Positions 1 to 64,000 of a stretch of 64,000 bases of DNA are shown in pieces. The notes under the pieces are model-generated. The model worked only from the letters and a program-made list of their open reading frames with translations. It was not told where the DNA came from and did not search any database. Origin of the DNA: Hymenobacter aerilatus (GTDB lineage: Bacteria > Bacteroidota > Bacteroidia > Cytophagales > Hymenobacteraceae); NCBI RefSeq assembly GCF_022921095.1, contig NZ_CP095053.1:4506501-4570500 (forward strand). Reading direction: 5' to 3'. How positions within the stretch are numbered: position 1 is the first letter of the stretch; each line of letters begins with the position of its first letter. Made by a program: the position numbers and the translations under genes.

Positions 1-501
1 CGTCTTATAAGACACTGCTACCTTGGCCTGATCCTGGCGGCCGGAGTTATACCACTGCTCCATGGCATATTGTATCTCCAGGTTGGTAATGGTTTTGGTA
101 GAGCTGTTTTTCAGACGAATGCCAACGTAGCCTACCCCATTGAAGCCAAAGGACGCTACTCCCCCAAACGACCGGTCGGTGCTGACCGTAACGCCCTCAA
201 TGCCAAAGTGGTAGTAGTTGGCGGCGCCGTTCGTGCCGTCGTTTGGGCCTACCCCCGCTGGGGCGAAAGGGGAGGGGGCCACGTCAGTACCAAAGTTAGC
301 CTGTGCATACACTTCCGGGGCTGCATTCAGACGGCTGGCCAACCCGGAGCCCTCAGATGTTACGGTAAGGCTACCGCTCAGTGTGTTAAAATTCTGCCTA
401 TACGGCGCCAGATTGGTGTCCGTAAAGGTGTATTGCGCTTGGGCGTGCCAGCCTGTTAAGCTTAAAAGCGTTGCCAAAGCAGCGCGGTAAACTTGTTTCA
501 T
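1..501 (-). CDS. Secreted protein, 3' end outside window
   Basis: An open frame runs from an ATG at 501 to the left edge without a stop (167 codons visible). It begins with a typical signal peptide: Lys near the N-terminus, a hydrophobic stretch about residues 6-16, then AQAQ just before the likely cleavage site. The mature part is rich in Asn, Gly, Ser and Thr, with short beta-prone stretches (for example NLEIQYAMEQWYNSG) and no motif I can assign. Proteins of this look in Bacteroidota are often T9SS cargo ending in a sorting domain, but that end lies outside the window. The upstream region 502-690 is A+T-rich and probably holds its promoter. Function unknown. Confidence 0.75.
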   Translation of the reverse strand, partial: MKQVYRAALATLLSLTGWHAQAQYTFTDTNLAPYRQNFNTLSGSLTVTSEGSGLASRLNAAPEVYAQANFGTDVAPSPFAPAGVGPNDGTNGAANYYHFGIEGVTVSTDRSFGGVASFGFNGVGYVGIRLKNSSTKTITNLEIQYAMEQWYNSGRQDQAKVAVSYKT

Positions 502-691
502 GTAAGTAATAACTGGATATGTCAGATGCTTTCCCAAATCAGGAATAATTACAATATATTTATCCTATTTTGGGTAATGCAAAAGTATCTGATTGATAAT
601 ATTATATCCTTATTTTTAGGCAATAAGTCAATTATTATATTAAAATAGTTATAAAATTGTTCTTATAATTGGAATGTTTTCCAATTGTGGG
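502..691. other. A+T-rich intergenic region
   Basis: No gene seen. The stretch is strongly A+T-rich compared with its surroundings and lies directly upstream of the minus-strand secreted protein, so it probably contains that gene's promoter. I see no exact TAnnTTTG element. Confidence 0.5.
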
Positions 692-727
692 ATAAAGAAA
701 AAGCCCAACTCATACGAGTTGGGCTTT
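692..727 (-). terminator. Rho-independent terminator of the hydroxylase gene
   Basis: A perfect 12-bp stem (700-711 with 716-727, loop ATAC) is followed on the minus strand by a T-rich run at 699-692. It lies 23 bp beyond the stop codon of the hydroxylase gene. Confidence 0.8.
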
Positions 728-750
728 CCGTAAAGGCTAAGTGGAGAAGG

Positions 751-1428
751 TTACTTCTTTGGCTGGCGCGAAGGCATGGTACCGATAATATGGTCCCACA
801 GGGTAGTACTCACCCCAAACGCTTCATCTTCTTGCCGATAGTGGTGCATGGCATGGTGGTGCCACCAAAACTTCAGGAAGTTCTTGGGCGGTGCATACAT
901 GTGAATGGCGTAGTGCACAAACAGATAGAGCGCATAGCCAAATACAAAGCCTGCCAGAATACCGAAGCCAGCATTCCCGAACGTGAAGCGGAAGATGAAA
1001 AACAGCAGTGAGGCCACAAATACCGTCAGGATGGGGGGCATAGCCAGGCGGGTTTTGTCTTTGGGGTACTCGTGGTGCACGCCGTGCATCGTGTACTGAA
1101 ATTTGGCCCGGCCTGGAGTAGAAGGCTCGATGTGGTAGACGTAGCGATGTACCAGGTACTCGGCCAGGGTAAATAGTAACCACCCGCCCAAAAACAGCCC
1201 AAACGCTGACAGACCCGTAAGCAGACCCCGGCTCAGGCTATAGTACAGGCTAACCGCCGCCACCGCGAAAAAAATGCTGAGCGGCCCAGCTATGTGCGTG
1301 TGGGTGAGGCGCTCTAGCACCGGATTCTGAAACAACTGCGCCGAGCCTTTGGCTTTGGGTTTCACCGCGGCCGGTTTCTTAACCGGGTCCTTCTGTACCT
1401 CGGGTTGGGAAGAAGATGTAGCGTTCAT
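751..1428 (-). CDS. Fatty acid hydroxylase superfamily membrane protein
   Basis: A di-iron membrane hydroxylase of the sterol desaturase/fatty acid hydroxylase superfamily, probably adding a hydroxyl group to a fatty acid or sphingolipid acyl chain. The histidine clusters that bind iron are present: HRYVYH (94-99), HGVHH (115-119), HYAIH (172-176) and HHHAMHH (190-196), between hydrophobic segments. The pattern is closest to the Scs7/fatty acid 2-hydroxylase branch, which fits the sphingolipids common in Bacteroidota; the substrate is inference. I chose the ATG at 1428 because the longer frame would begin with a TTG that lies inside a good promoter element (1456-1463). Product 225 residues with a Lys/Pro-rich N-terminal tail. 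Confidence 0.88.
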   Translation of the reverse strand: MNATSSSQPEVQKDPVKKPAAVKPKAKGSAQLFQNPVLERLTHTHIAGPLSIFFAVAAVSLYYSLSRGLLTGLSAFGLFLGGWLLFTLAEYLVHRYVYHIEPSTPGRAKFQYTMHGVHHEYPKDKTRLAMPPILTVFVASLLFFIFRFTFGNAGFGILAGFVFGYALYLFVHYAIHMYAPPKNFLKFWWHHHAMHHYRQEDEAFGVSTTLWDHIIGTMPSRQPKK

Positions 1429-1455
1429 AACAAAGTAAGCGTCTGAATTTGAGGG

Positions 1456-1463
1456 CAAAAGTA
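1456..1463 (-). promoter_or_regulatory. Bacteroidota -7 promoter element (TACTTTTG)
   Basis: The minus strand reads TACTTTTGC, an exact match to TAnnTTTG, about 27 bp upstream of the ATG of the hydroxylase gene. A TTTG lies about 16 bp further upstream as a possible -33 element. Confidence 0.6.
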
Positions 1464-1510
1464 CGCAGACTGGCGCAAATGCCGTGTCTGCCTACCCCCC
1501 TTCCTGCAAC

Positions 1511-2032
1511 CTACGCCGTGGTGCGAAAACGGTCAATGAGTTCGCGCACAGCGGGTAACGTGCAGGTAGGTGGTGTGCACCGGAGGGGCGCGCGCTCGTA
1601 AAACCCTTGTCGAGTGCGTAAGGTTTCGTCTAGGCGCAGGCGCAGAGCGGCTTCGTCGCGGGCAGGGGCCAGCAGGGGGCGCGTGGCTGCGGCCCGCACT
1701 ACCCGGCGTAGCAACTCGGAGGTAGGCACGGCCAGGTAGAGGGTCAGGCCAGTTTCCAGCAACAGGTCGAGGCTGTTGTGGAAGCAGGGTGTGCCGCCGC
1801 CGGTGGCCAGCACCAGCCGGGGATACTCTTCCAATACCCGCCGCAGAATGGCTGCCTCCCGCTCCCGGAAATAGGCCTCGCCCTCATTTTGAAAAATATC
1901 TACCACCGTGCGGCCCTCACGGCGCACAATTTCCTCATCCAGATCCACAAAGGGCACTTCATAGGCTACGGCCAGTGCCCGCCCCAGGGTAGTCTTGCCC
2001 GCCCCCGGCATTCCAATCAAGTAAAGTCGCAT
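1511..2032 (-). CDS. aroK: Shikimate kinase
   Basis: Phosphorylates shikimate to shikimate 3-phosphate with ATP in the common aromatic pathway, in the cytoplasm. At 173 residues it has the usual length. The Walker A loop GMPGAGKTT (7-15), the acidic pair D30/D32, the shikimate-binding FRERE (about 55-59), the GGG loop (78-80) and the lid arginine in TRPLL (about 119) are all present. It starts at an ATG right after the P-loop-containing first strand, as is normal for the family. No other aro gene is nearby. Confidence 0.95.
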   Translation of the reverse strand: MRLYLIGMPGAGKTTLGRALAVAYEVPFVDLDEEIVRREGRTVVDIFQNEGEAYFREREAAILRRVLEEYPRLVLATGGGTPCFHNSLDLLLETGLTLYLAVPTSELLRRVVRAAATRPLLAPARDEAALRLRLDETLRTRQGFYERAPLRCTPPTCTLPAVRELIDRFRTTA

Positions 2033-2096
2033 GAAGTGGTGAGATGGTGAGTGGTGAAATGGTGAAGTTGTGAGTTTGTAAAGTTGTGAATACGCG

Positions 2097-2217
2097 CGTC
2101 ATCCTGAGCATTCCGCGAATCAAACGGCGACGAAGGACCTCCTCACGATAGCAAGAATCGTTGCTACGCTTGTCGTTCACACGTGTGTCATCCTTCGCAA
2201 GCGCAGGATGACACACG
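2097..2217. repeat. Degenerate copy of the GTCATCCTGAGC inverted-repeat family
   Basis: The left part has the family sequence GTCATCCTGAGC and then CGAAGGACCTCCTCACG with extra bases inserted. The right end is a separate small palindrome: 13 bp at 2182-2194 pair with 2205-2217. It lies between the permease gene and aroK, both on the minus strand. Confidence 0.75.
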
Positions 2218-2234
2218 TTTTTCTATTCACCACT

Positions 2235-3287
2235 TCACAACTTCACCCGCGGGTCTAACACGGCGTAAAGCAAATCGACCACGATGTTGATGGCCACAAA
2301 CAGAAAGGCGATAAACAGGGTAGCCCCCATCACAACAGGAAAGTCCAGATTCTCGACAGCGCGCAACGTGATGGTGCCCAAGCCTTTCCAGTTGAAGATG
2401 TACTCAATAAAGAAAGCCCCTGCCATCAGCGAGGCCAGCCAGCCCGACACGGCTGTTACCACCGGGTTCAGGGCGTTTTTTAGGGCGTGCCCTACCACGG
2501 TACGGTAGGCCGAAAGTCCTTTAGCCCGCGCCGTGCGGATGTAATCCTGGCTGAGCACGTCCAGCATAGACGAGCGCGTGAGCTGGGTGATGATGGCCAG
2601 CGGCCGGATGCCTAGCGCAAAGGCTGGCAGCAGCAAGTTGCGCAGCACCAGGTGGTTGCCCGTAAACGGGTCGGTTTCGTAGAGCTGGCCCGTGAGGTTG
2701 AGACCGGTCCAGTGACTCCAGTAAAACCCGAACGTCATGGCAATCAGGATACCCGCCACAAACGACGGCACCGAGATGCCCAGCACCGAGGTAGTGATGA
2801 GCGTGCGGTCGAGCCAGGAGTGGGGCCGCAGGGCCGCCACAATACCAAACAAGATGCCCAGTACCGCCGCCAGCAGCATGGCAGCCAGCGCCAGCCATAG
2901 GGTGCCCGTGAAATGGTCGAGCAGAATACTGAGCACGTCCTTATTGCTCTGGAACGAGCGGCGTAGGTAGGGCGCCTTCAGTACCAGGGCTTGGCTGCCC
3001 AGGGGCAGCAGCGTGAGGCCCCCGTAGCGCGCCACCGCTGCCGAGTCGCGCGGGTGAATGCCAAGAGGCGAGGCGTCGTTGAGGTAGCCCAGTAGCTGGG
3101 CAGGTAGGGGCTTGTCGAGGCCCAGGTCGGCGCTGATGGCGGCGCGGGTAGCCGGGTCGGAGCGCTGGCCGGCCAGCAGGGCCACCGGGTCGCCGGGCAA
3201 TACGTTGAACAGGAAAAACACCGTTACGGCTACCCCCACCAACACCAAAATGCCCTGGCCCAACCGGCTGAGTAGAAATGAAAGCAT
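2235..3287 (-). CDS. ABC transporter permease, DppB/OppB type
   Basis: An inner-membrane permease subunit of a peptide/nickel-type ABC importer. It has the family layout: an N-terminal membrane helix ending in NVLPGDP, a long extracytoplasmic loop, then about five more helices, the EAA loop DYIRTARAKGLS (about 250-261) for the ATPase, and a C-terminal LDPRVKL. At 350 residues it is close to the usual length, slightly enlarged in the loop (about 80-110). No second permease, ATPase or binding-protein gene is next to it, so its partners must lie elsewhere. The substrate cannot be told. Confidence 0.9.
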   Translation of the reverse strand: MLSFLLSRLGQGILVLVGVAVTVFFLFNVLPGDPVALLAGQRSDPATRAAISADLGLDKPLPAQLLGYLNDASPLGIHPRDSAAVARYGGLTLLPLGSQALVLKAPYLRRSFQSNKDVLSILLDHFTGTLWLALAAMLLAAVLGILFGIVAALRPHSWLDRTLITTSVLGISVPSFVAGILIAMTFGFYWSHWTGLNLTGQLYETDPFTGNHLVLRNLLLPAFALGIRPLAIITQLTRSSMLDVLSQDYIRTARAKGLSAYRTVVGHALKNALNPVVTAVSGWLASLMAGAFFIEYIFNWKGLGTITLRAVENLDFPVVMGATLFIAFLFVAINIVVDLLYAVLDPRVKL

Positions 3288-3300
3288 GGGTTTGGTTTCT

Positions 3301-3450
3301 GGTTTTTGGTTAGTGGTTTTTGGCTGTCATCCTGAGCAGAGCGAAGGATCTTCTCACGTCAGCACGACAGGCGCAACAACGACTCGTTCTGCGGGCATAA
3401 GGTCCTTCGCTCTGCTCAGGATGACAGCCAAAAACAACTAACCAAAAACC
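3301..3450. repeat. GTCATCCTGAGC-family inverted repeat, 52-bp arms
   Basis: Arms 3301-3352 and 3399-3450 are complementary at 50 of 52 positions around a 46-bp centre. The outer parts (GGTTTTTGGTTAG) are not shared with other copies; the inner core GTCATCCTGAGCAGAGCGAAGG is. It fills the gap between the permease and the BT_3928-type gene, ending 3 bp short of the latter's stop codon. Confidence 0.9.
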
Positions 3451-3453
3451 AAC

Positions 3454-4554
3454 TCAAAGAAGCCCTTCCAGCTTGGCGCGGGTAGGGATGTCGTGGTAAT
3501 GAAACTTGCCTTTCACCACCCCATTCTGCAACAGCATAAAGCCCGGATCGGAGCGGATGATGGTCTTGAGCACGGTGGCATCGGCGTAGTACACGGGTGC
3601 TACCAGGTTCATGTCGTGGCGAAATACGTCGAAGTCGGCGGGGCTGCTACTGGTTACTACCAGCGGCAGTATCTTCTTCTGCGACGAGTCGGCGGCTAGC
3701 AGTAGCTTGTTGATTTGCTTGAACCGGTCCCGGTCGGCACGTTCTACACTTTGCACAATCAGCACCAGCTTGTTGCCCTTCAATATTTCTTGGGTGTAGT
3801 CGCCCTCATCATTCCACACCCGAAAGTCCGTGATTTTGGGGCCATCCAGTGGGTTTAGTGCCACCATCTCCTTGAACTTCCAGGTGGTATCGGTGGGGTA
3901 GTCGGTAAACTCCTGCTCCGTCCCGTTGCGCGTCATAATGTACTTGTAGCGCAGCGGCGCCGAGGGCTGCATGAGCTTGCCAATGTTGTTGCCTACCTTA
4001 TAAGGAAGGAAATCGAAGTAGGGCAGGTGCCCCAGCGCATACACCCCAATGCCCGCCGACACGGCCGTGGCCACCGTGATGTATACCACACCCAGCTGTC
4101 CGCGGGCGTAGGAATGGCGCAGGTAGCGCTGCCCCCGGTATACTACCACCCACAAACCCAGCAGAATCATGTCCTTGGTGAACGAAGCCCAGGGCGTCAG
4201 TTTCAGGAAGTCGCCGAAGCAGCCGCAATCTGTTACTTTGTTGAACGCGGCCGAGTAGAACGTGAGGAATCCAAAGAACACCAGCAAGGCCAGCAGCACC
4301 CACAGCGTTTTGCTCAGGTACCAGCGCAGCAGCAAAGCCACGCCCAGCACCACTTCCAGGGTGCTGAGAATAATAGCCAGGGTGCGGGCAGCGTTGCGGA
4401 AAACCAAGAAAAACGAGCCAAAATCCTGGGCAAATACCTCGAAGTATTCCTCTAGCTTCAGGCCCGTCCCTACCGGGTCGTTGAGCTTGATCAGGCCCGA
4501 GAAGATAAACACGATGCCCAGCAGCGCCCAGCAAATACGCGTAATCAGTTTCAT
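3454..4554 (-). CDS. DoxX-like BT_3928 family membrane protein
   Basis: 366 residues: an N-terminal half with about four membrane helices of the DoxX/MauE type, including the cysteine motif DCGCFGD (about 109-115), and a soluble C-terminal half that resembles a thioredoxin-like fold without the CxxC pair. I recognise the architecture as the BT_3928 family of Bacteroidota. DoxX/MauE relatives pass electrons or keep disulfides reduced at the membrane, so a redox role is likely but unproven. It lies downstream of the DUF1599 gene on the same strand, a neighbourhood I recall as common in this phylum. Confidence 0.85.
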   Translation of the reverse strand: MKLITRICWALLGIVFIFSGLIKLNDPVGTGLKLEEYFEVFAQDFGSFFLVFRNAARTLAIILSTLEVVLGVALLLRWYLSKTLWVLLALLVFFGFLTFYSAAFNKVTDCGCFGDFLKLTPWASFTKDMILLGLWVVVYRGQRYLRHSYARGQLGVVYITVATAVSAGIGVYALGHLPYFDFLPYKVGNNIGKLMQPSAPLRYKYIMTRNGTEQEFTDYPTDTTWKFKEMVALNPLDGPKITDFRVWNDEGDYTQEILKGNKLVLIVQSVERADRDRFKQINKLLLAADSSQKKILPLVVTSSSPADFDVFRHDMNLVAPVYYADATVLKTIIRSDPGFMLLQNGVVKGKFHYHDIPTRAKLEGLL

Positions 4555-4661
4555 AGAATAGGATCTTAGGAGCTTGGGGTCTTGGTTGTCGTATGAGTGC
4601 TATTGTGCAAGGTACGCCACGCACGCCAATACGGAAAAGGTAGGGTAGGGGTAGGGCTCCG

Positions 4662-4696
4662 CAACGAAACGGGTCGGACGCCGGAGGCATCCGACC
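4662..4696 (-). terminator. Hairpin after the DUF1599 gene
   Basis: An 11-bp stem with one G-T pair (4672-4682 with 4686-4696) starts 3 bp past the DUF1599 stop. The minus strand then reads GTTTCGTT, a weak T-run. It may end or attenuate transcription before the BT_3928-type gene. Confidence 0.5.
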
Positions 4697-4699
4697 GGT

Positions 4700-5293
4700 T
4701 TAAGCTACTCCTCCTAATCCCATCTTAATCAACACAAACACTGCGTAGTTGAGCATGTCGCGGTAGTTGGCCTCCACGCCTTCCGATACTTGGGTGTGGC
4801 CGGCCAAGTCCTCAATCTGCTTGGTGCGGTGCAGCTTCATCAGGATGATGTCGGTGATGCTGGGGATGCGCATCTGGCGCCAGGCCTCGCCATAGTCGTG
4901 GTTTTTGGCGAACAGCAGCTGGCGGTTGGCTTCTATTTCCTGGTCATAGGCGGCGGCTACCTCCTCGGTGGGTAGGTCAAGGGGCGCATCGGCGGGCAGG
5001 CGCAATTGCAGCAGCGCAATCACACAGTAGTTGATGATGGCCACAAATTCTTCCTCCACGCCATCGGCCACCAGCTGCGTGCCCTTTTCCTGAATGGAGC
5101 GAATGCGCTGAGCCTTAATATATAGCTGATCGGTAACAGAGGGTAGGCGCAGGATGCGCCAGGCCGTGCCGTAGTCGTGGGTTTTGGCCAGAAATAGCGC
5201 GCGGCAGCGCGCAATCACCTGGTCATACTCGTGCTGGGTTTGCGTTTGCAAGGTTTTCGACCTATTTTGTTGGGAAACGAAGGCGTCTGTCAT
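4700..5293 (-). CDS. DUF1599 protein with two repeats
   Basis: A soluble protein of unknown function, found mainly in Bacteroidota. It consists of two copies of the DUF1599 unit: each has a KxHDYGxAWR motif (THDYGTAWR and NHDYGEAWR), then P-S-I/V-TD and an NYxV helix near the end. The chosen ATG (5293) lies at the inner end of an inverted repeat whose GATGACAGAC sequence supplies this codon; a start at a TTG about 13 codons later is also possible because the family usually begins just before HEYDQV. The frame stays open upstream through the repeat, which I treat as noncoding. Confidence 0.85.
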   Translation of the reverse strand: MTDAFVSQQNRSKTLQTQTQHEYDQVIARCRALFLAKTHDYGTAWRILRLPSVTDQLYIKAQRIRSIQEKGTQLVADGVEEEFVAIINYCVIALLQLRLPADAPLDLPTEEVAAAYDQEIEANRQLLFAKNHDYGEAWRQMRIPSITDIILMKLHRTKQIEDLAGHTQVSEGVEANYRDMLNYAVFVLIKMGLGGVA

Positions 5294-5388
5294 CCTGACG
5301 AAGGGAGGACCTGATGACAGCAGAAGGAATCGTGGGCACGATACTCGTTCTATCTCCATCAGGTCCTTCCTTCGTCAGGATGACAGAC
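5285..5388. repeat. GTCATCCTGAGC-family inverted repeat, 32-bp arms
   Basis: Arms 5285-5316 and 5357-5388 match at 31 of 32 positions. It sits between the divergent DUF1599 gene and folP, overlaps the first codons of the DUF1599 gene and ends 16 bp before folP. Confidence 0.9.
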
Positions 5389-5404
5389 GACCTACCCCGA
5401 AACT

Positions 5405-6301
5405 ATGCTCCAGGCTCCGCAAGATACGTGTTTTTCACCGAGGCAAACCCTGCGCTGCCCCCACGGCCGGGTGCTGGATTTAAGCCGTCCGCAAGTGATG
5501 GGCATCCTCAACCTCACCCCCGATTCGTTCTTTGAAGGTAGCCGGGTAGGGTCTGATACTGACCTGCTGCACCGTGCCGAAGCCATGTTAACGGCCGGCG
5601 CCGCCGTACTTGATTTGGGCGGCTACTCCTCCCGCCCCGGTGCCGAGGACATCAGCGCCGACGAAGAAAAGCGCCGCGTGGTGCCCGCCGTGGAGGCAGT
5701 GCGCCGCGCTTTCCCCGAAGCGTTTATTTCCGTGGATACCTTCCGGGCCAGTGTGGCATCCGAGGCTGTGGCCGCCGGCGCCGACATCCTCAACGACATC
5801 AGCGGCGGCACCCTCGACGATGAAATGCTGACCACCGTAGGCCGCTTGCACGCGCCTTATGTGCTAATGCACATGCGCGGTACGCCTCAAACAATGATTC
5901 AGCATACTGAATATAGTGGCGACATCGTTACGGAACTCGTGCGTTATTTCCGCGACAAGCTAACCCATCTGCGCTCCTTCGGGGTGCGCGACGTGCTGCT
6001 CGACCCTGGTTTCGGATTTGCCAAAACGGCTGCCCAAAACCACGAGCTGCTACGTCGCCTACCCGAGCTGGGCGTGCTGGGCCTGCCTATTCTGGCCGGC
6101 CTTTCGCGCAAAGCCATGTTGTACAAGCCGTTCGGCCTCACGCCCGATGCCGCACTCACGGGCACGGTGGCCGTCAATACCATAGCCCTGCTCAACGGTG
6201 CCCGCCTGCTACGCGTACACGATGTAGCCGAGGCTATGCAAACCATACACCTCGTATCGAACACTTACCCTACCCACCCTTCCTTTCCGCTTTCCCCGTG
6301 A
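5405..6301 (+). CDS. folP: Dihydropteroate synthase
   Basis: Joins p-aminobenzoate to 6-hydroxymethyl-dihydropterin pyrophosphate in folate synthesis; the target of sulfonamides. The 298 residues hold the family motifs in order: MGILNLTPDSFF (32-43), GGYSSRPGA, ISVDTFRA, NDISGG, MHMRGTPQTM, DPGFGFAK, GLSRKAM and the final RVHDV. The TIM-barrel is complete. The stop codon overlaps the start of cdaA by four bases, so the two are translationally coupled. Confidence 0.96.
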   Translation: MLQAPQDTCFSPRQTLRCPHGRVLDLSRPQVMGILNLTPDSFFEGSRVGSDTDLLHRAEAMLTAGAAVLDLGGYSSRPGAEDISADEEKRRVVPAVEAVRRAFPEAFISVDTFRASVASEAVAAGADILNDISGGTLDDEMLTTVGRLHAPYVLMHMRGTPQTMIQHTEYSGDIVTELVRYFRDKLTHLRSFGVRDVLLDPGFGFAKTAAQNHELLRRLPELGVLGLPILAGLSRKAMLYKPFGLTPDAALTGTVAVNTIALLNGARLLRVHDVAEAMQTIHLVSNTYPTHPSFPLSP

Positions 6302-7128
6302 GTAGCTCTTTCGCCATCGGCTTCCTGCGCGTCGGCTGGATCGACGTTGTCGACGTGCTGCTCGTGACGGTGCTGTTCTACCAGCTCTATAAGCTACTGA
6401 CCGGCAGCGTTGCCCTCAAGATTTTTCTGGGGCTGATGTCGCTCTACCTTACCTATCTGGTGGTGAAAGCGGCCGGCATGGAGCTGCTAACCAGTATTTT
6501 GGGGCAGTTCATGAGCGTGGGCGTCATTGCGTCGGTGGTGCTGTTTCAGCAGGAAATCCGGCGGTTTTTGCTGAATATCGGCAAGGCTACGGCCTTTGAG
6601 CGGCTGCGCACGTTTTCGTGGCGCCGCGAAACCGGCGGGCAGCGCATGAGCATTACGCCGTTTGTAGAAGCCGCCAAAAGCCTGTCGGGCAAGAATACGG
6701 GGGCGCTCATCGCCTTCACCATGGCCACCGAGCTGAAGTTCTACGCCGACTCCGGCGACCTGATTGATGCCGCCATCAGCAAACGCTTGCTGATGAGCAT
6801 TTTCAACAAAACCAGTCCCCTACACGACGGCGCCGTAATTATCGCCAACGGCCGCATCAACGCCGCCCGCTGCATCCTACCCGTTAGCGAAAACCCCGAC
6901 GTGCCCGCCTCCATGGGCCTGCGCCACCGCGCCGCCATCGGCCTCACCGAGGTGACGGATGCCGTGGTGCTGGTCGTAAGCGAGGAAACCGGTCAAGTGT
7001 CGCTGGTGCGTAGCGGTGAGGTATTCCGCAACCTGGCACCCGCCGACCTGCGCGCCCGCCTCAATGAGTTCCTGTTCAACGCCGCCCCCCGCACCGCCGC
7101 CACGCCCTCTGCCGATGTAGCGGCGTGA
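6298..7128 (+). CDS. cdaA: Diadenylate cyclase (c-di-AMP synthase)
   Basis: Makes the second messenger cyclic di-AMP from two ATP. Three N-terminal membrane helices (about 15-85) are followed by the DisA_N catalytic domain with both signature motifs, DGA (177-179, in LHDGAVII) and RHR (209-211, in GLRHRAAIG). The order folP-cdaA, with a four-base overlap and a GTG start, is a recurring pair in Bacteroidota as I recall it. c-di-AMP usually controls potassium and osmolyte balance; no effector gene is seen here. A short hairpin follows at 7142-7171. Confidence 0.95.
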   Translation: MSSSFAIGFLRVGWIDVVDVLLVTVLFYQLYKLLTGSVALKIFLGLMSLYLTYLVVKAAGMELLTSILGQFMSVGVIASVVLFQQEIRRFLLNIGKATAFERLRTFSWRRETGGQRMSITPFVEAAKSLSGKNTGALIAFTMATELKFYADSGDLIDAAISKRLLMSIFNKTSPLHDGAVIIANGRINAARCILPVSENPDVPASMGLRHRAAIGLTEVTDAVVLVVSEETGQVSLVRSGEVFRNLAPADLRARLNEFLFNAAPRTAATPSADVAA

Positions 7129-7141
7129 CCTCTTCGTTTTT

Positions 7142-7171
7142 CTGTCATCCTGCGCTTGCGCAGGATGACAG
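7142..7171. terminator. Minimal family palindrome between convergent genes
   Basis: CTGTCATCCTGC at 7142-7153 pairs with its complement at 7160-7171, leaving a small loop. The ends match the large dispersed inverted repeats, so it looks like a miniature copy. Placed between cdaA and a convergent gene, it could terminate both, though neither side has a good T-run. Confidence 0.55.
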
Positions 7172-7189
7172 ATGAATTAGGATGAGCGC

Positions 7190-8818
7190 TTACCGCTTCA
7201 CAATACGTTGCGCTAGGGTAGCATCGGCGGTTTGCACTTGCAAAAGGTACACGCCGGCGGGCAGTGCTTTCAGACGTAATTGGGGCATGGATCCGTCCGT
7301 TACGGCCTGCTCCAGCACCACTTGGCCCGCCAAATTACGCAGTTGTGCGCGTGTGCTTCCAACCATCAGATTGCGTAAGTCGAGGGTCAAGTAATCGGTA
7401 GCAGGGTTTGGGTAGGCTGCTAAGATAGCGGCAGGGACATCGGCTACCTGAACGCTGATAACGGGCGCATAGTGCGCGCTGCCATCAAGGTCTACTTGCT
7501 TGAGGCGGTAGTAGCTGCGGCCTATGAGGGGGTGTGCATCTGTGCTGGTATAGCGGGTAGGGGCGGCGGTGGTGCCAGCACCTTGCACAGTGGCCAGCGG
7601 CTGAAACGCATAGCCATCGATGCTGCGCTCCACCACAAAGTGGTCGTTGTTTTTTTCCGAAGCCGTGCTCCAGGCCAGTAGTACGGCAGTGCCGCGCACT
7701 TGGGCCGTAAAGCTGGCCAGCTCTACCGGCAGTACCTGATCAACGCAGCCGCCGTTTTGCAGGTTGGTGTTATAGGAATAGTTGCTGCCAAGCGTACCCG
7801 TCTGAATGTCCCAGCCACTGATGCCAATCAGCCAGGAAAGAAACGTGCCGAACAAGCCAGGGCTGCACCGGCTCAAATCAATACGACCTACCACCCCAAT
7901 CTTGCCCGAGCCATTCTGCCGGCACAGCTGATAACCAAACTGGCTGTCTACAATTACTTTTCCCACGCTTTTGCCATCCAATGGACCCTGTATGTTGCCA
8001 TCGTTGATGAGTTCGTGTGTGGCTAACTTGCCCGCGTTGAGCAACAAGCTATTGCCATTGTTTTGGTATTTGGAGCCTACCTCAATCGTACCGCAGTTGT
8101 TGGTCGTGGTGTTGTTATTATAGGTGTTGCACTTCCAGTAACCCTCGTTGTAGAGCTTGCCGCTGTTGTTGGTATAGCCGCGCACAATGCACTGGCTGTA
8201 GTTGCGTAGGGTAGTGGCGCTGGCTGTCTGGCAATTGTCGAGGGCCAACTGACCCCAGTTATAAACCGTGGCACCAGTGCTGTTCAGGTTCAAGTCTCGG
8301 CACGAAACGCTCCCGGTTTTTTCAATGGTAAGGGTGCCCGCCTGTCCTATTGGAATGTTGCTGGCGCAGATCCAACTGCCGCTGGTGGTAATGGTGGCGC
8401 CGCTACCATTCCAGTTCACTCCGGCCTGCAAGCTGCCTTTGTTAGTGATGGTCACTCCATCGGTAAGGTTGAGGTTACCTACCTTGGTCTGACTGGTCGC
8501 CGATGTGTACAGCGCACCTTTCTTTCCAAAATGGATGTCATTACCCGTACTCCAATTGCCGTCGTTATATACGGCGCAGTTGGTGCCGTTCCAATTGAGG
8601 TTGCCAGTGAAGGTGATGCCCGCCGGGATATATAGCGACTCGTTGTTGCCAAGAGAAAACGTGCTGTTGTAAGTGTTCTTCGTTACGGTGTATGTGTATA
8701 CACGCTGAGCTTGTGCATACGTATATGTTGTGAAATGATTTAAAGTCAATAATATAATAATAAAGTGCAATCTAAAAGCAAGCGCACGGGTAGCAGGACG
8801 ATGACTGGAACACAGCAT
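7190..8818 (-). CDS. Large secreted protein with beta-solenoid-like repeats and T9SS sorting domain
   Basis: A signal peptide (hydrophobic about 16-34, then AQAQ) is followed by about 270 residues of degenerate repeats rich in Asn, Gly, Thr and Ser, spaced roughly every 22-25 residues (NLNWNGTN, NLNLTDG, DLNLNSTG), which suggests a parallel beta-helix. Next comes a module widespread in Bacteroidota cargo (LPVELASF...W-T-A-S-E-KN-HF-VERS-DG...YYRLKQVD-DG), then a type A sorting domain (YPNPATDYLTLDL ... LPAGVYLLQVQT ... RIVKR). It is probably exported by the T9SS and held at the cell surface or released. The role, perhaps adhesion, is inference. Confidence 0.88.
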   Translation of the reverse strand: MLCSSHRPATRALAFRLHFIIILLTLNHFTTYTYAQAQRVYTYTVTKNTYNSTFSLGNNESLYIPAGITFTGNLNWNGTNCAVYNDGNWSTGNDIHFGKKGALYTSATSQTKVGNLNLTDGVTITNKGSLQAGVNWNGSGATITTSGSWICASNIPIGQAGTLTIEKTGSVSCRDLNLNSTGATVYNWGQLALDNCQTASATTLRNYSQCIVRGYTNNSGKLYNEGYWKCNTYNNNTTTNNCGTIEVGSKYQNNGNSLLLNAGKLATHELINDGNIQGPLDGKSVGKVIVDSQFGYQLCRQNGSGKIGVVGRIDLSRCSPGLFGTFLSWLIGISGWDIQTGTLGSNYSYNTNLQNGGCVDQVLPVELASFTAQVRGTAVLLAWSTASEKNNDHFVVERSIDGYAFQPLATVQGAGTTAAPTRYTSTDAHPLIGRSYYRLKQVDLDGSAHYAPVISVQVADVPAAILAAYPNPATDYLTLDLRNLMVGSTRAQLRNLAGQVVLEQAVTDGSMPQLRLKALPAGVYLLQVQTADATLAQRIVKR

Positions 8819-9021
8819 AATCTAAGAAGGTTAAGTACCGAAATGGGATAATGATGGGGTAAATGTAATATAACTTTTTTATTAAATAATATGATCTATA
8901 CAAGTATTACAGAGGCTTGCATGAGAAAAAGTATACATATGACCCTTAAAGTATAAAAAATAGGCTTTAACTGTCTCATAATAGGATATTTAATAGATGT
9001 TGTCTGCTGTGCGGTATTTTC
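8819..9021. other. A+T-rich intergenic region
   Basis: No gene seen. The region is A+T-rich and lies upstream of the large secreted protein (minus strand), so it should hold its promoter, but no exact TAnnTTTG match is visible at a suitable distance. Confidence 0.4.
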
Positions 9022-9077
9022 ATAAAAAATACCCTTTGAGTACAATGGTTGCCAAGCAGCCACTGTACTCAAAGGGT
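9022..9077 (-). terminator. Rho-independent terminator of kbl
   Basis: An 18-bp stem with one mismatch (9031-9048 with 9060-9077) is followed on the minus strand by ATTTTTTATG. It lies about 50 bp beyond the kbl stop. Confidence 0.85.
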
Positions 9078-9128
9078 AATAGAAATCAATTTAGCTGCTA
9101 CCAGCAGCCAAATGGTCGGTGTTGACGC

Positions 9129-10379
<1,251 letters not shown>

Positions 10380-10459
10380 AGAAAGAGTGGTTGAGTAGCT
10401 GAATGAGTTGCGGTAATACGGTACTAAGCCCTATTGCCAGCTGGTGGGGTAGTGCGGGT

Positions 10460-10521
10460 AAAAATACGGAAGTCGGAACGTTGCCGACGATAATCTGCGT
10501 ACTAGCAACGTCCCGACTTCC
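10460..10521 (-). terminator. Terminator-like hairpin after msrA
   Basis: 17-bp arms (10468-10484 and 10505-10521) pair with one offset base. The minus strand continues GTATTTTTAC. It follows the msrA stop by 25 bp. Confidence 0.7.
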
Positions 10522-10546
10522 ATCATAACAATACTGAAAAGCATGC

Positions 10547-11218
10547 CTAGCGGGTCGCCACGTCGGCTTTCAACAGGTTGGGGAAGGCCTTGCGAAACTT
10601 CTCTACCTTAGGCCGCGACACGTTGGCAATGTAGCCTTGGTTGGGGTTTTCGCGGTAGAAGCCCTGGTGGTAGCCCTCGGCGGGCCAGAACTTCTGGATG
10701 GGTACTACCTGCGTTACTACCGGCTCGCTGCCGTAATGGTGTGAGGCGTTAACTTTCTTAACTGTGGCTTCAATCTGCTGCTTTTCTTGAGGCGTGCGGT
10801 AGAAGGCCACCGAGCGGTACTCCGGGCCGCGGTCGGGCCCTTGGTAGTTTAGCTCAGTGGGATTATGGGCCCCCAAGAAAAACACATCAAGTAGCTGCTG
10901 GTAGCTCACCTGCTTGGGGTCATAGTACACTTGCACCGACTCAGCGTGGCCGGTTCCCTGGCCGGCTACTTCCTCGTAGGTAGGGTTTTGCGCCTTGCCG
11001 CCGGCGTAGCCTGCCAGGGTTTCACGCACGCCGCGCACCTCCCGAAAAGTTTCCTGTACGCTCCAGAAGCAGCCGCCGGCAAACGTAGCCACGGCCAATC
11101 CTTGCGTGTTTTTGGGTAGGGGCGCAGGCTTCAGGGCGTTGGCCGGCTGTTGTTGCTGCGCGCAGGCGGTAGAGGCCACAGTGGCCAGTACCAGCAAAAA
11201 TGATTGAAAGAGTTTCAT
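10547..11218 (-). CDS. msrA: Peptide-methionine (S)-S-oxide reductase, exported
   Basis: Repairs oxidised methionine (S-sulfoxide form) in proteins. The catalytic cysteine is C50 in GGCFW, and GYAGG, GHAE and YDP motifs follow. Unlike cytosolic MsrA it begins with a signal sequence, hydrophobic 5-16, then STACAQ; cysteine 19 could be a lipoprotein attachment site, though the residue three before it is Ser rather than Leu. So it probably works in the periplasm. I start at the ATG at 11218; an in-frame alternative four codons upstream seems less likely. Confidence 0.93.
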   Translation of the reverse strand: MKLFQSFLLVLATVASTACAQQQQPANALKPAPLPKNTQGLAVATFAGGCFWSVQETFREVRGVRETLAGYAGGKAQNPTYEEVAGQGTGHAESVQVYYDPKQVSYQQLLDVFFLGAHNPTELNYQGPDRGPEYRSVAFYRTPQEKQQIEATVKKVNASHHYGSEPVVTQVVPIQKFWPAEGYHQGFYRENPNQGYIANVSRPKVEKFRKAFPNLLKADVATR

Positions 11219-11224
11219 ACAAAA

Positions 11225-11294
11225 GAGCAAGACGAAAGAAGACCAGATCGGGCCGGCAAAAGCGCCGGCCGACTACGGTACATACGTCTTGCTC
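11225..11294 (-). terminator. Nested inverted repeat between patatin gene and msrA
   Basis: Outer arms 11225-11234 and 11285-11294 (10 bp) enclose a second palindrome, 11251-11257 with 11264-11270. On the minus strand the outer stem is followed by CTTTTG. It may end the patatin transcript just before msrA. Confidence 0.5.
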
Positions 11295-11363
11295 AACAAA
11301 CCGGACTGCAAAAAAGCTCCTGCGTAGCAGCGCGTTGACGGGCGCCTGAGCAACCCGGCTGGC

Positions 11364-12425
11364 TCAGCGACTGGCCCTGGTTCGGCCAAAAAATGCCGTA
11401 GCACCATCCCGACCACTTTGCACCAATTGCTGCTTCTGCGCTGCCGTCATGCGCTTGATTTTGGGGTTGAAGCCGGCTGTGCCAATGCTTACCGTGCGGG
11501 GCCAGTCCTGCGGCTGGGCCGGGTTCAGGTTTTCAATCGACAGCGAATAGAGTGCCCCCATGTAGGAGCCGAAGTTCTGGATGGGGTAGGGGGCCAGTTG
11601 CTGCCGGCCGCTGGGCAGCGTATCCAGCGCAATCTGTTCGGCACGGTCGAGGCGCAGGCCCAGGGTTTCGGGATTGGGGGTAGGGACTGCGGTAGCGCTG
11701 GTGCCGACGGGCTGGTAGCGTGGGGCATCGAACAGGTCGATGGGGTAGTTGGCCAGCAGGCCGCCATCTACCAGCACGTGCACCGGCTGCCCTTTGGCGG
11801 GGCGCGTCACCACGTGGCCTTGCATATCCAGCAGCACCGCCCGGAAGTACAGCGGAATGCTCATGCTGATACGCACGGCGTCGGCTACGCGCAGGTCGGG
11901 GTTAGTTTCATAGCTGAACACCTGCACGCGCTGGGTGGTGAGATTGGTGCCCGTGGTGTACAGGTCGCGGTAGCGGGTAGGCTGGGCCAGGGCCAGCTGG
12001 TGGAGTTGGCCTAAGGTGAGATTGGGTTGCTGGGTTTGCTGGCCTACCAACTCGCTGAGGTACTCCGTGAACTGGTCGCCGCGGTACCAGCCGTACTGCT
12101 TCAGCAGGCGGTTGCTACCCCCAAAGAAGATAAAGCGCCCATCGTTGAGGCGTTGCACAGGCGTGCGGTCGATGATGTCGATAATCTGCTGGGGTGAGTA
12201 GCCCACAGCCAACAGCGCCGCCTGTATGGCCCCCGCCGACGTGCCCCCTACCCGCCGGATGCCCGCCAGCACGCCCTGCTCTTCCAGCACCTGCAAGGCG
12301 CCACCGTAGGCAATGCCACAGATGCCGCCGCCCTCCATCACGAGGTTGCGGTAGGGAGCAGTTGGTTGCGCCAGCAGCGGGCGAGCAAGCAGTAGCAGAA
12401 ACAGAACAGCAAGGCAGCGCAGCAT
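11364..12425 (-). CDS. Secreted patatin-like phospholipase
   Basis: A lipid acyl hydrolase with a signal peptide (hydrophobic 5-18, ending LLAQ). The oxyanion loop EGGGICG (31-37), the nucleophile serine S63 in GTSAG and the catalytic aspartate D220 in DGG are all present, so the Ser-Asp dyad is intact. The C-terminal region has no beta-barrel of the PlpD type, so the protein is probably periplasmic or released. It transcribes away from the threonine dehydrogenase gene. The true substrate is unknown. Confidence 0.9.
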   Translation of the reverse strand: MLRCLAVLFLLLLARPLLAQPTAPYRNLVMEGGGICGIAYGGALQVLEEQGVLAGIRRVGGTSAGAIQAALLAVGYSPQQIIDIIDRTPVQRLNDGRFIFFGGSNRLLKQYGWYRGDQFTEYLSELVGQQTQQPNLTLGQLHQLALAQPTRYRDLYTTGTNLTTQRVQVFSYETNPDLRVADAVRISMSIPLYFRAVLLDMQGHVVTRPAKGQPVHVLVDGGLLANYPIDLFDAPRYQPVGTSATAVPTPNPETLGLRLDRAEQIALDTLPSGRQQLAPYPIQNFGSYMGALYSLSIENLNPAQPQDWPRTVSIGTAGFNPKIKRMTAAQKQQLVQSGRDGATAFFGRTRASR

Positions 12426-12546
12426 ACAGCGTATTAAAGAATAGCATTTGGCCTTTCAATATAAGAAAAGGGAAAGTTGAGAAGGTAAATGCGTGCATCA
12501 TTTGCTCATCACAAGTTCACTATTCACAACTTCCCCTTTAGGCCGG

Positions 12547-12554
12547 TATCTTTG
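12547..12554 (+). promoter_or_regulatory. Bacteroidota -7 promoter element (TATCTTTG)
   Basis: An exact TAnnTTTG match 41 bp upstream of the ATG of the threonine dehydrogenase gene. No clear -33 TTTG is seen at the usual distance. Confidence 0.65.
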
Positions 12555-12595
12555 TAGCCGCCACCCGCTTCACGTTTTTATTCCATTTGTTTTCT

Positions 12596-13564
12596 ATGGC
12601 TACCACCCCCGCCGAACCTGCTACTATTCTCGTTATTGGCGCTTGCGGCCAACTAGGTCTGGAACTCACTGAGGCGCTACGCCAGCGTTACGGCGCGGCC
12701 CAGGTAATAGCCGCCGACGTGCGCCCGCCCCAGCAGCCGGAGTTGTTGCAGGGTGGCCCGTTTGAGCTGCTGGATGTGCTGGACCGCGCCCGGCTATTTA
12801 CCCTGGTGCAGCAGTACCGCCCGCGCCAGATCTATCACTTGGTAGCCATGCTCTCGGCCACCGCCGAAAAGCACCCGCAGCTGGCCTGGAAGCTGAATAT
12901 GGATGGTTTGCTGAACGTGCTGGATGCGGCCGTAGAGCACCAGGTAGCCCAGGTGTACTGGCCCAGCAGCATTGCCGTGTTTGGTCCCGATACCCCCCGC
13001 GACAACACGCCCCAGCTCACTGTGATGAACCCCAACACGGTGTACGGCATCAGCAAGCTGGCCGGCGAGCAGTGGTGTGAGTGGTACCACAAGAAGTATG
13101 GTCTTGATGTGCGCAGCCTGCGCTACCCTGGCCTCATCGGTTATAAGAGCCTGCCCGGCGGCGGCACCACCGACTACGCCGTGGACATCTACCACAAAGC
13201 CGTGGCCGGCGAAAACTTCGAGTGCTTTCTGCAGGAAGACACCGAGCTGCCCATGATGTACATGCCCGACGCTCTGCGCGCTACCCTAGACCTGATGCAC
13301 GCTCCCGCCGAGCAAATCAAGGTGCGTTCTAGCTATAACCTGAGCGGAATGAGCTTTTCTCCCCAGGAAATTGCGGCCAGCATCCGGCGCCACGTACCCG
13401 ACTTCGCGGTTTCCTACCGCCCCGACCAGCGCCAGCAGATTGCCGACTCCTGGCCCAACAGTATCGACGACGCCCAGGCCCGCCAGGACTGGGGCTGGCA
13501 GCCAGAATTCGACCTAGACAAGATGACGGCCGATATGCTGGCCCACCTGGCCGTGAGCGTGTAG
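12596..13564 (+). CDS. L-threonine 3-dehydrogenase, SDR type
   Basis: An NAD-dependent extended short-chain dehydrogenase. The N-terminal Rossmann motif is GACGQLG (15-21) and the catalytic pair is Y150 and K154 in YGISK. The overall pattern (LVAMLSA, WPSSIAVFGP, RYPGLI, PMMYMPDA) matches the SDR-type threonine dehydrogenases of Bacteroidota and animals. Its product, 2-amino-3-ketobutyrate, is the substrate of Kbl (9129-10379). I start at the ATG at 12596 rather than a TTG three codons before. Other extended SDRs act on sugar nucleotides, but the PMMYMPDA segment argues for threonine. Confidence 0.9.
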   Translation: MATTPAEPATILVIGACGQLGLELTEALRQRYGAAQVIAADVRPPQQPELLQGGPFELLDVLDRARLFTLVQQYRPRQIYHLVAMLSATAEKHPQLAWKLNMDGLLNVLDAAVEHQVAQVYWPSSIAVFGPDTPRDNTPQLTVMNPNTVYGISKLAGEQWCEWYHKKYGLDVRSLRYPGLIGYKSLPGGGTTDYAVDIYHKAVAGENFECFLQEDTELPMMYMPDALRATLDLMHAPAEQIKVRSSYNLSGMSFSPQEIAASIRRHVPDFAVSYRPDQRQQIADSWPNSIDDAQARQDWGWQPEFDLDKMTADMLAHLAVSV

Positions 13565-13586
13565 CTTTCCGGCAGAGGTACACAGC

Positions 13587-13649
13587 GGAAAAGCGCCGAG
13601 GCGCGCAGAGTTCAACGATTATTGTGCTCTGCGCACCTCGGCGCTTTCC
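13587..13649. repeat. Inverted repeat, possible terminator
   Basis: Arms 13587-13610 and 13627-13649 (GGAAA-GCGCCGAGG.GCGCAGAG) are complementary apart from one mismatch and one extra base. It follows the threonine dehydrogenase gene by 22 bp. No strong T-run follows, and a related sequence (CTCTGCGAACCTCTGTGC) appears at about 33219. Confidence 0.65.
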
Positions 13650-13682
13650 CTTTGCGTATTTCTGCCAGAAACGTACCCTCCT

Positions 13683-14417
13683 ATGATTGTCAATCCTACC
13701 CCCACCGGCTGGCAAATTATTTACCAACAAGCCCACGCCCTGCTGGCCGCGCAGCTGGCCTGGCAGTGGCCGCCCTTCCTCCCTACCGACCGTTGGGTAG
13801 GGCTGCTGGCCGCCACCGCTCAGCACGACGACGAGCAGCAGCGCTGGCGCGGCCACTATGGCCTCACTGCCGCTGGCGCCCCCGCCGACTTCACGCAGAA
13901 GGAATTTTCTCTGGAGCAGGCCGAGGGTGTAATGCGGGCAGCCCGCTTTCAGGGGCAATGGCGCAGCCTGCTGACCAGCCTGCACCTAAGCTTTTTGTAC
14001 GAGCCACAACGGGGAGAAAACACGCAGCAGGATGCGTTTCTAGACGAGCAGCAAGCCCAACAAAAGCAGTGGCGCCGCGCCCTGCACGTGACTAAAGCTG
14101 AGGCCCAGCGCGCCTACGCGCTGCTGCAATGGTGCGACCGTCTCTCCCTGATTCTGTGCCGGCAAGAGCTGCCCGAACGAGGCCGCACGCTCGAAATCAG
14201 TGAGGGGCCGGATGGGAAGCAATACACCGTGCAGCAGCCTACCCCCGGTGGGTCAGTGCTGGTGTCGCCTTGGCCTTTTGCGGCCGCAGAATTCGACGTG
14301 ACGGTGGAGGCGAGTCAGCTACATCAGCTGCAATTTCAGGACGATGCAGCGCTGACAGCTGCCCTACATGCAGCCCCCATTGAAACGCTACAGTGGAAGC
14401 TTCAACGGGCTAAATAA
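13683..14417 (+). CDS. DUF3891 family protein
   Basis: A soluble 244-residue protein that I recognise as DUF3891 from its N-terminal pattern (VNPTPTGWQIIYQQAHALLAA, split here by W10 and H18) and the histidine-aspartate stretch AQHDDEQQRW (about 46-55). His/Asp pairs of this kind suggest a metal site such as in HD-type hydrolases, but no function is established. It lies between the threonine dehydrogenase and YihY genes on the same strand, with 60-120 bp gaps, so a shared operon is uncertain. Confidence 0.75.
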   Translation: MIVNPTPTGWQIIYQQAHALLAAQLAWQWPPFLPTDRWVGLLAATAQHDDEQQRWRGHYGLTAAGAPADFTQKEFSLEQAEGVMRAARFQGQWRSLLTSLHLSFLYEPQRGENTQQDAFLDEQQAQQKQWRRALHVTKAEAQRAYALLQWCDRLSLILCRQELPERGRTLEISEGPDGKQYTVQQPTPGGSVLVSPWPFAAAEFDVTVEASQLHQLQFQDDAALTAALHAAPIETLQWKLQRAK

Positions 14418-14476
14418 CTAACTCATCGGCGGGGAGTGCGTACTAGTGAACAATTTTCACCTGTAACTACTGCTGT

Positions 14477-15469
14477 ATGGCAACTCGGTATACTGCTGCT
14501 AATCTGGGTTCTATCCTCAAATGCACCGCCAGTAATTTTATTGAAAACAACTCCCTTCGTCTGGCCGGCGCCCTAGCCTATAACGCTATTTTCTCGCTGC
14601 CGCCGTTGCTGCTTATCATCATCACAGCGGCCGGTACTTTCTTTGGGCAAGAGGCCGTCACGGGCAAGCTATTCTCCCAGATAGACGGTTTGGTAGGTGC
14701 AAAAGCTGCTGCCTCTATTCAAGATTCCATTCGCACCTTCAACCAACAGAAGCAAGGGGGGATATCGGCTATAATTGGGGTAGGCACACTGATTTTTGCG
14801 GCCACTACGTTTTTCGTTACGCTGCAAGAAAGCATCAACAGCATTTGGAACGTGAAGGCCAAGCCCGACACAACGGCCGGTAGTGCCTGGAACTTCGTGC
14901 GCGACCGGCTATTGTCGTTTGGCCTGATTTTGAGTGTAGCACTTCTGTTGCTTATGTCATTTGTTATCAGTGCGTTGCTTGAGTTTTTTACGGATTACCT
15001 GGCGCAAGTTCTACCTGGTATTACGGTTGTGCTAATCAGAATTATTGACCTAGTAATATCTCTGAGCGTAACCACTGTGCTATTTGCTATGATCTACCGC
15101 TACCTACCCGACGCGTACATCCGCTGGCGCGATGTGCGCGTCGGTGCCTTCATCACTGCGGTGCTATTTATTGTGGGTAAATATCTGATATCCTTTTATC
15201 TATCCAACTTTGACCCTGGCTCGGCCTACGGCGCGGCAGGTTCTGTTATTGTACTGCTGGTCTGGATATATTACTCCTCTCTCATCATTTTCTTCGGCGC
15301 CGAGTTCACCCAAGAATACGCTGCTGCTTATGGGCAAGCCGTGCAGCCAAAAGAACATGCGGTGCGCATTGAAACCCGCGAGGTGCCTTTCCACAAAACC
15401 GAAGCAAGTGTGGAAAACGGCCGACCTGAACCCGAAGGCACTTGGCGGGATAAAAAACGAAATAAGTAG
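14477..15469 (+). CDS. YihY/BrkB family inner-membrane protein
   Basis: An integral membrane protein with six predicted helices and the family hallmarks: N-terminal LAGALAYNAIFSLPPLL, a middle TFFVTLQESINSIWNV segment, and the late GAAGSVIVLLVWIYYSS and FFGAEFTQEYA motifs. The family was once called ribonuclease BN by mistake; its real role is unknown, perhaps transport. The C-terminal 50 residues are charged and should be cytoplasmic. Confidence 0.9.
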   Translation: MATRYTAANLGSILKCTASNFIENNSLRLAGALAYNAIFSLPPLLLIIITAAGTFFGQEAVTGKLFSQIDGLVGAKAAASIQDSIRTFNQQKQGGISAIIGVGTLIFAATTFFVTLQESINSIWNVKAKPDTTAGSAWNFVRDRLLSFGLILSVALLLLMSFVISALLEFFTDYLAQVLPGITVVLIRIIDLVISLSVTTVLFAMIYRYLPDAYIRWRDVRVGAFITAVLFIVGKYLISFYLSNFDPGSAYGAAGSVIVLLVWIYYSSLIIFFGAEFTQEYAAAYGQAVQPKEHAVRIETREVPFHKTEASVENGRPEPEGTWRDKKRNK

Positions 15470-15623
15470 TTCTGAAAGTCTGATTTAAAAGCTTTGTACA
15501 ACCTGTAAAATTATGATTTAAAATAAGTTAAAATAAAAAGATATGCTTTAGGTAGATGCTGTTAAAGTCTAACGAAAGCAACTGATTTTTGCGCCGGGTA
15601 GTGCTACTGTATAGATAGAACGA

Positions 15624-15631
15624 TATGTTTG
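15624..15631 (+). promoter_or_regulatory. Bacteroidota -7 promoter element (TATGTTTG)
   Basis: An exact TAnnTTTG match 28 bp upstream of the ATG at 15660. An in-frame ATG at 15633 would precede the expected transcription start, which argues for the later start. Confidence 0.5.
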
Positions 15632-15659
15632 GATGCGTTTACTACTCATCCAGATTCTT

Positions 15660-16898
15660 ATGCGTTCTACCCTATCCTTACCCCTGCTTTCGGCACTGTT
15701 TGCGCTGCGTTGTGCTACTGCGTATGCACAGCAAGAAACGGTGCCCCCAACCAGACTTATAGTTGTCAATTCGCTGGTGGGCGACACCATTAGCCCGCAG
15801 GAAAAAGCCACGTACGGGCTATTCCCGTACTACGCTACCGATAATTTTCGCTATGCCTATTTCACCCAGCAACTGGCCCCAGATAGCGCCCTCACGCTGC
15901 ACACGCAGCTCCGCGACGGTCGGTTGGTGCAGCGCCCTTTCACGAGTGAAGAGTTTATAACCGCCCGGTTTCAAATTCAGAACCGGGCGCGCGAGCTTGG
16001 GGGCGGCTCTCAGGGCGCGGCGCCTTTGGTTGGGTTGAACGCCGTAACATCAACGGGCAACAACCCCGATTTGGCGGTGGGCAGTGTCTACCAAGTAACC
16101 TTGCACAACGGCACTTCTTTCAAAGGCACTCTAGTGTCCTTGACCCTGACAAGCGCAGACTTTGACACCCCCGACCTGGGTAGGGTAACGGTACAGCGAG
16201 CCGATATAAAGCGCTACGTAGCGTTGCAGGTAGCCAAAAGTGGCCGTGTGCGCGACGACGTGGGCAACGGCAACCGCTTGTTTTTTGCCCCTACCGCCCG
16301 CAGCTTACGCAAGGGCGAGGGCTACGTGCAGGACATTGATATTTTTCTGCTGGGCGTTAACTACGGCGTCACCGACCATTTTTCTATTGGTCTACTAGCC
16401 TCAGCTATACCCGGCATTGGGTTAGGCAAGCAAGTAGTTGCCCTCACGCCCAAGCTAACCACCAAAGTAAGCGCGAAGTGGAATGTGGGGGTAGGCGCAT
16501 TGATAGCCCGCATTCCCGACTTCGATTATGATAACGGCAGTGGTTTTGGGGCAGGTATTGCGTATGGCCTGGCCACCTACGGTACTGCCGACGACAACCT
16601 GACCATGGGCCTCGGCTACGGTTTTTCGGGTCAGGGAGGCTTTGGCCGGACGCCTGTAGTGTTGCTGGGTGGAGCAAAACGGATTACCAACCGCGTGTCA
16701 TTGGTGTCGGAGAACTACCTGTTTGTGCAGGGAACAGGTGGGGTAGGCGGCCTCTACGGCATCCGCCTGGGCTGGCCCCGTACTACCCTCAATGTAGGCT
16801 CATTTTACGTGGCTCCTTTCGAAGGAGGCGGTGCCTTTGGCTATGTGTATCCGGTATATTTAGACGTGGCGTTACGTTTCGGCCAGCCAAAAAAGTAA
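15660..16898 (+). CDS. Probable outer-membrane protein, unknown
   Basis: A secreted protein of 412 residues with a signal peptide (MRSTLSLPLLSALFA..., then AYAQQ). About residues 135-190 form a small beta module (GSVYQVTLHNGTSFKG ... GRVTVQRADIKRYV) of a kind often seen in Bacteroidota surface proteins. The last 200 residues alternate Gly-rich and aromatic strands (FSIGLLASAIPGIG, WNVGVGALIARIP, TLNVGSFYVAPF) and look like an outer-membrane beta-barrel. I do not recognise the family. A shorter start was chosen because of the promoter position. Confidence 0.7.
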   Translation: MRSTLSLPLLSALFALRCATAYAQQETVPPTRLIVVNSLVGDTISPQEKATYGLFPYYATDNFRYAYFTQQLAPDSALTLHTQLRDGRLVQRPFTSEEFITARFQIQNRARELGGGSQGAAPLVGLNAVTSTGNNPDLAVGSVYQVTLHNGTSFKGTLVSLTLTSADFDTPDLGRVTVQRADIKRYVALQVAKSGRVRDDVGNGNRLFFAPTARSLRKGEGYVQDIDIFLLGVNYGVTDHFSIGLLASAIPGIGLGKQVVALTPKLTTKVSAKWNVGVGALIARIPDFDYDNGSGFGAGIAYGLATYGTADDNLTMGLGYGFSGQGGFGRTPVVLLGGAKRITNRVSLVSENYLFVQGTGGVGGLYGIRLGWPRTTLNVGSFYVAPFEGGGAFGYVYPVYLDVALRFGQPKK

Positions 16899-16943
16899 GA
16901 ATCAGTACCGTGCGACAGTCTCAAATTATCCAAGCTAAAGTAT

Positions 16944-17642
16944 ATGCTGCTGCGTAGGTATTTACTAATCTGCTTTTTATGTTCCTTGACTGCTACTTGT
17001 TTGGCTGGCGTAACGGCAACGTCTCCCGATTCTATTCCGGCTCCAGCACAACTCATTAGGCAGCTTGCGGCCGACGTATGCCAGCGTTTGGCTACCGATA
17101 AGCAACAGGCAGCCTTTGCTACCATGAGCCCCCCGCAAGCCCAGGATATTTTTGAAAGAGTGCTATCAGCCACCATTAAGGAGAAAGACAGCAGCATTCG
17201 GCAAATAGCGCAGCGCAGTGATGTGCCCAATGCCTACGAGCGTCTGTTGAGAAACCTGGCAACGCTGGTTTCGGTCCAGCTAATCAAAACATGCCCGGAC
17301 GCTAGTACACTTTACGGCCGGTTTGCAGGGGCTCGTAGTGACGCGCCTACCCCCGCCGAACAGGCCCTAGTACAATCCTGGGGCGATGAGCTGTGTCAGC
17401 GGCTGGCTGATTTGCAAAAAGCCGGGCGCTTGCAGGGAAAAACCTCTGCAGAATGCATCGAGCTTTTTCATCAGGAGTACAACGCTTCTCTGGCCAAGCG
17501 TGGTCCGCAGATTATGCAACTCTACGGCGCGGATGGCAATAGCCAGCTGGTTGTGGATCTACTGAGTAATCGGATTACGCAATATATGCAGCAACACTGC
17601 CTGCAAACGCTGCTCCTGCTACGAGGAACGGATGCGAAATAA
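16944..17642 (+). CDS. Secreted protein with an internal duplication
   Basis: An unrecognised 232-residue protein with a signal peptide (hydrophobic 7-20, SLTATCLAG). The mature part is two similar helical halves: each contains the motif [DE]-[VL]-CQRLA (about 45-50 and 144-149), an [ED]-x-F-x-x-x-x-[SN]-A-[TS] stretch and a late cysteine before a hydrophobic segment (KTCPD and QHCLQ). Paired cysteines hint at disulfides in the periplasm. It follows the outer-membrane-like gene by 45 bp and may share its transcript. Confidence 0.7.
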   Translation: MLLRRYLLICFLCSLTATCLAGVTATSPDSIPAPAQLIRQLAADVCQRLATDKQQAAFATMSPPQAQDIFERVLSATIKEKDSSIRQIAQRSDVPNAYERLLRNLATLVSVQLIKTCPDASTLYGRFAGARSDAPTPAEQALVQSWGDELCQRLADLQKAGRLQGKTSAECIELFHQEYNASLAKRGPQIMQLYGADGNSQLVVDLLSNRITQYMQQHCLQTLLLLRGTDAK

Positions 17643-17685
17643 ACAAGAAGGCCACCAGTAGCATCTACTGGTGGCCTTCTTGTTT
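17641..17685. terminator. Bidirectional terminator between convergent genes
   Basis: A perfect 21-bp stem (17641-17661 with 17665-17685) beginning AAACAAGAAGG and ending in CTTCTTGTTT. It overlaps the stop codon of the plus-strand gene and lies 16 bp from the rlmN stop, so it can serve both. Confidence 0.85.
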
Positions 17686-17701
17686 GCAGAGCGCGTTATA
17701 T

Positions 17702-18772
17702 CTACGCAGCTGCCTCGGCTTTTTCCTTCACGGCCAGCTGTCCGCAGGCGGCGTCTATGTCTTTGCCGCGGCTCCGGCGCACGTTGGTTTGCACGCCACG
17801 GTCGGCGAGGTACTTGTGGAAAGCTACCAGCTTGTCGTCGGCCGTGTTGATGTAGTCGGCGTTTTCGATGGGGTTGTACTCAATCAGGTTTACCTTGCAG
17901 GGCAGCCACTTCGAAATCTGGAACAGCTCCTCGGCATCTTGCAGCGTGTCGTTGAAGCTCTCGAACACGATGTACTCGTAGGTAACTTTGCGGCCGGTTT
18001 TCTGGTGGTAGTACTGCAACGCATCCTTCAGGGCCGCCAGCGAGTTGGCCTCGTTGATGGGCATGATTTCGTTGCGCTTGGCATCGTTGGGCGCGTGCAG
18101 CGACAGAGCCAGGTTGGCCTTCACGTCGTCGTCGGCCAGCTTCTTGATCATCTTGGCAATGCCCGCTGTGCTGATGGTGATGCGGCGCGGCGCCATGTTC
18201 AGGCCATCGGGGGCGGTGATGCGGCGCACGCTTTCCACCACGTTGGCGTAGTTCAGCAGCGGCTCGCCCATGCCCATATATACAATGTTGGTAAGCGGCG
18301 TGCCGTACTGCGCCTCGCACTGCTCCCGGATGCGCACTACCTGGTCGTAGATTTCGGCGGCGTCGAGGTTGCGTTTGCGGTCCATGTAGCCCGTAGCGCA
18401 AAACTTGCACGTGAGTGAGCAGCCTACCTGCGATGAGATGCAGGCTGTCATGCGTGTGTCGTGGGGGATGAGCACGCCCTCTACCACGTTGCCATCGTAG
18501 AGCCGGAAGGCCGACTTGATGGTGCCGTCGTTGCTGAGCTGCTTGTTCTGCACCTGCACCCCATTGATGACGAAGTGCCGGGCCAGCAACTCGCGGGTAG
18601 CCAGGGAGATATTGTTCATCTCCTCGAAGGAGCCGGCCGTGTTTTTCCACAGCCACTCCGTCACCTGCTTGGCGCGAAAAGGCTTTTCGCCGTGCTCGAC
18701 CATAAAGGTTTTCAGCTCGTCGGGGGAGAGTTTGCGAATATCGCGCTTGGAAATTACGGGCAGCTCTATCAT
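17702..18772 (-). CDS. rlmN: Dual-specificity 23S rRNA/tRNA adenine C2-methyltransferase
   Basis: A radical-SAM enzyme that methylates C2 of A2503 in 23S rRNA and A37 in some tRNAs. The 4Fe-4S cysteines are C118, C122 and C125 in GCSLTCKFC, and the C-terminal catalytic cysteine is C343 in AACGQ. GMGEPLLN and the SLHAPND segment are also typical. I start at the ATG at 18772 (356 residues), six bases beyond a TATCTTTG element; the frame remains open further upstream but that part lacks homology to the family. Confidence 0.95.
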   Translation of the reverse strand: MIELPVISKRDIRKLSPDELKTFMVEHGEKPFRAKQVTEWLWKNTAGSFEEMNNISLATRELLARHFVINGVQVQNKQLSNDGTIKSAFRLYDGNVVEGVLIPHDTRMTACISSQVGCSLTCKFCATGYMDRKRNLDAAEIYDQVVRIREQCEAQYGTPLTNIVYMGMGEPLLNYANVVESVRRITAPDGLNMAPRRITISTAGIAKMIKKLADDDVKANLALSLHAPNDAKRNEIMPINEANSLAALKDALQYYHQKTGRKVTYEYIVFESFNDTLQDAEELFQISKWLPCKVNLIEYNPIENADYINTADDKLVAFHKYLADRGVQTNVRRSRGKDIDAACGQLAVKEKAEAAA

Positions 18773-18777
18773 AACCG

Positions 18778-18785
18778 CAAAGATA
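18778..18785 (-). promoter_or_regulatory. Bacteroidota -7 promoter element (TATCTTTG) at the rlmN start
   Basis: The minus strand reads TATCTTTGC with only five bases between its last G and the rlmN ATG. Transcription would begin at or next to the start codon, so the mRNA may be leaderless. Confidence 0.7.
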
Positions 18786-19036
18786 CAACATGAGCGGCGG
18801 TTGGGTTCCCAGAAATCTTTGGGGTGCGCTATGTTTTTAGTGATGTATGGGGTAGAGGCCCAACAGCTTGTGACTTGTCTTGGCACAACTTAGACCAAGC
18901 AGCAGCAGCAAGGACGAGGCGCAAAATAGCGCATCGCTACCCCGCGTTTACGTCTTACTGGCAGCAGGTGGCCCGAATTTTATAACCAGCTGCCTTGGCG
19001 TATTCCTCCAAATAACGCCTACCTTACCGGCCTAAA
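18786..19036. other. Intergenic region upstream of the thiamine riboswitch
   Basis: No gene seen. It separates rlmN from the thiamine operon and must contain the thi promoter; I cannot place it with confidence. Confidence 0.4.
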
Positions 19037-19115
19037 CTTTAGGGGTGTTCTGCTACGTGCGGGACTGAGAAATACCCTTGGAACCTGATCCAGGTAATGC
19101 TGGCGAAGGGAAAAG
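19037..19115 (+). promoter_or_regulatory. TPP riboswitch (THI element)
   Basis: The conserved thiamine pyrophosphate aptamer is clear: AGGGGTG (19041-19047), the CTGAGA box (19065-19070), ACCCTTGGAACCTGATCC (19074-19091) and TAATGCTGGCGAAGGG (19095-19110), closed by a short CTTT/AAAG stem. It lies 92 bp upstream of thiS and should lower expression of the whole thi operon when TPP is plentiful. A hairpin just after it (19123-19129 with 19140-19146) may belong to the switching part. Confidence 0.95.
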
Positions 19116-19206
19116 TGCAAGATGCGGACGCCTCCCTGGGTCCGCACGGGCGTGCGCCACCTAGAGTTTATTGTTTCTGACAGCCAACCAACTACCCGTT
19201 GCTTGT

Positions 19207-19413
19207 ATGCTTCTCTATGTCAACAATAAACCACACGAAGCCCGCCTCCCTACCCCCACGCTGGCCGATACCCTCCTTGAGCTGCAGCTCGCCGAGCAGC
19301 GCGGCATTGCCGTGGCCGTGAACGACGCCGTGGTGCCCCGCACCGAATGGCCCAGCCACCAACTGCACGCCCAGGACCGCATTACGGTCATCCGCGCCAC
19401 GCAGGGCGGGTAG
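19207..19413 (+). CDS. thiS: Sulfur carrier protein ThiS
   Basis: A ubiquitin-like protein of 68 residues ending in the required Gly-Gly. The C-terminus is adenylated by ThiF and then carries sulfur as a thiocarboxylate for thiazole formation by ThiG. Conserved stretches include the central GIAVAVNDAVVPRTEW and DRITVIRATQGG at the end. The ATG at 19207 is the first start after the riboswitch that gives the normal length. Confidence 0.93.
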   Translation: MLLYVNNKPHEARLPTPTLADTLLELQLAEQRGIAVAVNDAVVPRTEWPSHQLHAQDRITVIRATQGG

Positions 19414-19422
19414 GTTTTTCTC

Positions 19423-19546
19423 AGCCGTTAGCTAATGGCTGTTAGCTGTTAGCCTTTCGGCTGCTGGAAACGAGCAAGTGTTGCTGCTCAACCACGCTTT
19501 TATCTCAATTATAAGGCTAACAGCTAGCAGCTATTAGCGAATGGCT
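19423..19546. repeat. Inverted repeat between thiS and thiC (GTTAGC type)
   Basis: Arms 19423-19456 and 19513-19546 (34 bp) match at 30 positions and are built of GTTAGC-like units. It is unlike the GTCATCCTGAGC family. Located within the thi operon, it ends 6 bp before the thiC start codon. Confidence 0.8.
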
Positions 19547-19549
19547 TAA

Positions 19550-21430
<1,881 letters not shown>

Positions 21431-21439
21431 CCAAAAAAC

Positions 21440-21590
21440 ATCTGTCATCCTGAGCTCGCGAAGGATCTTATAACAGTGGAACGACTAAACAGACCGTCAT
21501 GCTGAGCTTGTCGAAGCATCTCGCGTGTTGATGAAAGCTAGTATCCAACAGCAGCACGCGAGATGCTTCGACAAGCTCAGCATGACGGTC
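21440..21590. repeat. Two repeats: partial GTCATCCTGAGC copy and a GTCATGCTGAGC inverted repeat with 36-bp arms
   Basis: A half copy of the main family (GTCATCCTGAGC...GCGAAGGATCTTAT, 21443-21470) is followed by a different perfect inverted repeat, 21492-21527 with 21555-21590, starting GACCGTCATGCTGAGC and continuing TTGTCGAAGCATCTCGCGTG. Both lie between thiC and thiD. The frame of thiD is open through the right arm, which I take as noncoding. Confidence 0.9.
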
Positions 21591-21604
21591 TAATGAATAA
21601 CTCA

Positions 21605-22384
21605 ATGCCTCAACTACCTCGTCCCTACGTTCTTAGTCTCGCCGGTTTCGACCCGAGCGGCGGGGCTGGCTTGCTGGCCGACTGCAAGACCTTTGAGCAG
21701 CGCGGCGTGTATGGCTTCGGCGTGTGCACGGCCCTCACGGTGCAGAGCGACGTACAATTCAAGCGTGTGCGTTGGGTGCCATTGATAGATCTGCAGGAGC
21801 AAAGCAAGCTACTGTTCGAGCGGTTTCAAATCAATTGGGCCAAAATCGGGCTGGTGGAAAGCCTCACCGAGCTGCCACAGCTGCTGCAGTGGCTGCGGGC
21901 GCAGAATCCGCACATCGGCGTTGTGTGGGACCCAGTGCTGAAGGCCAGCGCCGGCTACAATTTTCACACCGGGCCCGCGCCGGAACTGGTGGCGCAGCTG
22001 TGTACCGGCTTGGCCCTGCTCACGCCCAACCAGCCCGAAATGCTGCGCCTGTGGCCGGCTGCTTCGGCCGAAGCAGCGGCAGCGGCAGTTAGTACCTGGT
22101 GTCCGGTGCTGCTGAAAGGCGGCCACGCCGAGGGCGAGGAGGCCGTGGACGTGCTGTACCAACAGGGGCAGGTAGTGGCCGAGTTTTCGGGGCCGCGCCT
22201 ACCCCATGGCGAGAAGCACGGCAGCGGCTGCGTGTTGTCGGCGGCTATTGTGGCGGGGCTGGCACGGGGCGAGTCGTTGGTGGAGGCCTGTGGATCGGGC
22301 AAGGCGTACACGGCGCGTGTGCTGGCCAGCAACGAGACGTTGCTGGGGTATCATTTTCAGAATCAAGACTATGCAAATCAGTAA
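21605..22384 (+). CDS. thiD: Hydroxymethylpyrimidine/phosphomethylpyrimidine kinase
   Basis: Phosphorylates HMP phosphate to the pyrophosphate used by ThiE. Ribokinase-like fold: SLAGFDPSGGAG near the N-terminus, TALTVQS, WDPVLKASAG in the middle, LLKGGH and the anion-hole loop HGSGC late in the protein. The start at 21605 places the conserved region seven residues in; an ATG at 21593 is also possible. The end overlaps thiE by 14 bases. Confidence 0.93.
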   Translation: MPQLPRPYVLSLAGFDPSGGAGLLADCKTFEQRGVYGFGVCTALTVQSDVQFKRVRWVPLIDLQEQSKLLFERFQINWAKIGLVESLTELPQLLQWLRAQNPHIGVVWDPVLKASAGYNFHTGPAPELVAQLCTGLALLTPNQPEMLRLWPAASAEAAAAAVSTWCPVLLKGGHAEGEEAVDVLYQQGQVVAEFSGPRLPHGEKHGSGCVLSAAIVAGLARGESLVEACGSGKAYTARVLASNETLLGYHFQNQDYANQ

Positions 22385-22997
22385 CCTTCACTATATCACG
22401 ACTTCCCCTGAGCAGGCCGAGCGGGCCTGCGCTGGGGGGGTGCGCTGGGTGCAGTTGCGCGTGAAGAACACGCCCTACCCCGAATGGAAGCAGCTGGCGC
22501 TGGCTACACAGGCCGTTTGTCGTCACTACGGTGCCACGTTCATCCTCAACGACAACCCGCAACTGGCGCTGGAAATTGGCGCCGACGGTGTGCACCTAGG
22601 CAAGCAGGATATGCCGGCCGCCGAGGCGCGTACGCTACTCGGTCCGGATTTCATCATCGGTGGCACGGCTAACACGTTTGCCGATATTGAAGGCCTAGTG
22701 GCGGTCGGGGTTGATTACATTGGTTTGGGGCCGTTCCGTTTCACGACTACCAAGGAAAAGCTGAGCCCGATTCTAGGACTAGAAGGCTACAAGACGCTGC
22801 TGACTCAGCACCGTGCCGCGGGATTTACTACCCCTATCATCGGCATTGGCGGCATCACATTGGCCGATGTAGGGCCGCTGCTGGCCACTGGCCTGCACGG
22901 TGTGGCGGTGTCGGGCGCTATTACGGCTGCGGCCGACCCTGCGGCCGCGGCGGCCCAATTCCTCGAATCGTTGACTACTCTTGTTTCTGCCCTATGA
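22371..22997 (+). CDS. thiE: Thiamine phosphate synthase
   Basis: Joins HMP pyrophosphate and thiazole phosphate to form thiamine phosphate. A TIM barrel of 208 residues with [40 protein letters not shown] and IGIGGI motifs. The ATG lies inside the last codons of thiD (14-base overlap), and the stop overlaps the thiG start by four bases, so translation of thiD-E-G is coupled. Confidence 0.95.
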
Positions 22998-23767
22998 AAA
23001 CGCAACCCCTCATCATAGCCGGGCGCACGTTTACCTCGCGCCTGTTCACCGGCACGGGCAAGTTCAGTTCGGCGGCCTTGATGGAAGAAGCTCTGCTCGC
23101 CTCCGGCTCGGAGCTGGTGACGGTGGCCCTGAAGCGCGTGGACGTGTCGGACACAAACGACGATATTCTGCGCCACCTCGGGCATCCGCAGTTTCATCTG
23201 CTGCCCAATACCTCGGGCGTGCGCACGGCCAAAGAAGCTGTGTTTGCTGCCCAACTCGCCCGTGAGGCGCTGGAAACCAACTGGCTCAAACTTGAAATTC
23301 ACCCCGACCCCAAGTACCTGCTGCCCGACCCGGTGGAGACGCTGAAAGCCGCCGAGGAGCTGGTGAAGCTGGGATTTGTGGTGCTACCCTACATCCACGC
23401 CGACCCGGTGCTGTGCAAACGACTGGAAGAGGTAGGCGTGGCCGCCGTGATGCCGCTCGGTTCGCCCATCGGTTCCAACAAGGGCCTACTCACGCGCGAC
23501 TTCCTGGAAATCATCATCGGCCAGAGCAAGGTGCCGGTGGTGGTGGATGCCGGTATTGGGGCGCCGTCGCACGCCGCGGCGGCAATGGAAATGGGGGCTG
23601 ATGCGGTGCTGGTGAATACGGCCATTGCCGTGGCCGGCCAGCCGGTGCACATGGCGCAAGCCTTCCAAATGGCTGTAGAAGCCGGGCGCATGGCCTACGA
23701 GGCGCGGCTGGCCGTGCCGGTGGCGCATGCCGAGGCAAGTTCACCGCTCACGGCGTTTTTGGACTAG
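22994..23767 (+). CDS. thiG: Thiazole synthase
   Basis: Builds the thiazole phosphate ring from DXP, dehydroglycine and the ThiS thiocarboxylate. Typical motifs: [27 protein letters not shown], the Schiff-base lysine K99 in [15 protein letters not shown] and VDAGIGAPS. 257 residues, normal length. Its dehydroglycine should come from ThiH, encoded next. Confidence 0.96.
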
Positions 23768-23782
23768 AATTACCTCAATAAA

Positions 23783-23828
23783 GACCGTCATGCTTCGACA
23801 AGCGGACGCCAGATGGAGCATGACGGTC
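23783..23828. repeat. Short relative of the GTCATGCTGAGC repeat
   Basis: 12-bp arms GACCGTCATGCT (23783-23794) and its complement (23817-23828), with fragments of the inner sequence (TTCGACAAGC) between. It looks like a shrunken copy of the repeat before thiD and lies between thiG and thiH. Confidence 0.8.
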
Positions 23829-23845
23829 AACAGTAAACGTATACC

Positions 23846-24967
23846 ATGAGCTTCCGCCCGATTTTCGAGGCCCACAACTGGGACGATGTCAAAGCCAGCA
23901 TCTACGCCAAAACGGCTGCCGATGTGGAGCGTGCCCTGGCTGCGCCGCGCCGCACGCTGGAGGATTTTAAAGCCCTGATTTCGCCGGCGGCTGTGCCCTA
24001 CCTGGAGCAGATGGCCCGGCTTAGTCAGCAGCTCACACGCAAGCGGTTTGGCAACACGGTGCAGCTCTACGTGCCGCTGTATTTGAGCAACGAGTGCCAG
24101 AACATCTGCACCTACTGCGGCTTCAGTCTCGATAACAAGATTCGGCGGCGCACGCTCAGCAGCGTGGAAATATTGCAGGAAGCGCAGGTGCTGAAGGCGT
24201 GGGGCTACGAGCACGTGCTGCTGGTGACTGGCGAAGCCAACCAAACCGTGGGCGTCGACTACCTCGAAAAGGCCTTGCACACACTGCGCCCGCACTTCGC
24301 GCACCTGTCCATGGAAGTGCAGCCGTTGGATGAGGAAGAGTACGAACGGTTGATTCCGGCAGGACTAAATACAGTGCTGGTATACCAGGAAACCTACCAT
24401 CAGCAAGACTATAAAAAGCACCATCCCAAGGGCAAAAAGTCGAATTTCCACTACCGCCTCGACACGCCCGACCGCTTGGGTAGGGCCGGCATCCACAAGA
24501 TGGGTTTGGGTGTGCTGTTTGGCTTGGAAGACTGGCGCACCGACAGCTTCTACACGGCCCTGCACCTCGACTACCTCGAACGCACCTATTGGCAAACCAA
24601 GTACAGCCTCTCCTTCCCACGCCTGCGCCCCGCCGAGGGGCTGCTACAACCCAAAGTAGAGATGAGCGACCGGGAACTGGTACAGCTCATCTGCGCCTAC
24701 CGCCTGCTGAACGAGGAGGTGGAGCTGTCCATCTCGACCCGCGAAACGCCTACCTTCCGCGACAACATCATCCGCCTGGGCATCACCAGCATCAGCGCCG
24801 GCTCCAAAACCAACCCCGGCGGCTACGCAGTAGCGCCAGAGTCGTTGGAGCAGTTTGAAATCAGCGATGAGCGCACGCCTAAAGAAATTGCGGGTATGAT
24901 TCGGCGGCAAGGCTACGAGCCGGTGTGGAAAGACTGGGACACGGCGTTGGCGCCGGCGCCCATATAA
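23846..24967 (+). CDS. thiH: 2-iminoacetate synthase (tyrosine lyase)
   Basis: Radical-SAM enzyme that cleaves tyrosine to p-cresol and dehydroglycine for the thiazole ring. The cluster cysteines are C84, C88 and C91 in CQNICTYCGFS; further motifs are LLVTGE, SMEVQPL, YQETYH, GVLFGLEDWR, STRE and AGSKTNPGGY. Presence of ThiH rather than the oxidase ThiO means this operon uses the SAM-dependent route. Confidence 0.96.
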   Translation: MSFRPIFEAHNWDDVKASIYAKTAADVERALAAPRRTLEDFKALISPAAVPYLEQMARLSQQLTRKRFGNTVQLYVPLYLSNECQNICTYCGFSLDNKIRRRTLSSVEILQEAQVLKAWGYEHVLLVTGEANQTVGVDYLEKALHTLRPHFAHLSMEVQPLDEEEYERLIPAGLNTVLVYQETYHQQDYKKHHPKGKKSNFHYRLDTPDRLGRAGIHKMGLGVLFGLEDWRTDSFYTALHLDYLERTYWQTKYSLSFPRLRPAEGLLQPKVEMSDRELVQLICAYRLLNEEVELSISTRETPTFRDNIIRLGITSISAGSKTNPGGYAVAPESLEQFEISDERTPKEIAGMIRRQGYEPVWKDWDTALAPAPI

Positions 24968-25025
24968 CCGGCGTCTACCTCAGGCTGACAGAAAAACAAA
25001 CCCTACCCCCGCGCGTTTACTACCC

Positions 25026-26096
25026 ATGCTCACCTCCGCCGAAACCCGCCGCTACGACCGTCACCTGCGCCTACCCGAAATTGGCTCTGAGGGCCAGGAG
25101 AAGCTGAAGGCTGCCCGTGTGTTGGTAGTAGGCTGCGGCGGCCTGGGCTGCCCGGTGCTGCAATACCTGGCCGCGGCCGGGGTAGGCACCCTCGGCCTGC
25201 TCGACCACGATACGGTAGACGAAACCAACCTGCAACGCCAGGTGCTCTACGCCACCGCCGACGTAGGCCGCCCCAAAGCCGAAGCCGCCGCCGAGAAGCT
25301 ACGAGCGCAAAATCCGCTCGTTACGGTGCAGCCGCTTCGGGTGCGTTTGTCGGCGGCGAATGCGCTGGAAATCATGACCGATTATGACGTGGTGGTAGAC
25401 TGCACCGACAACTTTGCCACGCGTTATTTGGTGAGCGATGCGTGCGTGCTGTTGGGCAAGCCGCTGGTGTTTGGGGCCATTTTCAAGTTTGAAGGACAGG
25501 TGTCGGTGTTCAACTACCAGGGCGGGCCTACCTACCGCTGCCTGTTTGCGCAGCCACCCGGCCCCGGCGAGGCGCCGAGCTGCAACGAAATCGGGGTGTT
25601 GGGCGTGCTGCCGGGCATCATCGGCACGCTACAAGCCTCGGAGGCACTCAAGGTGGTGCTGGGGGTAGGGGAGGTGCTCAGCGGGCGGCTGTTGGTGTTT
25701 GACGCGCTGTATATGCAGTTCCGTACCCTGCGCTTTCAGGCCGTGCCGGGTAATCAGCAACTCACCGGCTTGATTGACTACGACCAGTTCTGCGGCGACG
25801 CCCCCACTGATGCCGTTCCTGAAATCAGCGCCGACGAGCTACGCCAGAAGCTGCAAGCCCAGGAGCCACTCCAGCTCCTAGACGTGCGCGAGCCGCACGA
25901 ATACGCCGCCCGTCACATTGGCGGCCGCCTGATTCCGCTGGGCCAGCTCGCCGACGCCCTCTCTACCCTCGACCCCGCAGTACCTATAGTGGTGCACTGC
26001 GCCAGTGGCAAGCGCAGCCGCCAGGCCGCCGAGCTGCTGCTCTCGCACGGCTTCCAGCAAGTAACCTCGCTGCGCAACGGGCTGCAGGATTGGTAG
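25026..26096 (+). CDS. thiF: ThiF/MoeB-type adenylyltransferase fused to a rhodanese domain
   Basis: N-terminal E1-like domain (residues 1-250) with the nucleotide loop GCGGLGC (36-42), R11/D61 region LLDHDTVDETNLQRQ and DCTDNF; C-terminal rhodanese domain (about 265-356) with the active cysteine C325 in HCASGKRS. In this operon it should adenylate ThiS and help load sulfur. The two CxxC zinc pairs usual in E. coli-type ThiF/MoeB are absent: only C172 and C256 remain near those places. It could also serve MoaD in molybdopterin synthesis, but the position after thiH favours thiamine. Confidence 0.88.
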   Translation: MLTSAETRRYDRHLRLPEIGSEGQEKLKAARVLVVGCGGLGCPVLQYLAAAGVGTLGLLDHDTVDETNLQRQVLYATADVGRPKAEAAAEKLRAQNPLVTVQPLRVRLSAANALEIMTDYDVVVDCTDNFATRYLVSDACVLLGKPLVFGAIFKFEGQVSVFNYQGGPTYRCLFAQPPGPGEAPSCNEIGVLGVLPGIIGTLQASEALKVVLGVGEVLSGRLLVFDALYMQFRTLRFQAVPGNQQLTGLIDYDQFCGDAPTDAVPEISADELRQKLQAQEPLQLLDVREPHEYAARHIGGRLIPLGQLADALSTLDPAVPIVVHCASGKRSRQAAELLLSHGFQQVTSLRNGLQDW

Positions 26097-26152
26097 GGAC
26101 ACCAGTAAACTTTGTTGCCTTCTACTTTAGCAAATTAGAGTAGGACATTAAA

Positions 26153-26286
26153 TGGCGCGGGGCTGTGCCCCGTGCCGACTAGTCGCAGGCCTCTGGCTTG
26201 CACCGCTAGAACAATACTCCTGGTGGCGCGGACGACAGCAGGCCAGAGGCCTGCGCATAATCGGCACGGGGCACAGCCCCGCGCCA
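26153..26286. repeat. Nested inverted repeat with perfect 26-bp arms
   Basis: Arms 26153-26178 and 26261-26286 (TGGCGCGGGGCTGTG...) are perfectly complementary; inside them CGCAGGCCTCTGGC (26184-26197) pairs with its complement (about 26240-26253). It sits between the convergent thiF and TenI-like genes, 8 bp from the latter's stop. Not related to the main family. Confidence 0.9.
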
Positions 26287-26294
26287 GTACCATG

Positions 26295-26921
26295 TTACAG
26301 CAACTGCCGCAACGCTGCCACCGGATCAGCTGCCTGCCACACGCTGCCGAGCACGGCGGCTCCGGCAAAACCTGCCGCCCGCACCTGCGCTATCGTATCC
26401 GCTGTGATGCCGCCCAGCGCTACCACCTGCGGCGCGTAGTGCCTGCGTTGCTGTAGCCGCTGTAGCTCCTGCTGTACCTCCGCCAGCGCAAACGCCTGCC
26501 CGTAGTCCTGCTTGCTGATGCTATCGAAAATCGGACTCAAAAACACGTATTCATACCGGCGGCGGTGCCGGCGAAGCTCAGTCAGGCTGTGAAAAGAGGT
26601 AGAAAGGCTGTGGACCGGTTGCCGTAGGTGTGCCTGCGCAGCCCAGGTAGTTCGGGCCGCGGCCGGTAGGTGCAGCCCGCCTATCGAGTAATGCTGCGCT
26701 AGTTCATAGTGCCCGTGTAGCACGATGCGCCTATGGTATTGCTGCGGCATCGCTTGCAGATAGGCTTCTACTTCCGCTGCGGAGGCGCCGGGTTTGCGCA
26801 GGTGAAAGGTCTGTAAACCAGCTTCAAACAAGCACTGCAGTATAGGTGCCTCCGCGGCTGTGGTGGTAGGCGGCGAAATCAGGATGAGGCGGAACGGGCT
26901 ACTACCTTCGGCCTTATGCAT
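26295..26921 (-). CDS. TenI/ThiE-like protein
   Basis: 208 residues with the fold markers of thiamine phosphate synthase relatives: a QTFHLRKPG strand near the start, HLP-A in the middle and VVALGGI, LGSVWQA at the end. The pyrophosphate-binding arginine/lysine and DN motifs of true ThiE are not evident, so it is more like TenI (thiazole tautomerase) or a divergent paralogue. A real thiE is in the operon opposite, so this gene need not do that step. Its ATG overlaps the stop of the upstream thioesterase gene by eight bases. Confidence 0.75.
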   Translation of the reverse strand: MHKAEGSSPFRLILISPPTTTAAEAPILQCLFEAGLQTFHLRKPGASAAEVEAYLQAMPQQYHRRIVLHGHYELAQHYSIGGLHLPAAARTTWAAQAHLRQPVHSLSTSFHSLTELRRHRRRYEYVFLSPIFDSISKQDYGQAFALAEVQQELQRLQQRRHYAPQVVALGGITADTIAQVRAAGFAGAAVLGSVWQAADPVAALRQLL

Positions 26922-27351
26922 GGGGGTGTGGCGCCAGCTTTCTGAGGACAGCTTCGGGTAGGGGACGCAGCTTGCGGGTGGTATAGTCAAAGCTGAGCAT
27001 ACCGGTTTTGGCGCGGGCTATTTCCTTGCCGTGCTGGTTTTTTACCAAATACACCACATCGAAGCCGTACTTATGCACATCAGAGGCAGCGAGTTGCAGT
27101 TGTAGCGTGTCGCCGTAGAAGCCTTCGCCCTTGTATTCCACTGCCACGTCGGCCATGATGAAGCCTTGCTGCGTGGCGGGGTCGTATTCCGGCTGACCCA
27201 AAAACTGCAAGAACTGCACCCGCGCTTCGTGCAACAGGCTGAGTAGGGCATCGTTGCCGAGGTGGGCGCCGTAGTTCAAATCGGTGATGCGGATGGGTAG
27301 CTCCACGGTGAGCAGGTAAGCGTCGGGCAACTCTACTTTGACACGGGGCAT
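26914..27351 (-). CDS. Acyl-CoA thioesterase, 4HBT hot-dog family
   Basis: 145 residues with the 4-hydroxybenzoyl-CoA thioesterase pattern: ITDLNYGAHLGNDALLSLLHEAR (interrupted here: the key N-Y-G-x-H-x-G-N run is 26-33) and VEYKGEGFYGD. Probably hydrolyses an acyl-CoA in the cytoplasm; substrate unknown. Translationally coupled to the TenI-like gene. Confidence 0.85.
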   Translation of the reverse strand: MPRVKVELPDAYLLTVELPIRITDLNYGAHLGNDALLSLLHEARVQFLQFLGQPEYDPATQQGFIMADVAVEYKGEGFYGDTLQLQLAASDVHKYGFDVVYLVKNQHGKEIARAKTGMLSFDYTTRKLRPLPEAVLRKLAPHPHA

Positions 27352-27410
27352 AGGCGTTGGGTTTTGGTTGGCGGTTTTTGGTTATTTGTTCCGTTGGACC
27401 TTTCTAAGTG

Positions 27411-27454
27411 AGATTCCCTCCCTTGCGTGATACGCAACATGGTCAGAATAATGT
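27411..27454. repeat. Dispersed repeat copy (GATTCC...GCGCAACATG type)
   Basis: The sequence from GATTCCCTCCCTTGCGTGAT to CAGAATAATG closely matches 33277-33320 (GATTCCTCGTCCTTGCTTGA to CAGAATGAC). Both are in intergenic spaces next to genes. Only two copies are seen here, both imperfect. Confidence 0.6.
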
Positions 27455-27490
27455 CCGACCAAAAACCAGCAGCAAATAACCAAACTTCAG

Positions 27491-28183
27491 ATGCAAGTAG
27501 AAGTTCGCCCCACCGCCGACGGTTCCAGCACGCTCTACGTGCCGGCGCTAGACGAGCACTACCACTCCACCCACGGCGCCGTGCAAGAAGCTCAGCACGT
27601 GTACCTGCAAGCGGCTCTGGAACCTATTCTGGCTGCTGCCACCGATACCACGCGAATACTGGAAATCGGCTTCGGTACCGGTCTCAACGCCATCCTGACG
27701 CTGCAACGTAGCCTTACGGCCTCCGTGGCTCTGGCCTACGATACCATCGAGAAGTACCCTCTACCCCCCGCCGTGGTGGCCGACTTGCACCCCGAACGTT
27801 ACTTGCTGAATCCGGAACTCCTGGAGTATTTCAACCAACTACACGCGGCGGCCTGGGATGAGGCCGTGCCCCTGCTGCCGCGGTTTCTGCTGCGCAAAAT
27901 CACCGGTGAGCTGCAACACACTGCCCTACCCGCCAACCACTACCATGTCATCTACTTCGACGCCTTCGCCCCCGAGAAGCAGCCTGATATGTGGACCGAC
28001 GCGGTATTTGCTCAGCTCTACGAAGCCGCCGCGCCGGGCGCCCTGCTCACCAGCTACTGCGCCAAGGGTAGCTTCCGCCGCAGCCTGAAAGCGGCCGGGT
28101 GGCTAGTAGAGAAGCTACCGGGGCCAGTAGGTAAGCGCGAGATGACGCGGGCGCGGAAGGATTTTACTGTACCTGTTAGCTAG
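27491..28183 (+). CDS. mnmD: tRNA 5-(aminomethyl)-2-thiouridine methyltransferase, MnmD type
   Basis: A SAM-dependent methyltransferase (former DUF752) for the wobble uridine modification mnm5s2U. The SAM loop ILEIGFGTGLNA (about 56-67), the catalytic-domain motif YFDAFAPEKQPDMW and SYCAKGSFRRSLKAAGW at the end are diagnostic. In E. coli this domain is fused to an FAD oxidase in MnmC; here it stands alone, as in many Bacteroidota. Confidence 0.92.
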   Translation: MQVEVRPTADGSSTLYVPALDEHYHSTHGAVQEAQHVYLQAALEPILAAATDTTRILEIGFGTGLNAILTLQRSLTASVALAYDTIEKYPLPPAVVADLHPERYLLNPELLEYFNQLHAAAWDEAVPLLPRFLLRKITGELQHTALPANHYHVIYFDAFAPEKQPDMWTDAVFAQLYEAAAPGALLTSYCAKGSFRRSLKAAGWLVEKLPGPVGKREMTRARKDFTVPVS

Positions 28184-28214
28184 ACTATTTTCGACTCCAT
28201 ATAATATACCATAT

Positions 28215-28880
28215 ATGTCAGAAGGACAATACGTAACCTATCGTAGATTTAATAGCCTCAATGAAGCGCTGGTGCTCTGTGAATTCTTTGACAAAGAAAA
28301 TGTCAAGTACAAATTAGAAGATTATTCGCTCGCATTTGATCCAACGTTTGCTAATAACGAGCAGAACAAAGAATTCAGGATTAAACTAAAGAAACAAGAT
28401 TTTGAGGCCGCTAATGTGCTTCAAGAAAATATGTATTCGAGTGTAGTAGATAGTGTAGATGAAAGTCACTACCTATTTACTTTTACCAATCAGGAGCTCT
28501 ATGAAGTTATTACTAAATCGGATGAATGGAGCAAACTGGATTATCTACTAGCACAAAAAATACTTAGCAATAGAGGAGAGTTGGTGAATGATGCGCTTAT
28601 TCAGTCATTAAAAGAAATTAGGATGAACGAGCTGGCAAAACCAGAAGAAAGCTCGATGTCGTGGATCTTCATAGGATATATATTCGCCTTGGCGGGAGGA
28701 TTTATAGGCTTGTTCATAGGATGGCATTTATTTCATCATAAAAAAACGTTGCCCAACGGAGAAAGGATATATGGTTACGTGCCTTCTAATCGAAAGCAGG
28801 GTATAATAATTATAGTAATTTCAATTTTGAGTTTTATAGGGTGGACGGTATTGAAATTTAGGAACAGTGATAATTTCTAA
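28215..28880 (+). CDS. DUF2007-like membrane protein, A+T-rich gene
   Basis: 221 residues. The N-terminal 70 (YRRFNSLNEALVLCEFFDKENVKYKLED, of which the key pattern is F-N-S-L-x-E-A-x-x-L) resemble the DUF2007 putative signal-transducing module. Two hydrophobic helices follow at about 150-172 and 196-214, separated by a short basic loop. The gene is clearly richer in A+T and uses AT-ending codons far more than its neighbours, so it may be acquired. No promoter was identified. Function unknown. Confidence 0.7.
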   Translation: MSEGQYVTYRRFNSLNEALVLCEFFDKENVKYKLEDYSLAFDPTFANNEQNKEFRIKLKKQDFEAANVLQENMYSSVVDSVDESHYLFTFTNQELYEVITKSDEWSKLDYLLAQKILSNRGELVNDALIQSLKEIRMNELAKPEESSMSWIFIGYIFALAGGFIGLFIGWHLFHHKKTLPNGERIYGYVPSNRKQGIIIIVISILSFIGWTVLKFRNSDNF

Positions 28881-28922
28881 GTACAACGTCCTTTTATCCA
28901 TTCTGCCCATATTGCAGAAGCT

Positions 28923-30146
28923 ATGAGTCGTAAGATTATTGAAGTCGAAGGCCCGAAATGGGTGGAGCAGGGTATTATTACTGCCGAGCAGGAACAGCGG
29001 CTACTGGCGTTGTATCCTGTTGATGATAAAGCTATTGGCCTATTGCCACTACTAGGAAGCCTGCTAGTGCTGCTGAGCGCCCTGAGTCTGATTGCCGCCA
29101 ACTGGCAGGACCTGCCGCTGCTGGTGCGCTTCGGGATTCTGCTGGGCTCGGTGGCGGGGAGCTACGCGGCGGGCGAGTATTTTCGGCGGCGCGGCAACAC
29201 GCAGCTGGGCATGGGCCTGGTAGGACTGGGGCTGATTTTGTTCGGCACTAGCATCATCCTCACCAGTCAGATGTTCCAGCTCATCGGCTACGACGTGACA
29301 GGCCTAGTAGCCTGGGGCGTGGCGGGGGTAGGGCTTACTTACCTCTACCGCTCGCGCCTGCTGTTTGTGATGACGGTAGCCATCGGCGGCATTGTGCAGG
29401 GCTACAACACCGAGGCGCTAGGTGCCTTCAGCTACGCAACGGCCGTGTTTACGGCCCTCACCCTCGGTTACTATTGGTGGCGCTACCCCGATGCGCTACT
29501 AGGTGCTGTGCTAGCTACCGGCCTGCTGTGGCAAGCGGGCTTGCTCATCGGCGTGCTGCACATCAAAATCACCTGGTTTTTTGTGGCGGCTATGCTCATC
29601 TACGCCTTCGGCGACTGGCAAGCCGACCGCCCGGCCGGTCGGGCGTTGCAGGGGCCACCGCTAGTGGCGGCATTCCTGTTTATGCTGGGCTTAGCTATTT
29701 TCGGAGAGGCCGGAAGCTACACCGACCGCTTGCAACCTCCGCTGCTAGCCTACCTGGTGGCACTAGGGGCGGTGCTAGTCCTCTCCCTGGCAGGCAAAAA
29801 GGCGCGGGGCCGCCTCAGCAGCGCCACTGATTGGCTACTACTGCTCCCCGGCTTCTACCTGCCGGCCGGGCTGCCACTGGCCGTGGCGGCCTTGGTCGTG
29901 CTCTATGCCTATACCGGCACGTTGCTGTGGCGCGCCCACCAGGAGCAAAACCCCGACCGCGTGACGCTGGGTACCGTATTGTTTATTCTGACCACCGCCG
30001 TGGCCTACTTCCGGCTCACGTGGGGCTTCATGAACAAATCGTTGTTTTTCCTGCTCGGAGGCATTTTGCTACTTGGCCTAAGCTGGTATTTGCGCCGGCG
30101 GGCCGTGCAAACTGCTGCGCCAGACGCTTCCACCCCTAACCCGTAA
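28923..30146 (+). CDS. DUF2157 family membrane protein
   Basis: 407 residues with a short cytoplasmic N-terminal region (KWVEQGIITAEQEQRLLALY, typical of DUF2157) and about ten membrane helices. The function of the family is unknown. The stop is four bases from the next start, and the two proteins are usually found together. Confidence 0.88.
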   Translation: MSRKIIEVEGPKWVEQGIITAEQEQRLLALYPVDDKAIGLLPLLGSLLVLLSALSLIAANWQDLPLLVRFGILLGSVAGSYAAGEYFRRRGNTQLGMGLVGLGLILFGTSIILTSQMFQLIGYDVTGLVAWGVAGVGLTYLYRSRLLFVMTVAIGGIVQGYNTEALGAFSYATAVFTALTLGYYWWRYPDALLGAVLATGLLWQAGLLIGVLHIKITWFFVAAMLIYAFGDWQADRPAGRALQGPPLVAAFLFMLGLAIFGEAGSYTDRLQPPLLAYLVALGAVLVLSLAGKKARGRLSSATDWLLLLPGFYLPAGLPLAVAALVVLYAYTGTLLWRAHQEQNPDRVTLGTVLFILTTAVAYFRLTWGFMNKSLFFLLGGILLLGLSWYLRRRAVQTAAPDASTPNP

Positions 30147-30150
30147 TCGC

Positions 30151-30684
30151 ATGGCTGTTCTTCCTACCCCTGCCAATCGTCGGGTGTGGCTGGTGCTGCT
30201 AGTAGGTGCGCAGCTGCTGTTTATTGCGGCCGTGGCAGCGGCCGGGTATGCCACCACCGCCTACGGCCGCACAGTGCAGCTGCGCACGGCTCCCGTCAAC
30301 CCCCGCGACCTGCTGGAGCGCGACCACCTACGCCTGACCTACGGCATCACCTATTTGCCTCTCTCGCTGTGGCAAGAGGCTAAGGAGCCGCGCCGCCGTC
30401 AGCCCGTGTATGTGGCTCTGCGTGCCCAGGGCAACGCATACGCCGCCGTGCGCGTGTACGAGCAAGAGCCCCGTGCCCTACCCTCCGATCAGGTAATTCT
30501 GCGCGGTTGGGTGGTGGGCAGCAGTCGGCGCACCCTTCGCCTACGCTATGGTCTGGAACGGTACTATGCGCCGGAAAGTCAGGTAAAAGCGCTGAACAAG
30601 AAAGGCCCGCACGCGCTGCTGGTACACGTGAGCATTGCCCCTTGGGGCCAAGCGCGCATTACGGAGGCTGAGGTGTTACCGTAG
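30151..30684 (+). CDS. GDYXXLXY domain protein
   Basis: 177 residues with one N-terminal membrane helix (about 12-36) and an external domain. The family motif region LRTAPVNPRDLLERDHLRLTY retains the shape P-x-x-P-R-D-L-L-x-x-D-x-x-x-L-x-Y, but the normal GDY is RDH here. Partner of the DUF2157 protein; role unknown. Confidence 0.82.
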   Translation: MAVLPTPANRRVWLVLLVGAQLLFIAAVAAAGYATTAYGRTVQLRTAPVNPRDLLERDHLRLTYGITYLPLSLWQEAKEPRRRQPVYVALRAQGNAYAAVRVYEQEPRALPSDQVILRGWVVGSSRRTLRLRYGLERYYAPESQVKALNKKGPHALLVHVSIAPWGQARITEAEVLP

Positions 30685-30705
30685 AGTACGCAATGCGCCT
30701 ATGAC

Positions 30706-31188
30706 CTACAGGTCGTTTTGTGCCAGTAAAGCATAGTCTTCGGGTATCATATCAGCTAAGACGTAACGTCTTTGCTGCGTTTTATGCATCTCATCTAAAA
30801 TGGCAACTAAATCTCGATACGTAGCAGTAGACGTGTTTTTTATAAAAATCAGTGCGTGTGCATTATGATCAAGTAATACTTGGTGTAGTTCGGAAGAATG
30901 CAGGGCAGCACTGTAAATAGTGGTAACATTTGTTGTATCAGGTAAGCCGTAATAGTAATATACGCTACCGGATTTACTTAAAATTAGTGTAATAAGGTCA
31001 GGATGCCAAAAGTCGTTTTGCTCCTCGCCGTCATGGCGTTTGGCAGGCATATTAAGTTGTCTGATACTTGGTTTAGTTATATGTTGGTTAAGTAGGAAAA
31101 AGGCTAATAATAAAAAAGCAAGCCCGACCATAGCGGTCATGTCCAATCGAATTTTCCGATGGTTTGTAGATAAACGTCGCCTTTTCAT
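30706..31188 (-). CDS. ExbD-like protein lacking the membrane aspartate
   Basis: 160 residues: basic N-terminus, one membrane helix and a periplasmic domain, the ExbD/TolR layout. The helix reads LDMTAMVGLAFLLLAFF, whereas the neighbour has LDMTPMVDLAFLLLTFF; the conserved proton-path aspartate is Gly22 here. The rest aligns with the neighbour to the end (TYRDLVAILDEM... against TYGNLVDALDEM...). The start at 31188 gives the normal family length. Probably a degenerate or specialised paralogue; no ExbB or TonB gene is close. Confidence 0.82.
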   Translation of the reverse strand: MKRRRLSTNHRKIRLDMTAMVGLAFLLLAFFLLNQHITKPSIRQLNMPAKRHDGEEQNDFWHPDLITLILSKSGSVYYYYGLPDTTNVTTIYSAALHSSELHQVLLDHNAHALIFIKNTSTATYRDLVAILDEMHKTQQRRYVLADMIPEDYALLAQNDL

Positions 31189-31213
31189 ATATACTAACTC
31201 AAGTTGCGTAGTA

Positions 31214-31370
31214 GCCGCGTAGCGGCTCAAGGTTTGTAGCATGAGCGGAAAAAGGAGACCGCACCGCATAGCGGTGCAAGAAATGGCCTACCTGTTCTGA
31301 CACCGATACGCTACGCGGCGCGTCGTGCCGGCGCTACTCATTTTCTACAAACCTTGGGCCGCTACGCGGC
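31214..31370. repeat. Inverted repeat between the ExbD-like genes
   Basis: Arms 31214-31239 and 31345-31370 match at 25 of 26 positions and each contains the palindrome GCCGCGTAGCGGC. Further CGCATAGCGGTG and CTACGCGGCG units lie between. Found upstream of one ExbD-like gene and downstream of the other. Confidence 0.85.
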
Positions 31371-31460
31371 TGCTCCGCAATTTGGTTTATGTAGTTTGAT
31401 AGCTGCAAACAGTGAATTACAAGCGGATTAATTATTCCAGCTACTACCTTTTCCTTCGAT

Positions 31461-31967
31461 CTACAGCCCATTCCGCTGCAGCAGCGCCCGGTCGTTGCGG
31501 TCGAGGTCGACCAGGGCGTATTTCTTCTGGCTGGTGATATTCATCTCATCCAAGGCATCTACTAAGTTGCCGTAGGTCGATTCCTGCTCAGATTTGATGA
31601 GTACCACGGCGCCATTCTGCCGGTGTTGCAGGTCTAGTAACACCTGCCGGAGGCCGCGGGCGCTGTAGTCGGTGGTGTGCAGGGTAGGGGCGGTGCCGGT
31701 TTCATTCACGCCGTAGAAGTAATGCACTTGGTTGTGCTTGCCCAAAATCAGCGTAAGTGCTTTGCTGGCAGGTGTATCTGTGCCCGGCCCTTTTACCGGC
31801 ATGGCCAGTTCCATAATGATAGACTTGCTGAAGGTGCTGGTCAGCATGAAGAAGGTGAGCAACAGAAACGCCAGATCCACCATTGGCGTCATATCGAGGC
31901 GAAAGGCCATTTTCTTGGCGCGGGGCTTACCTTGTTGAGCGGGGGCGGCTGTTTGGATGTCGGCCAT
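31461..31967 (-). CDS. exbD: ExbD/TolR-type biopolymer transport protein
   Basis: 168 residues with one membrane helix (about 28-48) carrying the essential aspartate D31 in MTPMVDLAFLLL, then a periplasmic domain. ExbD works with ExbB as a proton-driven motor for TonB-dependent uptake at the outer membrane. Only ExbD-type genes are here, so its ExbB and TonB partners would be elsewhere. It is clearly paralogous to the downstream gene at 30706-31188. Confidence 0.9.
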   Translation of the reverse strand: MADIQTAAPAQQGKPRAKKMAFRLDMTPMVDLAFLLLTFFMLTSTFSKSIIMELAMPVKGPGTDTPASKALTLILGKHNQVHYFYGVNETGTAPTLHTTDYSARGLRQVLLDLQHRQNGAVVLIKSEQESTYGNLVDALDEMNITSQKKYALVDLDRNDRALLQRNGL

Positions 31968-31976
31968 GGTATTAGA

Positions 31977-32012
31977 ATAGCGTTAGTTGAATAGGTATTC
32001 AGCTAACGCTAT
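31977..32012. repeat. Palindrome upstream of exbD
   Basis: 17-bp arms (31977-31993 and 31996-32012, ATAGCGTTAG.TGAATA) match at 16 positions with a two-base centre. It lies 9 bp before the exbD start and upstream of the divergent gene at 32108; it could be an operator or a hairpin. Confidence 0.6.
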
Positions 32013-32107
32013 GAATATGTGTTGTATTGCTGCTGATATATATAATCTCGTATAGTAAATTGATACCTAATTTTCTGCACTACCTTCTATCAACAAGTCA
32101 TAGCTTT

Positions 32108-32599
32108 ATGCTTACTCTATTCTATCGCGTCGGTATTGCGTTATTTCTATCAATAGCATTATTCAGCGCTGTATTCGGTTTCGAGGTACTATGGCAAAAG
32201 ACACTGGATATTCAATTGCATAACACCTACTTTGTTGTGTCCACTTATCTTGGACAAATTAGCTTTTTCGTTGTCTGTCTCTTAGCAGTTTGTTTGCTAG
32301 ACATGATACGTTGGCGAGCCACTAGTAACCGCTGGCTTCTTTTAGCAGTTGGAGTGTGTGCTGCCTTATTAGTGTTATTCACTACCGACGCTGCAATTCT
32401 AGTAGCCTCCATGCAAAATGTCGGTTGGACTATCTATCCACCTTTAGAAGCATCCAAGCAAGATGTCGTGCAACCCCCTCTACCAGAACCCTCACAAACT
32501 TGGGATTATCTAGTGCGTGCAGCACAAATTATCTTTCTGCTCATTACTATTTGGGCCAGCGTCGCTTTCGGCAAACTGCAAGCAAGGCAGAAAGCATAG
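32108..32599 (+). CDS. Orphan membrane protein with a cytochrome-oxidase-like motif
   Basis: 163 residues with four predicted helices. Between helices one and two it has LDIQLHNTYFVVS, strongly like the LDI-x-LHDTYYVVA segment of haem-copper oxidase subunit I, but the haem-binding HFH that follows there is replaced by STYLG. The gene is A+T-richer than average. Start at the ATG 32108; an earlier start would add a hydrophobic stretch. The family is unknown to me. Confidence 0.7.
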   Translation: MLTLFYRVGIALFLSIALFSAVFGFEVLWQKTLDIQLHNTYFVVSTYLGQISFFVVCLLAVCLLDMIRWRATSNRWLLLAVGVCAALLVLFTTDAAILVASMQNVGWTIYPPLEASKQDVVQPPLPEPSQTWDYLVRAAQIIFLLITIWASVAFGKLQARQKA

Positions 32600-32612
32600 T
32601 TCGTTATTTCAG

Positions 32613-33185
32613 TTAGAACCACCACACCCGCTCCGGTGTGAGGCAGGCGTGCAAGGGCACGTCGCCGAGCCATACGTCTGTAATCTGCGGTACCGGTGGC
32701 TCCAGACTCAGGCCGATGCAAAGGGTTTCGGAGCGGCACTCGGTCAGGAAACGGTCGTAGAAGCCTTTGCCGTAGCCTACCCGGTGGCCCCGCTCATCAA
32801 AGGCAAGAAGGGGGAGCAGCACCGCATCGAAAGCGGCGGATGCTACCTCTGTAGCGCCCGTCGGTTCAGGAATGCCCCAGCGGCTTTCTACCAGGTGCGT
32901 TTCGGGTGTGAGGTGATAGTGGCGTAGCGTAATGCCATCGGCCTGCACTACCGGCACGGCTACCTGCGCGGTTGGGTGCTCGGCCCACAGCCACTGAATG
33001 ATAGGCCACGTATCCGGCTCCTGCTGCCGGGCAGCGGGTAGAAATACGTGCACCCAGCGCCACTGCACTACCTCGAAGTGTTGCTGTAACTGCCTAAGTA
33101 GTGCTGTGCTACGGCGGGATACCTCTGTTGCGGGCAGGGCCCGCCGTAGCGCCAACATCTGCCGGCGAAGCTCTGCTTTATGCAT
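32613..33185 (-). CDS. 5-formyltetrahydrofolate cyclo-ligase
   Basis: Converts 5-formyl-THF to 5,10-methenyl-THF with ATP, salvaging a storage folate. 190 residues; KAELRRQMLALRRALP at the N-terminus and the signature LLAFDERGHRVGYGKGFYDRFL (key part GYGKGFYDR, about 140-148) are typical. It is convergent with the membrane-protein gene and separated from it by 13 bp. Confidence 0.93.
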   Translation of the reverse strand: MHKAELRRQMLALRRALPATEVSRRSTALLRQLQQHFEVVQWRWVHVFLPAARQQEPDTWPIIQWLWAEHPTAQVAVPVVQADGITLRHYHLTPETHLVESRWGIPEPTGATEVASAAFDAVLLPLLAFDERGHRVGYGKGFYDRFLTECRSETLCIGLSLEPPVPQITDVWLGDVPLHACLTPERVWWF

Positions 33186-33276
33186 AAGTTGGTATAGCTA
33201 ATTATGCATTAGTCCTCTGCGAACCTCTGTGCTATCCACGGCGAAACACTGCGAGAATCAGACAATGTGGGCTACT

Positions 33277-33320
33277 CAGATTCCTCGTCCTTGCTTGATG
33301 CGCAACATGCTCAGAATGAC
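33277..33320. repeat. Second copy of the GATTCC...GCGCAACATG repeat
   Basis: Matches the copy at 27411-27454 over about 42 bases with several differences; it ends two bases before the bshC stop codon. The stretch just before it (33216-33250, CCTCTGCGAACCTCTGTGC) recalls the repeat after the threonine dehydrogenase gene. Confidence 0.6.
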
Positions 33321-33321
33321 A

Positions 33322-34902
33322 CTACTCCTCTACCACCGTAAACTCCAGCGCCAGCGGCTCGAATGCCTCTAGCAGCTGCTGCAAAAACTGCGGATTGTTG
33401 ATGTAAACGCTCAGCAGGTTGTCGGTACGCTCCTGTAGGCTGCCGTCGGGGAAGAGCTTGTCCTTGAGAGCGCTGAGCTGGGAGTAGGCAGTTTCGTGCT
33501 TGGCTTCGGCGGCTTTATTGAGGCGTTTTTCCAGGCCGGCTAGCGTGCCGGCGGCTTTGCTACCCTCGGCGGCCACGGCTTTCACTAGGGTAGGGTCGAG
33601 GCGTTGGGCCAGCGCTTGCACCTGCTCGAACACGGCGGCTAGGGCCTGCTGCTGCTCTTTCAGGTTTACTTCTTCCTGGCCCAGGGCGACGCCTACCTGC
33701 TGTTTCAGCTCGGGCAGCGGCCGAAATAGCTCCGCGGCGCTCAGGCCCAGCTTACGCATCTTGCCCGCATTGGCCTTGCTGATGTATAGCCCCGAGTTGC
33801 GCAGCAGCACCATAGGGTAGGGTACCTGGTACTCGGCAAACACCTGCTTCAGTTGAAACCAATACGCCACCTCCGCGCCCCCGCCGATGTAGCACAGGTT
33901 GGGCAGTAGGATTTCCTGATACAACGGCCGCAACACCACATTCGGGCTGAACCGCTCTGGCTGCTGGCGGGCTAGGTCAAGCAGCTCTTTCTGGCCGTAA
34001 CATCGGTCGGTGTTCAGCACGGCTACGCAGCCACGGGCCTCGTCGGCTTCCAGCCGCTCGCGCTTGCCATCGTCGGTCAGGAAAAACAGATTGAGTGGGC
34101 GCGAATACACCTGCGGCGCGTAGCCGGCAGCTTCCAGGTTGGCATTGGTGGCCTGCACAGCGCGGTGCGAGGCCTGGGACTGAATTTCCTTTTCCAGCAC
34201 CGGCACCAAGGCATGCTTCAGCGCGGGCGTATCAGCATCAAGGCTTACCAGGCCAAACTCACCAAACAGCGCGTGCGTAAGGCGGCGGGTAGCATCAGCA
34301 AGGGTAGGGGCCTGCTGGTAGGCTTCGCGGAACAAGGCGGGTACGTCGGCGGGTAGCTGATCAAGCAACTGCTCTTGTAAGCCTTCCAGCGGCAGGCGTC
34401 CTACTGGGCCGCCGGTTTCGGCAGCCTGCCACTCGTATTTCTTGCCGAATAGCTGAAAATGATTGATTTCGGCGAAGTCATGATCTTCGGTAGCCATCCA
34501 GTATACCGGCACAAAGTCGTACTGCGGGTACTGCTCCTTCAGCTGCCGGCTGAGCTTCACGGCCGTTATAATCTTGTAGATGAAATACAGCGGCCCGGTC
34601 AACAGATTGAGCTGGTGGCCGGTGGTGATAGTGAAGGTGGTGTCTTTTTCGAGCAGGTCGAGGTTGTCCTGCACAGCCGGGTGTACGTCCAGGCCCTCAT
34701 ACTGCGCCCGCAAGGCTTCTACCAACTGCTGCCGGTTCTGGGCAGGGTAGGCGGCCTGCTTCTCGTCGATTTGCGCGGCGAAAGCATCCAGCGTCGGGAA
34801 GCGGTGGTAGAACGGCGTCAGCACTTCGTGCTGGCTCAGGTAGTCAAGCAGCAGCTTGGAAAAAGCGCCGGTGTCGGCGTAGGATAGGGTCGTGACGGGC
34901 AT
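33322..34902 (-). CDS. bshC: Bacillithiol biosynthesis cysteine-adding enzyme
   Basis: Adds cysteine to glucosaminyl-malate in the last step of bacillithiol synthesis. 526 residues from the ATG at 34902; family motifs are TTGHQLNLLTGPLYFIYKI, PVYWMATEDHDFAEI, YIGGGAEVAYWFQLK and a coiled-coil region near the C-terminus. No bshA or bshB gene is in the window. The organism should therefore use bacillithiol as a low-molecular-weight thiol. Confidence 0.94.
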   Translation of the reverse strand: MPVTTLSYADTGAFSKLLLDYLSQHEVLTPFYHRFPTLDAFAAQIDEKQAAYPAQNRQQLVEALRAQYEGLDVHPAVQDNLDLLEKDTTFTITTGHQLNLLTGPLYFIYKIITAVKLSRQLKEQYPQYDFVPVYWMATEDHDFAEINHFQLFGKKYEWQAAETGGPVGRLPLEGLQEQLLDQLPADVPALFREAYQQAPTLADATRRLTHALFGEFGLVSLDADTPALKHALVPVLEKEIQSQASHRAVQATNANLEAAGYAPQVYSRPLNLFFLTDDGKRERLEADEARGCVAVLNTDRCYGQKELLDLARQQPERFSPNVVLRPLYQEILLPNLCYIGGGAEVAYWFQLKQVFAEYQVPYPMVLLRNSGLYISKANAGKMRKLGLSAAELFRPLPELKQQVGVALGQEEVNLKEQQQALAAVFEQVQALAQRLDPTLVKAVAAEGSKAAGTLAGLEKRLNKAAEAKHETAYSQLSALKDKLFPDGSLQERTDNLLSVYINNPQFLQQLLEAFEPLALEFTVVEE

Positions 34903-35019
34903 ACAGAGGGATGTCATTCGGCTATAACCAGCCAACGGCCACAAAGTAACTGGCAATTTTTTGCTCGGCGGCCGTGCGGCAGTTGCAGCCAAACACCTCG
35001 CCTACCGTTACTGTGCGCT

Positions 35020-35829
35020 CTACACCGCCCAAAACCGCATTTCCAGCGAAATACGCGTGGCATCAGCGTTCAGATTCAGCGCTCCGCCGTGCAGCAGGTA
35101 GGGCGAGAATAAGAGCACTTCATCGGGGCCGGGGTTAGGCCGCACCAGTTCCAGTGGCTCGACAGCGTCTTTCAGCGCAGGCACACTGTAAGTGGTGCCG
35201 TTGTATACAGCGCCGCCCGCTGTGCGCTCGGTGCGGCTCTCGGGCCACCAGTGGCTGCCCGGCACCAGCGTCAGCGAAGAATCTGAGGTGCTACCCGCCA
35301 CCGGGAAGTAGATGTTGATGCCGTCGCGCAGGCGGTCCAGCCACACGTCGCGGTGCAGAGGATTATTGTCGGTACGGCCCGGCCGGGCCAGACGCAGATG
35401 AAAACCTTCGTAGCCAGTGTGCGGATTGTGGACGCGCACAGCACGGCCACATAAGGCACTCACACGCGCTTCGAGCAGCGCCACGGGTAGGGGCAGCGCT
35501 TCTAAAGGATATTCCTTGGTGTGCTGTACCACCGCTAGGTGTCGCGCCTGGTCGTCGCCAATCACCTGATGATACTGCGCCACTGGCCAATCAGTAGCCA
35601 CATGGCAACCAACGACGCGCAGGGCAGCGCGCACTTTCTCGGCCAGGCCCTCGCGCAGCGTAGCGTTTTCGGCGGCCGTCAGCAATGGTGCCACCACGTA
35701 GCCAGCCGCACTCCAGGGCTGCCCGGCGGTTAGGTCCGTATCGTCGGCAAGGAGCACCCGGTCGTCGGCAGGGTGGCTGATGCCTTCTATTTGATAATCT
35801 ACTGTCTGTTGCTGAATTCGGATGGGCAT
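35020..35829 (-). CDS. Fe(II)/2-oxoglutarate dioxygenase, phytanoyl-CoA dioxygenase-like
   Basis: 269 residues with a complete metal site: H159-x-D161 in LHRDVWLD and H247 in SPYLLHGG, with R259 in place to bind 2-oxoglutarate. LTLVPGSHWWPES resembles phytanoyl-CoA dioxygenase relatives. It should hydroxylate some small molecule in the cytoplasm, but the substrate is not predictable. It follows the tail of bshC's upstream region without obvious operon partners. Confidence 0.78.
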   Translation of the reverse strand: MPIRIQQQTVDYQIEGISHPADDRVLLADDTDLTAGQPWSAAGYVVAPLLTAAENATLREGLAEKVRAALRVVGCHVATDWPVAQYHQVIGDDQARHLAVVQHTKEYPLEALPLPVALLEARVSALCGRAVRVHNPHTGYEGFHLRLARPGRTDNNPLHRDVWLDRLRDGINIYFPVAGSTSDSSLTLVPGSHWWPESRTERTAGGAVYNGTTYSVPALKDAVEPLELVRPNPGPDEVLLFSPYLLHGGALNLNADATRISLEMRFWAV

Positions 35830-35876
35830 AGAACGGGTTGCTATAGGATAGGCGTAGTTGGCTCTGTGAGATAAGC

Positions 35877-35884
35877 CAAAAATA
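35877..35884 (-). promoter_or_regulatory. Bacteroidota -7 promoter element (TATTTTTG)
   Basis: An exact TAnnTTTG match on the minus strand, 47 bp upstream of the dioxygenase start. No good -33 element. Confidence 0.55.
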
Positions 35885-35973
35885 CTGAACCAACGCGTTT
35901 CAGTAACTAGGAGTAGAGTTACGTTGCTCTGAGCGTACGAAACATAAGATACCTACCCTACCTGCATCGCAGC

Positions 35974-36014
35974 AAAAAGCCCTGCCCTGGTATAACCAGA
36001 ACAGGGCTTTTTTT
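35974..36014. terminator. Terminator after rimO
   Basis: An 11-bp stem (AAAAAGCCCTG at 35974-35984 with its complement at 36002-36012) has A-runs and T-runs on both sides, so it can act in either direction. An inner CTGGT/ACCAG pair extends it. It lies 19 bp past the rimO stop. Confidence 0.85.
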
Positions 36015-36032
36015 AATAAGTAGCAGATTTCG

Positions 36033-37346
36033 CTACACCAACGTACCGTACAAGTCAAAGTCGGAGGCTTCGTTGATCTGTACCATGGCAAAGTCGCCGA
36101 GGCGCACGTGGGTGTCTTTGGTGGCGGGCACCAGCACTTCGTTGTCTACTTCGGGTGAGTCGTACTGGGTACGGCCCACGAAGTAACCGCTCTCCTTACG
36201 GTCGAACAACACCTTGTAGGTGTTGCCTACTTTCTGCTCGTTCAGCTCCAGCGAAATGCCCTGTTGCAGCTCCATAATCTGGTCGGCACGGTCCTGCTTC
36301 ACCTCGGCGGGCACGTTGTCTTCCAAAGTGTATGCGTGCGTGCTCTCCTCGTGTGAGTAAGTGAAGATGCCCAGGCGGTCGAACTTCGTTTCTTCCACCC
36401 ATTGGTACAGCTCCTCGAAGTCCTGCTGGGTTTCGCCGGGGTGACCGGCAATAAGGGTAGTGCGCAGGGCTATATCCGGCACGCGCTGGCGCATGGTGTC
36501 TACCAGCTCGATAGTACGGCGCTTGCTAATGCCGCGCCGCATGGTTTTCAGCATATTATCCGAAATATGCTGCAAGGGCATATCCAGGTACTTGCAGATA
36601 TTCTCGCGTTCGGCCATCACCGTCAGAGCCTCCATCGGGAACTGCGAGGGGTAGGCGTACTGCATCCGAATCCACTCAATGCCTTCTACGTCAGAGAGAT
36701 GGCGAAGCAAGTCGGGCAGTTTCCGCTCGCCGTAGGCTTGCAGGCCGTAGTAAGTCAGGTCCTGGGCAATCAGAATTAGCTCCTTGGTACCCATGCTGGC
36801 CAGGCGCTTTGCCTCGCGCACCAGGTCCTCAATAGAGCGGTCGGTGTGCTTGCCGCGCATCAGCGGAATGGCGCAGAACGAACACGGACGGTTGCAGCCC
36901 TCGGCAATCTTGAAGTAGGCATAGTGCGACGGCGTGGTAATCAGCCGCTCACCCACTAGCTCGTGCTGATAGTTAGCTTCCAGCTTCTTCATCAGCTGGG
37001 GCATCTCCAGCGTACCAAAGTAGGCGTCTACCTGCGGAATTTCGGTCTCCAGCTCGTCCTTGTAGCGCTGCGAGAGGCAGCCCATCACGTAGAGCTTATC
37101 TAAGCGGCCAGCTTCCTTCTCGTCGGCGTAGCGCAGAATGGTGTCGATGCTTTCCTGCTTGGCATTATCGATAAAGCCGCAGGTATTCACAATTACGATG
37201 TTGGCATCGTTGGTTTCCGCCTCGTGCGTCACGTCAAACTGGTTGGCGCGCAACTGCCCCATCAGCACCTCCGAGTCGACCAGGTTCTTGGAGCAACCCA
37301 GCGTAATAACGTTGACCTTATTGGCTTTCTGGCCTCTTACTTTCAT
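36033..37346 (-). CDS. rimO: Ribosomal protein S12 methylthiotransferase
   Basis: Adds a methylthio group to the conserved aspartate of ribosomal protein S12. Three domains are visible: UPF0004 with C18, C56 and C90; radical SAM with C151, C155 and C158 in CNRPCSFC; and a C-terminal TRAM domain. 437 residues, normal. It lies downstream of ftsY with an inverted repeat between them, an order that is common in Bacteroidota. Confidence 0.96.
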   Translation of the reverse strand: MKVRGQKANKVNVITLGCSKNLVDSEVLMGQLRANQFDVTHEAETNDANIVIVNTCGFIDNAKQESIDTILRYADEKEAGRLDKLYVMGCLSQRYKDELETEIPQVDAYFGTLEMPQLMKKLEANYQHELVGERLITTPSHYAYFKIAEGCNRPCSFCAIPLMRGKHTDRSIEDLVREAKRLASMGTKELILIAQDLTYYGLQAYGERKLPDLLRHLSDVEGIEWIRMQYAYPSQFPMEALTVMAERENICKYLDMPLQHISDNMLKTMRRGISKRRTIELVDTMRQRVPDIALRTTLIAGHPGETQQDFEELYQWVEETKFDRLGIFTYSHEESTHAYTLEDNVPAEVKQDRADQIMELQQGISLELNEQKVGNTYKVLFDRKESGYFVGRTQYDSPEVDNEVLVPATKDTHVRLGDFAMVQINEASDFDLYGTLV

Positions 37347-37356
37347 ATAGAACAGG

Positions 37357-37473
37357 TTGTCATCCTGAGCTTGCGAAGGACCTTCTCACCCCAGAACGAT
37401 GGAGGTTGAACGACAAACCAACCGCGGGTTTCGTTCCAGCGTGAGAAGGTCCTTCGCAAGCTCAGGACGACAA
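37357..37473. repeat. GTCATCCTGAGC-family inverted repeat, 33-bp arms
   Basis: Arms 37357-37389 and 37441-37473 match at 32 of 33 positions with core TTGCG in both. It lies between ftsY and rimO, ending 10 bp from each of their codons, so in a joint transcript it would form a long hairpin just before the rimO start. Confidence 0.9.
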
Positions 37474-37483
37474 ACTAAAAAGG

Positions 37484-38458
37484 TTACTTCTTACTAAACA
37501 GCGAGTTGACGTAGGTGTGCTTGTCGAACAGCTGCAAATCCGTCATCTTCTCGCCTACCCCGATATAGCGCACCGGCACGTTCAACTGGTCAGAAATGCC
37601 AATCACCACGCCGCCCTTGGCCGTGCCGTCGAGCTTGGTGATGGCCAGGGCCGATACCTCGGTGGCTTTGGTGAACTCCTTGGCTTGCAAAAAGGCATTT
37701 TGGCCGGTGCTGCCGTCGAGCACAAGCAGAACCTCGTGGGGCGCATCGGGAATCACCTTCTGCATCACACGCTTGATCTTACTCAGCTCGTTCATCAGGT
37801 TCACCTTATTGTGCAAGCGGCCCGCGGTGTCAATAATCACCACATCGGCCTGCATGTCCACGCCTTTCTTCACGGCGTCGTAGGCCACGGAGGCGGGGTC
37901 GGTGTTCATACCATGCGAAATTACCGGTACGCCTACCCGCTCGCCCCAAATAATGAGCTGATCGACGGCGGCAGCCCGGAACGTGTCAGCGGCGCCTAGT
38001 ACCACCTTCTTGCCGGCGCTATGAAAACGGTGAGCCAACTTGCCAATAGTCGTGGTTTTGCCTACCCCGTTCACGCCCACCACCATAATCACATAGGGCT
38101 GGCCGGTGTTGTCAGGGCGGTCGAGCAGCGCAAGGGAACCAGACTTATTATTGATCAGCAACCCGGCAATCTCCTCGCGCAGAATGCGGTCCAGGTCGCC
38201 GGTACTCACGTACTTGTCGCGAGCCACGCGCTTTTCGATACGGTCAATCACCTTCACGGTGGTGTCGATACCCACATCGGCGTGCACCAGCAGCGTTTCC
38301 AAATCGTCGAGCACGGCTTCGTCCACGGTGCTTTTGCCCACCACGGCCTTGCTGAGCTGGTCGAAGAAGCTGGTTTTGGTCTTTTGCAACCCTTCGTCCA
38401 GCGCCTGCTGCTGCTCTTTGCTCTCTTTATCCTTTTTGAAAAAGTCGAAAAGTCCCAT
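37484..38458 (-). CDS. ftsY: Signal recognition particle receptor
   Basis: GTPase that docks SRP-bound ribosomes at the membrane. NG domain complete: P-loop GVNGVGKTT, DTFRAAAVDQL, DTAGR, TKLDGTAKGG. The A domain is very short, with MGLFDFFKK at the start. I chose the ATG at 38458 (324 residues); the open frame before it is part of an inverted repeat. Confidence 0.96.
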   Translation of the reverse strand: MGLFDFFKKDKESKEQQQALDEGLQKTKTSFFDQLSKAVVGKSTVDEAVLDDLETLLVHADVGIDTTVKVIDRIEKRVARDKYVSTGDLDRILREEIAGLLINNKSGSLALLDRPDNTGQPYVIMVVGVNGVGKTTTIGKLAHRFHSAGKKVVLGAADTFRAAAVDQLIIWGERVGVPVISHGMNTDPASVAYDAVKKGVDMQADVVIIDTAGRLHNKVNLMNELSKIKRVMQKVIPDAPHEVLLVLDGSTGQNAFLQAKEFTKATEVSALAITKLDGTAKGGVVIGISDQLNVPVRYIGVGEKMTDLQLFDKHTYVNSLFSKK

Positions 38459-38461
38459 AGG

Positions 38462-38600
38462 GGGTCTTGGGGTCTTAGGGTCTTGGGGTATTGGAATGGG
38501 GTAGGGCTGACTGATACGCCGCGCTGCGGTCATGTGGTATGATGCCGCAAGCCCATCAGTAGAGAACCTAAGACCCCAAGACCCTAAGTCCCCAAGACCC
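38462..38600. repeat. Inverted repeat upstream of ftsY (GGGTCTTGGGG type)
   Basis: 27-bp arms 38462-38488 and 38574-38600 match at 26 positions. Each arm is itself built of GGGTCTTGGGG-like units. It starts three bases before the ftsY ATG and would sit in its leader. It is unlike the other repeat families in the window. Confidence 0.85.
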
Positions 38601-38608
38601 TAACACGC

Positions 38609-38635
38609 AAAAAAGTCCCACGGTTGGCGGGACTT
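38609..38635 (-). terminator. Terminator after the DUF4295 gene
   Basis: Stem AAGTCCC (38613-38619) with GGGACTT (38629-38635), followed on the minus strand by TTTTTT. It separates the ribosomal genes from ftsY. Confidence 0.8.
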
Positions 38636-38671
38636 CTTCACGTTGGTTGGGTAGCCACGAATGGCGCCAAA

Positions 38672-38833
38672 TTACTTGGTGCCCGAAGCCAGATACTCCT
38701 GCACTTTGTCAACCAGCACCATCTCTTCGCGGAAGGTATAGGCACCAGTTTTGGGGGATTTTACAGCGCGAATCACTTTCGCCCAGTCTTTACCGCCCGA
38801 TACTTTCAGGGTTGCTACTACTTTCTTAGCCAT
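38672..38833 (-). CDS. DUF4295 small protein, probably ribosome-associated
   Basis: A 53-residue basic protein, MAKKVVATLK to EYLASGTK, that I recognise as DUF4295, restricted to Bacteroidota. Seven of the first 20 residues are Lys or Gly as in ribosomal proteins. It starts 8 bp after the L33 stop, so both are on one transcript. The constant place between rpmG and ftsY suggests a phylum-specific ribosomal protein; I recall that such an extra large-subunit protein was described in Flavobacterium ribosomes but cannot verify it is this one. Confidence 0.85.
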   Translation of the reverse strand: MAKKVVATLKVSGGKDWAKVIRAVKSPKTGAYTFREEMVLVDKVQEYLASGTK

Positions 38834-38841
38834 TGCTCAGG

Positions 38842-39024
38842 TTATTTGATTTCCTTGTGAACGGTCATCTTCTTGAGCACGGGGTTGAACTTTTTCAGCT
38901 CGATGCGCTCGGGGGTATTCTTACGATTCTTCGTGGTAATGTAGCGCGAGGTGCCCGGCTGACCCGAGTTCTTGTGCTCGGTGCACTCCAGGATTACCTG
39001 CACCCGGTTTCCTTTTTTAGCCAT
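38842..39024 (-). CDS. rpmG: 50S ribosomal protein L33
   Basis: 60 residues from MAKKGNRV with the family's [34 protein letters not shown] (split: the key run is [10 protein letters not shown]) and a basic C-terminus. Only one cysteine is present, so it is the zinc-free form. The start matches a strong promoter 30 bp upstream. Confidence 0.95.
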
Positions 39025-39053
39025 CTCGACTGTTGTTTTTGGATTAAGGACTG

Positions 39054-39061
39054 CAAAGGTA
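39054..39061 (-). promoter_or_regulatory. Strong Bacteroidota promoter of rpmG (TTTG-N19-TACCTTTG)
   Basis: On the minus strand TACCTTTGC is preceded by TTTG at a 19-base spacing, the best -33/-7 pair in the window. It lies 30 bp before the rpmG ATG. Confidence 0.75.
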
Positions 39062-39192
39062 CTGCCTTTTCCGGAATTGTCAAACACTCAGACTATAAGA
39101 AATATAGCCTTTGTTTAATTCCGGGGTGGCCTACCCATCACAAGTCCCGCAGTCGGGCACCCGCAACGGGTACGTAGCAGCCGCTGATAAAG

Positions 39193-39432
39193 CTAGTAAA
39201 CGATGAAGCCTTGCTCCTTGGCCTTCTTCAGCACCGACATGATGCCGTTCTTGTTGATCGTGCGGATGGTAGAAGCCGCTACTTTCAGCGTAACCCAAGC
39301 GTCTTGCTCCGGAATGTAGAAGCGCTTCTTTTGCAGGTTGGGGTAGAACTTACGCTTGGTCTTGTTGTTGGCGTGCGAAACGTTGTTACCCACACGGGTA
39401 CGCTTGCCGGTCAGATCACAAACTCGGGCCAT
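39193..39432 (-). CDS. rpmB: 50S ribosomal protein L28
   Basis: 79 residues starting MARVCDLTGK, with VGNNVSHANNKTKR and the C-terminal KEQGF region typical of L28. The gap of 168 bp to rpmG has its own promoter, so rpmB is probably transcribed separately and with read-through. Confidence 0.96.
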   Translation of the reverse strand: MARVCDLTGKRTRVGNNVSHANNKTKRKFYPNLQKKRFYIPEQDAWVTLKVAASTIRTINKNGIMSVLKKAKEQGFIVY

Positions 39433-39475
39433 GATATTGAGGAACTTAGAGGTTTCTATGTCAGAAAAAGGGACG

Positions 39476-39483
39476 CAAAGATC
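39476..39483 (-). promoter_or_regulatory. Promoter of rpmB (TTTG-N19-GATCTTTG)
   Basis: The minus strand has GATCTTTGC, one base off TAnnTTTG, preceded by TTTG at a 19-base spacing, 44 bp before the rpmB start. The pair mirrors the rpmG promoter. Confidence 0.65.
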
Positions 39484-39529
39484 GGTATTTATCCGAGAAA
39501 AGCAAACCGGAGCGCTGAAAAATAGATGG

Positions 39530-39712
39530 TTAGCTACCAGAAGTGCCCGTGGCGGGCAGCGTTTTCCCACGGCCATAGCCCCAGGGGCAGTGCCGGCAAC
39601 AGCTTTTGCAGCAGGTGCCGCGCCGTCGGTGATACTGTTCTGTAAACACCATCAGGCCTTCGGGCGTAAAGTAGTAGTCGCCGGGCTGTAGGGGTAGGGG
39701 TGTAGTAGGCAT
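39530..39712 (-). CDS. DUF5522 small cysteine-rich protein
   Basis: 60 residues. The pattern YYFTPEGLMVFTEQYHRRRG followed by C-C-K-S-C-C-R-H-C-P is that of DUF5522: the cysteines and histidine suggest a small metal site. Function unknown. The ATG (39712) is seven bases from a TATCTTTG element. A Gly/Lys tail follows the cysteines. Confidence 0.82.
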   Translation of the reverse strand: MPTTPLPLQPGDYYFTPEGLMVFTEQYHRRRGTCCKSCCRHCPWGYGRGKTLPATGTSGS

Positions 39713-39719
39713 CTGCCAG

Positions 39720-39727
39720 CAAAGATA
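39720..39727 (-). promoter_or_regulatory. -7 element (TATCTTTG) at the DUF5522 start
   Basis: Exact TAnnTTTG match with seven bases to the ATG, so the transcript would have almost no leader. Confidence 0.65.
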
Positions 39728-39822
39728 CGACGCCCACCGGCCCGGGGCTATAGCCACTTCTGTTTAGCGTATGCTTCTAAGTAGAGGTGTTGTAAGCCAG
39801 ATAAAGACGTTTTTCATTGTAC

Positions 39823-40341
39823 ATGACCGCACCCATCCTATTTCGTTTTGCGCTGTTAAGTGGATTGTTGGGGGGAATTGCACCCGTGGCGTGGGCCCAG
39901 CAAAAGCCCACGAACCACGCGCCAGTATCGGCCCACGCACCTACCGACCAGCCGCTGGCCTTTGCCTCTGCTGATGCAGCCAAACGGCTGCGTGAGCTGG
40001 ATACCCAGATTGCTAGCGCCGTGAAGCAAGCCCGCACTACGCTGCCCGGCGTGAAAAAGCGCTTTCAGGCGGGACTACCCGAGGAGCAGGTGCTGTTTCT
40101 GACCACTCGCCTGTACGACGCCAACGGCACCTTTGAGCAGGTATTCATCCGCGTGCGGGAGTGGTCGGGCACTGTGGTACACGGTATCATCGCCAACGAG
40201 CTGCTCACGGTGCAAAGTTTTGCGCAAGGCCAGCAGATTACCTTTCCCGAAAAAGCTGTGCTAGACTGGACCATCTCCCTACCCGACGGCAGCGAGGAGG
40301 GTAATTTTGTGGGGAAGCTATTAGATTCCCTACCCCGGTAG
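39823..40341 (+). CDS. Secreted DUF2314 (YegJ-like) protein
   Basis: 172 residues with a signal peptide (PILFRFALLSGLLGG, then AWAQQ). The C-terminal half fits DUF2314: F-I-R-V-R-E-W, HGIIANELLTV, QGQQITFP, AVLDWTI and a final G-F-V-G-K. It is probably periplasmic; function unknown. The ATG at 39823 is preferred over a TTG two codons earlier. Confidence 0.72.
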   Translation: MTAPILFRFALLSGLLGGIAPVAWAQQKPTNHAPVSAHAPTDQPLAFASADAAKRLRELDTQIASAVKQARTTLPGVKKRFQAGLPEEQVLFLTTRLYDANGTFEQVFIRVREWSGTVVHGIIANELLTVQSFAQGQQITFPEKAVLDWTISLPDGSEEGNFVGKLLDSLPR

Positions 40342-40404
40342 CCACGTAACCTAAAGCCATTGCGACCCGGATACCGTATGTTGATAACCACCTGATTTCT
40401 ACCC

Positions 40405-41643
40405 ATGACCACGACCTCCACCACCCGCAGCCAGGAGCTGATGCAGCTCGAAGACCAGTACGGTGCCCACAATTACCACCCATTGCCTGTAGTACTCACA
40501 CGGGGCGAAGGGGCGCGGCTGTGGGACGTGGAGGGCAAGGAGTACTACGATTTCCTGTCGGCCTACTCGGCGGTGAACCAGGGGCACTGTCACCCCCGCA
40601 TCATTGGCGCCCTCACGGCGCAGGCTAAGCGACTCACGCTCACGTCGCGGGCCTTTTTCAACGACCAGCTAGGCGAAGCCGAAAAACAACTGTGTGAGCT
40701 GTTTGGCTACGACAAAGCTCTGCTGATGAACTCCGGGGCTGAGGCCGTAGAAACTGCCCTAAAGCTGGCGCGCAAGTGGGGCTACCAGCAGAAAGGCATT
40801 GCCCCCAATGAGGCTGTTATCGTGGTGGCCGAGCACAACTTTCACGGTCGTACCACGGGCATCATCTCCTTTTCTACCGACCCCGACAGTACTGGCGGCT
40901 TTGGCCCCTACGTGCCCGGCTATCAAGTAGTACCCTACGACGACTTAGATGCGCTGGCCGAAGCGGTGGAAAACCGCCATGTGTGTGCATTTTTGGTAGA
41001 GCCTATTCAGGGCGAAGCAGGAGTAGTGGTGCCATCGGAGGGCTACCTGAAGAAGGCATACGAGCTGTGCCACAAGCACAACGTGCTATTTATTGCCGAC
41101 GAGATTCAGACCGGACTGGGTCGCACGGGCAAGCTGCTAGCTACTCATTACGAAGATGTGCGTGCCGATGTGCTGGTGCTGGGCAAGGCTCTGAGTGGGG
41201 GCGTGCTTCCTGTATCGGCAGTGTTGGCCGACGACGCGGTGATGCTCACCATTCAGCCCGGTCAGCATGGCTCTACCTTTGGTGGCAACCCATTGGCATC
41301 GGTGGTATTGCGGGCGGCACTGGACGTGCTGCTCGACGAAAAGCTCACCGAAAAAGCCGCTCACTTAGGAGAGATTTTTCGGGAGCGAATGCGCCAAGTG
41401 CAACAGCAACGCCCCAAGGTAGTGACGGAAGTACGCGGTAAAGGTCTGCTCAATGCCGTGGTGATACGTCCCACTGCCGACGGCCGCACGGCCTGGGACG
41501 TGTGCGTAAGCCTGATGGAGCGCGGGGTGCTGGCCAAGCCCACGCATGGCGACATCATCCGATTTGCGCCGCCGCTGGTGATTTCGGAGAAGCAGCTACA
41601 CGCAGCCTGCGACGTAATAGAAAAAGTGATTTTAGCGTTCTAA
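40405..41643 (+). CDS. rocD: Ornithine aminotransferase
   Basis: PLP enzyme that converts ornithine and 2-oxoglutarate to glutamate semialdehyde, linking arginine and proline metabolism. Characteristic motifs: [78 protein letters not shown], the PLP lysine in [10 protein letters not shown] and [11 protein letters not shown]. 412 residues, normal. Single gene. Confidence 0.95.
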
Positions 41644-41677
41644 ACAGGTTGTGCCCTCTTGGCTGCTACAGTCTGTG

Positions 41678-41685
41678 TATCTTTG
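41678..41685 (+). promoter_or_regulatory. Bacteroidota -7 promoter element (TATCTTTG)
   Basis: Exact TAnnTTTG match 27 bp before the lipoprotein ATG; TTG occurs 16 bases upstream of it. Confidence 0.6.
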
Positions 41686-41712
41686 GGTCGCCGCTGACGG
41701 TTTACTTACTTT

Positions 41713-42276
41713 ATGATGAAGGCATATCTATGGGGTTGTGGGCTAGCACCGGCGCTTTTACTGGCCGGTTGCCAGAGCGAGCAGAAAATGCTGCTGCCGG
41801 AAACAACGGCCTACTCCTCACCATGCCCATCTACCACTGACTCTGCCTTTACCGTAGCCCCCGCCACCGCCGACGATAGCACCACACTACTGGCAACGGC
41901 CCTACCACTCGTAGGCACACGCAGCCGGCAAAAAATATCTGGCGCAGCGCAGTTTCTGGCTATTAACCGCACGCCGCGCGCCATGCGGCTGGCCCGGCCA
42001 GCTACGCAGGCAGAAGAAGTCATGCAGATTCGGCGGGCGCACCGGCAGCCATTTCGCTTGCGGCAGCCACAGGACGAAACCGAAGGCAACCCTTGGCTGA
42101 TTGTGCTGGGTGTGGTACTGGTAGCTGCCGGCATTGTGGGTGGACTGCTAATCGGTGGTGGGCTAGGCATCCTGACTGGTATTGTGGTAGGCCTGTTCGG
42201 CTACTACTTTTTCATGCGTGGGTTGCTAGGGCCGCATGCGTGGTTAGAAACCATTCAGGAGCTGTTTCAACTGTAG
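41713..42276 (+). CDS. Lipoprotein with C-terminal membrane segment
   Basis: 187 residues with a lipobox LLAGC (cysteine 20), then a low-complexity Thr/Ala/Pro region and a basic stretch (MRLARPATQAEEVMQIRRAHRQPFRLRQPQ, that is R/Q-rich about 92-121). The final third is a Gly-rich hydrophobic pair of segments (about 128-168). Such a lipoprotein with a membrane hairpin is common in Bacteroidota. I do not recognise a family. Confidence 0.72.
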   Translation: MMKAYLWGCGLAPALLLAGCQSEQKMLLPETTAYSSPCPSTTDSAFTVAPATADDSTTLLATALPLVGTRSRQKISGAAQFLAINRTPRAMRLARPATQAEEVMQIRRAHRQPFRLRQPQDETEGNPWLIVLGVVLVAAGIVGGLLIGGGLGILTGIVVGLFGYYFFMRGLLGPHAWLETIQELFQL

Positions 42277-42357
42277 CGTAACTTGGTTGTGGTGATGTAG
42301 CTGCGAACTTTACCGACGGTAGGCTGTTATTTGCCATTGTACCAACCTCGTTTTCGC

Positions 42358-43350
42358 ATGTCTATCATCCCCACGCACCGTCCGCGCCGCAACCGCAAGT
42401 CGCAGGTAATTCGCGATTTGGTGCAGGAAACCAACCTTTCAGTACACGATTTCATCTATCCGCTCTTCGTGATTGACGGGCAGAACAAAGAAATAGAAGT
42501 GAAGTCGATGCCGGGTATTCATCGGTACTCGCCCGACCGGCTGATCGACGAAATTGGGCGCTGTGTGGAGCTGGGCATCAAGAGCTTTGCGCCATTTCCG
42601 GGTCTGGAAGATGCCGTGAAAGACCGATTGGCCCGCGAGTCGGCCAACCCCAACGGCCTATACCTGCGCACCGTGGCCGACATCAAGCGGCAGTTTCCGG
42701 AAGTAGTGCTGATGACCGACGTGGCGATGGACCCTTACTCCAGCGACGGCCACGATGGCGTGGTAGACGCCGAGTCGGGTGAGATTCTCAACGACGCTAC
42801 CTTGGAAGTGCTCGGCCAGATGGCCCTGGCCCAGGCCCGCGCCGGCGCCGACGTGATTGCGCCTTCCGATATGATGGATGGCCGCGTAGCCTGGATTCGG
42901 GAGGTGCTGGATAAGAACGGATTTAGCAGCGTGAGCATCATGAGCTACACGGCCAAATATGCCTCGGCTTTCTACGGTCCTTTCCGCGATGCGCTGGACT
43001 CGGCGCCGAAAAAAGGCGACAAGAAAACGTACCAGATGAACCCCGCCAACCGCCGCGAGGCCCTGCGCGAGCTGGTGCTCGACGAGCAGGAAGGCGCCGA
43101 CATGGTGATGGTAAAGCCCGCCCTTAGCTACCTCGACATCATCCGGGAAGTACGCAATAACACCACCCTACCCGTAACGGCTTATAACGTGTCGGGCGAG
43201 TACGCTATGGTGAAAGCTGCCGCTCAGCAAGGCTGGGTAGATGGCGAAAAAACCATGATGGAAGTGCTGCTGAGTATCAAGCGCGCCGGCGCCGACGCCA
43301 TCCTAACCTACTTTGCTAAGGAAGCCGCTGAGGTATTGCGGCGTGGGTAA
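42358..43350 (+). CDS. hemB: Delta-aminolevulinic acid dehydratase (porphobilinogen synthase)
   Basis: Condenses two 5-aminolevulinate molecules to porphobilinogen in haem synthesis. The Schiff-base lysines are in SYTAKYAS and VMVKPALSY. The active-site loop TDVAMDPYSSDGHDG lacks the zinc cysteines, so this is a magnesium-type enzyme. Start at the ATG 42358 (330 residues). A terminator follows. Confidence 0.96.
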   Translation: MSIIPTHRPRRNRKSQVIRDLVQETNLSVHDFIYPLFVIDGQNKEIEVKSMPGIHRYSPDRLIDEIGRCVELGIKSFAPFPGLEDAVKDRLARESANPNGLYLRTVADIKRQFPEVVLMTDVAMDPYSSDGHDGVVDAESGEILNDATLEVLGQMALAQARAGADVIAPSDMMDGRVAWIREVLDKNGFSSVSIMSYTAKYASAFYGPFRDALDSAPKKGDKKTYQMNPANRREALRELVLDEQEGADMVMVKPALSYLDIIREVRNNTTLPVTAYNVSGEYAMVKAAAQQGWVDGEKTMMEVLLSIKRAGADAILTYFAKEAAEVLRRG

Positions 43351-43381
43351 GATCCTCCATTTGTTTACTGCCAAATTCACT

Positions 43382-43412
43382 AAAAGCGCGCCTCGGGTGC
43401 GCTTTTTGCTTT
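43382..43412 (+). terminator. Terminator after hemB
   Basis: Stem AAAAGCGC (43382-43389) with GCGCTTTT (43399-43406) followed by TTTGCTTTTG, 31 bp after the hemB stop. Confidence 0.8.
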
Positions 43413-43434
43413 TGTGCTAGTCTAGCCACGGCTA

Positions 43435-43442
43435 TATCTTTA
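43435..43442 (+). promoter_or_regulatory. Promoter of the transglutaminase gene (TTTG-N20-TATCTTTA)
   Basis: TATCTTTA differs from TAnnTTTG at the last base; TTTG lies 20 bases upstream (43411-43414). It is 28 bp before the ATG at 43471 and overlaps the end of the hemB terminator region. Confidence 0.5.
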
Positions 43443-43470
43443 AGGGCTATTCTTTACTCTATTCTGTGCG

Positions 43471-44703
43471 ATGTTCGAACGCTTACACTGCCCGTTGACT
43501 CTTTTGTATAGCCTTTCGCTACTGCTATTGACGGCCACGGCGGGCCTAGCACAGCAAAAAGGGAAAGTAGCCACTACACCAGTGCCTGCGCCCTATGCTG
43601 CAGTGGATAAACTAGCGCTGCTACTTCCGGATACGGCCGCCCGCTCGCCTCGTAGCATGGCCCGCTACATCAACTCCACCTTTTCGACAGACACTGATAA
43701 AGCCCGCGCCATCTACATCTGGCTAGCCCGCAATGTGCGCTACGATGTAGAAAAAGGACTAGCTATCAACTTCTACGCAAATACAGAGGAGCTGATCACG
43801 AAGACTTTAGCCACCCGCACCGGTATTTGTCAGGACTACGCTGAGGTGTTCACGACAGTAGCGCAGTTGGTTGGCTTGCCGGCCTATACTATCTCTGGCT
43901 ACACCAAACAGGCCGGCTACGTCGACTATGTGCCGCACGCCTGGTGTACCGCTCGGCTCGACGGTACGTGGTACTTGTTCGATCCTACCTGGGGGGCGGG
44001 CTACGTACGTGCCGGGCAGTTTGTGCAACGCACCAATGAGGCGTACTTCAAAACCCAGCCTCAGCAGCTCATCAGCAACCACATGCCCTTCGACCCGCTG
44101 TGGCAGCTATTGCCGTATCCCATTACCAATCCGCAGTTCTGCATGGGCAAGGCCAGCAACCCCAACCTTAAGACGGCGTTTAGCTTTGTTGATTCTATTC
44201 AGCTTTATCAGCAGCAGGATACTCTGACGCGCTTACGGCACGCAAGTCGTCGAATTCAGGCAAATGGCATTAAGGACCCGGTTGTGTACAATATGCTGAC
44301 CTACAACCAGCAGATAATCAACAACTATGTGGTAGACAATGGAAACCGCGCTATTTATTTTTACAATGAAGGAGTGCGAGGCTTCAACGCATTTATTGAG
44401 TACCGCAATGCGCAGTTTCTACCCAAGAAGACCGACGAGGAAATTAGAGCTATTCTGCTAAGTCCCTCGCAGAATATTCAGCAGGCGCAGCGGTTGTTAG
44501 CGCCGGTAATGGCGCATAGCAGCAATACTCAAAATCAGTCGTTGCTGTTGCTGCAACAGCAATTGCAGCGGGACATACGGGATGTTGCCGATAAGATACT
44601 GGAGCAGCAGGCTTTTGTAGACAAATATTGCGCGACCAGCAAGCTGCTGCGCCGCTCGTTGTTCTACAGTGGCTACACAGTATTTGGTATTCCAGTTAAA
44701 TAG
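43471..44703 (+). CDS. Secreted transglutaminase-like protein
   Basis: 410 residues with a signal peptide (hydrophobic 8-24, then LAQQK). The transglutaminase-like core has the triad C120 in TGICQDYAE, H156 in PHAWC and D171 in LFDPTWGAG, so it may be active as a peptidase or crosslinker outside the cytoplasm. The last 200 residues are helical and Gln/Asn-rich without recognised domain. It is followed after two bases by a GNAT gene. Confidence 0.85.
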   Translation: MFERLHCPLTLLYSLSLLLLTATAGLAQQKGKVATTPVPAPYAAVDKLALLLPDTAARSPRSMARYINSTFSTDTDKARAIYIWLARNVRYDVEKGLAINFYANTEELITKTLATRTGICQDYAEVFTTVAQLVGLPAYTISGYTKQAGYVDYVPHAWCTARLDGTWYLFDPTWGAGYVRAGQFVQRTNEAYFKTQPQQLISNHMPFDPLWQLLPYPITNPQFCMGKASNPNLKTAFSFVDSIQLYQQQDTLTRLRHASRRIQANGIKDPVVYNMLTYNQQIINNYVVDNGNRAIYFYNEGVRGFNAFIEYRNAQFLPKKTDEEIRAILLSPSQNIQQAQRLLAPVMAHSSNTQNQSLLLLQQQLQRDIRDVADKILEQQAFVDKYCATSKLLRRSLFYSGYTVFGIPVK

Positions 44704-44705
44704 CT

Positions 44706-45215
44706 ATGCTGCATCTCCGCCTCGCTACCCCCAATGACATTCCGGCCATCCTCACGCTCATTCGTCGGGTGGTGCCGCTGATGAATGCGGCCGGTAATTT
44801 TCAGTGGGAAGATTCCTACCCCAACGAAGCAGTATTTCGGCAGGACATTGCCCGGCAGCACCTGTGGCTGGTAGAGCTGGATGGGCAGCTGGCTGGTATT
44901 GCCGCACTTACCCATAACGACCAAGATGCCGAGTATGCCCAGGCCGACTGGGACGTGACAGAACCTGCCCTCGTAACGCACCGTGTGGCCGTAGACCCGG
45001 CCGCGCAGGGTAGAGGCGTGGCCGTAGCGCTCCTGCAAAAAGCCGAGGAACTGGCCCGGCAGCAAGGCCTGCGGGTACTACGTGTAGACACCAACTCCGA
45101 AAACCAGGCTACTCAGCGCCTCTTCCCCAAACTGGGCTACCGCTTCGCCGGCGAAATCACACTGGCTTTCCGGCCGGGGCTGCGGTTTTTCTGCTATGAG
45201 AAGTGGGTAGGGTAA
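44706..45215 (+). CDS. GNAT family N-acetyltransferase
   Basis: 169 residues. The acetyl-CoA loop is V-A-V-D-P-A-A-Q-G-R-G-V-A-V-A-L-L (about 94-110), with the R/Q-G-x-G/A consensus intact, and the late strand LRVDTNSENQATQRLFPKLGYRF is typical. Substrate unknown. Two bases from the transglutaminase gene, so one transcript is likely. Confidence 0.88.
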   Translation: MLHLRLATPNDIPAILTLIRRVVPLMNAAGNFQWEDSYPNEAVFRQDIARQHLWLVELDGQLAGIAALTHNDQDAEYAQADWDVTEPALVTHRVAVDPAAQGRGVAVALLQKAEELARQQGLRVLRVDTNSENQATQRLFPKLGYRFAGEITLAFRPGLRFFCYEKWVG

Positions 45216-45276
45216 CTAGTTGGTGAACAGATTGTCATTTCTCGGCAAGCTCGGAATGACGTTCTGATAAATCAAA

Positions 45277-45816
45277 TTACTCCGGCAGGGCAAACTGCTG
45301 CAATGCGGCCAATTCCTTCTGAACGGTCTTTGCCCACTGCGCTTGCTTGGCAGCGATGGTGCTGTTGGCCGTTTGGAGGCGGTATTGCTGACGGCGCTTG
45401 GCTGCGGCCGCTATCATCTGGGCGGCCGGGTCAGTTTTGGCGGAGGTGGGGGTAGGGGCATCCGTGGGCGTGGCGGGCATCAGCTGGCGCAGCTTGCGGG
45501 CGTAGATTTCGGTGATGTCGAACAGAGTTTGCTGGAAGCGAAGCTGCTGGGCCACGTTGTGCGCCGGGTTGATGCTAGACTTGGAGCGCACCATGCGATT
45601 GCGCACGATGGTGCGCTTTTGCTTGGTATAGAGGTTAGTACGGGTTTCAGTAGTCAACTGAAACTCTGCTTTGCCGATGGTTTCTTTCTTCAGCTTTACT
45701 CCAAAATCCTGAGCCGTAAGGCGGTGCTTGGCACTCCAAGGAACGAAGTCGGTAGTGGTTTGGGCGAAGGTAGTGAGGCTTAATAGGGAGAGTAGGAGGG
45801 TATACAGTAACTTCAT
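45277..45816 (-). CDS. Secreted DUF922-like protein without metal ligands
   Basis: 179 residues from the ATG at 45816, with a signal peptide (LLYTLLLSLLSLTTFAQ). After it, FVPWSAKHRLTAQDF and QQTLFDITEIYARKLRQ line up with the two ends of DUF922 proteins (W-S-x-x-R-x-L-T-x-x-D-F and HEQ-HFDI-E-YARKLR). The histidines of the HEQ-H motif are Arg/Phe and Thr/Leu here, so any metalloenzyme activity is lost. The C-terminal 60 residues are Ala/Gln/Thr-rich. Confidence 0.7.
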   Translation of the reverse strand: MKLLYTLLLSLLSLTTFAQTTTDFVPWSAKHRLTAQDFGVKLKKETIGKAEFQLTTETRTNLYTKQKRTIVRNRMVRSKSSINPAHNVAQQLRFQQTLFDITEIYARKLRQLMPATPTDAPTPTSAKTDPAAQMIAAAAKRRQQYRLQTANSTIAAKQAQWAKTVQKELAALQQFALPE

Positions 45817-45831
45817 GAATGAGGGTAAAAG

Positions 45832-45941
45832 CCATTTGTCATCCTGCGCTTGCGAAGGACCTCTTGCCAGTTGAACGGCCATCGTACCAATGACTCGTTC
45901 TGTGGTGAGAAGGTCCTTCGCAAGCGCAGGATGACAAATGG
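45832..45941. repeat. GTCATCCTGAGC-family inverted repeat, perfect 31-bp arms
   Basis: Arms 45832-45862 and 45911-45941 match fully (CCATTTGTCATCCTGCGC then TTGCGAAGGACCT); here GAGC is GCGC in both arms. It lies just upstream of the DUF922-like gene and downstream of the amino acid permease gene. Confidence 0.9.
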
Positions 45942-45986
45942 TTCGGATGACAACTGGATTCAACTAACCCACAAGTATAGGCACCC

Positions 45987-47348
45987 TTACTCAATAAACG
46001 GCCACCGCCGTTGCTGCCGGCTCCAGAGTAGAAAGGCTACTACCCCAGCCGCAATAACCAGTAGCCCCGACACCATAAATTGCAGACCGGTGCTCCAAAA
46101 AATCAGCAGCCAGATACTGATGGCTAGCACTACGGGCGCAGGGTAGAGCGGCATTTTGAAGGGTAGGCCTTCGGTGCCGCGCCGACGCCGGAGTAGTACC
46201 AACCCCACGGCCTGCCCCACAAACTGCACTAAGATGCGCATGGCCAGAATGGCCGAAATCACCTCGCTCAGTCGAAACAACAGGCTGAACACAAACCCTA
46301 CCCCGCCTAAGATCAGTAACGACACGTGGGGGAACTGCTTGGTGGGATGCGTTTTGGCGAAGATGGGTAGGAACTCGCCATCGGCGGCGGCGGCGTACGG
46401 AATGCGCGAGTAGCCGAGCAGCACAGCAAACAGCGAGGCAAACGCCACCCACAGCACTAGTCCGGTGGCGGCTTTGGCAGCCGTGGCCCCGTAGAGCCGT
46501 TCTACAAACGTGCTCACAATAAACTCTGACTTAGCCGCTTCCTGCCATGGCACCACCGTGCCCACACTCCAGTTCAGTAACAGGTACAGCGCTGCAATAC
46601 CCAGGATGCTCAGGAAAATGCTACGCGGAATCAGCTTAGCGGGCTCGCGCACTTCGGCGCCCAGGTGGCACACGTTATAGTAGCCAAGGTAGGAGTAGAT
46701 GGTTTTAATAGCCGACTGCCCCATAGCCACCGAAAGCAGTACGCCGGGTAGGGCCGAAGCGCCGCCCACCGGCAGCCACGCAACCGGGTGCGTGGCGTGC
46801 GTAAGTCCCCCGAAAATCAACCAGCCCATAAGGCCCAGCACGCCCAGCCAGAGCATTACGCCCAGTCGGCCAATTTCCTCAATACGGCGGTAGAGCAAGG
46901 CGATGAGTAGCAAGACCACCACGCCCGATACCATCTTGGGCTGCCACCATTCGGTGAGCGGCACTAGGTAGCCGAAGTACTGCGCAAAGCCGATGGCGCC
47001 CGATGCTAACACCAACGGGGCCTGCACCAGGGTCTGCCACACATATAGAAACGACATCAGCCTACCCCATTTCTGCTCACCGTAAGCCAGCTTTAGGAAG
47101 CGGTAGGAGCCGCCCGCTGCGGGGTAGGCTGCGCCCAATTCGCTCCACACTAAGCCGTCGACTACGGCTAGGGCCGCGCCTACCAGCCACGCCAGCAAGA
47201 AGTACGGTCCCATCAAGCCCATCACTAGTGGCAACGTTACGAAGGGCCCGATGCCCACCATGTCTATCATGTTGAGGGCAGTGGCTTGCAGCAGCCCCAG
47301 GTTGCGGCGCAGCGCGGGGGTAGGAGAGGCAGAGTCGAGGTGAGCCAT
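45987..47348 (-). CDS. APC superfamily amino acid permease
   Basis: 453 residues, twelve predicted membrane helices. APC features: N-terminal IGPFVTLPLVMG, GSYRFLKLAYGEQ, E-V-R-E-P-A-K-L-I-P-R-S (about 234-245) and FPHVSLL. It probably imports or exchanges an amino acid or similar amine. The substrate is not evident. Confidence 0.9.
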   Translation of the reverse strand: MAHLDSASPTPALRRNLGLLQATALNMIDMVGIGPFVTLPLVMGLMGPYFLLAWLVGAALAVVDGLVWSELGAAYPAAGGSYRFLKLAYGEQKWGRLMSFLYVWQTLVQAPLVLASGAIGFAQYFGYLVPLTEWWQPKMVSGVVVLLLIALLYRRIEEIGRLGVMLWLGVLGLMGWLIFGGLTHATHPVAWLPVGGASALPGVLLSVAMGQSAIKTIYSYLGYYNVCHLGAEVREPAKLIPRSIFLSILGIAALYLLLNWSVGTVVPWQEAAKSEFIVSTFVERLYGATAAKAATGLVLWVAFASLFAVLLGYSRIPYAAAADGEFLPIFAKTHPTKQFPHVSLLILGGVGFVFSLLFRLSEVISAILAMRILVQFVGQAVGLVLLRRRRGTEGLPFKMPLYPAPVVLAISIWLLIFWSTGLQFMVSGLLVIAAGVVAFLLWSRQQRRWPFIE

Positions 47349-47650
47349 AGGCAGCGGAGAGGAAGGCGTGACGAGGGTAGAAAGTCGCGCCGCGCCGAAA
47401 TGTTTGTTAGCTGAGCCGTAGCGGGTTTCTCGGGGGCATGTATAGCAGCTGTCGTGTGCCTGTTAGCGCCGTGCAATATTCAAAACCCACAACGGCCAGC
47501 CGGTTTGGCAGGCCTTGCGTCATGCAGTAGTGCTACCCCAAAATCAAGCATATTTACGCTGAAACCAACTCCCATGCGGCGCGCACATAGGCCGAGCAGT
47601 CTTAACCTTGACTCGGAGCCCGCCGTAGAGGGGAGTTATACCCTCCTTTT
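47349..47650. other. Intergenic region between divergent transporters
   Basis: About 300 bp between the permease (minus) and CDF (plus) genes. No gene, exact promoter element or clear repeat was found. Confidence 0.4.
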
Positions 47651-48601
47651 ATGGCCGGAAAATCTTCCTCCAAACTAGTTATTTACGGGGCCATCGGGGC
47701 CAATGTCGCTATTGCTATTGCTAAGTTTATAGCTACTTACTTCACGGGTAGCTCGGCTATGTTGTCAGAAGGAATTCACTCGCTGGTCGACAGTGGCAAT
47801 GGCCTTTTATTACTTTACGGCCTGCACCAAAGTACCAAGCCCGCCTCTATAGAATTTCCGTTTGGGCGCAGCAAAGAGCTGTATTTCTGGTCGTTGATTG
47901 TAGCTGTGCTGGTGTTTTCGGTAGGTGGCGGCATGTCGATATACGAAGGCATTGCCCACATCAAAGAGCCGGCCCCCATCACCGACCCTACCTGGAACTA
48001 CGTGGTGCTGGCGTTGGGCATTCTGTTTGAGGGCGCGTCTTTCCTGATTGCCCTGCGCGAGTTCAACAAGAGCCGGGGCACCATTGGGCTGTTCGCCTCG
48101 CTGCGCCGCAGCAAAGACCCCTCGGTGTTTGCCATCTTGATGGAGGACTTTGCCGCCCTCATCGGTCTGGTCATCGCTTTGCTGGGCGTATACTTCGGGC
48201 ACGCACTCAACAACCCCTACCTCGACGGAGCAGCCTCCATCGGCATCGGGCTGCTGCTGGTATGCGTAGCCATCTTCCTGATTCGTGAAACCAAGGGCCT
48301 GTTGATTGGCGAAGGCGTAGACCGCGACACGCTCAACGATCTGCAACACATTGCTCACCAACACGATGCCGTGGATAAGGTGCGGCCGCCACTCACCTCT
48401 TACCTCGGTCCCGAAGACGTTATCCTGGCCTTGGACGTACAGTTCCGCCGCGACCTGACCGCCATAGAAGTGGAGCAGGCTATTGACGACTTACAAGATG
48501 ATATCCGGGAGAAATATCCCGAGTTCAAGCGCATTTTCATCGAAGCCAAGTCCCTCGGACAAAAGCACCGTGCCACCGAAATCAGCGGCTCGCCGCAATG
48601 A
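47651..48601 (+). CDS. Cation diffusion facilitator, ZnT9-like branch
   Basis: 316 residues with six predicted helices and a C-terminal cytoplasmic domain. The second helix has HSLVDSGN (metal site HxxxD) and the fifth has EDFAALIG, where classical zinc exporters have HxxxD; this ED-A-A pattern is that of the SLC30A9-like branch. Exports or moves divalent metal, but the changed fifth helix leaves the metal uncertain. Confidence 0.88.
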   Translation: MAGKSSSKLVIYGAIGANVAIAIAKFIATYFTGSSAMLSEGIHSLVDSGNGLLLLYGLHQSTKPASIEFPFGRSKELYFWSLIVAVLVFSVGGGMSIYEGIAHIKEPAPITDPTWNYVVLALGILFEGASFLIALREFNKSRGTIGLFASLRRSKDPSVFAILMEDFAALIGLVIALLGVYFGHALNNPYLDGAASIGIGLLLVCVAIFLIRETKGLLIGEGVDRDTLNDLQHIAHQHDAVDKVRPPLTSYLGPEDVILALDVQFRRDLTAIEVEQAIDDLQDDIREKYPEFKRIFIEAKSLGQKHRATEISGSPQ

Positions 48602-48627
48602 GTGATAAAGTATTGATTTAGAAAGGT

Positions 48628-48733
48628 GTCTGTCATCCTGAGCTTGCGAAGGACCTTCTCACGCTGGAAAGAAGGACGTGAGGACGAGTCGTTCCAGCGT
48701 GAGAAGGTCCTTCGCAAGCTCAGGATGACAGAC
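48628..48733. repeat. GTCATCCTGAGC-family inverted repeat, perfect 42-bp arms
   Basis: Arms 48628-48669 and 48692-48733 are perfectly complementary over 42 bp around a 22-bp centre. Both arms carry AGCTTGCGAAGG. It lies between the CDF and glycosidase genes on the plus strand, 27 bp past the CDF stop. Confidence 0.95.
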
Positions 48734-48777
48734 GCTTTTTTAACTCACTAGCTCATTCACTCCCAAACCCCTACCCT

Positions 48778-49986
48778 ATGCCACACCACGACCACACCGC
48801 TGCCTCTCCTTTCCGTTCATTTTGGATGGCCGGCTATGAGTGTACTGATCAGCTGAACGCCTTCGGCAACCGCGTCGATTTCCTACCCCTCACGGGTCAC
48901 TTGCAGTTGATAGAGCAGGATTACCAGGATATTCAGCGCGAGTTCAAGATCCAGACGGTGCGCGAAGGCATCCGCTGGAGCCAGATTGAAACCACGCCCT
49001 ACCACTATGACTGGAGCACCGTGCAAGCGATGCTGGAAGTGGGCCAGCGCCTGGGTGTGCAGCAAATCTGGGACCTGTGCCACTTTGGCTACCCCGACGA
49101 CCTCACGCCCCTGCACCCCATGTTTGCGCGGCGCTTCTCGGCGTTATGCCGGGCCTTTGTGAACTTCTACCGCCAGCAGCGCCCCGAGGGCGAGCTGATT
49201 GTAACGCCCATTAACGAGGTGAGCTTTATGTCGTGGCTAGGGGGCGATGTACGCGGCACCTCGCCTTACTGCGTAGGCCAGGGTTGGGAAGTGAAACGCG
49301 GATTGATGCGCGCCTATATTGAAGGTGTAGCCGCTCTGCGTGAAGCCGACCCCAGCATTCGGATTCTGACCACTGAGCCGCTCATCAACGTGGTGCCCCG
49401 CCTGGGAGCGGGTAGGGCCGAGCGCCAACGCTGCGCAGAGTTTACCAACAACCAGTTTCAATCGGTGGATATGCTGGCCGGGCGACTCTGCCCCGAACTG
49501 GGCGGCCGCGAGGAGTACCTCGACATGCTGGGCTTCAACTTCTACTACGACAACCAGTGGCAGCTAGAGCCCCACGAAACCATTGGTTGGGCCGATACGC
49601 CAGCTAACCCCCGCTGGACGCCCCTGCACAAGCTGCTGCAAATGGCCCACCGCCGCTACGACCGCCCCGTGGTGCTCACCGAAACCAGCCACCCCGGCGT
49701 AGACCGGCCCAAGTGGTGGCAGTACATAGGGCAGGAGTGCGCCAAAGCCCTGCAAACGGGTGTGCCGCTGTGGGGCGTGTGCTGCTACCCCATCATCGAC
49801 CGGCCCGACTGGGACTTCCTCGACAACTGGCACCGCTCGGGCCTGTGGGATGCCGAGTTGCGCCCCGATGGCCCGCCATTGCGTATCTTAGATCAGCCCT
49901 CGGCCGAGGCACTGCGGCAGGCGCAGGCCACCGTGGCGGCGGCCCGACCCCGGCGGCAGCCCAAGCCGGAGCTTTCTTTTTCTTAA
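48778..49986 (+). CDS. GH1-like clan GH-A glycosidase
   Basis: 402 residues with a TIM-barrel pattern. The two catalytic glutamates of clan GH-A are visible: acid/base E147 in TPINEVSF and nucleophile E302 in LTETSHPG; GIRWSQIE and FYYDNQW are also typical. It has no signal peptide, so it is cytoplasmic. It is distant from the well-known beta-glucosidases, and the sugar is unknown. Confidence 0.85.
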   Translation: MPHHDHTAASPFRSFWMAGYECTDQLNAFGNRVDFLPLTGHLQLIEQDYQDIQREFKIQTVREGIRWSQIETTPYHYDWSTVQAMLEVGQRLGVQQIWDLCHFGYPDDLTPLHPMFARRFSALCRAFVNFYRQQRPEGELIVTPINEVSFMSWLGGDVRGTSPYCVGQGWEVKRGLMRAYIEGVAALREADPSIRILTTEPLINVVPRLGAGRAERQRCAEFTNNQFQSVDMLAGRLCPELGGREEYLDMLGFNFYYDNQWQLEPHETIGWADTPANPRWTPLHKLLQMAHRRYDRPVVLTETSHPGVDRPKWWQYIGQECAKALQTGVPLWGVCCYPIIDRPDWDFLDNWHRSGLWDAELRPDGPPLRILDQPSAEALRQAQATVAAARPRRQPKPELSFS

Positions 49987-49995
49987 TCTCTGAAT

Positions 49996-50505
49996 TTGCT
50001 ACTCGCAGTGCCTCACTCGATTACTCCCGTTCCGCTTTCTACCCCGCCAGCCCGCACGCCCCATGCCGAGGTGCACTTCAGCCCACAGGATGATTGCGCA
50101 GGCGCCATTCAGCGTTTTATCGGGCGATCCACCGAAACGCTAGACGTGTGCGTGTTCACCATTGCCGACGACCGGCTGACGGCCGCCCTGCTGGAGGCCC
50201 ACCAGCGCGGCGTACACGTACGCATCCTCACCGACAACGAAAAACTCGACGACCTGGGCTCCGATATTCGCCAGCTACATAAGGCGGGCATCAACGTGCA
50301 CATCGACCGCACCGAGAACCACATGCACCACAAGTTTGCCGTGGCCGACAACCAGTCGGTACTCACGGGCAGCTACAACTGGACGCGCTCGGCTGCCTAC
50401 TACAACCAGGAAAACCTCCTCATTACCGACGACCCCGCCATCATACGCCCCTACGCCCGCGAGTTCGAGCGCCTCTGGAGCAGCATGGCACGGTTTGATG
50501 GGTAG
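49996..50505 (+). CDS. Phospholipase D-like protein with one HKD motif
   Basis: 169 residues, single PLD domain with H-x-K-x4-D (HHKFAVAD) followed by GSYNWTRSA; a dimer would form the active site as in Nuc endonuclease and mitochondrial PLD. RILTDNEKLDD also fits. No ATG fits the frame: it begins with TTG at 49996 or GTG at 50008 and starts 10 bp after the glycosidase gene. Confidence 0.82.
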   Translation: MLLAVPHSITPVPLSTPPARTPHAEVHFSPQDDCAGAIQRFIGRSTETLDVCVFTIADDRLTAALLEAHQRGVHVRILTDNEKLDDLGSDIRQLHKAGINVHIDRTENHMHHKFAVADNQSVLTGSYNWTRSAAYYNQENLLITDDPAIIRPYAREFERLWSSMARFDG

Positions 50506-50527
50506 GGAAGGTGAAATGGTGATATGA

Positions 50528-50675
50528 GAAGTGCTGCGTAAAAATACGTCTGTCATCCTGAGCGGAGCGAAGGACCTTTTCACGGCAGAACGATTAACGT
50601 ACCAACGACTCGTTCTAGCGCGATAAGGTCCTTCGCTCCGCTCAGGATGACAGACGTATTTTTACGCAGCACTTC
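50528..50675. repeat. GTCATCCTGAGC-family inverted repeat, perfect 51-bp arms
   Basis: Arms 50528-50578 and 50625-50675 are perfectly complementary over 51 bp, the longest in the window. Flanks GAAGTGCTGCGTAAAAATACG are included; similar flank GAAGTGCTGAGTAAAAATACG occurs before the copy at 55201. It is between the PLD-like and MGMT genes. Confidence 0.95.
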
Positions 50676-50703
50676 ATCGCTCACTACCCACTACTCCACC
50701 GCC

Positions 50704-51192
50704 ATGCCCGATGCCTACCTTACTACACCCCTAGGCTTACTGAGCTTGCGTGGTTCTGATGCAGGCCTAGCCGCTGTCACGTTTCTGGACGAGCCGCACG
50801 GTTTAGTGCCTACCCCAGTGGCAGAGGTACCCGAATGCCTACGGGAAGCGCACCGCCAGCTAACAGCCTACTTTGTTGGCGAGTTGCGGGAATTCAACCT
50901 GACCTATCACTTCGAGAAAGGTACTGACTTTCAGCGGAAAGTGTGGGCGGCACTATTAGGGGTTGGGTACGGCCGTACGGCTTCCTACCTCGATTTGGCT
51001 CGGCAACTGGGCAACCCCGGCGCGGTGCGAGCGGTAGGCGCAGCCAATGGGCAAAATCCGCTGGGAGTTGTGCTGCCCTGCCACCGCATTATTGGGGCCA
51101 GCGGCCAGCTAACGGGCTACGCCGGCGGAATGCACCGCAAAAAATGGCTGCTGCAACACGAGCGGCCCACCGGCCAAGGCGAGTTGTTTTGA
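50704..51192 (+). CDS. Methylated-DNA--protein-cysteine methyltransferase
   Basis: Repairs O6-methylguanine by taking the methyl group on its own cysteine. 162 residues; acceptor C126 in PCHRII, with FQRKVWAAL and YLDLARQLGNPGAVRAVG (key part GNPGAVRAVG). Start at the ATG 50704, just after the inverted repeat; the longer frame would be inside the repeat. Confidence 0.93.
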   Translation: MPDAYLTTPLGLLSLRGSDAGLAAVTFLDEPHGLVPTPVAEVPECLREAHRQLTAYFVGELREFNLTYHFEKGTDFQRKVWAALLGVGYGRTASYLDLARQLGNPGAVRAVGAANGQNPLGVVLPCHRIIGASGQLTGYAGGMHRKKWLLQHERPTGQGELF

Positions 51193-51254
51193 GCTGTTTT
51201 TAGCCGGTCGCCACGGCTTTCTGCCGTACCTTGCGGCATACCCGCATTGCTTTT

Positions 51255-51776
51255 ATGTCAACTGCCCTTCTCCAAACGCCCGAAAGCACCCACCGTGTCT
51301 ACCTCCAGGATTGCGACATGCTGGGCCATCTCAACAACGCCCGTTACCTCGATTATTTCCTGAATGCCCGCGAGGACCACACCACCCAGCACTACGCCCT
51401 CAACCTGGGTCAGCTGGCCCAACAGCAAAACGCTGGCTGGGTGATTACCAAGCACCACATCAGCTACCTGCGGCCGGCGCGCCACGGCGAGGTAGTGCGC
51501 ATCCGCACCCAACTCATCCACTTCGACAACTCCAACTTGGTGGTAGAAATGCAGATGCTGCACGAAGACGGCCTACGCCTGAAAGCTGTGTTGTGGTCGG
51601 AGCTGGCCTTTGTGAAGGTAGACAGCGGCGTGCGCACCGACCATTCTGACTCCCTGATGGACATGCTGGAGCAGCTAGACGTAGAAGATGTGAACTACGA
51701 CCCCGATGGCTTTGATGAACGCGTGCGTCGGTTGCGCAAGGAGCTAAAGCAACTGCGCCGCGAGGGCGAGGAGTGA
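51255..51776 (+). CDS. Acyl-CoA thioesterase, hot-dog fold
   Basis: 173 residues with the 4HBT pattern VYLQDCDMLGHLNNARYLDYF (key D-x-x-x-x-G-H-x-N-N) and TKHHISYLRPA. Starts MSTALLQTP. The C-terminal 40 residues are charged and helical. It probably hydrolyses a fatty acyl-CoA. Confidence 0.85.
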   Translation: MSTALLQTPESTHRVYLQDCDMLGHLNNARYLDYFLNAREDHTTQHYALNLGQLAQQQNAGWVITKHHISYLRPARHGEVVRIRTQLIHFDNSNLVVEMQMLHEDGLRLKAVLWSELAFVKVDSGVRTDHSDSLMDMLEQLDVEDVNYDPDGFDERVRRLRKELKQLRREGEE

Positions 51777-51919
51777 GGCGCGCAGCATAGCGTTTTGGGA
51801 GTACTAGGGCAAAATTTTATGCTTAACCCCTTGGTACAGGTTGCGTTGAATAGGTAGCTAGCGCAGCTTACAGTCGTGCTATCCCATTCTAATACACCAC
51901 CCAAAACGCACCACACACC

Positions 51920-52486
51920 ATGAGTATTTTTGGCAGCGATAAATTGAAAGGTAAGAAAGTAGCAATTCTGGCTACCGATGGTTTCGAGGAAGTAGAACTA
52001 ACCGAACCGAAGAAATATCTAGAAGACGAAGGCGCCCAAGTAGACGTCATCTCCCTGAAAAGCGGCTCCATTAAAGGTTGGGACAAGACCGACTGGGGCA
52101 AGAAGGTAGATGTAGATAAAGTAATCGACGACGCAAAAGTGGCCGATTATGACGCTCTAGTATTGCCCGGCGGCCAGATCAACCCCGATAAACTGCGCGT
52201 AGAGCAAAGCGTAGTAGACTTTGTAGGCGAGTTTGTCCGCTCCGGCAAGACCGTAGCTGCTATCTGCCACGGTCCCTGGACGCTGATTGAAACCGGCCTC
52301 GTACGCGGCAAGCACATGACCAGCTACCCCAGCATCAAAACCGACCTGAAAAACGCCGGTGCCCATTGGTCCGACGAAACGGTGGTAGTCGATGGCAACC
52401 TCATCACCAGCCGCAACCCCGACGACATTCCGAACTTCAACAAGAAGATCAAAGAAGCATTGGTAGGTGAAACGGTAGAAGCCTAA
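51920..52486 (+). CDS. DJ-1/PfpI family protein
   Basis: 188 residues. The nucleophilic-elbow cysteine C116 in AICHGPW and E23 in GFEEVE, plus VLPGGQ, are intact. Relatives (general stress protein 18, PfpI) act as glyoxalase, deglycase or protease. A strong terminator follows. Confidence 0.92.
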   Translation: MSIFGSDKLKGKKVAILATDGFEEVELTEPKKYLEDEGAQVDVISLKSGSIKGWDKTDWGKKVDVDKVIDDAKVADYDALVLPGGQINPDKLRVEQSVVDFVGEFVRSGKTVAAICHGPWTLIETGLVRGKHMTSYPSIKTDLKNAGAHWSDETVVVDGNLITSRNPDDIPNFNKKIKEALVGETVEA

Positions 52487-52508
52487 TCTCCTAACTTCTA
52501 ATAAGTAC

Positions 52509-52543
52509 AAAGGCCCCAGCTGCTCAGCAGCTGGGGCCTTTTT
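52509..52543 (+). terminator. Terminator of the PfpI gene
   Basis: Perfect 14-bp stem (52509-52522 with 52528-52541), CTCAG loop, then a T-run. It also precedes the convergent membrane-protein gene and can serve both. Confidence 0.9.
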
Positions 52544-52551
52544 GTGTGCGG

Positions 52552-53064
52552 TTAACTCACCAGTTGCAGCAGTTGCTCCGCAAAACGGTGGTAGATCAGA
52601 TAAAACCCGCTATCAAACAGCAGCAAGAAACCGCCTTGCAGCCACAACGACCGGCCGAAGCCTAGCAGCCGAACCGGTTTTGAGTCGGTGGCGGCGCGGG
52701 CTTGTAGCCAACTACCAATGCAGAGGTAGGCCACATCGAGGCCCAGGTTAAGCACCAGCAGCTTCTCGAAGTTGAACTGCGCTGTAAGACTCTCGGCCAG
52801 CGTAAGGTCAGCCACACCATATGGAGTGGCACGCAGCAGCCCTACCACCGCCAGCAACAGGTTCACCACGTTCCAGCCCACGTTCATCAGGTGGAAGTGA
52901 TGAAGGACGGTGCGCGCATCGGTGCGGGCCACAAAGTAACCGCTCACCAGCAAGTTCAGTAATGCCCAACCGCCGAGCACGCCCATGGCCCGCTCGGCCA
53001 ATAGCTCGCGGGCTTGGTTGATAGCGGGTAGGGCGGCCGTAGCTAGAAGTAGGGTAGAAGCCAT
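52552..53064 (-). CDS. Small membrane protein, unknown
   Basis: 170 residues with about five hydrophobic helices. HHFHLMNVGWNVVNLLLAVVG, with its HxxxMN-xxWN run at about 56-67, stands out as a conserved-looking motif. I think it belongs to DUF6992, but that is uncertain. The function is unknown. Confidence 0.65.
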   Translation of the reverse strand: MASTLLLATAALPAINQARELLAERAMGVLGGWALLNLLVSGYFVARTDARTVLHHFHLMNVGWNVVNLLLAVVGLLRATPYGVADLTLAESLTAQFNFEKLLVLNLGLDVAYLCIGSWLQARAATDSKPVRLLGFGRSLWLQGGFLLLFDSGFYLIYHRFAEQLLQLVS

Positions 53065-53079
53065 ACAAAAAGGGATTAC

Positions 53080-53130
53080 TACCTCAACAAAAAAGGAAGA
53101 CGCCCGGCGTCTTCCTTTTTTGTTGAGGTA
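53080..53130 (-). terminator. Terminator of the porin-like gene
   Basis: A perfect 23-bp stem (53080-53102 with 53108-53130) with internal T-run (CCTTTTTTGTTG). It lies 10 bp past the porin-like gene's stop. Confidence 0.85.
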
Positions 53131-53140
53131 GGGGCTGCAA

Positions 53141-53830
53141 CTAGTTAGCTATACCCAAACCTACATATACCTGGAAGGCCTGGTTACGCACTTCGCCGCT
53201 TGGCACATTCACCTGCCCAGCGGCCCCAGTAGTAGCATAACCATCCTTGCGGATTTTGGCTAGGCCCAAATCGTAGCGACCACCTACGCGTGCAGGACCA
53301 ACGCGAAACTCTACGCCACCTACTACGCCATAGTCAAGGGAGTGGTAGCCATAGTCGCTGACGCTCTGGTCGACACCAGCATTTTTTACATTGGTGAGCA
53401 GGGCAACCTGCGGCCCCACGTGTATGCTCACGTTATCGAGAAAATTATACGTGAGCAGTACGGGCAGCTTCAGGTAGTCGAGGCGATTGACGCGCTGTTC
53501 TGTAGAGCTACCTTGGGTTTGGTTGTAGCGGTAGCCCTGGCGCGAGTACAGCAACTCGGGCTGGATGGCTACTTTGCTATTGAGGCCGAACTGCGCGTAT
53601 ACCCCGGCATGAAAGGTATTCAGGTTCTCACGGCCGGGAATACCGCCTTTATCATCGCCGTGCACATTGGTAAGGTTGAAGCCACCTTTCACCCCAAAAC
53701 CGTTATTGCGCGAGTCGGAGCTGGAACGGGCGTAGTCAGTAGAGGACATGGCGCCGCCAGGCCGTACCTGCGCCTGGGCTAGCGAGAAAGAAGCTGCGAA
53801 AACAGCCAGAAGAAGCGTAAGTTTTTTCAT
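53141..53830 (-). CDS. Outer-membrane beta-barrel (porin family) protein
   Basis: 229 residues from the ATG at 53830 with a signal peptide (LTLLLAVFAASFSLAQAQ). The mature part matches the common Bacteroidota outer-membrane beta-barrel family: GVKGGFNLTN at the start, FHAGVYAQFGLN, QPELLYSRQG, YLKLPVLLTYNF, VGPQVALL and GGRYDLGL, ending in FQVYVGLGIAN. About eight strands are expected. Role unknown. Confidence 0.88.
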   Translation of the reverse strand: MKKLTLLLAVFAASFSLAQAQVRPGGAMSSTDYARSSSDSRNNGFGVKGGFNLTNVHGDDKGGIPGRENLNTFHAGVYAQFGLNSKVAIQPELLYSRQGYRYNQTQGSSTEQRVNRLDYLKLPVLLTYNFLDNVSIHVGPQVALLTNVKNAGVDQSVSDYGYHSLDYGVVGGVEFRVGPARVGGRYDLGLAKIRKDGYATTGAAGQVNVPSGEVRNQAFQVYVGLGIAN

Positions 53831-54042
53831 AATCAGCAGAAAATCTGTGAGGCTAAAGGGTGGGAAACAGACCACTAACCGGGCGTCGCCACGGCAACAT
53901 CTGTAAGCGGCTATACTTCGCCGTGGGCAGAAAGTTGCGTAGGCGCGGTGGTTGTTTATGAAAAATAGTAGTAGAAAAGCTTGTTGCTACGGCGCGTCGT
54001 CGTATATTAGCTGCTTATACCGGCCGCCGCCATCGGGCTTGC

Positions 54043-54117
54043 GGGGCGTTAGCTCAGTTGGTTCAGAGCGCTACCTTGACAGGGTAGAGGTCACTGGTTC
54101 GAGCCCAGTACGCCTCA
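54043..54117 (+). tRNA. tRNA-Val (GAC)
   Basis: 75 nt folding into a full cloverleaf: acceptor GGGGCGT/ACGCCTC with one G-T pair, anticodon stem CTACC/GGTAG around loop TTGACAG, anticodon GAC, and T-arm with GGTTCGAGCCC. No CCA is encoded. A weak promoter (TTG...TATATTAG, 54003-54010) precedes it and a terminator follows. Confidence 0.97.
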
Positions 54118-54199
54118 CGTAAGTCCGCAACACATCGTGAGTGAGGCCGATTGAGAATCCGCCGACGGTTTCGCCAACGATGCAGTACCTGAGTCACCC

Positions 54200-54230
54200 A
54201 AAAAGCCCGACCTACCGGCCGGGCTTCTTT
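54200..54230 (+). terminator. Terminator after tRNA-Val
   Basis: Stem AAGCCCG (54203-54209) with CGGGCTT (54220-54226) then CTTTG, about 85 bp after the tRNA. The 54118-54199 tail would be trimmed. Confidence 0.7.
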
Positions 54231-54256
54231 GTTGATCGGCCGCTCACGTCTACCCT

Positions 54257-55162
54257 ATGCTGCCTGTTGCCTGGGCGCCCTGCTATGCCCACCCGCTACC
54301 CCAAAACCATCGGTTTCCCATGCTCAAGTACGAGCTGCTGCCCGCGCAGCTGCTACGTGAGGGCATCATCACCGAGGCCGACTTATTTGCGCCCGCACCA
54401 GCGGCCGCCGCAGATATCCTGCGCGTGCACACAGCCGACTACTACTACCGCCTTACCACAGGCCAGCTGACGCGGCAGGAAGAAAGGGCCACCGGTTTTC
54501 CATGGAGTTCACAGCTGATAATGCGGGAAGTAACTATCCTAGAAGGCACATTGGAAGCCGCCCGCCGGGCGTTGCAAACGGGGGTAGCCCTCAACATTGC
54601 CGGTGGTACCCACCACGCTTTTGCCGATAGGGGCGAGGGCTTCTGCCTGCTCAATGACCAGGCAGCCGGTGCCGCCTACCTGCTGGCGCAGCCGGAGCTA
54701 GGCATACAGAAAGTGCTGATTGTGGACCTAGACGTGCATCAGGGCAACGGTACGGCGCGCATCTTCGAGCAAGAACCGCGCGTGTTCACGTTCTCTATGC
54801 ACGGTGCCCGCAACTATCCTGGTCGCAAAGAGCACTCCGACCTGGACCTACCCTTGCCCGACGGCACCACCGACACGGAGTACCTCCGGCTGCTAGCCGC
54901 TACCCTACCCCGCCTGCTCGACGAGGTGCAGCCCGACTTCGTATTCTACCAGGCGGGCGTTGATGTGCTGGCCACCGATAAGCTGGGCTACCTCAGCCTC
55001 ACCCGCGAAGGCTGTCGCCAGCGCGACCAGCTAGTGCTGCGCCTCTGCCACCAGCACCGCCTACCCGTGGTGGTGTGCATGGGCGGCGGCTACTCCCCCC
55101 GCCTAGCCGATATTCTCGATGCCCACGTTAATACCTTCCGCACCGCCGCGGAGATATGGTGA
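54257..55162 (+). CDS. Histone deacetylase-like amidohydrolase
   Basis: 301 residues of the zinc-dependent HDAC superfamily: start WAPCYAHPLP...RFPMLKYELL, catalytic H119-H120 in GGTHHAF, zinc ligands D159 and H161 in DLDVHQGNG, D236 in AGVDVLATD, and final MGGGYSP. Bacterial relatives act on acetylpolyamines or acetylated proteins. It is preceded by the tRNA terminator, so it is separately transcribed. Confidence 0.9.
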   Translation: MLPVAWAPCYAHPLPQNHRFPMLKYELLPAQLLREGIITEADLFAPAPAAAADILRVHTADYYYRLTTGQLTRQEERATGFPWSSQLIMREVTILEGTLEAARRALQTGVALNIAGGTHHAFADRGEGFCLLNDQAAGAAYLLAQPELGIQKVLIVDLDVHQGNGTARIFEQEPRVFTFSMHGARNYPGRKEHSDLDLPLPDGTTDTEYLRLLAATLPRLLDEVQPDFVFYQAGVDVLATDKLGYLSLTREGCRQRDQLVLRLCHQHRLPVVVCMGGGYSPRLADILDAHVNTFRTAAEIW

Positions 55163-55200
55163 AGTTGTGAGCTTGTGAAGTGAAGTGCTGAGTAAAAATA

Positions 55201-55310
55201 CGTGTGTCATCCTGAGCGCAGCGAAGGACCTTATCACGCGTGAACGACCATCGTATTGGCGACTCATTCCAATGTGAGAAGGTCCTTCGCGCCGCTCAGG
55301 ATGACACACG
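55201..55310. repeat. GTCATCCTGAGC-family inverted repeat, 32-bp arms
   Basis: Arms 55201-55232 and 55279-55310 match at 30 of 32 positions. The right arm runs into the 3' end of the methyltransferase gene and contains its stop codon. Confidence 0.9.
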
Positions 55311-56033
55311 TTTTTCGTTTACCATTTCACTATACAGCACCACTTGCCAGCGGAAGGCCCAGCACCAGCGGAGAGAGTAATGCTGAATGCCGGCTGCTGC
55401 CAGCAGGCGTTGCCAGTCTTGGCGAGTGAAGGCGCGGGCGACGGATAACGGCGCATCGTGCTGTACGAGGTAGGAGCCACCCAGCAGGCGCGTAAGCCAG
55501 CGGATACTATGGTAGGCGATAGGGTGGCGATGCAAATCGTTGATAACCACAGCTACGCGGGCCTGATGATGCCACTGACGCAATAGCGGCACCAGCTCCG
55601 CATCGGTGAAATGGTGGCAGAACAGGCTGCATGTAAGTACATCAAATGGTTGCCGATGAAATGCTTCCGAAAAGATATCCTGCTGCTGAAAGCTGATTTC
55701 GGGGTAGGCATGGGCCTTATCGGCAGCGTACTGCAACATAAAGGCATTGGCATCGATGCCCGTCAGCGCAACGGGTAGGGCTTGCCGCCGTGCCCAGCGG
55801 GCAATGTGCCGGAGCGTGTCGCCGCCGCCGCTGCCGAGGTCGGCCAGGCGGAGCAGCTGGTTGATCGGCCAGTGCGGACGCAAGGCTGCTAGCGCCATCA
55901 GCACCGGGCGGTAGCCACCCAACCACGTATTAATGGTTTCCAACTCATCTAGGTTCTGCCGCAACGCATCGGAAGCCAGCGTCAAATCATCCATCAGCTC
56001 CGCCTGCGTAGACCGTCGGCTTAAATCGGGCAT
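55296..56033 (-). CDS. SAM-dependent methyltransferase of the polyketide cluster
   Basis: 245 residues, class I fold: SAM loop LADLGSGGGDTLR (about 64-76), LTGIDANAFML, then FDVLTCSLFCHHF. It lies downstream of the type III polyketide synthase and FAD enzyme on the same strand, with an inverted repeat between, so it may methylate the polyketide. The last residues (EKRVSS) are encoded by an inverted repeat which supplies the stop codon. Confidence 0.83.
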   Translation of the reverse strand: MPDLSRRSTQAELMDDLTLASDALRQNLDELETINTWLGGYRPVLMALAALRPHWPINQLLRLADLGSGGGDTLRHIARWARRQALPVALTGIDANAFMLQYAADKAHAYPEISFQQQDIFSEAFHRQPFDVLTCSLFCHHFTDAELVPLLRQWHHQARVAVVINDLHRHPIAYHSIRWLTRLLGGSYLVQHDAPLSVARAFTRQDWQRLLAAAGIQHYSLRWCWAFRWQVVLYSEMVNEKRVSS

Positions 56034-56076
56034 GGGGTGGATAATGAGATGATTAGTGATGAATAATAAATATGGA

Positions 56077-56175
56077 TGTCATCCTGAGCAGCGCGAAGGA
56101 CCTTCTCACGTGTGCGTCACTATCAAACGATTTCGTTCACGCGTGAGGAGGTCCTTCGCGCTGCTCAGGATGACA
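56077..56175. repeat. GTCATCCTGAGC-family inverted repeat, 34-bp arms
   Basis: Arms 56077-56110 and 56142-56175 match at 33 of 34 positions, both with AGCAGCGCGAAGG. It separates the polyketide synthase and methyltransferase genes. Confidence 0.93.
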
Positions 56176-56185
56176 CACGGTTTTT

Positions 56186-57298
56186 TCACCACTTCACCTC
56201 CATCAACAGCGCTTCTAGCGTAAGCCCTGGGCCGAAGGCGAAACTGAGGGCTGGAGCGCCATCCTGATCCGGCGTGAGGGTACGCAGTAGCTCGGCCAGC
56301 ACAAACAGTACCGTCGCCGACGACATATTACCGTAGTCGCGCAGTACTTGGTAGGCAAAGCGGTTGTCGTGGTGCGTGAGGCCCAGGGCTTGCTCGATGG
56401 CTTCCAGAATACGCCGTCCGCCTGGATGAATCGCAAACAGCTTGATGTCGCTGAGCCGGACTGGCAGGCGAGCCAGTAGCCCATCGGCCAAGTGCTGGAT
56501 GCCTTGCTTGATTAGGCCCGGCACGTAGGAGGAGAGCGTCATCTCAAAGCCGAAGTCGTTGATGTGCCATGCCATATCAGCACGGCCATCGGGCACTAAG
56601 TCGCAGTGAAAAGCTTGCAGCGCGAGGCTAGGGCCGTGGGAAGCCGGCTGGGCCTGCACCAGGGCTGCCGCCGCGCCATCGCCAAACAACGCATTGGATA
56701 TCAAATCGTCATCGTCGCGGCGCTTCTGAAAGTGTAGGGTGCATAGTTCGGCGCATACGACTAGTACACGGGCCTGCGAATCGGCCCGGCAAAAGGCGTC
56801 GGCCAGCTTTAAGCCATTGAATGCAGCGTAGCACCCCATAAAGTTGACGCACGTGCGCTGTACGTGCGGGCTCAGCCCGAGGGCCTCTACCAGCTCAATA
56901 TCCAGCCCCGGTGCATACATTCCGGTGCAGCTCACCGTTACCAGATGCGTGATGCTGTGGGGTAGGGCCGCATCCTGCATCTGCGCCAGGCAGGACTGTA
57001 CCGCTGCTACCGCCAGCGGCAACGCATGGGCACGGTACTGCTCCATGCGCGGCCCTACCCTCGGAAAAGGCTCTAGCTGAGGAGTATTAGGGAAAAAAGT
57101 GAAGTTGCCGTTTTCTTCAGCATAATCCGGCAGTACGGAGTAGCGCTGTCCAATGCCAGAAGCCCGGTACAACGCCCGCAGACGGCGGGTTTCGGCTTCG
57201 TCAAACGACAAAGCATCGGCCATGAAACGGGCAATCTGAGATTGAGGAACGCGATGGGGAGGATTGGCCGTGCCAATAGCACACAGGTAGCTGGTCAT
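56186..57298 (-). CDS. Type III polyketide synthase
   Basis: A chalcone/stilbene synthase-like ketosynthase that extends an acyl-CoA starter with malonyl-CoA. The catalytic triad is complete: C156 in NFMGCYAA, H291 in AIHPGGRR and N324 in YGNMSSA. 370 residues from the ATG at 57298. Bacterial relatives make alkylresorcinols or alkylpyrones. Its FAD enzyme and methyltransferase neighbours are those expected for tailoring such a phenolic lipid; the exact product is unknown. Confidence 0.92.
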   Translation of the reverse strand: MTSYLCAIGTANPPHRVPQSQIARFMADALSFDEAETRRLRALYRASGIGQRYSVLPDYAEENGNFTFFPNTPQLEPFPRVGPRMEQYRAHALPLAVAAVQSCLAQMQDAALPHSITHLVTVSCTGMYAPGLDIELVEALGLSPHVQRTCVNFMGCYAAFNGLKLADAFCRADSQARVLVVCAELCTLHFQKRRDDDDLISNALFGDGAAAALVQAQPASHGPSLALQAFHCDLVPDGRADMAWHINDFGFEMTLSSYVPGLIKQGIQHLADGLLARLPVRLSDIKLFAIHPGGRRILEAIEQALGLTHHDNRFAYQVLRDYGNMSSATVLFVLAELLRTLTPDQDGAPALSFAFGPGLTLEALLMEVKW

Positions 57299-57357
57299 TG
57301 AGGGTAGTATACGCAATTTGTAGCGGTTGCGACGGACCAACAGAGAAGAAGAATAGG

Positions 57358-58476
57358 TCAAAAAGGCTGGCCGTGCGTGCGGGCTACCAAGGCCTGCACT
57401 GCGCCGGGCCAGTGGCGCAGCCCGCCCACTACCCAGTTGCTGAGGTGGGGCTGCCCAAACAGCCGCTGTACCAGCCGCCCTACCCGCAGGCGGGCACCAA
57501 ACTGCTGCTGCCAGCTGCGGGCATAAGCTGTTTCCAGCGCTACCCTACTGCTATGGCCCTGCAAAAACTGGTGCGCGTGCTTAGCCGCTAGGCAGGCACC
57601 GTGCAGCGCCATGGCCATGCCGTTGCCGCACAAGGGTGTAATCAGACCGGCAGCATCGCCGCACAGAAGGACATGGTCTTCCACGCAGGATTTTGGCGCA
57701 AAGGAAATTTCGTTGATGACCTCGGGCTGTGGGTAGAGTTGCTCGGCATTGGTCAGGATAGCGCGCAGGTGCGGGTTGCGCATAAGTACCTGTGCTTCCA
57801 GCTCGGGAATAGTGCCGTAGGTTTTCAGGTTGTGGCGGGTAGTGAGGTAGCAGAAGCACAGCTTGTCTTCCTCAATGGCTGAAAAGCCTGCGTAACCATC
57901 GGCAAAGTTGTGCAAGGAAATCAGGTCGCGGGTGTGGCCGGGGAGGCGCAGGTGGTACTTCACGCCCAGGTAGGGCGAGCGTTGCTGAAAGAAGGGCCGT
58001 TGCAGCTGCCGGTCCAGGTTGGCGCGCTTACCGTAGGTGCCCAGCACCAGCCGGGCGGTCAGCGTCCGGCCATCGGCCAGTGTCACATGGTGCTGGTCAG
58101 TGGCGGCATCATAGGCCACGGCGGTTACGGTAGCGCCTTGCTCTACCACCACGCCGCGTGCCTGGGCCAACTCGGCCAGGTAGTGGTCGAGGCGGTACCG
58201 ACTCACGCCAAAGCCACCCAGCCGGAGCGGAGCCGAAAGGAGGGTCCCGTTTGGCGCACTCACTTGCAGCCGGCTAATAGCAGCAGGACCTAACGGCTCG
58301 GGTGGTGCTCCTAAACGGTGGAGATACGGCACTACTTCCTTAGAAACGTACTCCCCGCATACCTTATGAAATGGATAGGTCTTGCGCTCCACTAGTAGCA
58401 CCGTGTAGCCACGCTGCCGTAGGTCGAGGGCCGCCGCCAGCCCCGCTAATCCGCCGCCGATTATGAGAACATCCAA
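57358..58476 (-). CDS. FAD-dependent oxidoreductase of the polyketide cluster
   Basis: 372 residues. Rossmann loop GGGLAGLAAA (7-16), then E30-R31-K; KVCGEYVS (about 39-46) and LLCGDAAGLITPLCGNGMAMA late in the sequence place it with the geranylgeranyl-reductase/aromatic hydroxylase group. It is 59 bp upstream of the polyketide synthase gene and likely hydroxylates or reduces its product. Confidence 0.87.
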   Translation of the reverse strand: MDVLIIGGGLAGLAAALDLRQRGYTVLLVERKTYPFHKVCGEYVSKEVVPYLHRLGAPPEPLGPAAISRLQVSAPNGTLLSAPLRLGGFGVSRYRLDHYLAELAQARGVVVEQGATVTAVAYDAATDQHHVTLADGRTLTARLVLGTYGKRANLDRQLQRPFFQQRSPYLGVKYHLRLPGHTRDLISLHNFADGYAGFSAIEEDKLCFCYLTTRHNLKTYGTIPELEAQVLMRNPHLRAILTNAEQLYPQPEVINEISFAPKSCVEDHVLLCGDAAGLITPLCGNGMAMALHGACLAAKHAHQFLQGHSSRVALETAYARSWQQQFGARLRVGRLVQRLFGQPHLSNWVVGGLRHWPGAVQALVARTHGQPF

Positions 58477-58572
58477 ATTTTTTCGTAGGCTAACGTGTTG
58501 GAAAGGAAGCGTTAATTGGGATTATTCTCGTAGATAAATTATATTTTTGCAATATTGCCAAAATTGTCTTCC

Positions 58573-58580
58573 TACCTTTG
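58573..58580 (+). promoter_or_regulatory. Bacteroidota -7 promoter element (TACCTTTG)
   Basis: Exact TAnnTTTG match; TTTG lies 23 bases upstream (58546-58549). It is 71 bp before the start of the T9SS domain protein. Confidence 0.6.
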
Positions 58581-58651
58581 TAAACCTAATATAGTATCAG
58601 CCGTTAAGAACCGCAGACTGGCTGATAGTATGTCCATTCTATTTCGCATCT

Positions 58652-59041
58652 ATGATGAAACGGTTACGTTATTTTCTTTTCATCTCGTTAACGGCTAGCG
58701 CCAGCTTTATCGGCAGTGCGTTGCCCACTTGCGCGGCGGCTCAAGTAGCTAGTCCGCGCGCAGGTTTCGCCAAACCTATTCCGGCAGATGAAAAATCAGT
58801 GCTGGTGTATCCTAACCCCAGCACCGGCATCGTGCACCTCACCATCAATGGGTTTGAGAACCGACGCGTAGAGTTGCGGGTGCTGAATGTGATTGGCTCG
58901 GTAGTCTACCGTGAATTACTTACAGAGCTAAGCGACCGAACCACCAAAACACTAGACCTAAGCAAGATATCCAGCGGCCTTTACTACATCAAGCTAGAGG
59001 GCGACAACGTAAGCGAGATGCGCAAGCTGGTGATTCGTTAG
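58652..59041 (+). CDS. Stand-alone T9SS type A sorting domain protein
   Basis: 129 residues. Signal peptide (hydrophobic 8-22, then CAAAQ), a 20-residue linker, and from about residue 48 only a type A sorting domain: VLVYPNPSTGIVHLTI, VELRVLNVIGSVV, LDLSKISSGLYYIKLEG and KLVIR at the end. The usual large cargo domain is missing. The gene has its own promoter and a perfect terminator, so it is not a mere gene fragment. Confidence 0.85.
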   Translation: MMKRLRYFLFISLTASASFIGSALPTCAAAQVASPRAGFAKPIPADEKSVLVYPNPSTGIVHLTINGFENRRVELRVLNVIGSVVYRELLTELSDRTTKTLDLSKISSGLYYIKLEGDNVSEMRKLVIR

Positions 59042-59063
59042 TGCTGAACTATATAAAGTATAA

Positions 59064-59107
59064 GAAAGAAACGGGGGCTTCCTAAGCAGGAAGCCCCCGT
59101 TTCTTTC
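59064..59107. terminator. Perfect 20-bp terminator hairpin
   Basis: Arms 59064-59083 and 59088-59107 pair fully around loop AAGC, with T-rich ends on both strands. It lies 22 bp past the T9SS-domain gene and 18 bp past the small minus-strand gene, so it can serve both. Confidence 0.9.
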
Positions 59108-59125
59108 TCAGAGTCTGAAAGATTA

Positions 59126-59236
59126 CTAACGGGCCGGTACAGTTTCCGGCTGCATCATTTCTTTCAGATTATTCACGGTGCTAAGGGCGAGTACGGCAGT
59201 TGCGACAATCAAACCCAGGAAGATTAACCAAGACAT
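59126..59236 (-). CDS. Putative 36-residue single-helix membrane protein
   Basis: The frame encodes MSWLIFLGLIVATAVLALST then NNLKEMMQPE and PAR: one strong hydrophobic helix with a short charged tail. It has an ATG start, ends 18 bp from a good terminator, and is not overlapped by another gene. That supports a real small protein, but without homologues to compare it could be chance. Confidence 0.55.
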   Translation of the reverse strand: MSWLIFLGLIVATAVLALSTVNNLKEMMQPETVPAR

Positions 59237-59388
59237 AAAAAAGGGAGTTTAAAGGAAAAGAAACCAAATACCACTAGCATTTGGGTGGTGCTGTAAGGTA
59301 AACAGCTTTCTGTTACTTCAACCCCGAAAAACGCATTTGAGTTGTAGTATAATTATGTGCTTTTCGAAAGATGGAGGTTTTTTCTGAC

Positions 59389-62943
<3,555 letters not shown>

Positions 62944-62992
62944 TGATATAGTATACGGTGGATAGAAACAAGTAGAACAGCGAGAGGGGTTA

Positions 62993-64000
62993 TTAGTTAA
63001 CCCGAATCTCGTTGTTCTGTATCATGCGATAGATAGTAGACTTTCCAATTTGCAGCTTCGCAGCCACCTGCAGAATGTTGCCATTGTGGTTGTCGAGGTA
63101 GCGCTGCACAATGGCAGCAGTTTGCGTCCGCAACGACTCATCCCCGTCTGGTAGGCTGCTTTCTTGCGTGGTACTAGCGTGCCGGAGCGACAGATCCTGC
63201 GGGTGAATCGTGTCGCCGTCGGCCAGTACGGCGGCCAGCTCTACCACCGCTTTCAACTCGCGCACGTTGCCGGGGAAAGGGTAGCGCAACAGCTTCTGCT
63301 GAGCATCTGGCGACAAGCGGCAATCGGCCATGCCATTTTGAGAGCAAAATGCCTGCAAGAACGACTGGGCTAGTAGGAGCACGTCCTGACCCCGGTCGCG
63401 CAGAGGGGGTAGTAAAATAGGCAAGCCCAGTAGCCGGTAATACAGATCTTCCCGGAAGCGGCCCTGTTTCACTTCTTCTGTCAGGTCGCGATGCGTGGCT
63501 ACCATCAGGCGGGCATCAAATGGAATGGGGGCGCTGCCGCCTACCCGCATCACCTCCCGCTCTTGCAGCACGCGCAGCAATTTAGCTTGTAGATTCAGAT
63601 CCAGCTCCGCGATTTCATCCAGAAAGAGTGTGCCCCGGTGCGCTTCCTCAAACCGCCCGATACGCCGACTCACGGCACCGGTGAATGCACCTTTTTCGTG
63701 ACCAAACAACTCACTCTCAATCAGCTCGCGCGGAATGGCGGCTACGTTTACGGCCACAAACGCGCTGTTGCGGCGCTCGGAACGGAAGTGAATAGCCTTG
63801 GCCACCAACTCTTTGCCTGTACCAGTCTCTCCACTCAAGGATACGGTGATGTTGGTGCGGGCCGCTTTCTCTACCAAGGAAAATAATTGTTGCATTTGGG
63901 GGCTTTTTCCCAAAATAGCACGCTGGGGGTCGTACTTCTGCCCAATTTGCTCCCGCAGCCGTTCGTTTTCCCGGCGTAGCGCCAGCTGCTGATTGACATT
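62993..64000 (-). CDS. Sigma-54-dependent response regulator, 5' end outside window
   Basis: The frame continues from the stop at 62993 to the right edge without a start, so the N-terminal part (perhaps a receiver domain) is missing. Visible: a coiled linker (LALRRENERLREQIGQKY), the AAA+ domain with Walker A GETGTGKE, sigma-54-contacting GAFTGA, Walker B GTLFLDEI and an arginine-finger region, and a Fis-type helix-turn-helix at the C-terminus (ILQVAAKLQIGKSTIYRMI). It activates sigma-54 promoters and is probably phosphorylated through the hybrid kinase encoded next. Confidence 0.93.
   Translation of the reverse strand, partial: NVNQQLALRRENERLREQIGQKYDPQRAILGKSPQMQQLFSLVEKAARTNITVSLSGETGTGKELVAKAIHFRSERRNSAFVAVNVAAIPRELIESELFGHEKGAFTGAVSRRIGRFEEAHRGTLFLDEIAELDLNLQAKLLRVLQEREVMRVGGSAPIPFDARLMVATHRDLTEEVKQGRFREDLYYRLLGLPILLPPLRDRGQDVLLLAQSFLQAFCSQNGMADCRLSPDAQQKLLRYPFPGNVRELKAVVELAAVLADGDTIHPQDLSLRHASTTQESSLPDGDESLRTQTAAIVQRYLDNHNGNILQVAAKLQIGKSTIYRMIQNNEIRVN

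What the first reader, a model, noticed from the sequence alone, without database searches (positions are those of the whole stretch)
55296..58476. Compact FAD enzyme - type III PKS - methyltransferase cluster
Three minus-strand genes encode the parts seen in bacterial phenolic lipid pathways: a type III PKS with intact Cys-His-Asn triad, a flavoprotein and a methyltransferase. In Streptomyces the srs operon combines the same three activities to make methylated alkylquinones. This suggests a resorcinol or quinone lipid in a gliding or pigmented Bacteroidota strain. No starter-unit enzyme is nearby.
Basis: partly seen in the sequence, partly recalled or inferred. Interest (0 to 1): 0.7.

Follow-up and report, generated by a model that had tools for sequence, protein, structure and literature searches.

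The report
Hymenobacter polyketide-prenyl lipid gene cluster
Three neighbouring genes in a Hymenobacter genome, plus a fourth far away on the chromosome, look like a conserved pathway for a greasy phenolic compound with an isoprene chain, and relatives that have this kind of polyketide gene almost always have the others too.

Summary
The three genes are real and intact: flavoprotein (FAD), type III PKS, methyltransferase (MT), in that order on the minus strand. The window is from a Hymenobacter.

The PKS is in 120 of 120 sampled genomes of the family, single copy in 119, so it behaves like a core gene. Among 295 genomes of the class, FAD and MT relatives were found only where a type III PKS is present.

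It is in all 54 genomes with this PKS subtype and near the PKS in 48. The window's own genome has it too, unlinked. In 5 of 7 such genomes of the same order outside the genus it sits between FAD and PKS, where the window has a 59-bp gap.

Closest described systems are hierridin hidABC and the Planctomycetota mtr-fdo-t3pks operon, but the PKS forms a separate clade and the FAD is only 27% identical to a picocyanobacterial counterpart. Resemblance to srs is functional only.

Most likely the pathway makes a prenylated, ring-hydroxylated, methylated resorcinol-type lipid. No product is known. New variant of a known kind.

The parts
57358..58476 (-). FAD-dependent monooxygenase-like protein (372 aa, TTG start); proposed ring hydroxylase
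   Evidence: Pfam DAO and FAD_binding_3; AlphaFold2 pLDDT 90.2; fold of flavin halogenases and aromatic hydroxylases; relatives in 49 of 54 subtype-i genomes and in 0 of 219 genomes without a PKS match
56186..57298 (-). Type III PKS (370 aa, ATG at 57298), triad intact; proposed resorcinol-type synthase
   Evidence: PF00195, PF02797; triad and Met at the CHS-F265-like site; AlphaFold2 pLDDT 95.5; 120 of 120 family genomes
55296..56033 (-). Class I SAM methyltransferase (245 aa); proposed O- or C-methyltransferase
   Evidence: Methyltransf_25 and others; relatives in 53 of 54 subtype-i genomes and in 0 of 219 genomes without a PKS match
56078..56174 (.). Palindromic repeat between PKS and MT (one of about ten paired copies in the window); probably not part of the pathway

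Best explanation
A four-enzyme pathway, three of its genes here and the fourth (UbiA) unlinked at G000:C1:132999-133850, makes a prenylated phenolic or quinol membrane lipid. Step 1 (inferred): the PKS extends an acyl starter, probably a long-chain acyl-ACP or acyl-CoA from ordinary fatty-acid synthesis, with malonyl-CoA and closes a resorcinol ring. Step 2 (inferred): the UbiA-type enzyme C-prenylates the ring. Step 3 (inferred): the flavoprotein hydroxylates the ring towards a hydroquinone. Step 4 (inferred): the MT methylates an oxygen or a ring carbon. Shown: the genes, their intactness, their co-inheritance and their order. Not shown: any chemistry, or the order of the steps. Because PKS and UbiA are in practically every sampled genome of the family, the product is more likely an ordinary membrane lipid or antioxidant than an occasional antibiotic (inference).
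For: UbiA is in 54 of 54 genomes with subtype-i PKS, 0 of 15 with subtype ii, 1 of 7 with the ICMT subtype, and 7 of 241 without subtype-i PKS in all. The UbiA profile was built from cluster-linked genes, so the independent part is the six subtype-i genomes where it is unlinked (all six have it) and the family sample (119 of 120). UbiA lies within 5 kb of the PKS in 48 of 54 loci. Six loci read FAD-(UbiA on the other strand)-PKS-MT, and the three Hymenobacter loci read FAD-PKS-MT. The window genome's UbiA keeps the motif residues conserved in A5. Isoprenoid context: four of 54 loci carry a gene clustered with IPP isomerase nearby (NCBIfam cut-off passed by the L056 copy, the one tested); ten of 54 carry a gene of a YceI-like cluster (Pfam checked for L047 only), though how common YceI is was not measured. 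Ring hydroxylation: three subtype-i genomes without this FAD (G015, G100, G220) have a 541-aa-class flavoprotein in the cluster region; the L056 (G015) copy has FAD_binding_3 and an aromatic-ring hydroxylase C-terminal domain and matches aromatic monooxygenase models best. Resorcinol chemistry: in the PKS tree subtype i shares a larger clade with hid-type PKSs, apart from subtypes ii and iii; Met at the F265-like site in 95 of 98 subtype-i rows and 53 of 53 hid-type rows, Val in 7 of 7 ICMT-type rows; PMC8086630 reports Met there for HidC's clade. The residue aligned with PKS18 Cys205 is Cys. PMC10896814: planctomycetal PKSs gave alkylresorcinols in C. glutamicum, singly methylated when the G. 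maris MT and FAD were added.
Against: No product is known from a Bacteroidota member in what I read. The starter is unknown. The FAD is 27% identical to a Cyanobium hid-type FAD; its fold scores best with halogenases (Z 36.5) and nearly as well with a geranylgeranyl reductase-like protein (Z 31.0); its top NCBIfam hit is the geranylgeranyl reductase family, below cut-off. The role of the G. maris FAD remained open in PMC10896814. Counts are not corrected for shared ancestry. UbiA is unlinked in the window's own family. Its NCBIfam hits are weak, so the prenyl substrate cannot be read. In G052 and G100 the UbiA match is split or holds stops, so it may be broken there or misread. One genome (G283, 61% complete) has UbiA with an ICMT-type PKS. 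The four gammaproteobacterial PKSs inside the subtype-i clade show no UbiA in the loci fetched and Ile, not Met, at the F265-like site. Met is also in 11 of 15 subtype-ii rows, so it does not single out subtype i.
Confidence: 0.58

Rival explanations
1. The triplet makes an unprenylated, hierridin-like methoxylated alkylresorcinol or alkylquinol; UbiA belongs to another, co-inherited pathway.
For: Hid-type and subtype-ii loci have PKS, MT and FAD without this UbiA. Planctomycetal PKSs make plain alkylresorcinols (PMC10896814). UbiA is unlinked in the window's family.
Against: UbiA is in 54 of 54 subtype-i genomes, near the PKS in 48, and in 0 of 15 subtype-ii genomes.
Confidence: 0.22
2. The PKS uses a short starter such as acetyl-CoA and makes an orcinol-type ring; UbiA adds a polyprenyl chain, and FAD and MT turn it into a ubiquinone-like methoxyquinone. 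The prenyl chain is the lipid anchor instead of a fatty chain.
For: UbiA, a flavin monooxygenase-like protein and a class I MT are the enzyme types of ubiquinone synthesis (recalled). Subtype ii, which lacks this UbiA, has fatty-acid-synthase-like genes instead, as if each subtype had its own source of a hydrophobic chain.
Against: Nearest relatives with known products use long acyl chains (PMC10896814 and PMC8086630). The PKS18 Cys205-like Cys is kept. Hymenobacter is described with menaquinone MK-7 (recalled).
Confidence: 0.12
3. The PKS is an alkylpyrone synthase and the other enzymes decorate a pyrone.
For: PKS18, a long-chain pyrone synthase (recalled), is among the closest solved structures by sequence and fold.
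Against: Separate from the ICMT-linked clade; Met, not Cys or Val, at the F265-like site; a ring hydroxylase is not expected for a pyrone (inference).
Confidence: 0.06

Closest known systems
hidABC hierridin operon (Cyanobium), read through passages of PMC8086630 and PMC10896814; Costa 2019 itself not read
   Same: MT, FAD oxidoreductase and type III PKS together; Met at the F265-like site. The orders MT-FAD-PKS, PKS-MT-FAD and FAD-PKS-MT are circular permutations of one another.
   Different: PKS 40% identical to a Cyanobium usitatum relative and in another clade; FAD 27% identical; no UbiA found in the hid-type loci fetched.
Planctomycetota mtr-fdo-t3pks operon (Gimesia maris; PMC10896814, abstract and passages read)
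   Same: The same three activities in an operon; its PKSs gave alkylresorcinols in C. glutamicum.
   Different: Window MT 33% identical to that of an uncultured Gimesia; FAD distant (127 bits against this FAD profile, where subtype-i relatives mostly score 400-535); no UbiA in the loci fetched.
Filamentous-cyanobacterial PKS-MT-FAD loci (L199 Pseudanabaena, L214 Thermosynechococcaceae)
   Same: Order PKS-MT-FAD; FAD 38% identical and 338-348 bits on the profile, nearer than the hid-type FADs.
   Different: No UbiA in the loci fetched; PKSs outside the subtype-i clade. That they match the hidC-hidA-hidB type of PMC8086630 is inferred from gene order.
srs operon of Streptomyces griseus (recalled; named in PMC8086630)
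   Same: PKS, methyltransferase and flavoprotein hydroxylase activities.
   Different: SrsA is placed in another PKS clade by PMC8086630; sequences not compared here.
Loseolamycin locus, Micromonospora endolithica (PMC7587189, passages)
   Same: A UbiA-family prenyltransferase gene, an MT gene and a type III PKS gene lie close together.
   Different: Acyl-CoA dehydrogenase in place of an FAD monooxygenase in the listed genes; the products are called alkylresorcinols; sequences not compared.

Membership tests
type III polyketide synthase | Chal_sti_synt N and C domains with Cys-His-Asn triad | tested here: met
   fold
hierridin-type (hidABC) operon | MT, FAD oxidoreductase and type III PKS clustered | tested here: met
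hierridin-type (hidABC) operon | PKS inside the hid-type clade | tested here: not met
   quick ML tree: window in an 84-row clade (97*), hid-type rows (my label) on another branch (53 rows, 93). HidC itself not in the tree; Cyanobium and Synechococcus rows stand in
hierridin-type (hidABC) operon | FAD protein of the HidB subfamily | tested here: not met
   27% identity to a Cyanobium FAD; separate in the FAD tree, with long-branch warnings
hierridin-type (hidABC) operon | Met at the CHS-F265-like site of the PKS | tested here: met
   Met254; rule from PMC8086630
hierridin-type (hidABC) operon | hierridin or alkylresorcinol product | not testable with these tools
   needs chemistry
srs operon | PKS of the SrsA clade | tested here: inconclusive
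   no SrsA sequence at hand; only the clade statement of PMC8086630
UbiA prenyltransferase superfamily (unlinked partner) | PF01040 above cut-off with Asp-rich motifs | tested here: met
   window genome's copy 75.3 bits against 34.2; motif columns kept
flavin-dependent halogenase (FAD gene) | Fx.Px.Sx.G motif (recalled) | tested here: not met
   FasV (8zop) reads F..P..S.G where the window protein reads LITPLCGNG (one halogenase compared)
geranylgeranyl reductase family (FAD gene) | NCBIfam TIGR02032 above cut-off | tested here: not met
   107.5 bits against 158.8
Flavin aromatic monooxygenase (FAD gene) | aromatic ring hydroxylation | not testable with these tools
   fold compatible, activity unknown

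The most novel reading that the evidence does not exclude
Hymenobacteraceae carry, as core genes, a second route to an isoprenoid-quinone-like lipid whose aromatic head is built by a type III PKS from malonyl-CoA and not from chorismate, then prenylated by a UbiA-type enzyme, hydroxylated and methylated: a polyketide counterpart of ubiquinone or, if the starter is long, of cannabigerol-type prenylated resorcinols.
Probability: 0.25. Interest if true: 0.9.

Novelty: new variant of a known kind. Interest (0 to 1): 0.6.

Why it matters
A type III PKS found in every sampled genome of a bacterial family, and tied to one prenyltransferase subfamily even where the genes are far apart, points to an undescribed membrane lipid in the ordinary biology of Hymenobacter, Pontibacter and relatives. 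It extends hierridin-type logic to Bacteroidota with a likely prenylation step, and single-gene deletions with lipid analysis would test it directly.

Tried and rejected
A second methyltransferase-like gene (k5, L231:6523-7305) is beside UbiA in 7 of 8 family UbiA loci fetched, but it is in 22 of 295 class genomes, 16 of which lack the subtype-i PKS, and in only 6 of the 54 that have it. I do not count it as a pathway gene.

The second PF00195 match in the genome (L108) has much stronger ACP_syn_III hits: a FabH-like protein, not a second type III PKS.

EboC identity of UbiA: no ebo model was among its NCBIfam hits; whether that library holds such a model was not checked.

Halogenase role for the FAD: not excluded by fold; the recalled motif is not matched.

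Geranylgeranyl reductase role for the FAD: not excluded. Disfavoured because 15 of 15 subtype-ii genomes have the FAD without this UbiA and because a hydroxylase-type flavoprotein stands in the cluster region in three genomes lacking it.

A tree with SrsA, ArsB, ArsC, BpsA or HidC was not possible; no such sequences were at hand. ICMT-linked PKSs served as the pyrone-type stand-in because BpsA's partner is an ICMT-type methyltransferase (recalled).

Literature searches listed no paper whose title or shown abstract describes this Bacteroidota PKS-UbiA association. They cover only open-licence PMC text, lists were cut at 10-20 rows, and five papers were opened, for passages only (one also for its abstract). 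PMC11925752 lists an antiSMASH 'Terpene, T3PKS' region without a similar known cluster in Hymenobacter psoromatis (passages); I did not check that it is this locus.
Full report
OBSERVATION. One search lists the three minus-strand ORFs at the stated coordinates, and Pfam names a flavoprotein, a type III PKS and a class I methyltransferase, all over curated cut-offs. The PKS most likely starts at the ATG at 57298, leaving 59 bp to the FAD stop codon. PKS and MT are 152 bp apart and that gap holds a palindromic repeat. The PKS triad is intact and invariant in all 188 rows aligned.

ORGANISM. The window PKS groups with Hymenobacter profundi (L203) and an unnamed same-genus genome, to which it is 97% identical. 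I take the window to be Hymenobacter, family Hymenobacteraceae, class Bacteroidia.

CO-OCCURRENCE. In 295 genomes drawn evenly from the class, 76 have a PKS relative at E<=1e-20, 61 the UbiA, 64 the FAD at E<=1e-30 and 68 the MT at E<=1e-15. I split the 76 PKS genomes at the gap (7.5e-57 to 9.4e-45) and by neighbours. Subtype i: 54 genomes. Subtype ii: 15, FAD-MT-PKS with a ketosynthase-like gene in 15 of 15 loci, a FabA/Z-like gene in 14 and a phosphopantetheinyl-transferase-like gene in 11 (domains checked for L099 only). Subtype iii: 7, PKS next to an ICMT-type methyltransferase (checked for L086 only). UbiA in 54 of 54, 0 of 15 and 1 of 7; FAD in 49 of 54, 15 of 15 and 0 of 7; MT in 53 of 54, 15 of 15 and 0 of 7; neither FAD nor MT in the 219 genomes without a PKS match. 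Seven genomes have a UbiA match without subtype-i PKS: five matches are weak or partial (122-230 bits), and the other two (G228, G283) are in assemblies 88% and 61% complete. In G052 and G100 the UbiA match is split or holds stops. Counts are not corrected for kinship. Within family codes f3, f4, f7 and f42, which hold both subtype i and other subtypes, UbiA goes with subtype i only; f47 is an exception through G283.

LAYOUT. Of 54 subtype-i loci, UbiA is within 5 kb in 48, MT within 3.5 kb in 47, FAD in 42. The commonest order is UbiA-PKS-MT-FAD (24). Six read FAD-(UbiA on the other strand)-PKS-MT: five from the window's order (of seven subtype-i genomes there outside the genus) and one from another order. 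The three Hymenobacter loci read FAD-PKS-MT. The window genome has UbiA at C1:132999-133850; the triplet is at 4561.8-4565.0 kb of a 5.14-Mb contig, so 4.4 Mb one way and 0.7 Mb the other if the contig is circular. The six subtype-i genomes without nearby UbiA (G000, G058, G188, G242, G158, G039) all have it elsewhere. In the family sample the PKS is in 120 of 120 genomes, two copies in one, and UbiA in 119 of 120, missing in G300. All 28 family loci newly fetched (L116-L143) show FAD-PKS-MT. So do the seven loci that I picked from four more genus codes, though in L228 the FAD reads in two overlapping frames. Rufibacter ruber (L222) is a named exception: neither MT nor FAD was found in its 6.7-kb stretch, which starts near a contig end.

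ENZYMES. PKS: pLDDT 95.5; the 50 VIA rows shown have Z 47.7-50.3, so fold does not choose a product. Met at the F265-like site: 95 of 98 subtype-i rows (many are close Hymenobacter rows), 53 of 53 hid-type, 11 of 15 subtype-ii, 0 of 7 ICMT-type, 0 of 4 gammaproteobacterial rows. FAD: pLDDT 90.2; best VIA rows are halogenases (PltA Z 36.5, rmsd 3.0, 360 aligned), then aromatic hydroxylases near 32 and a geranylgeranyl reductase-like protein at 31.0 (rmsd 3.4, 350 aligned). Five subtype-i genomes miss the FAD at the cut-off: in G015, G100 and G220 another flavoprotein lies in the cluster region; in G183 a partial FAD runs off the contig end; in G224 the contig ends inside MT. I read the first three as replacement by another ring hydroxylase; only the G015 copy was scanned. 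UbiA: PF01040 in L036, L038 and the window genome's copy, with weak NCBIfam hits only.

EVOLUTION. In a quick ML tree of 170 PKS rows, subtype i, Hymenobacteraceae and four Gammaproteobacteria form one clade (84 rows, SH-aLRT 97*); hid-type rows are on one side of a branch (53 rows, 93); subtypes ii and iii are separate (99* each). The program warns of long branches and odd composition. In the FAD tree subtype-i and subtype-ii FADs fall in one group (76 rows, 92) although their PKSs are far apart; the hid-type FADs lie across a long branch, again with warnings.

PRINT. PMC10896814 (abstract and passages) reports the three-gene operon for 58 of 96 planctomycetal PKS genes, alkylresorcinol products, and single, probably C-methylation when G. 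maris MT and FAD were added. PMC8086630 (passages) describes hid-like clusters in cyanobacteria, two gene orders, one cluster with a prenyltransferase, and SrsA in another clade. PMC7587189 (passages) lists a UbiA-family gene near losA. PMC9235831 (passages) describes an ebo-linked UbiA of marine Flavobacteria. The words 'Bacteroid' and 'Hymenobacter' do not occur in the main text of the first two.

VERDICT. The finding is real and conserved, and was only partly read by the first stage. The best reading is a four-gene pathway to a prenylated resorcinol-type lipid that is a core trait of Hymenobacteraceae. Product, starter and order of steps are inference.

Noticed in passing
window, for example 55206-55305, 56078-56174, 50552-50651, 48632-48729: Palindromic repeat with arms GTCATCCTGAGC: 22 half-sites with up to one mismatch in 64 kb against 0.24 expected, mostly in facing pairs. 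Two copies flank the MT gene.
   Followed up: partly
L088, L089, L091-L093, L096, L097, L099-L105, L107: Subtype-ii clusters join FAD-MT-type III PKS with fatty-acid-synthase-like genes (ketosynthase-like 15 of 15 loci, FabA/Z-like 14, phosphopantetheinyl-transferase-like 11): a type III PKS with an apparent dedicated acyl supply.
   Followed up: partly
L109 (Psychrobacter urativorans plasmid 5): A PKS 49.5% identical to the window's lies on a 49-kb plasmid with FAD and MT genes on the other strand and transposase-related and recombinase genes nearby; horizontal transfer is likely.
   Followed up: partly
L111 (Hymenobacter swuensis plasmid pHsw1): A relative of the window FAD (40.9% identity) follows an isonitrile synthase family gene and a TauD-type dioxygenase gene, with no PKS annotated in the stretch.
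   Followed up: no
L231:6523-7305: A methyltransferase-like protein without Pfam hit is beside UbiA in 7 of 8 family loci fetched but is not tied to the PKS across the class.
   Followed up: yes
window 54257-55162: A histone-deacetylase-family gene (PF00850) beyond the MT gene has a relative beside the cluster in both other same-genus loci examined (L033, L034).
   Followed up: no
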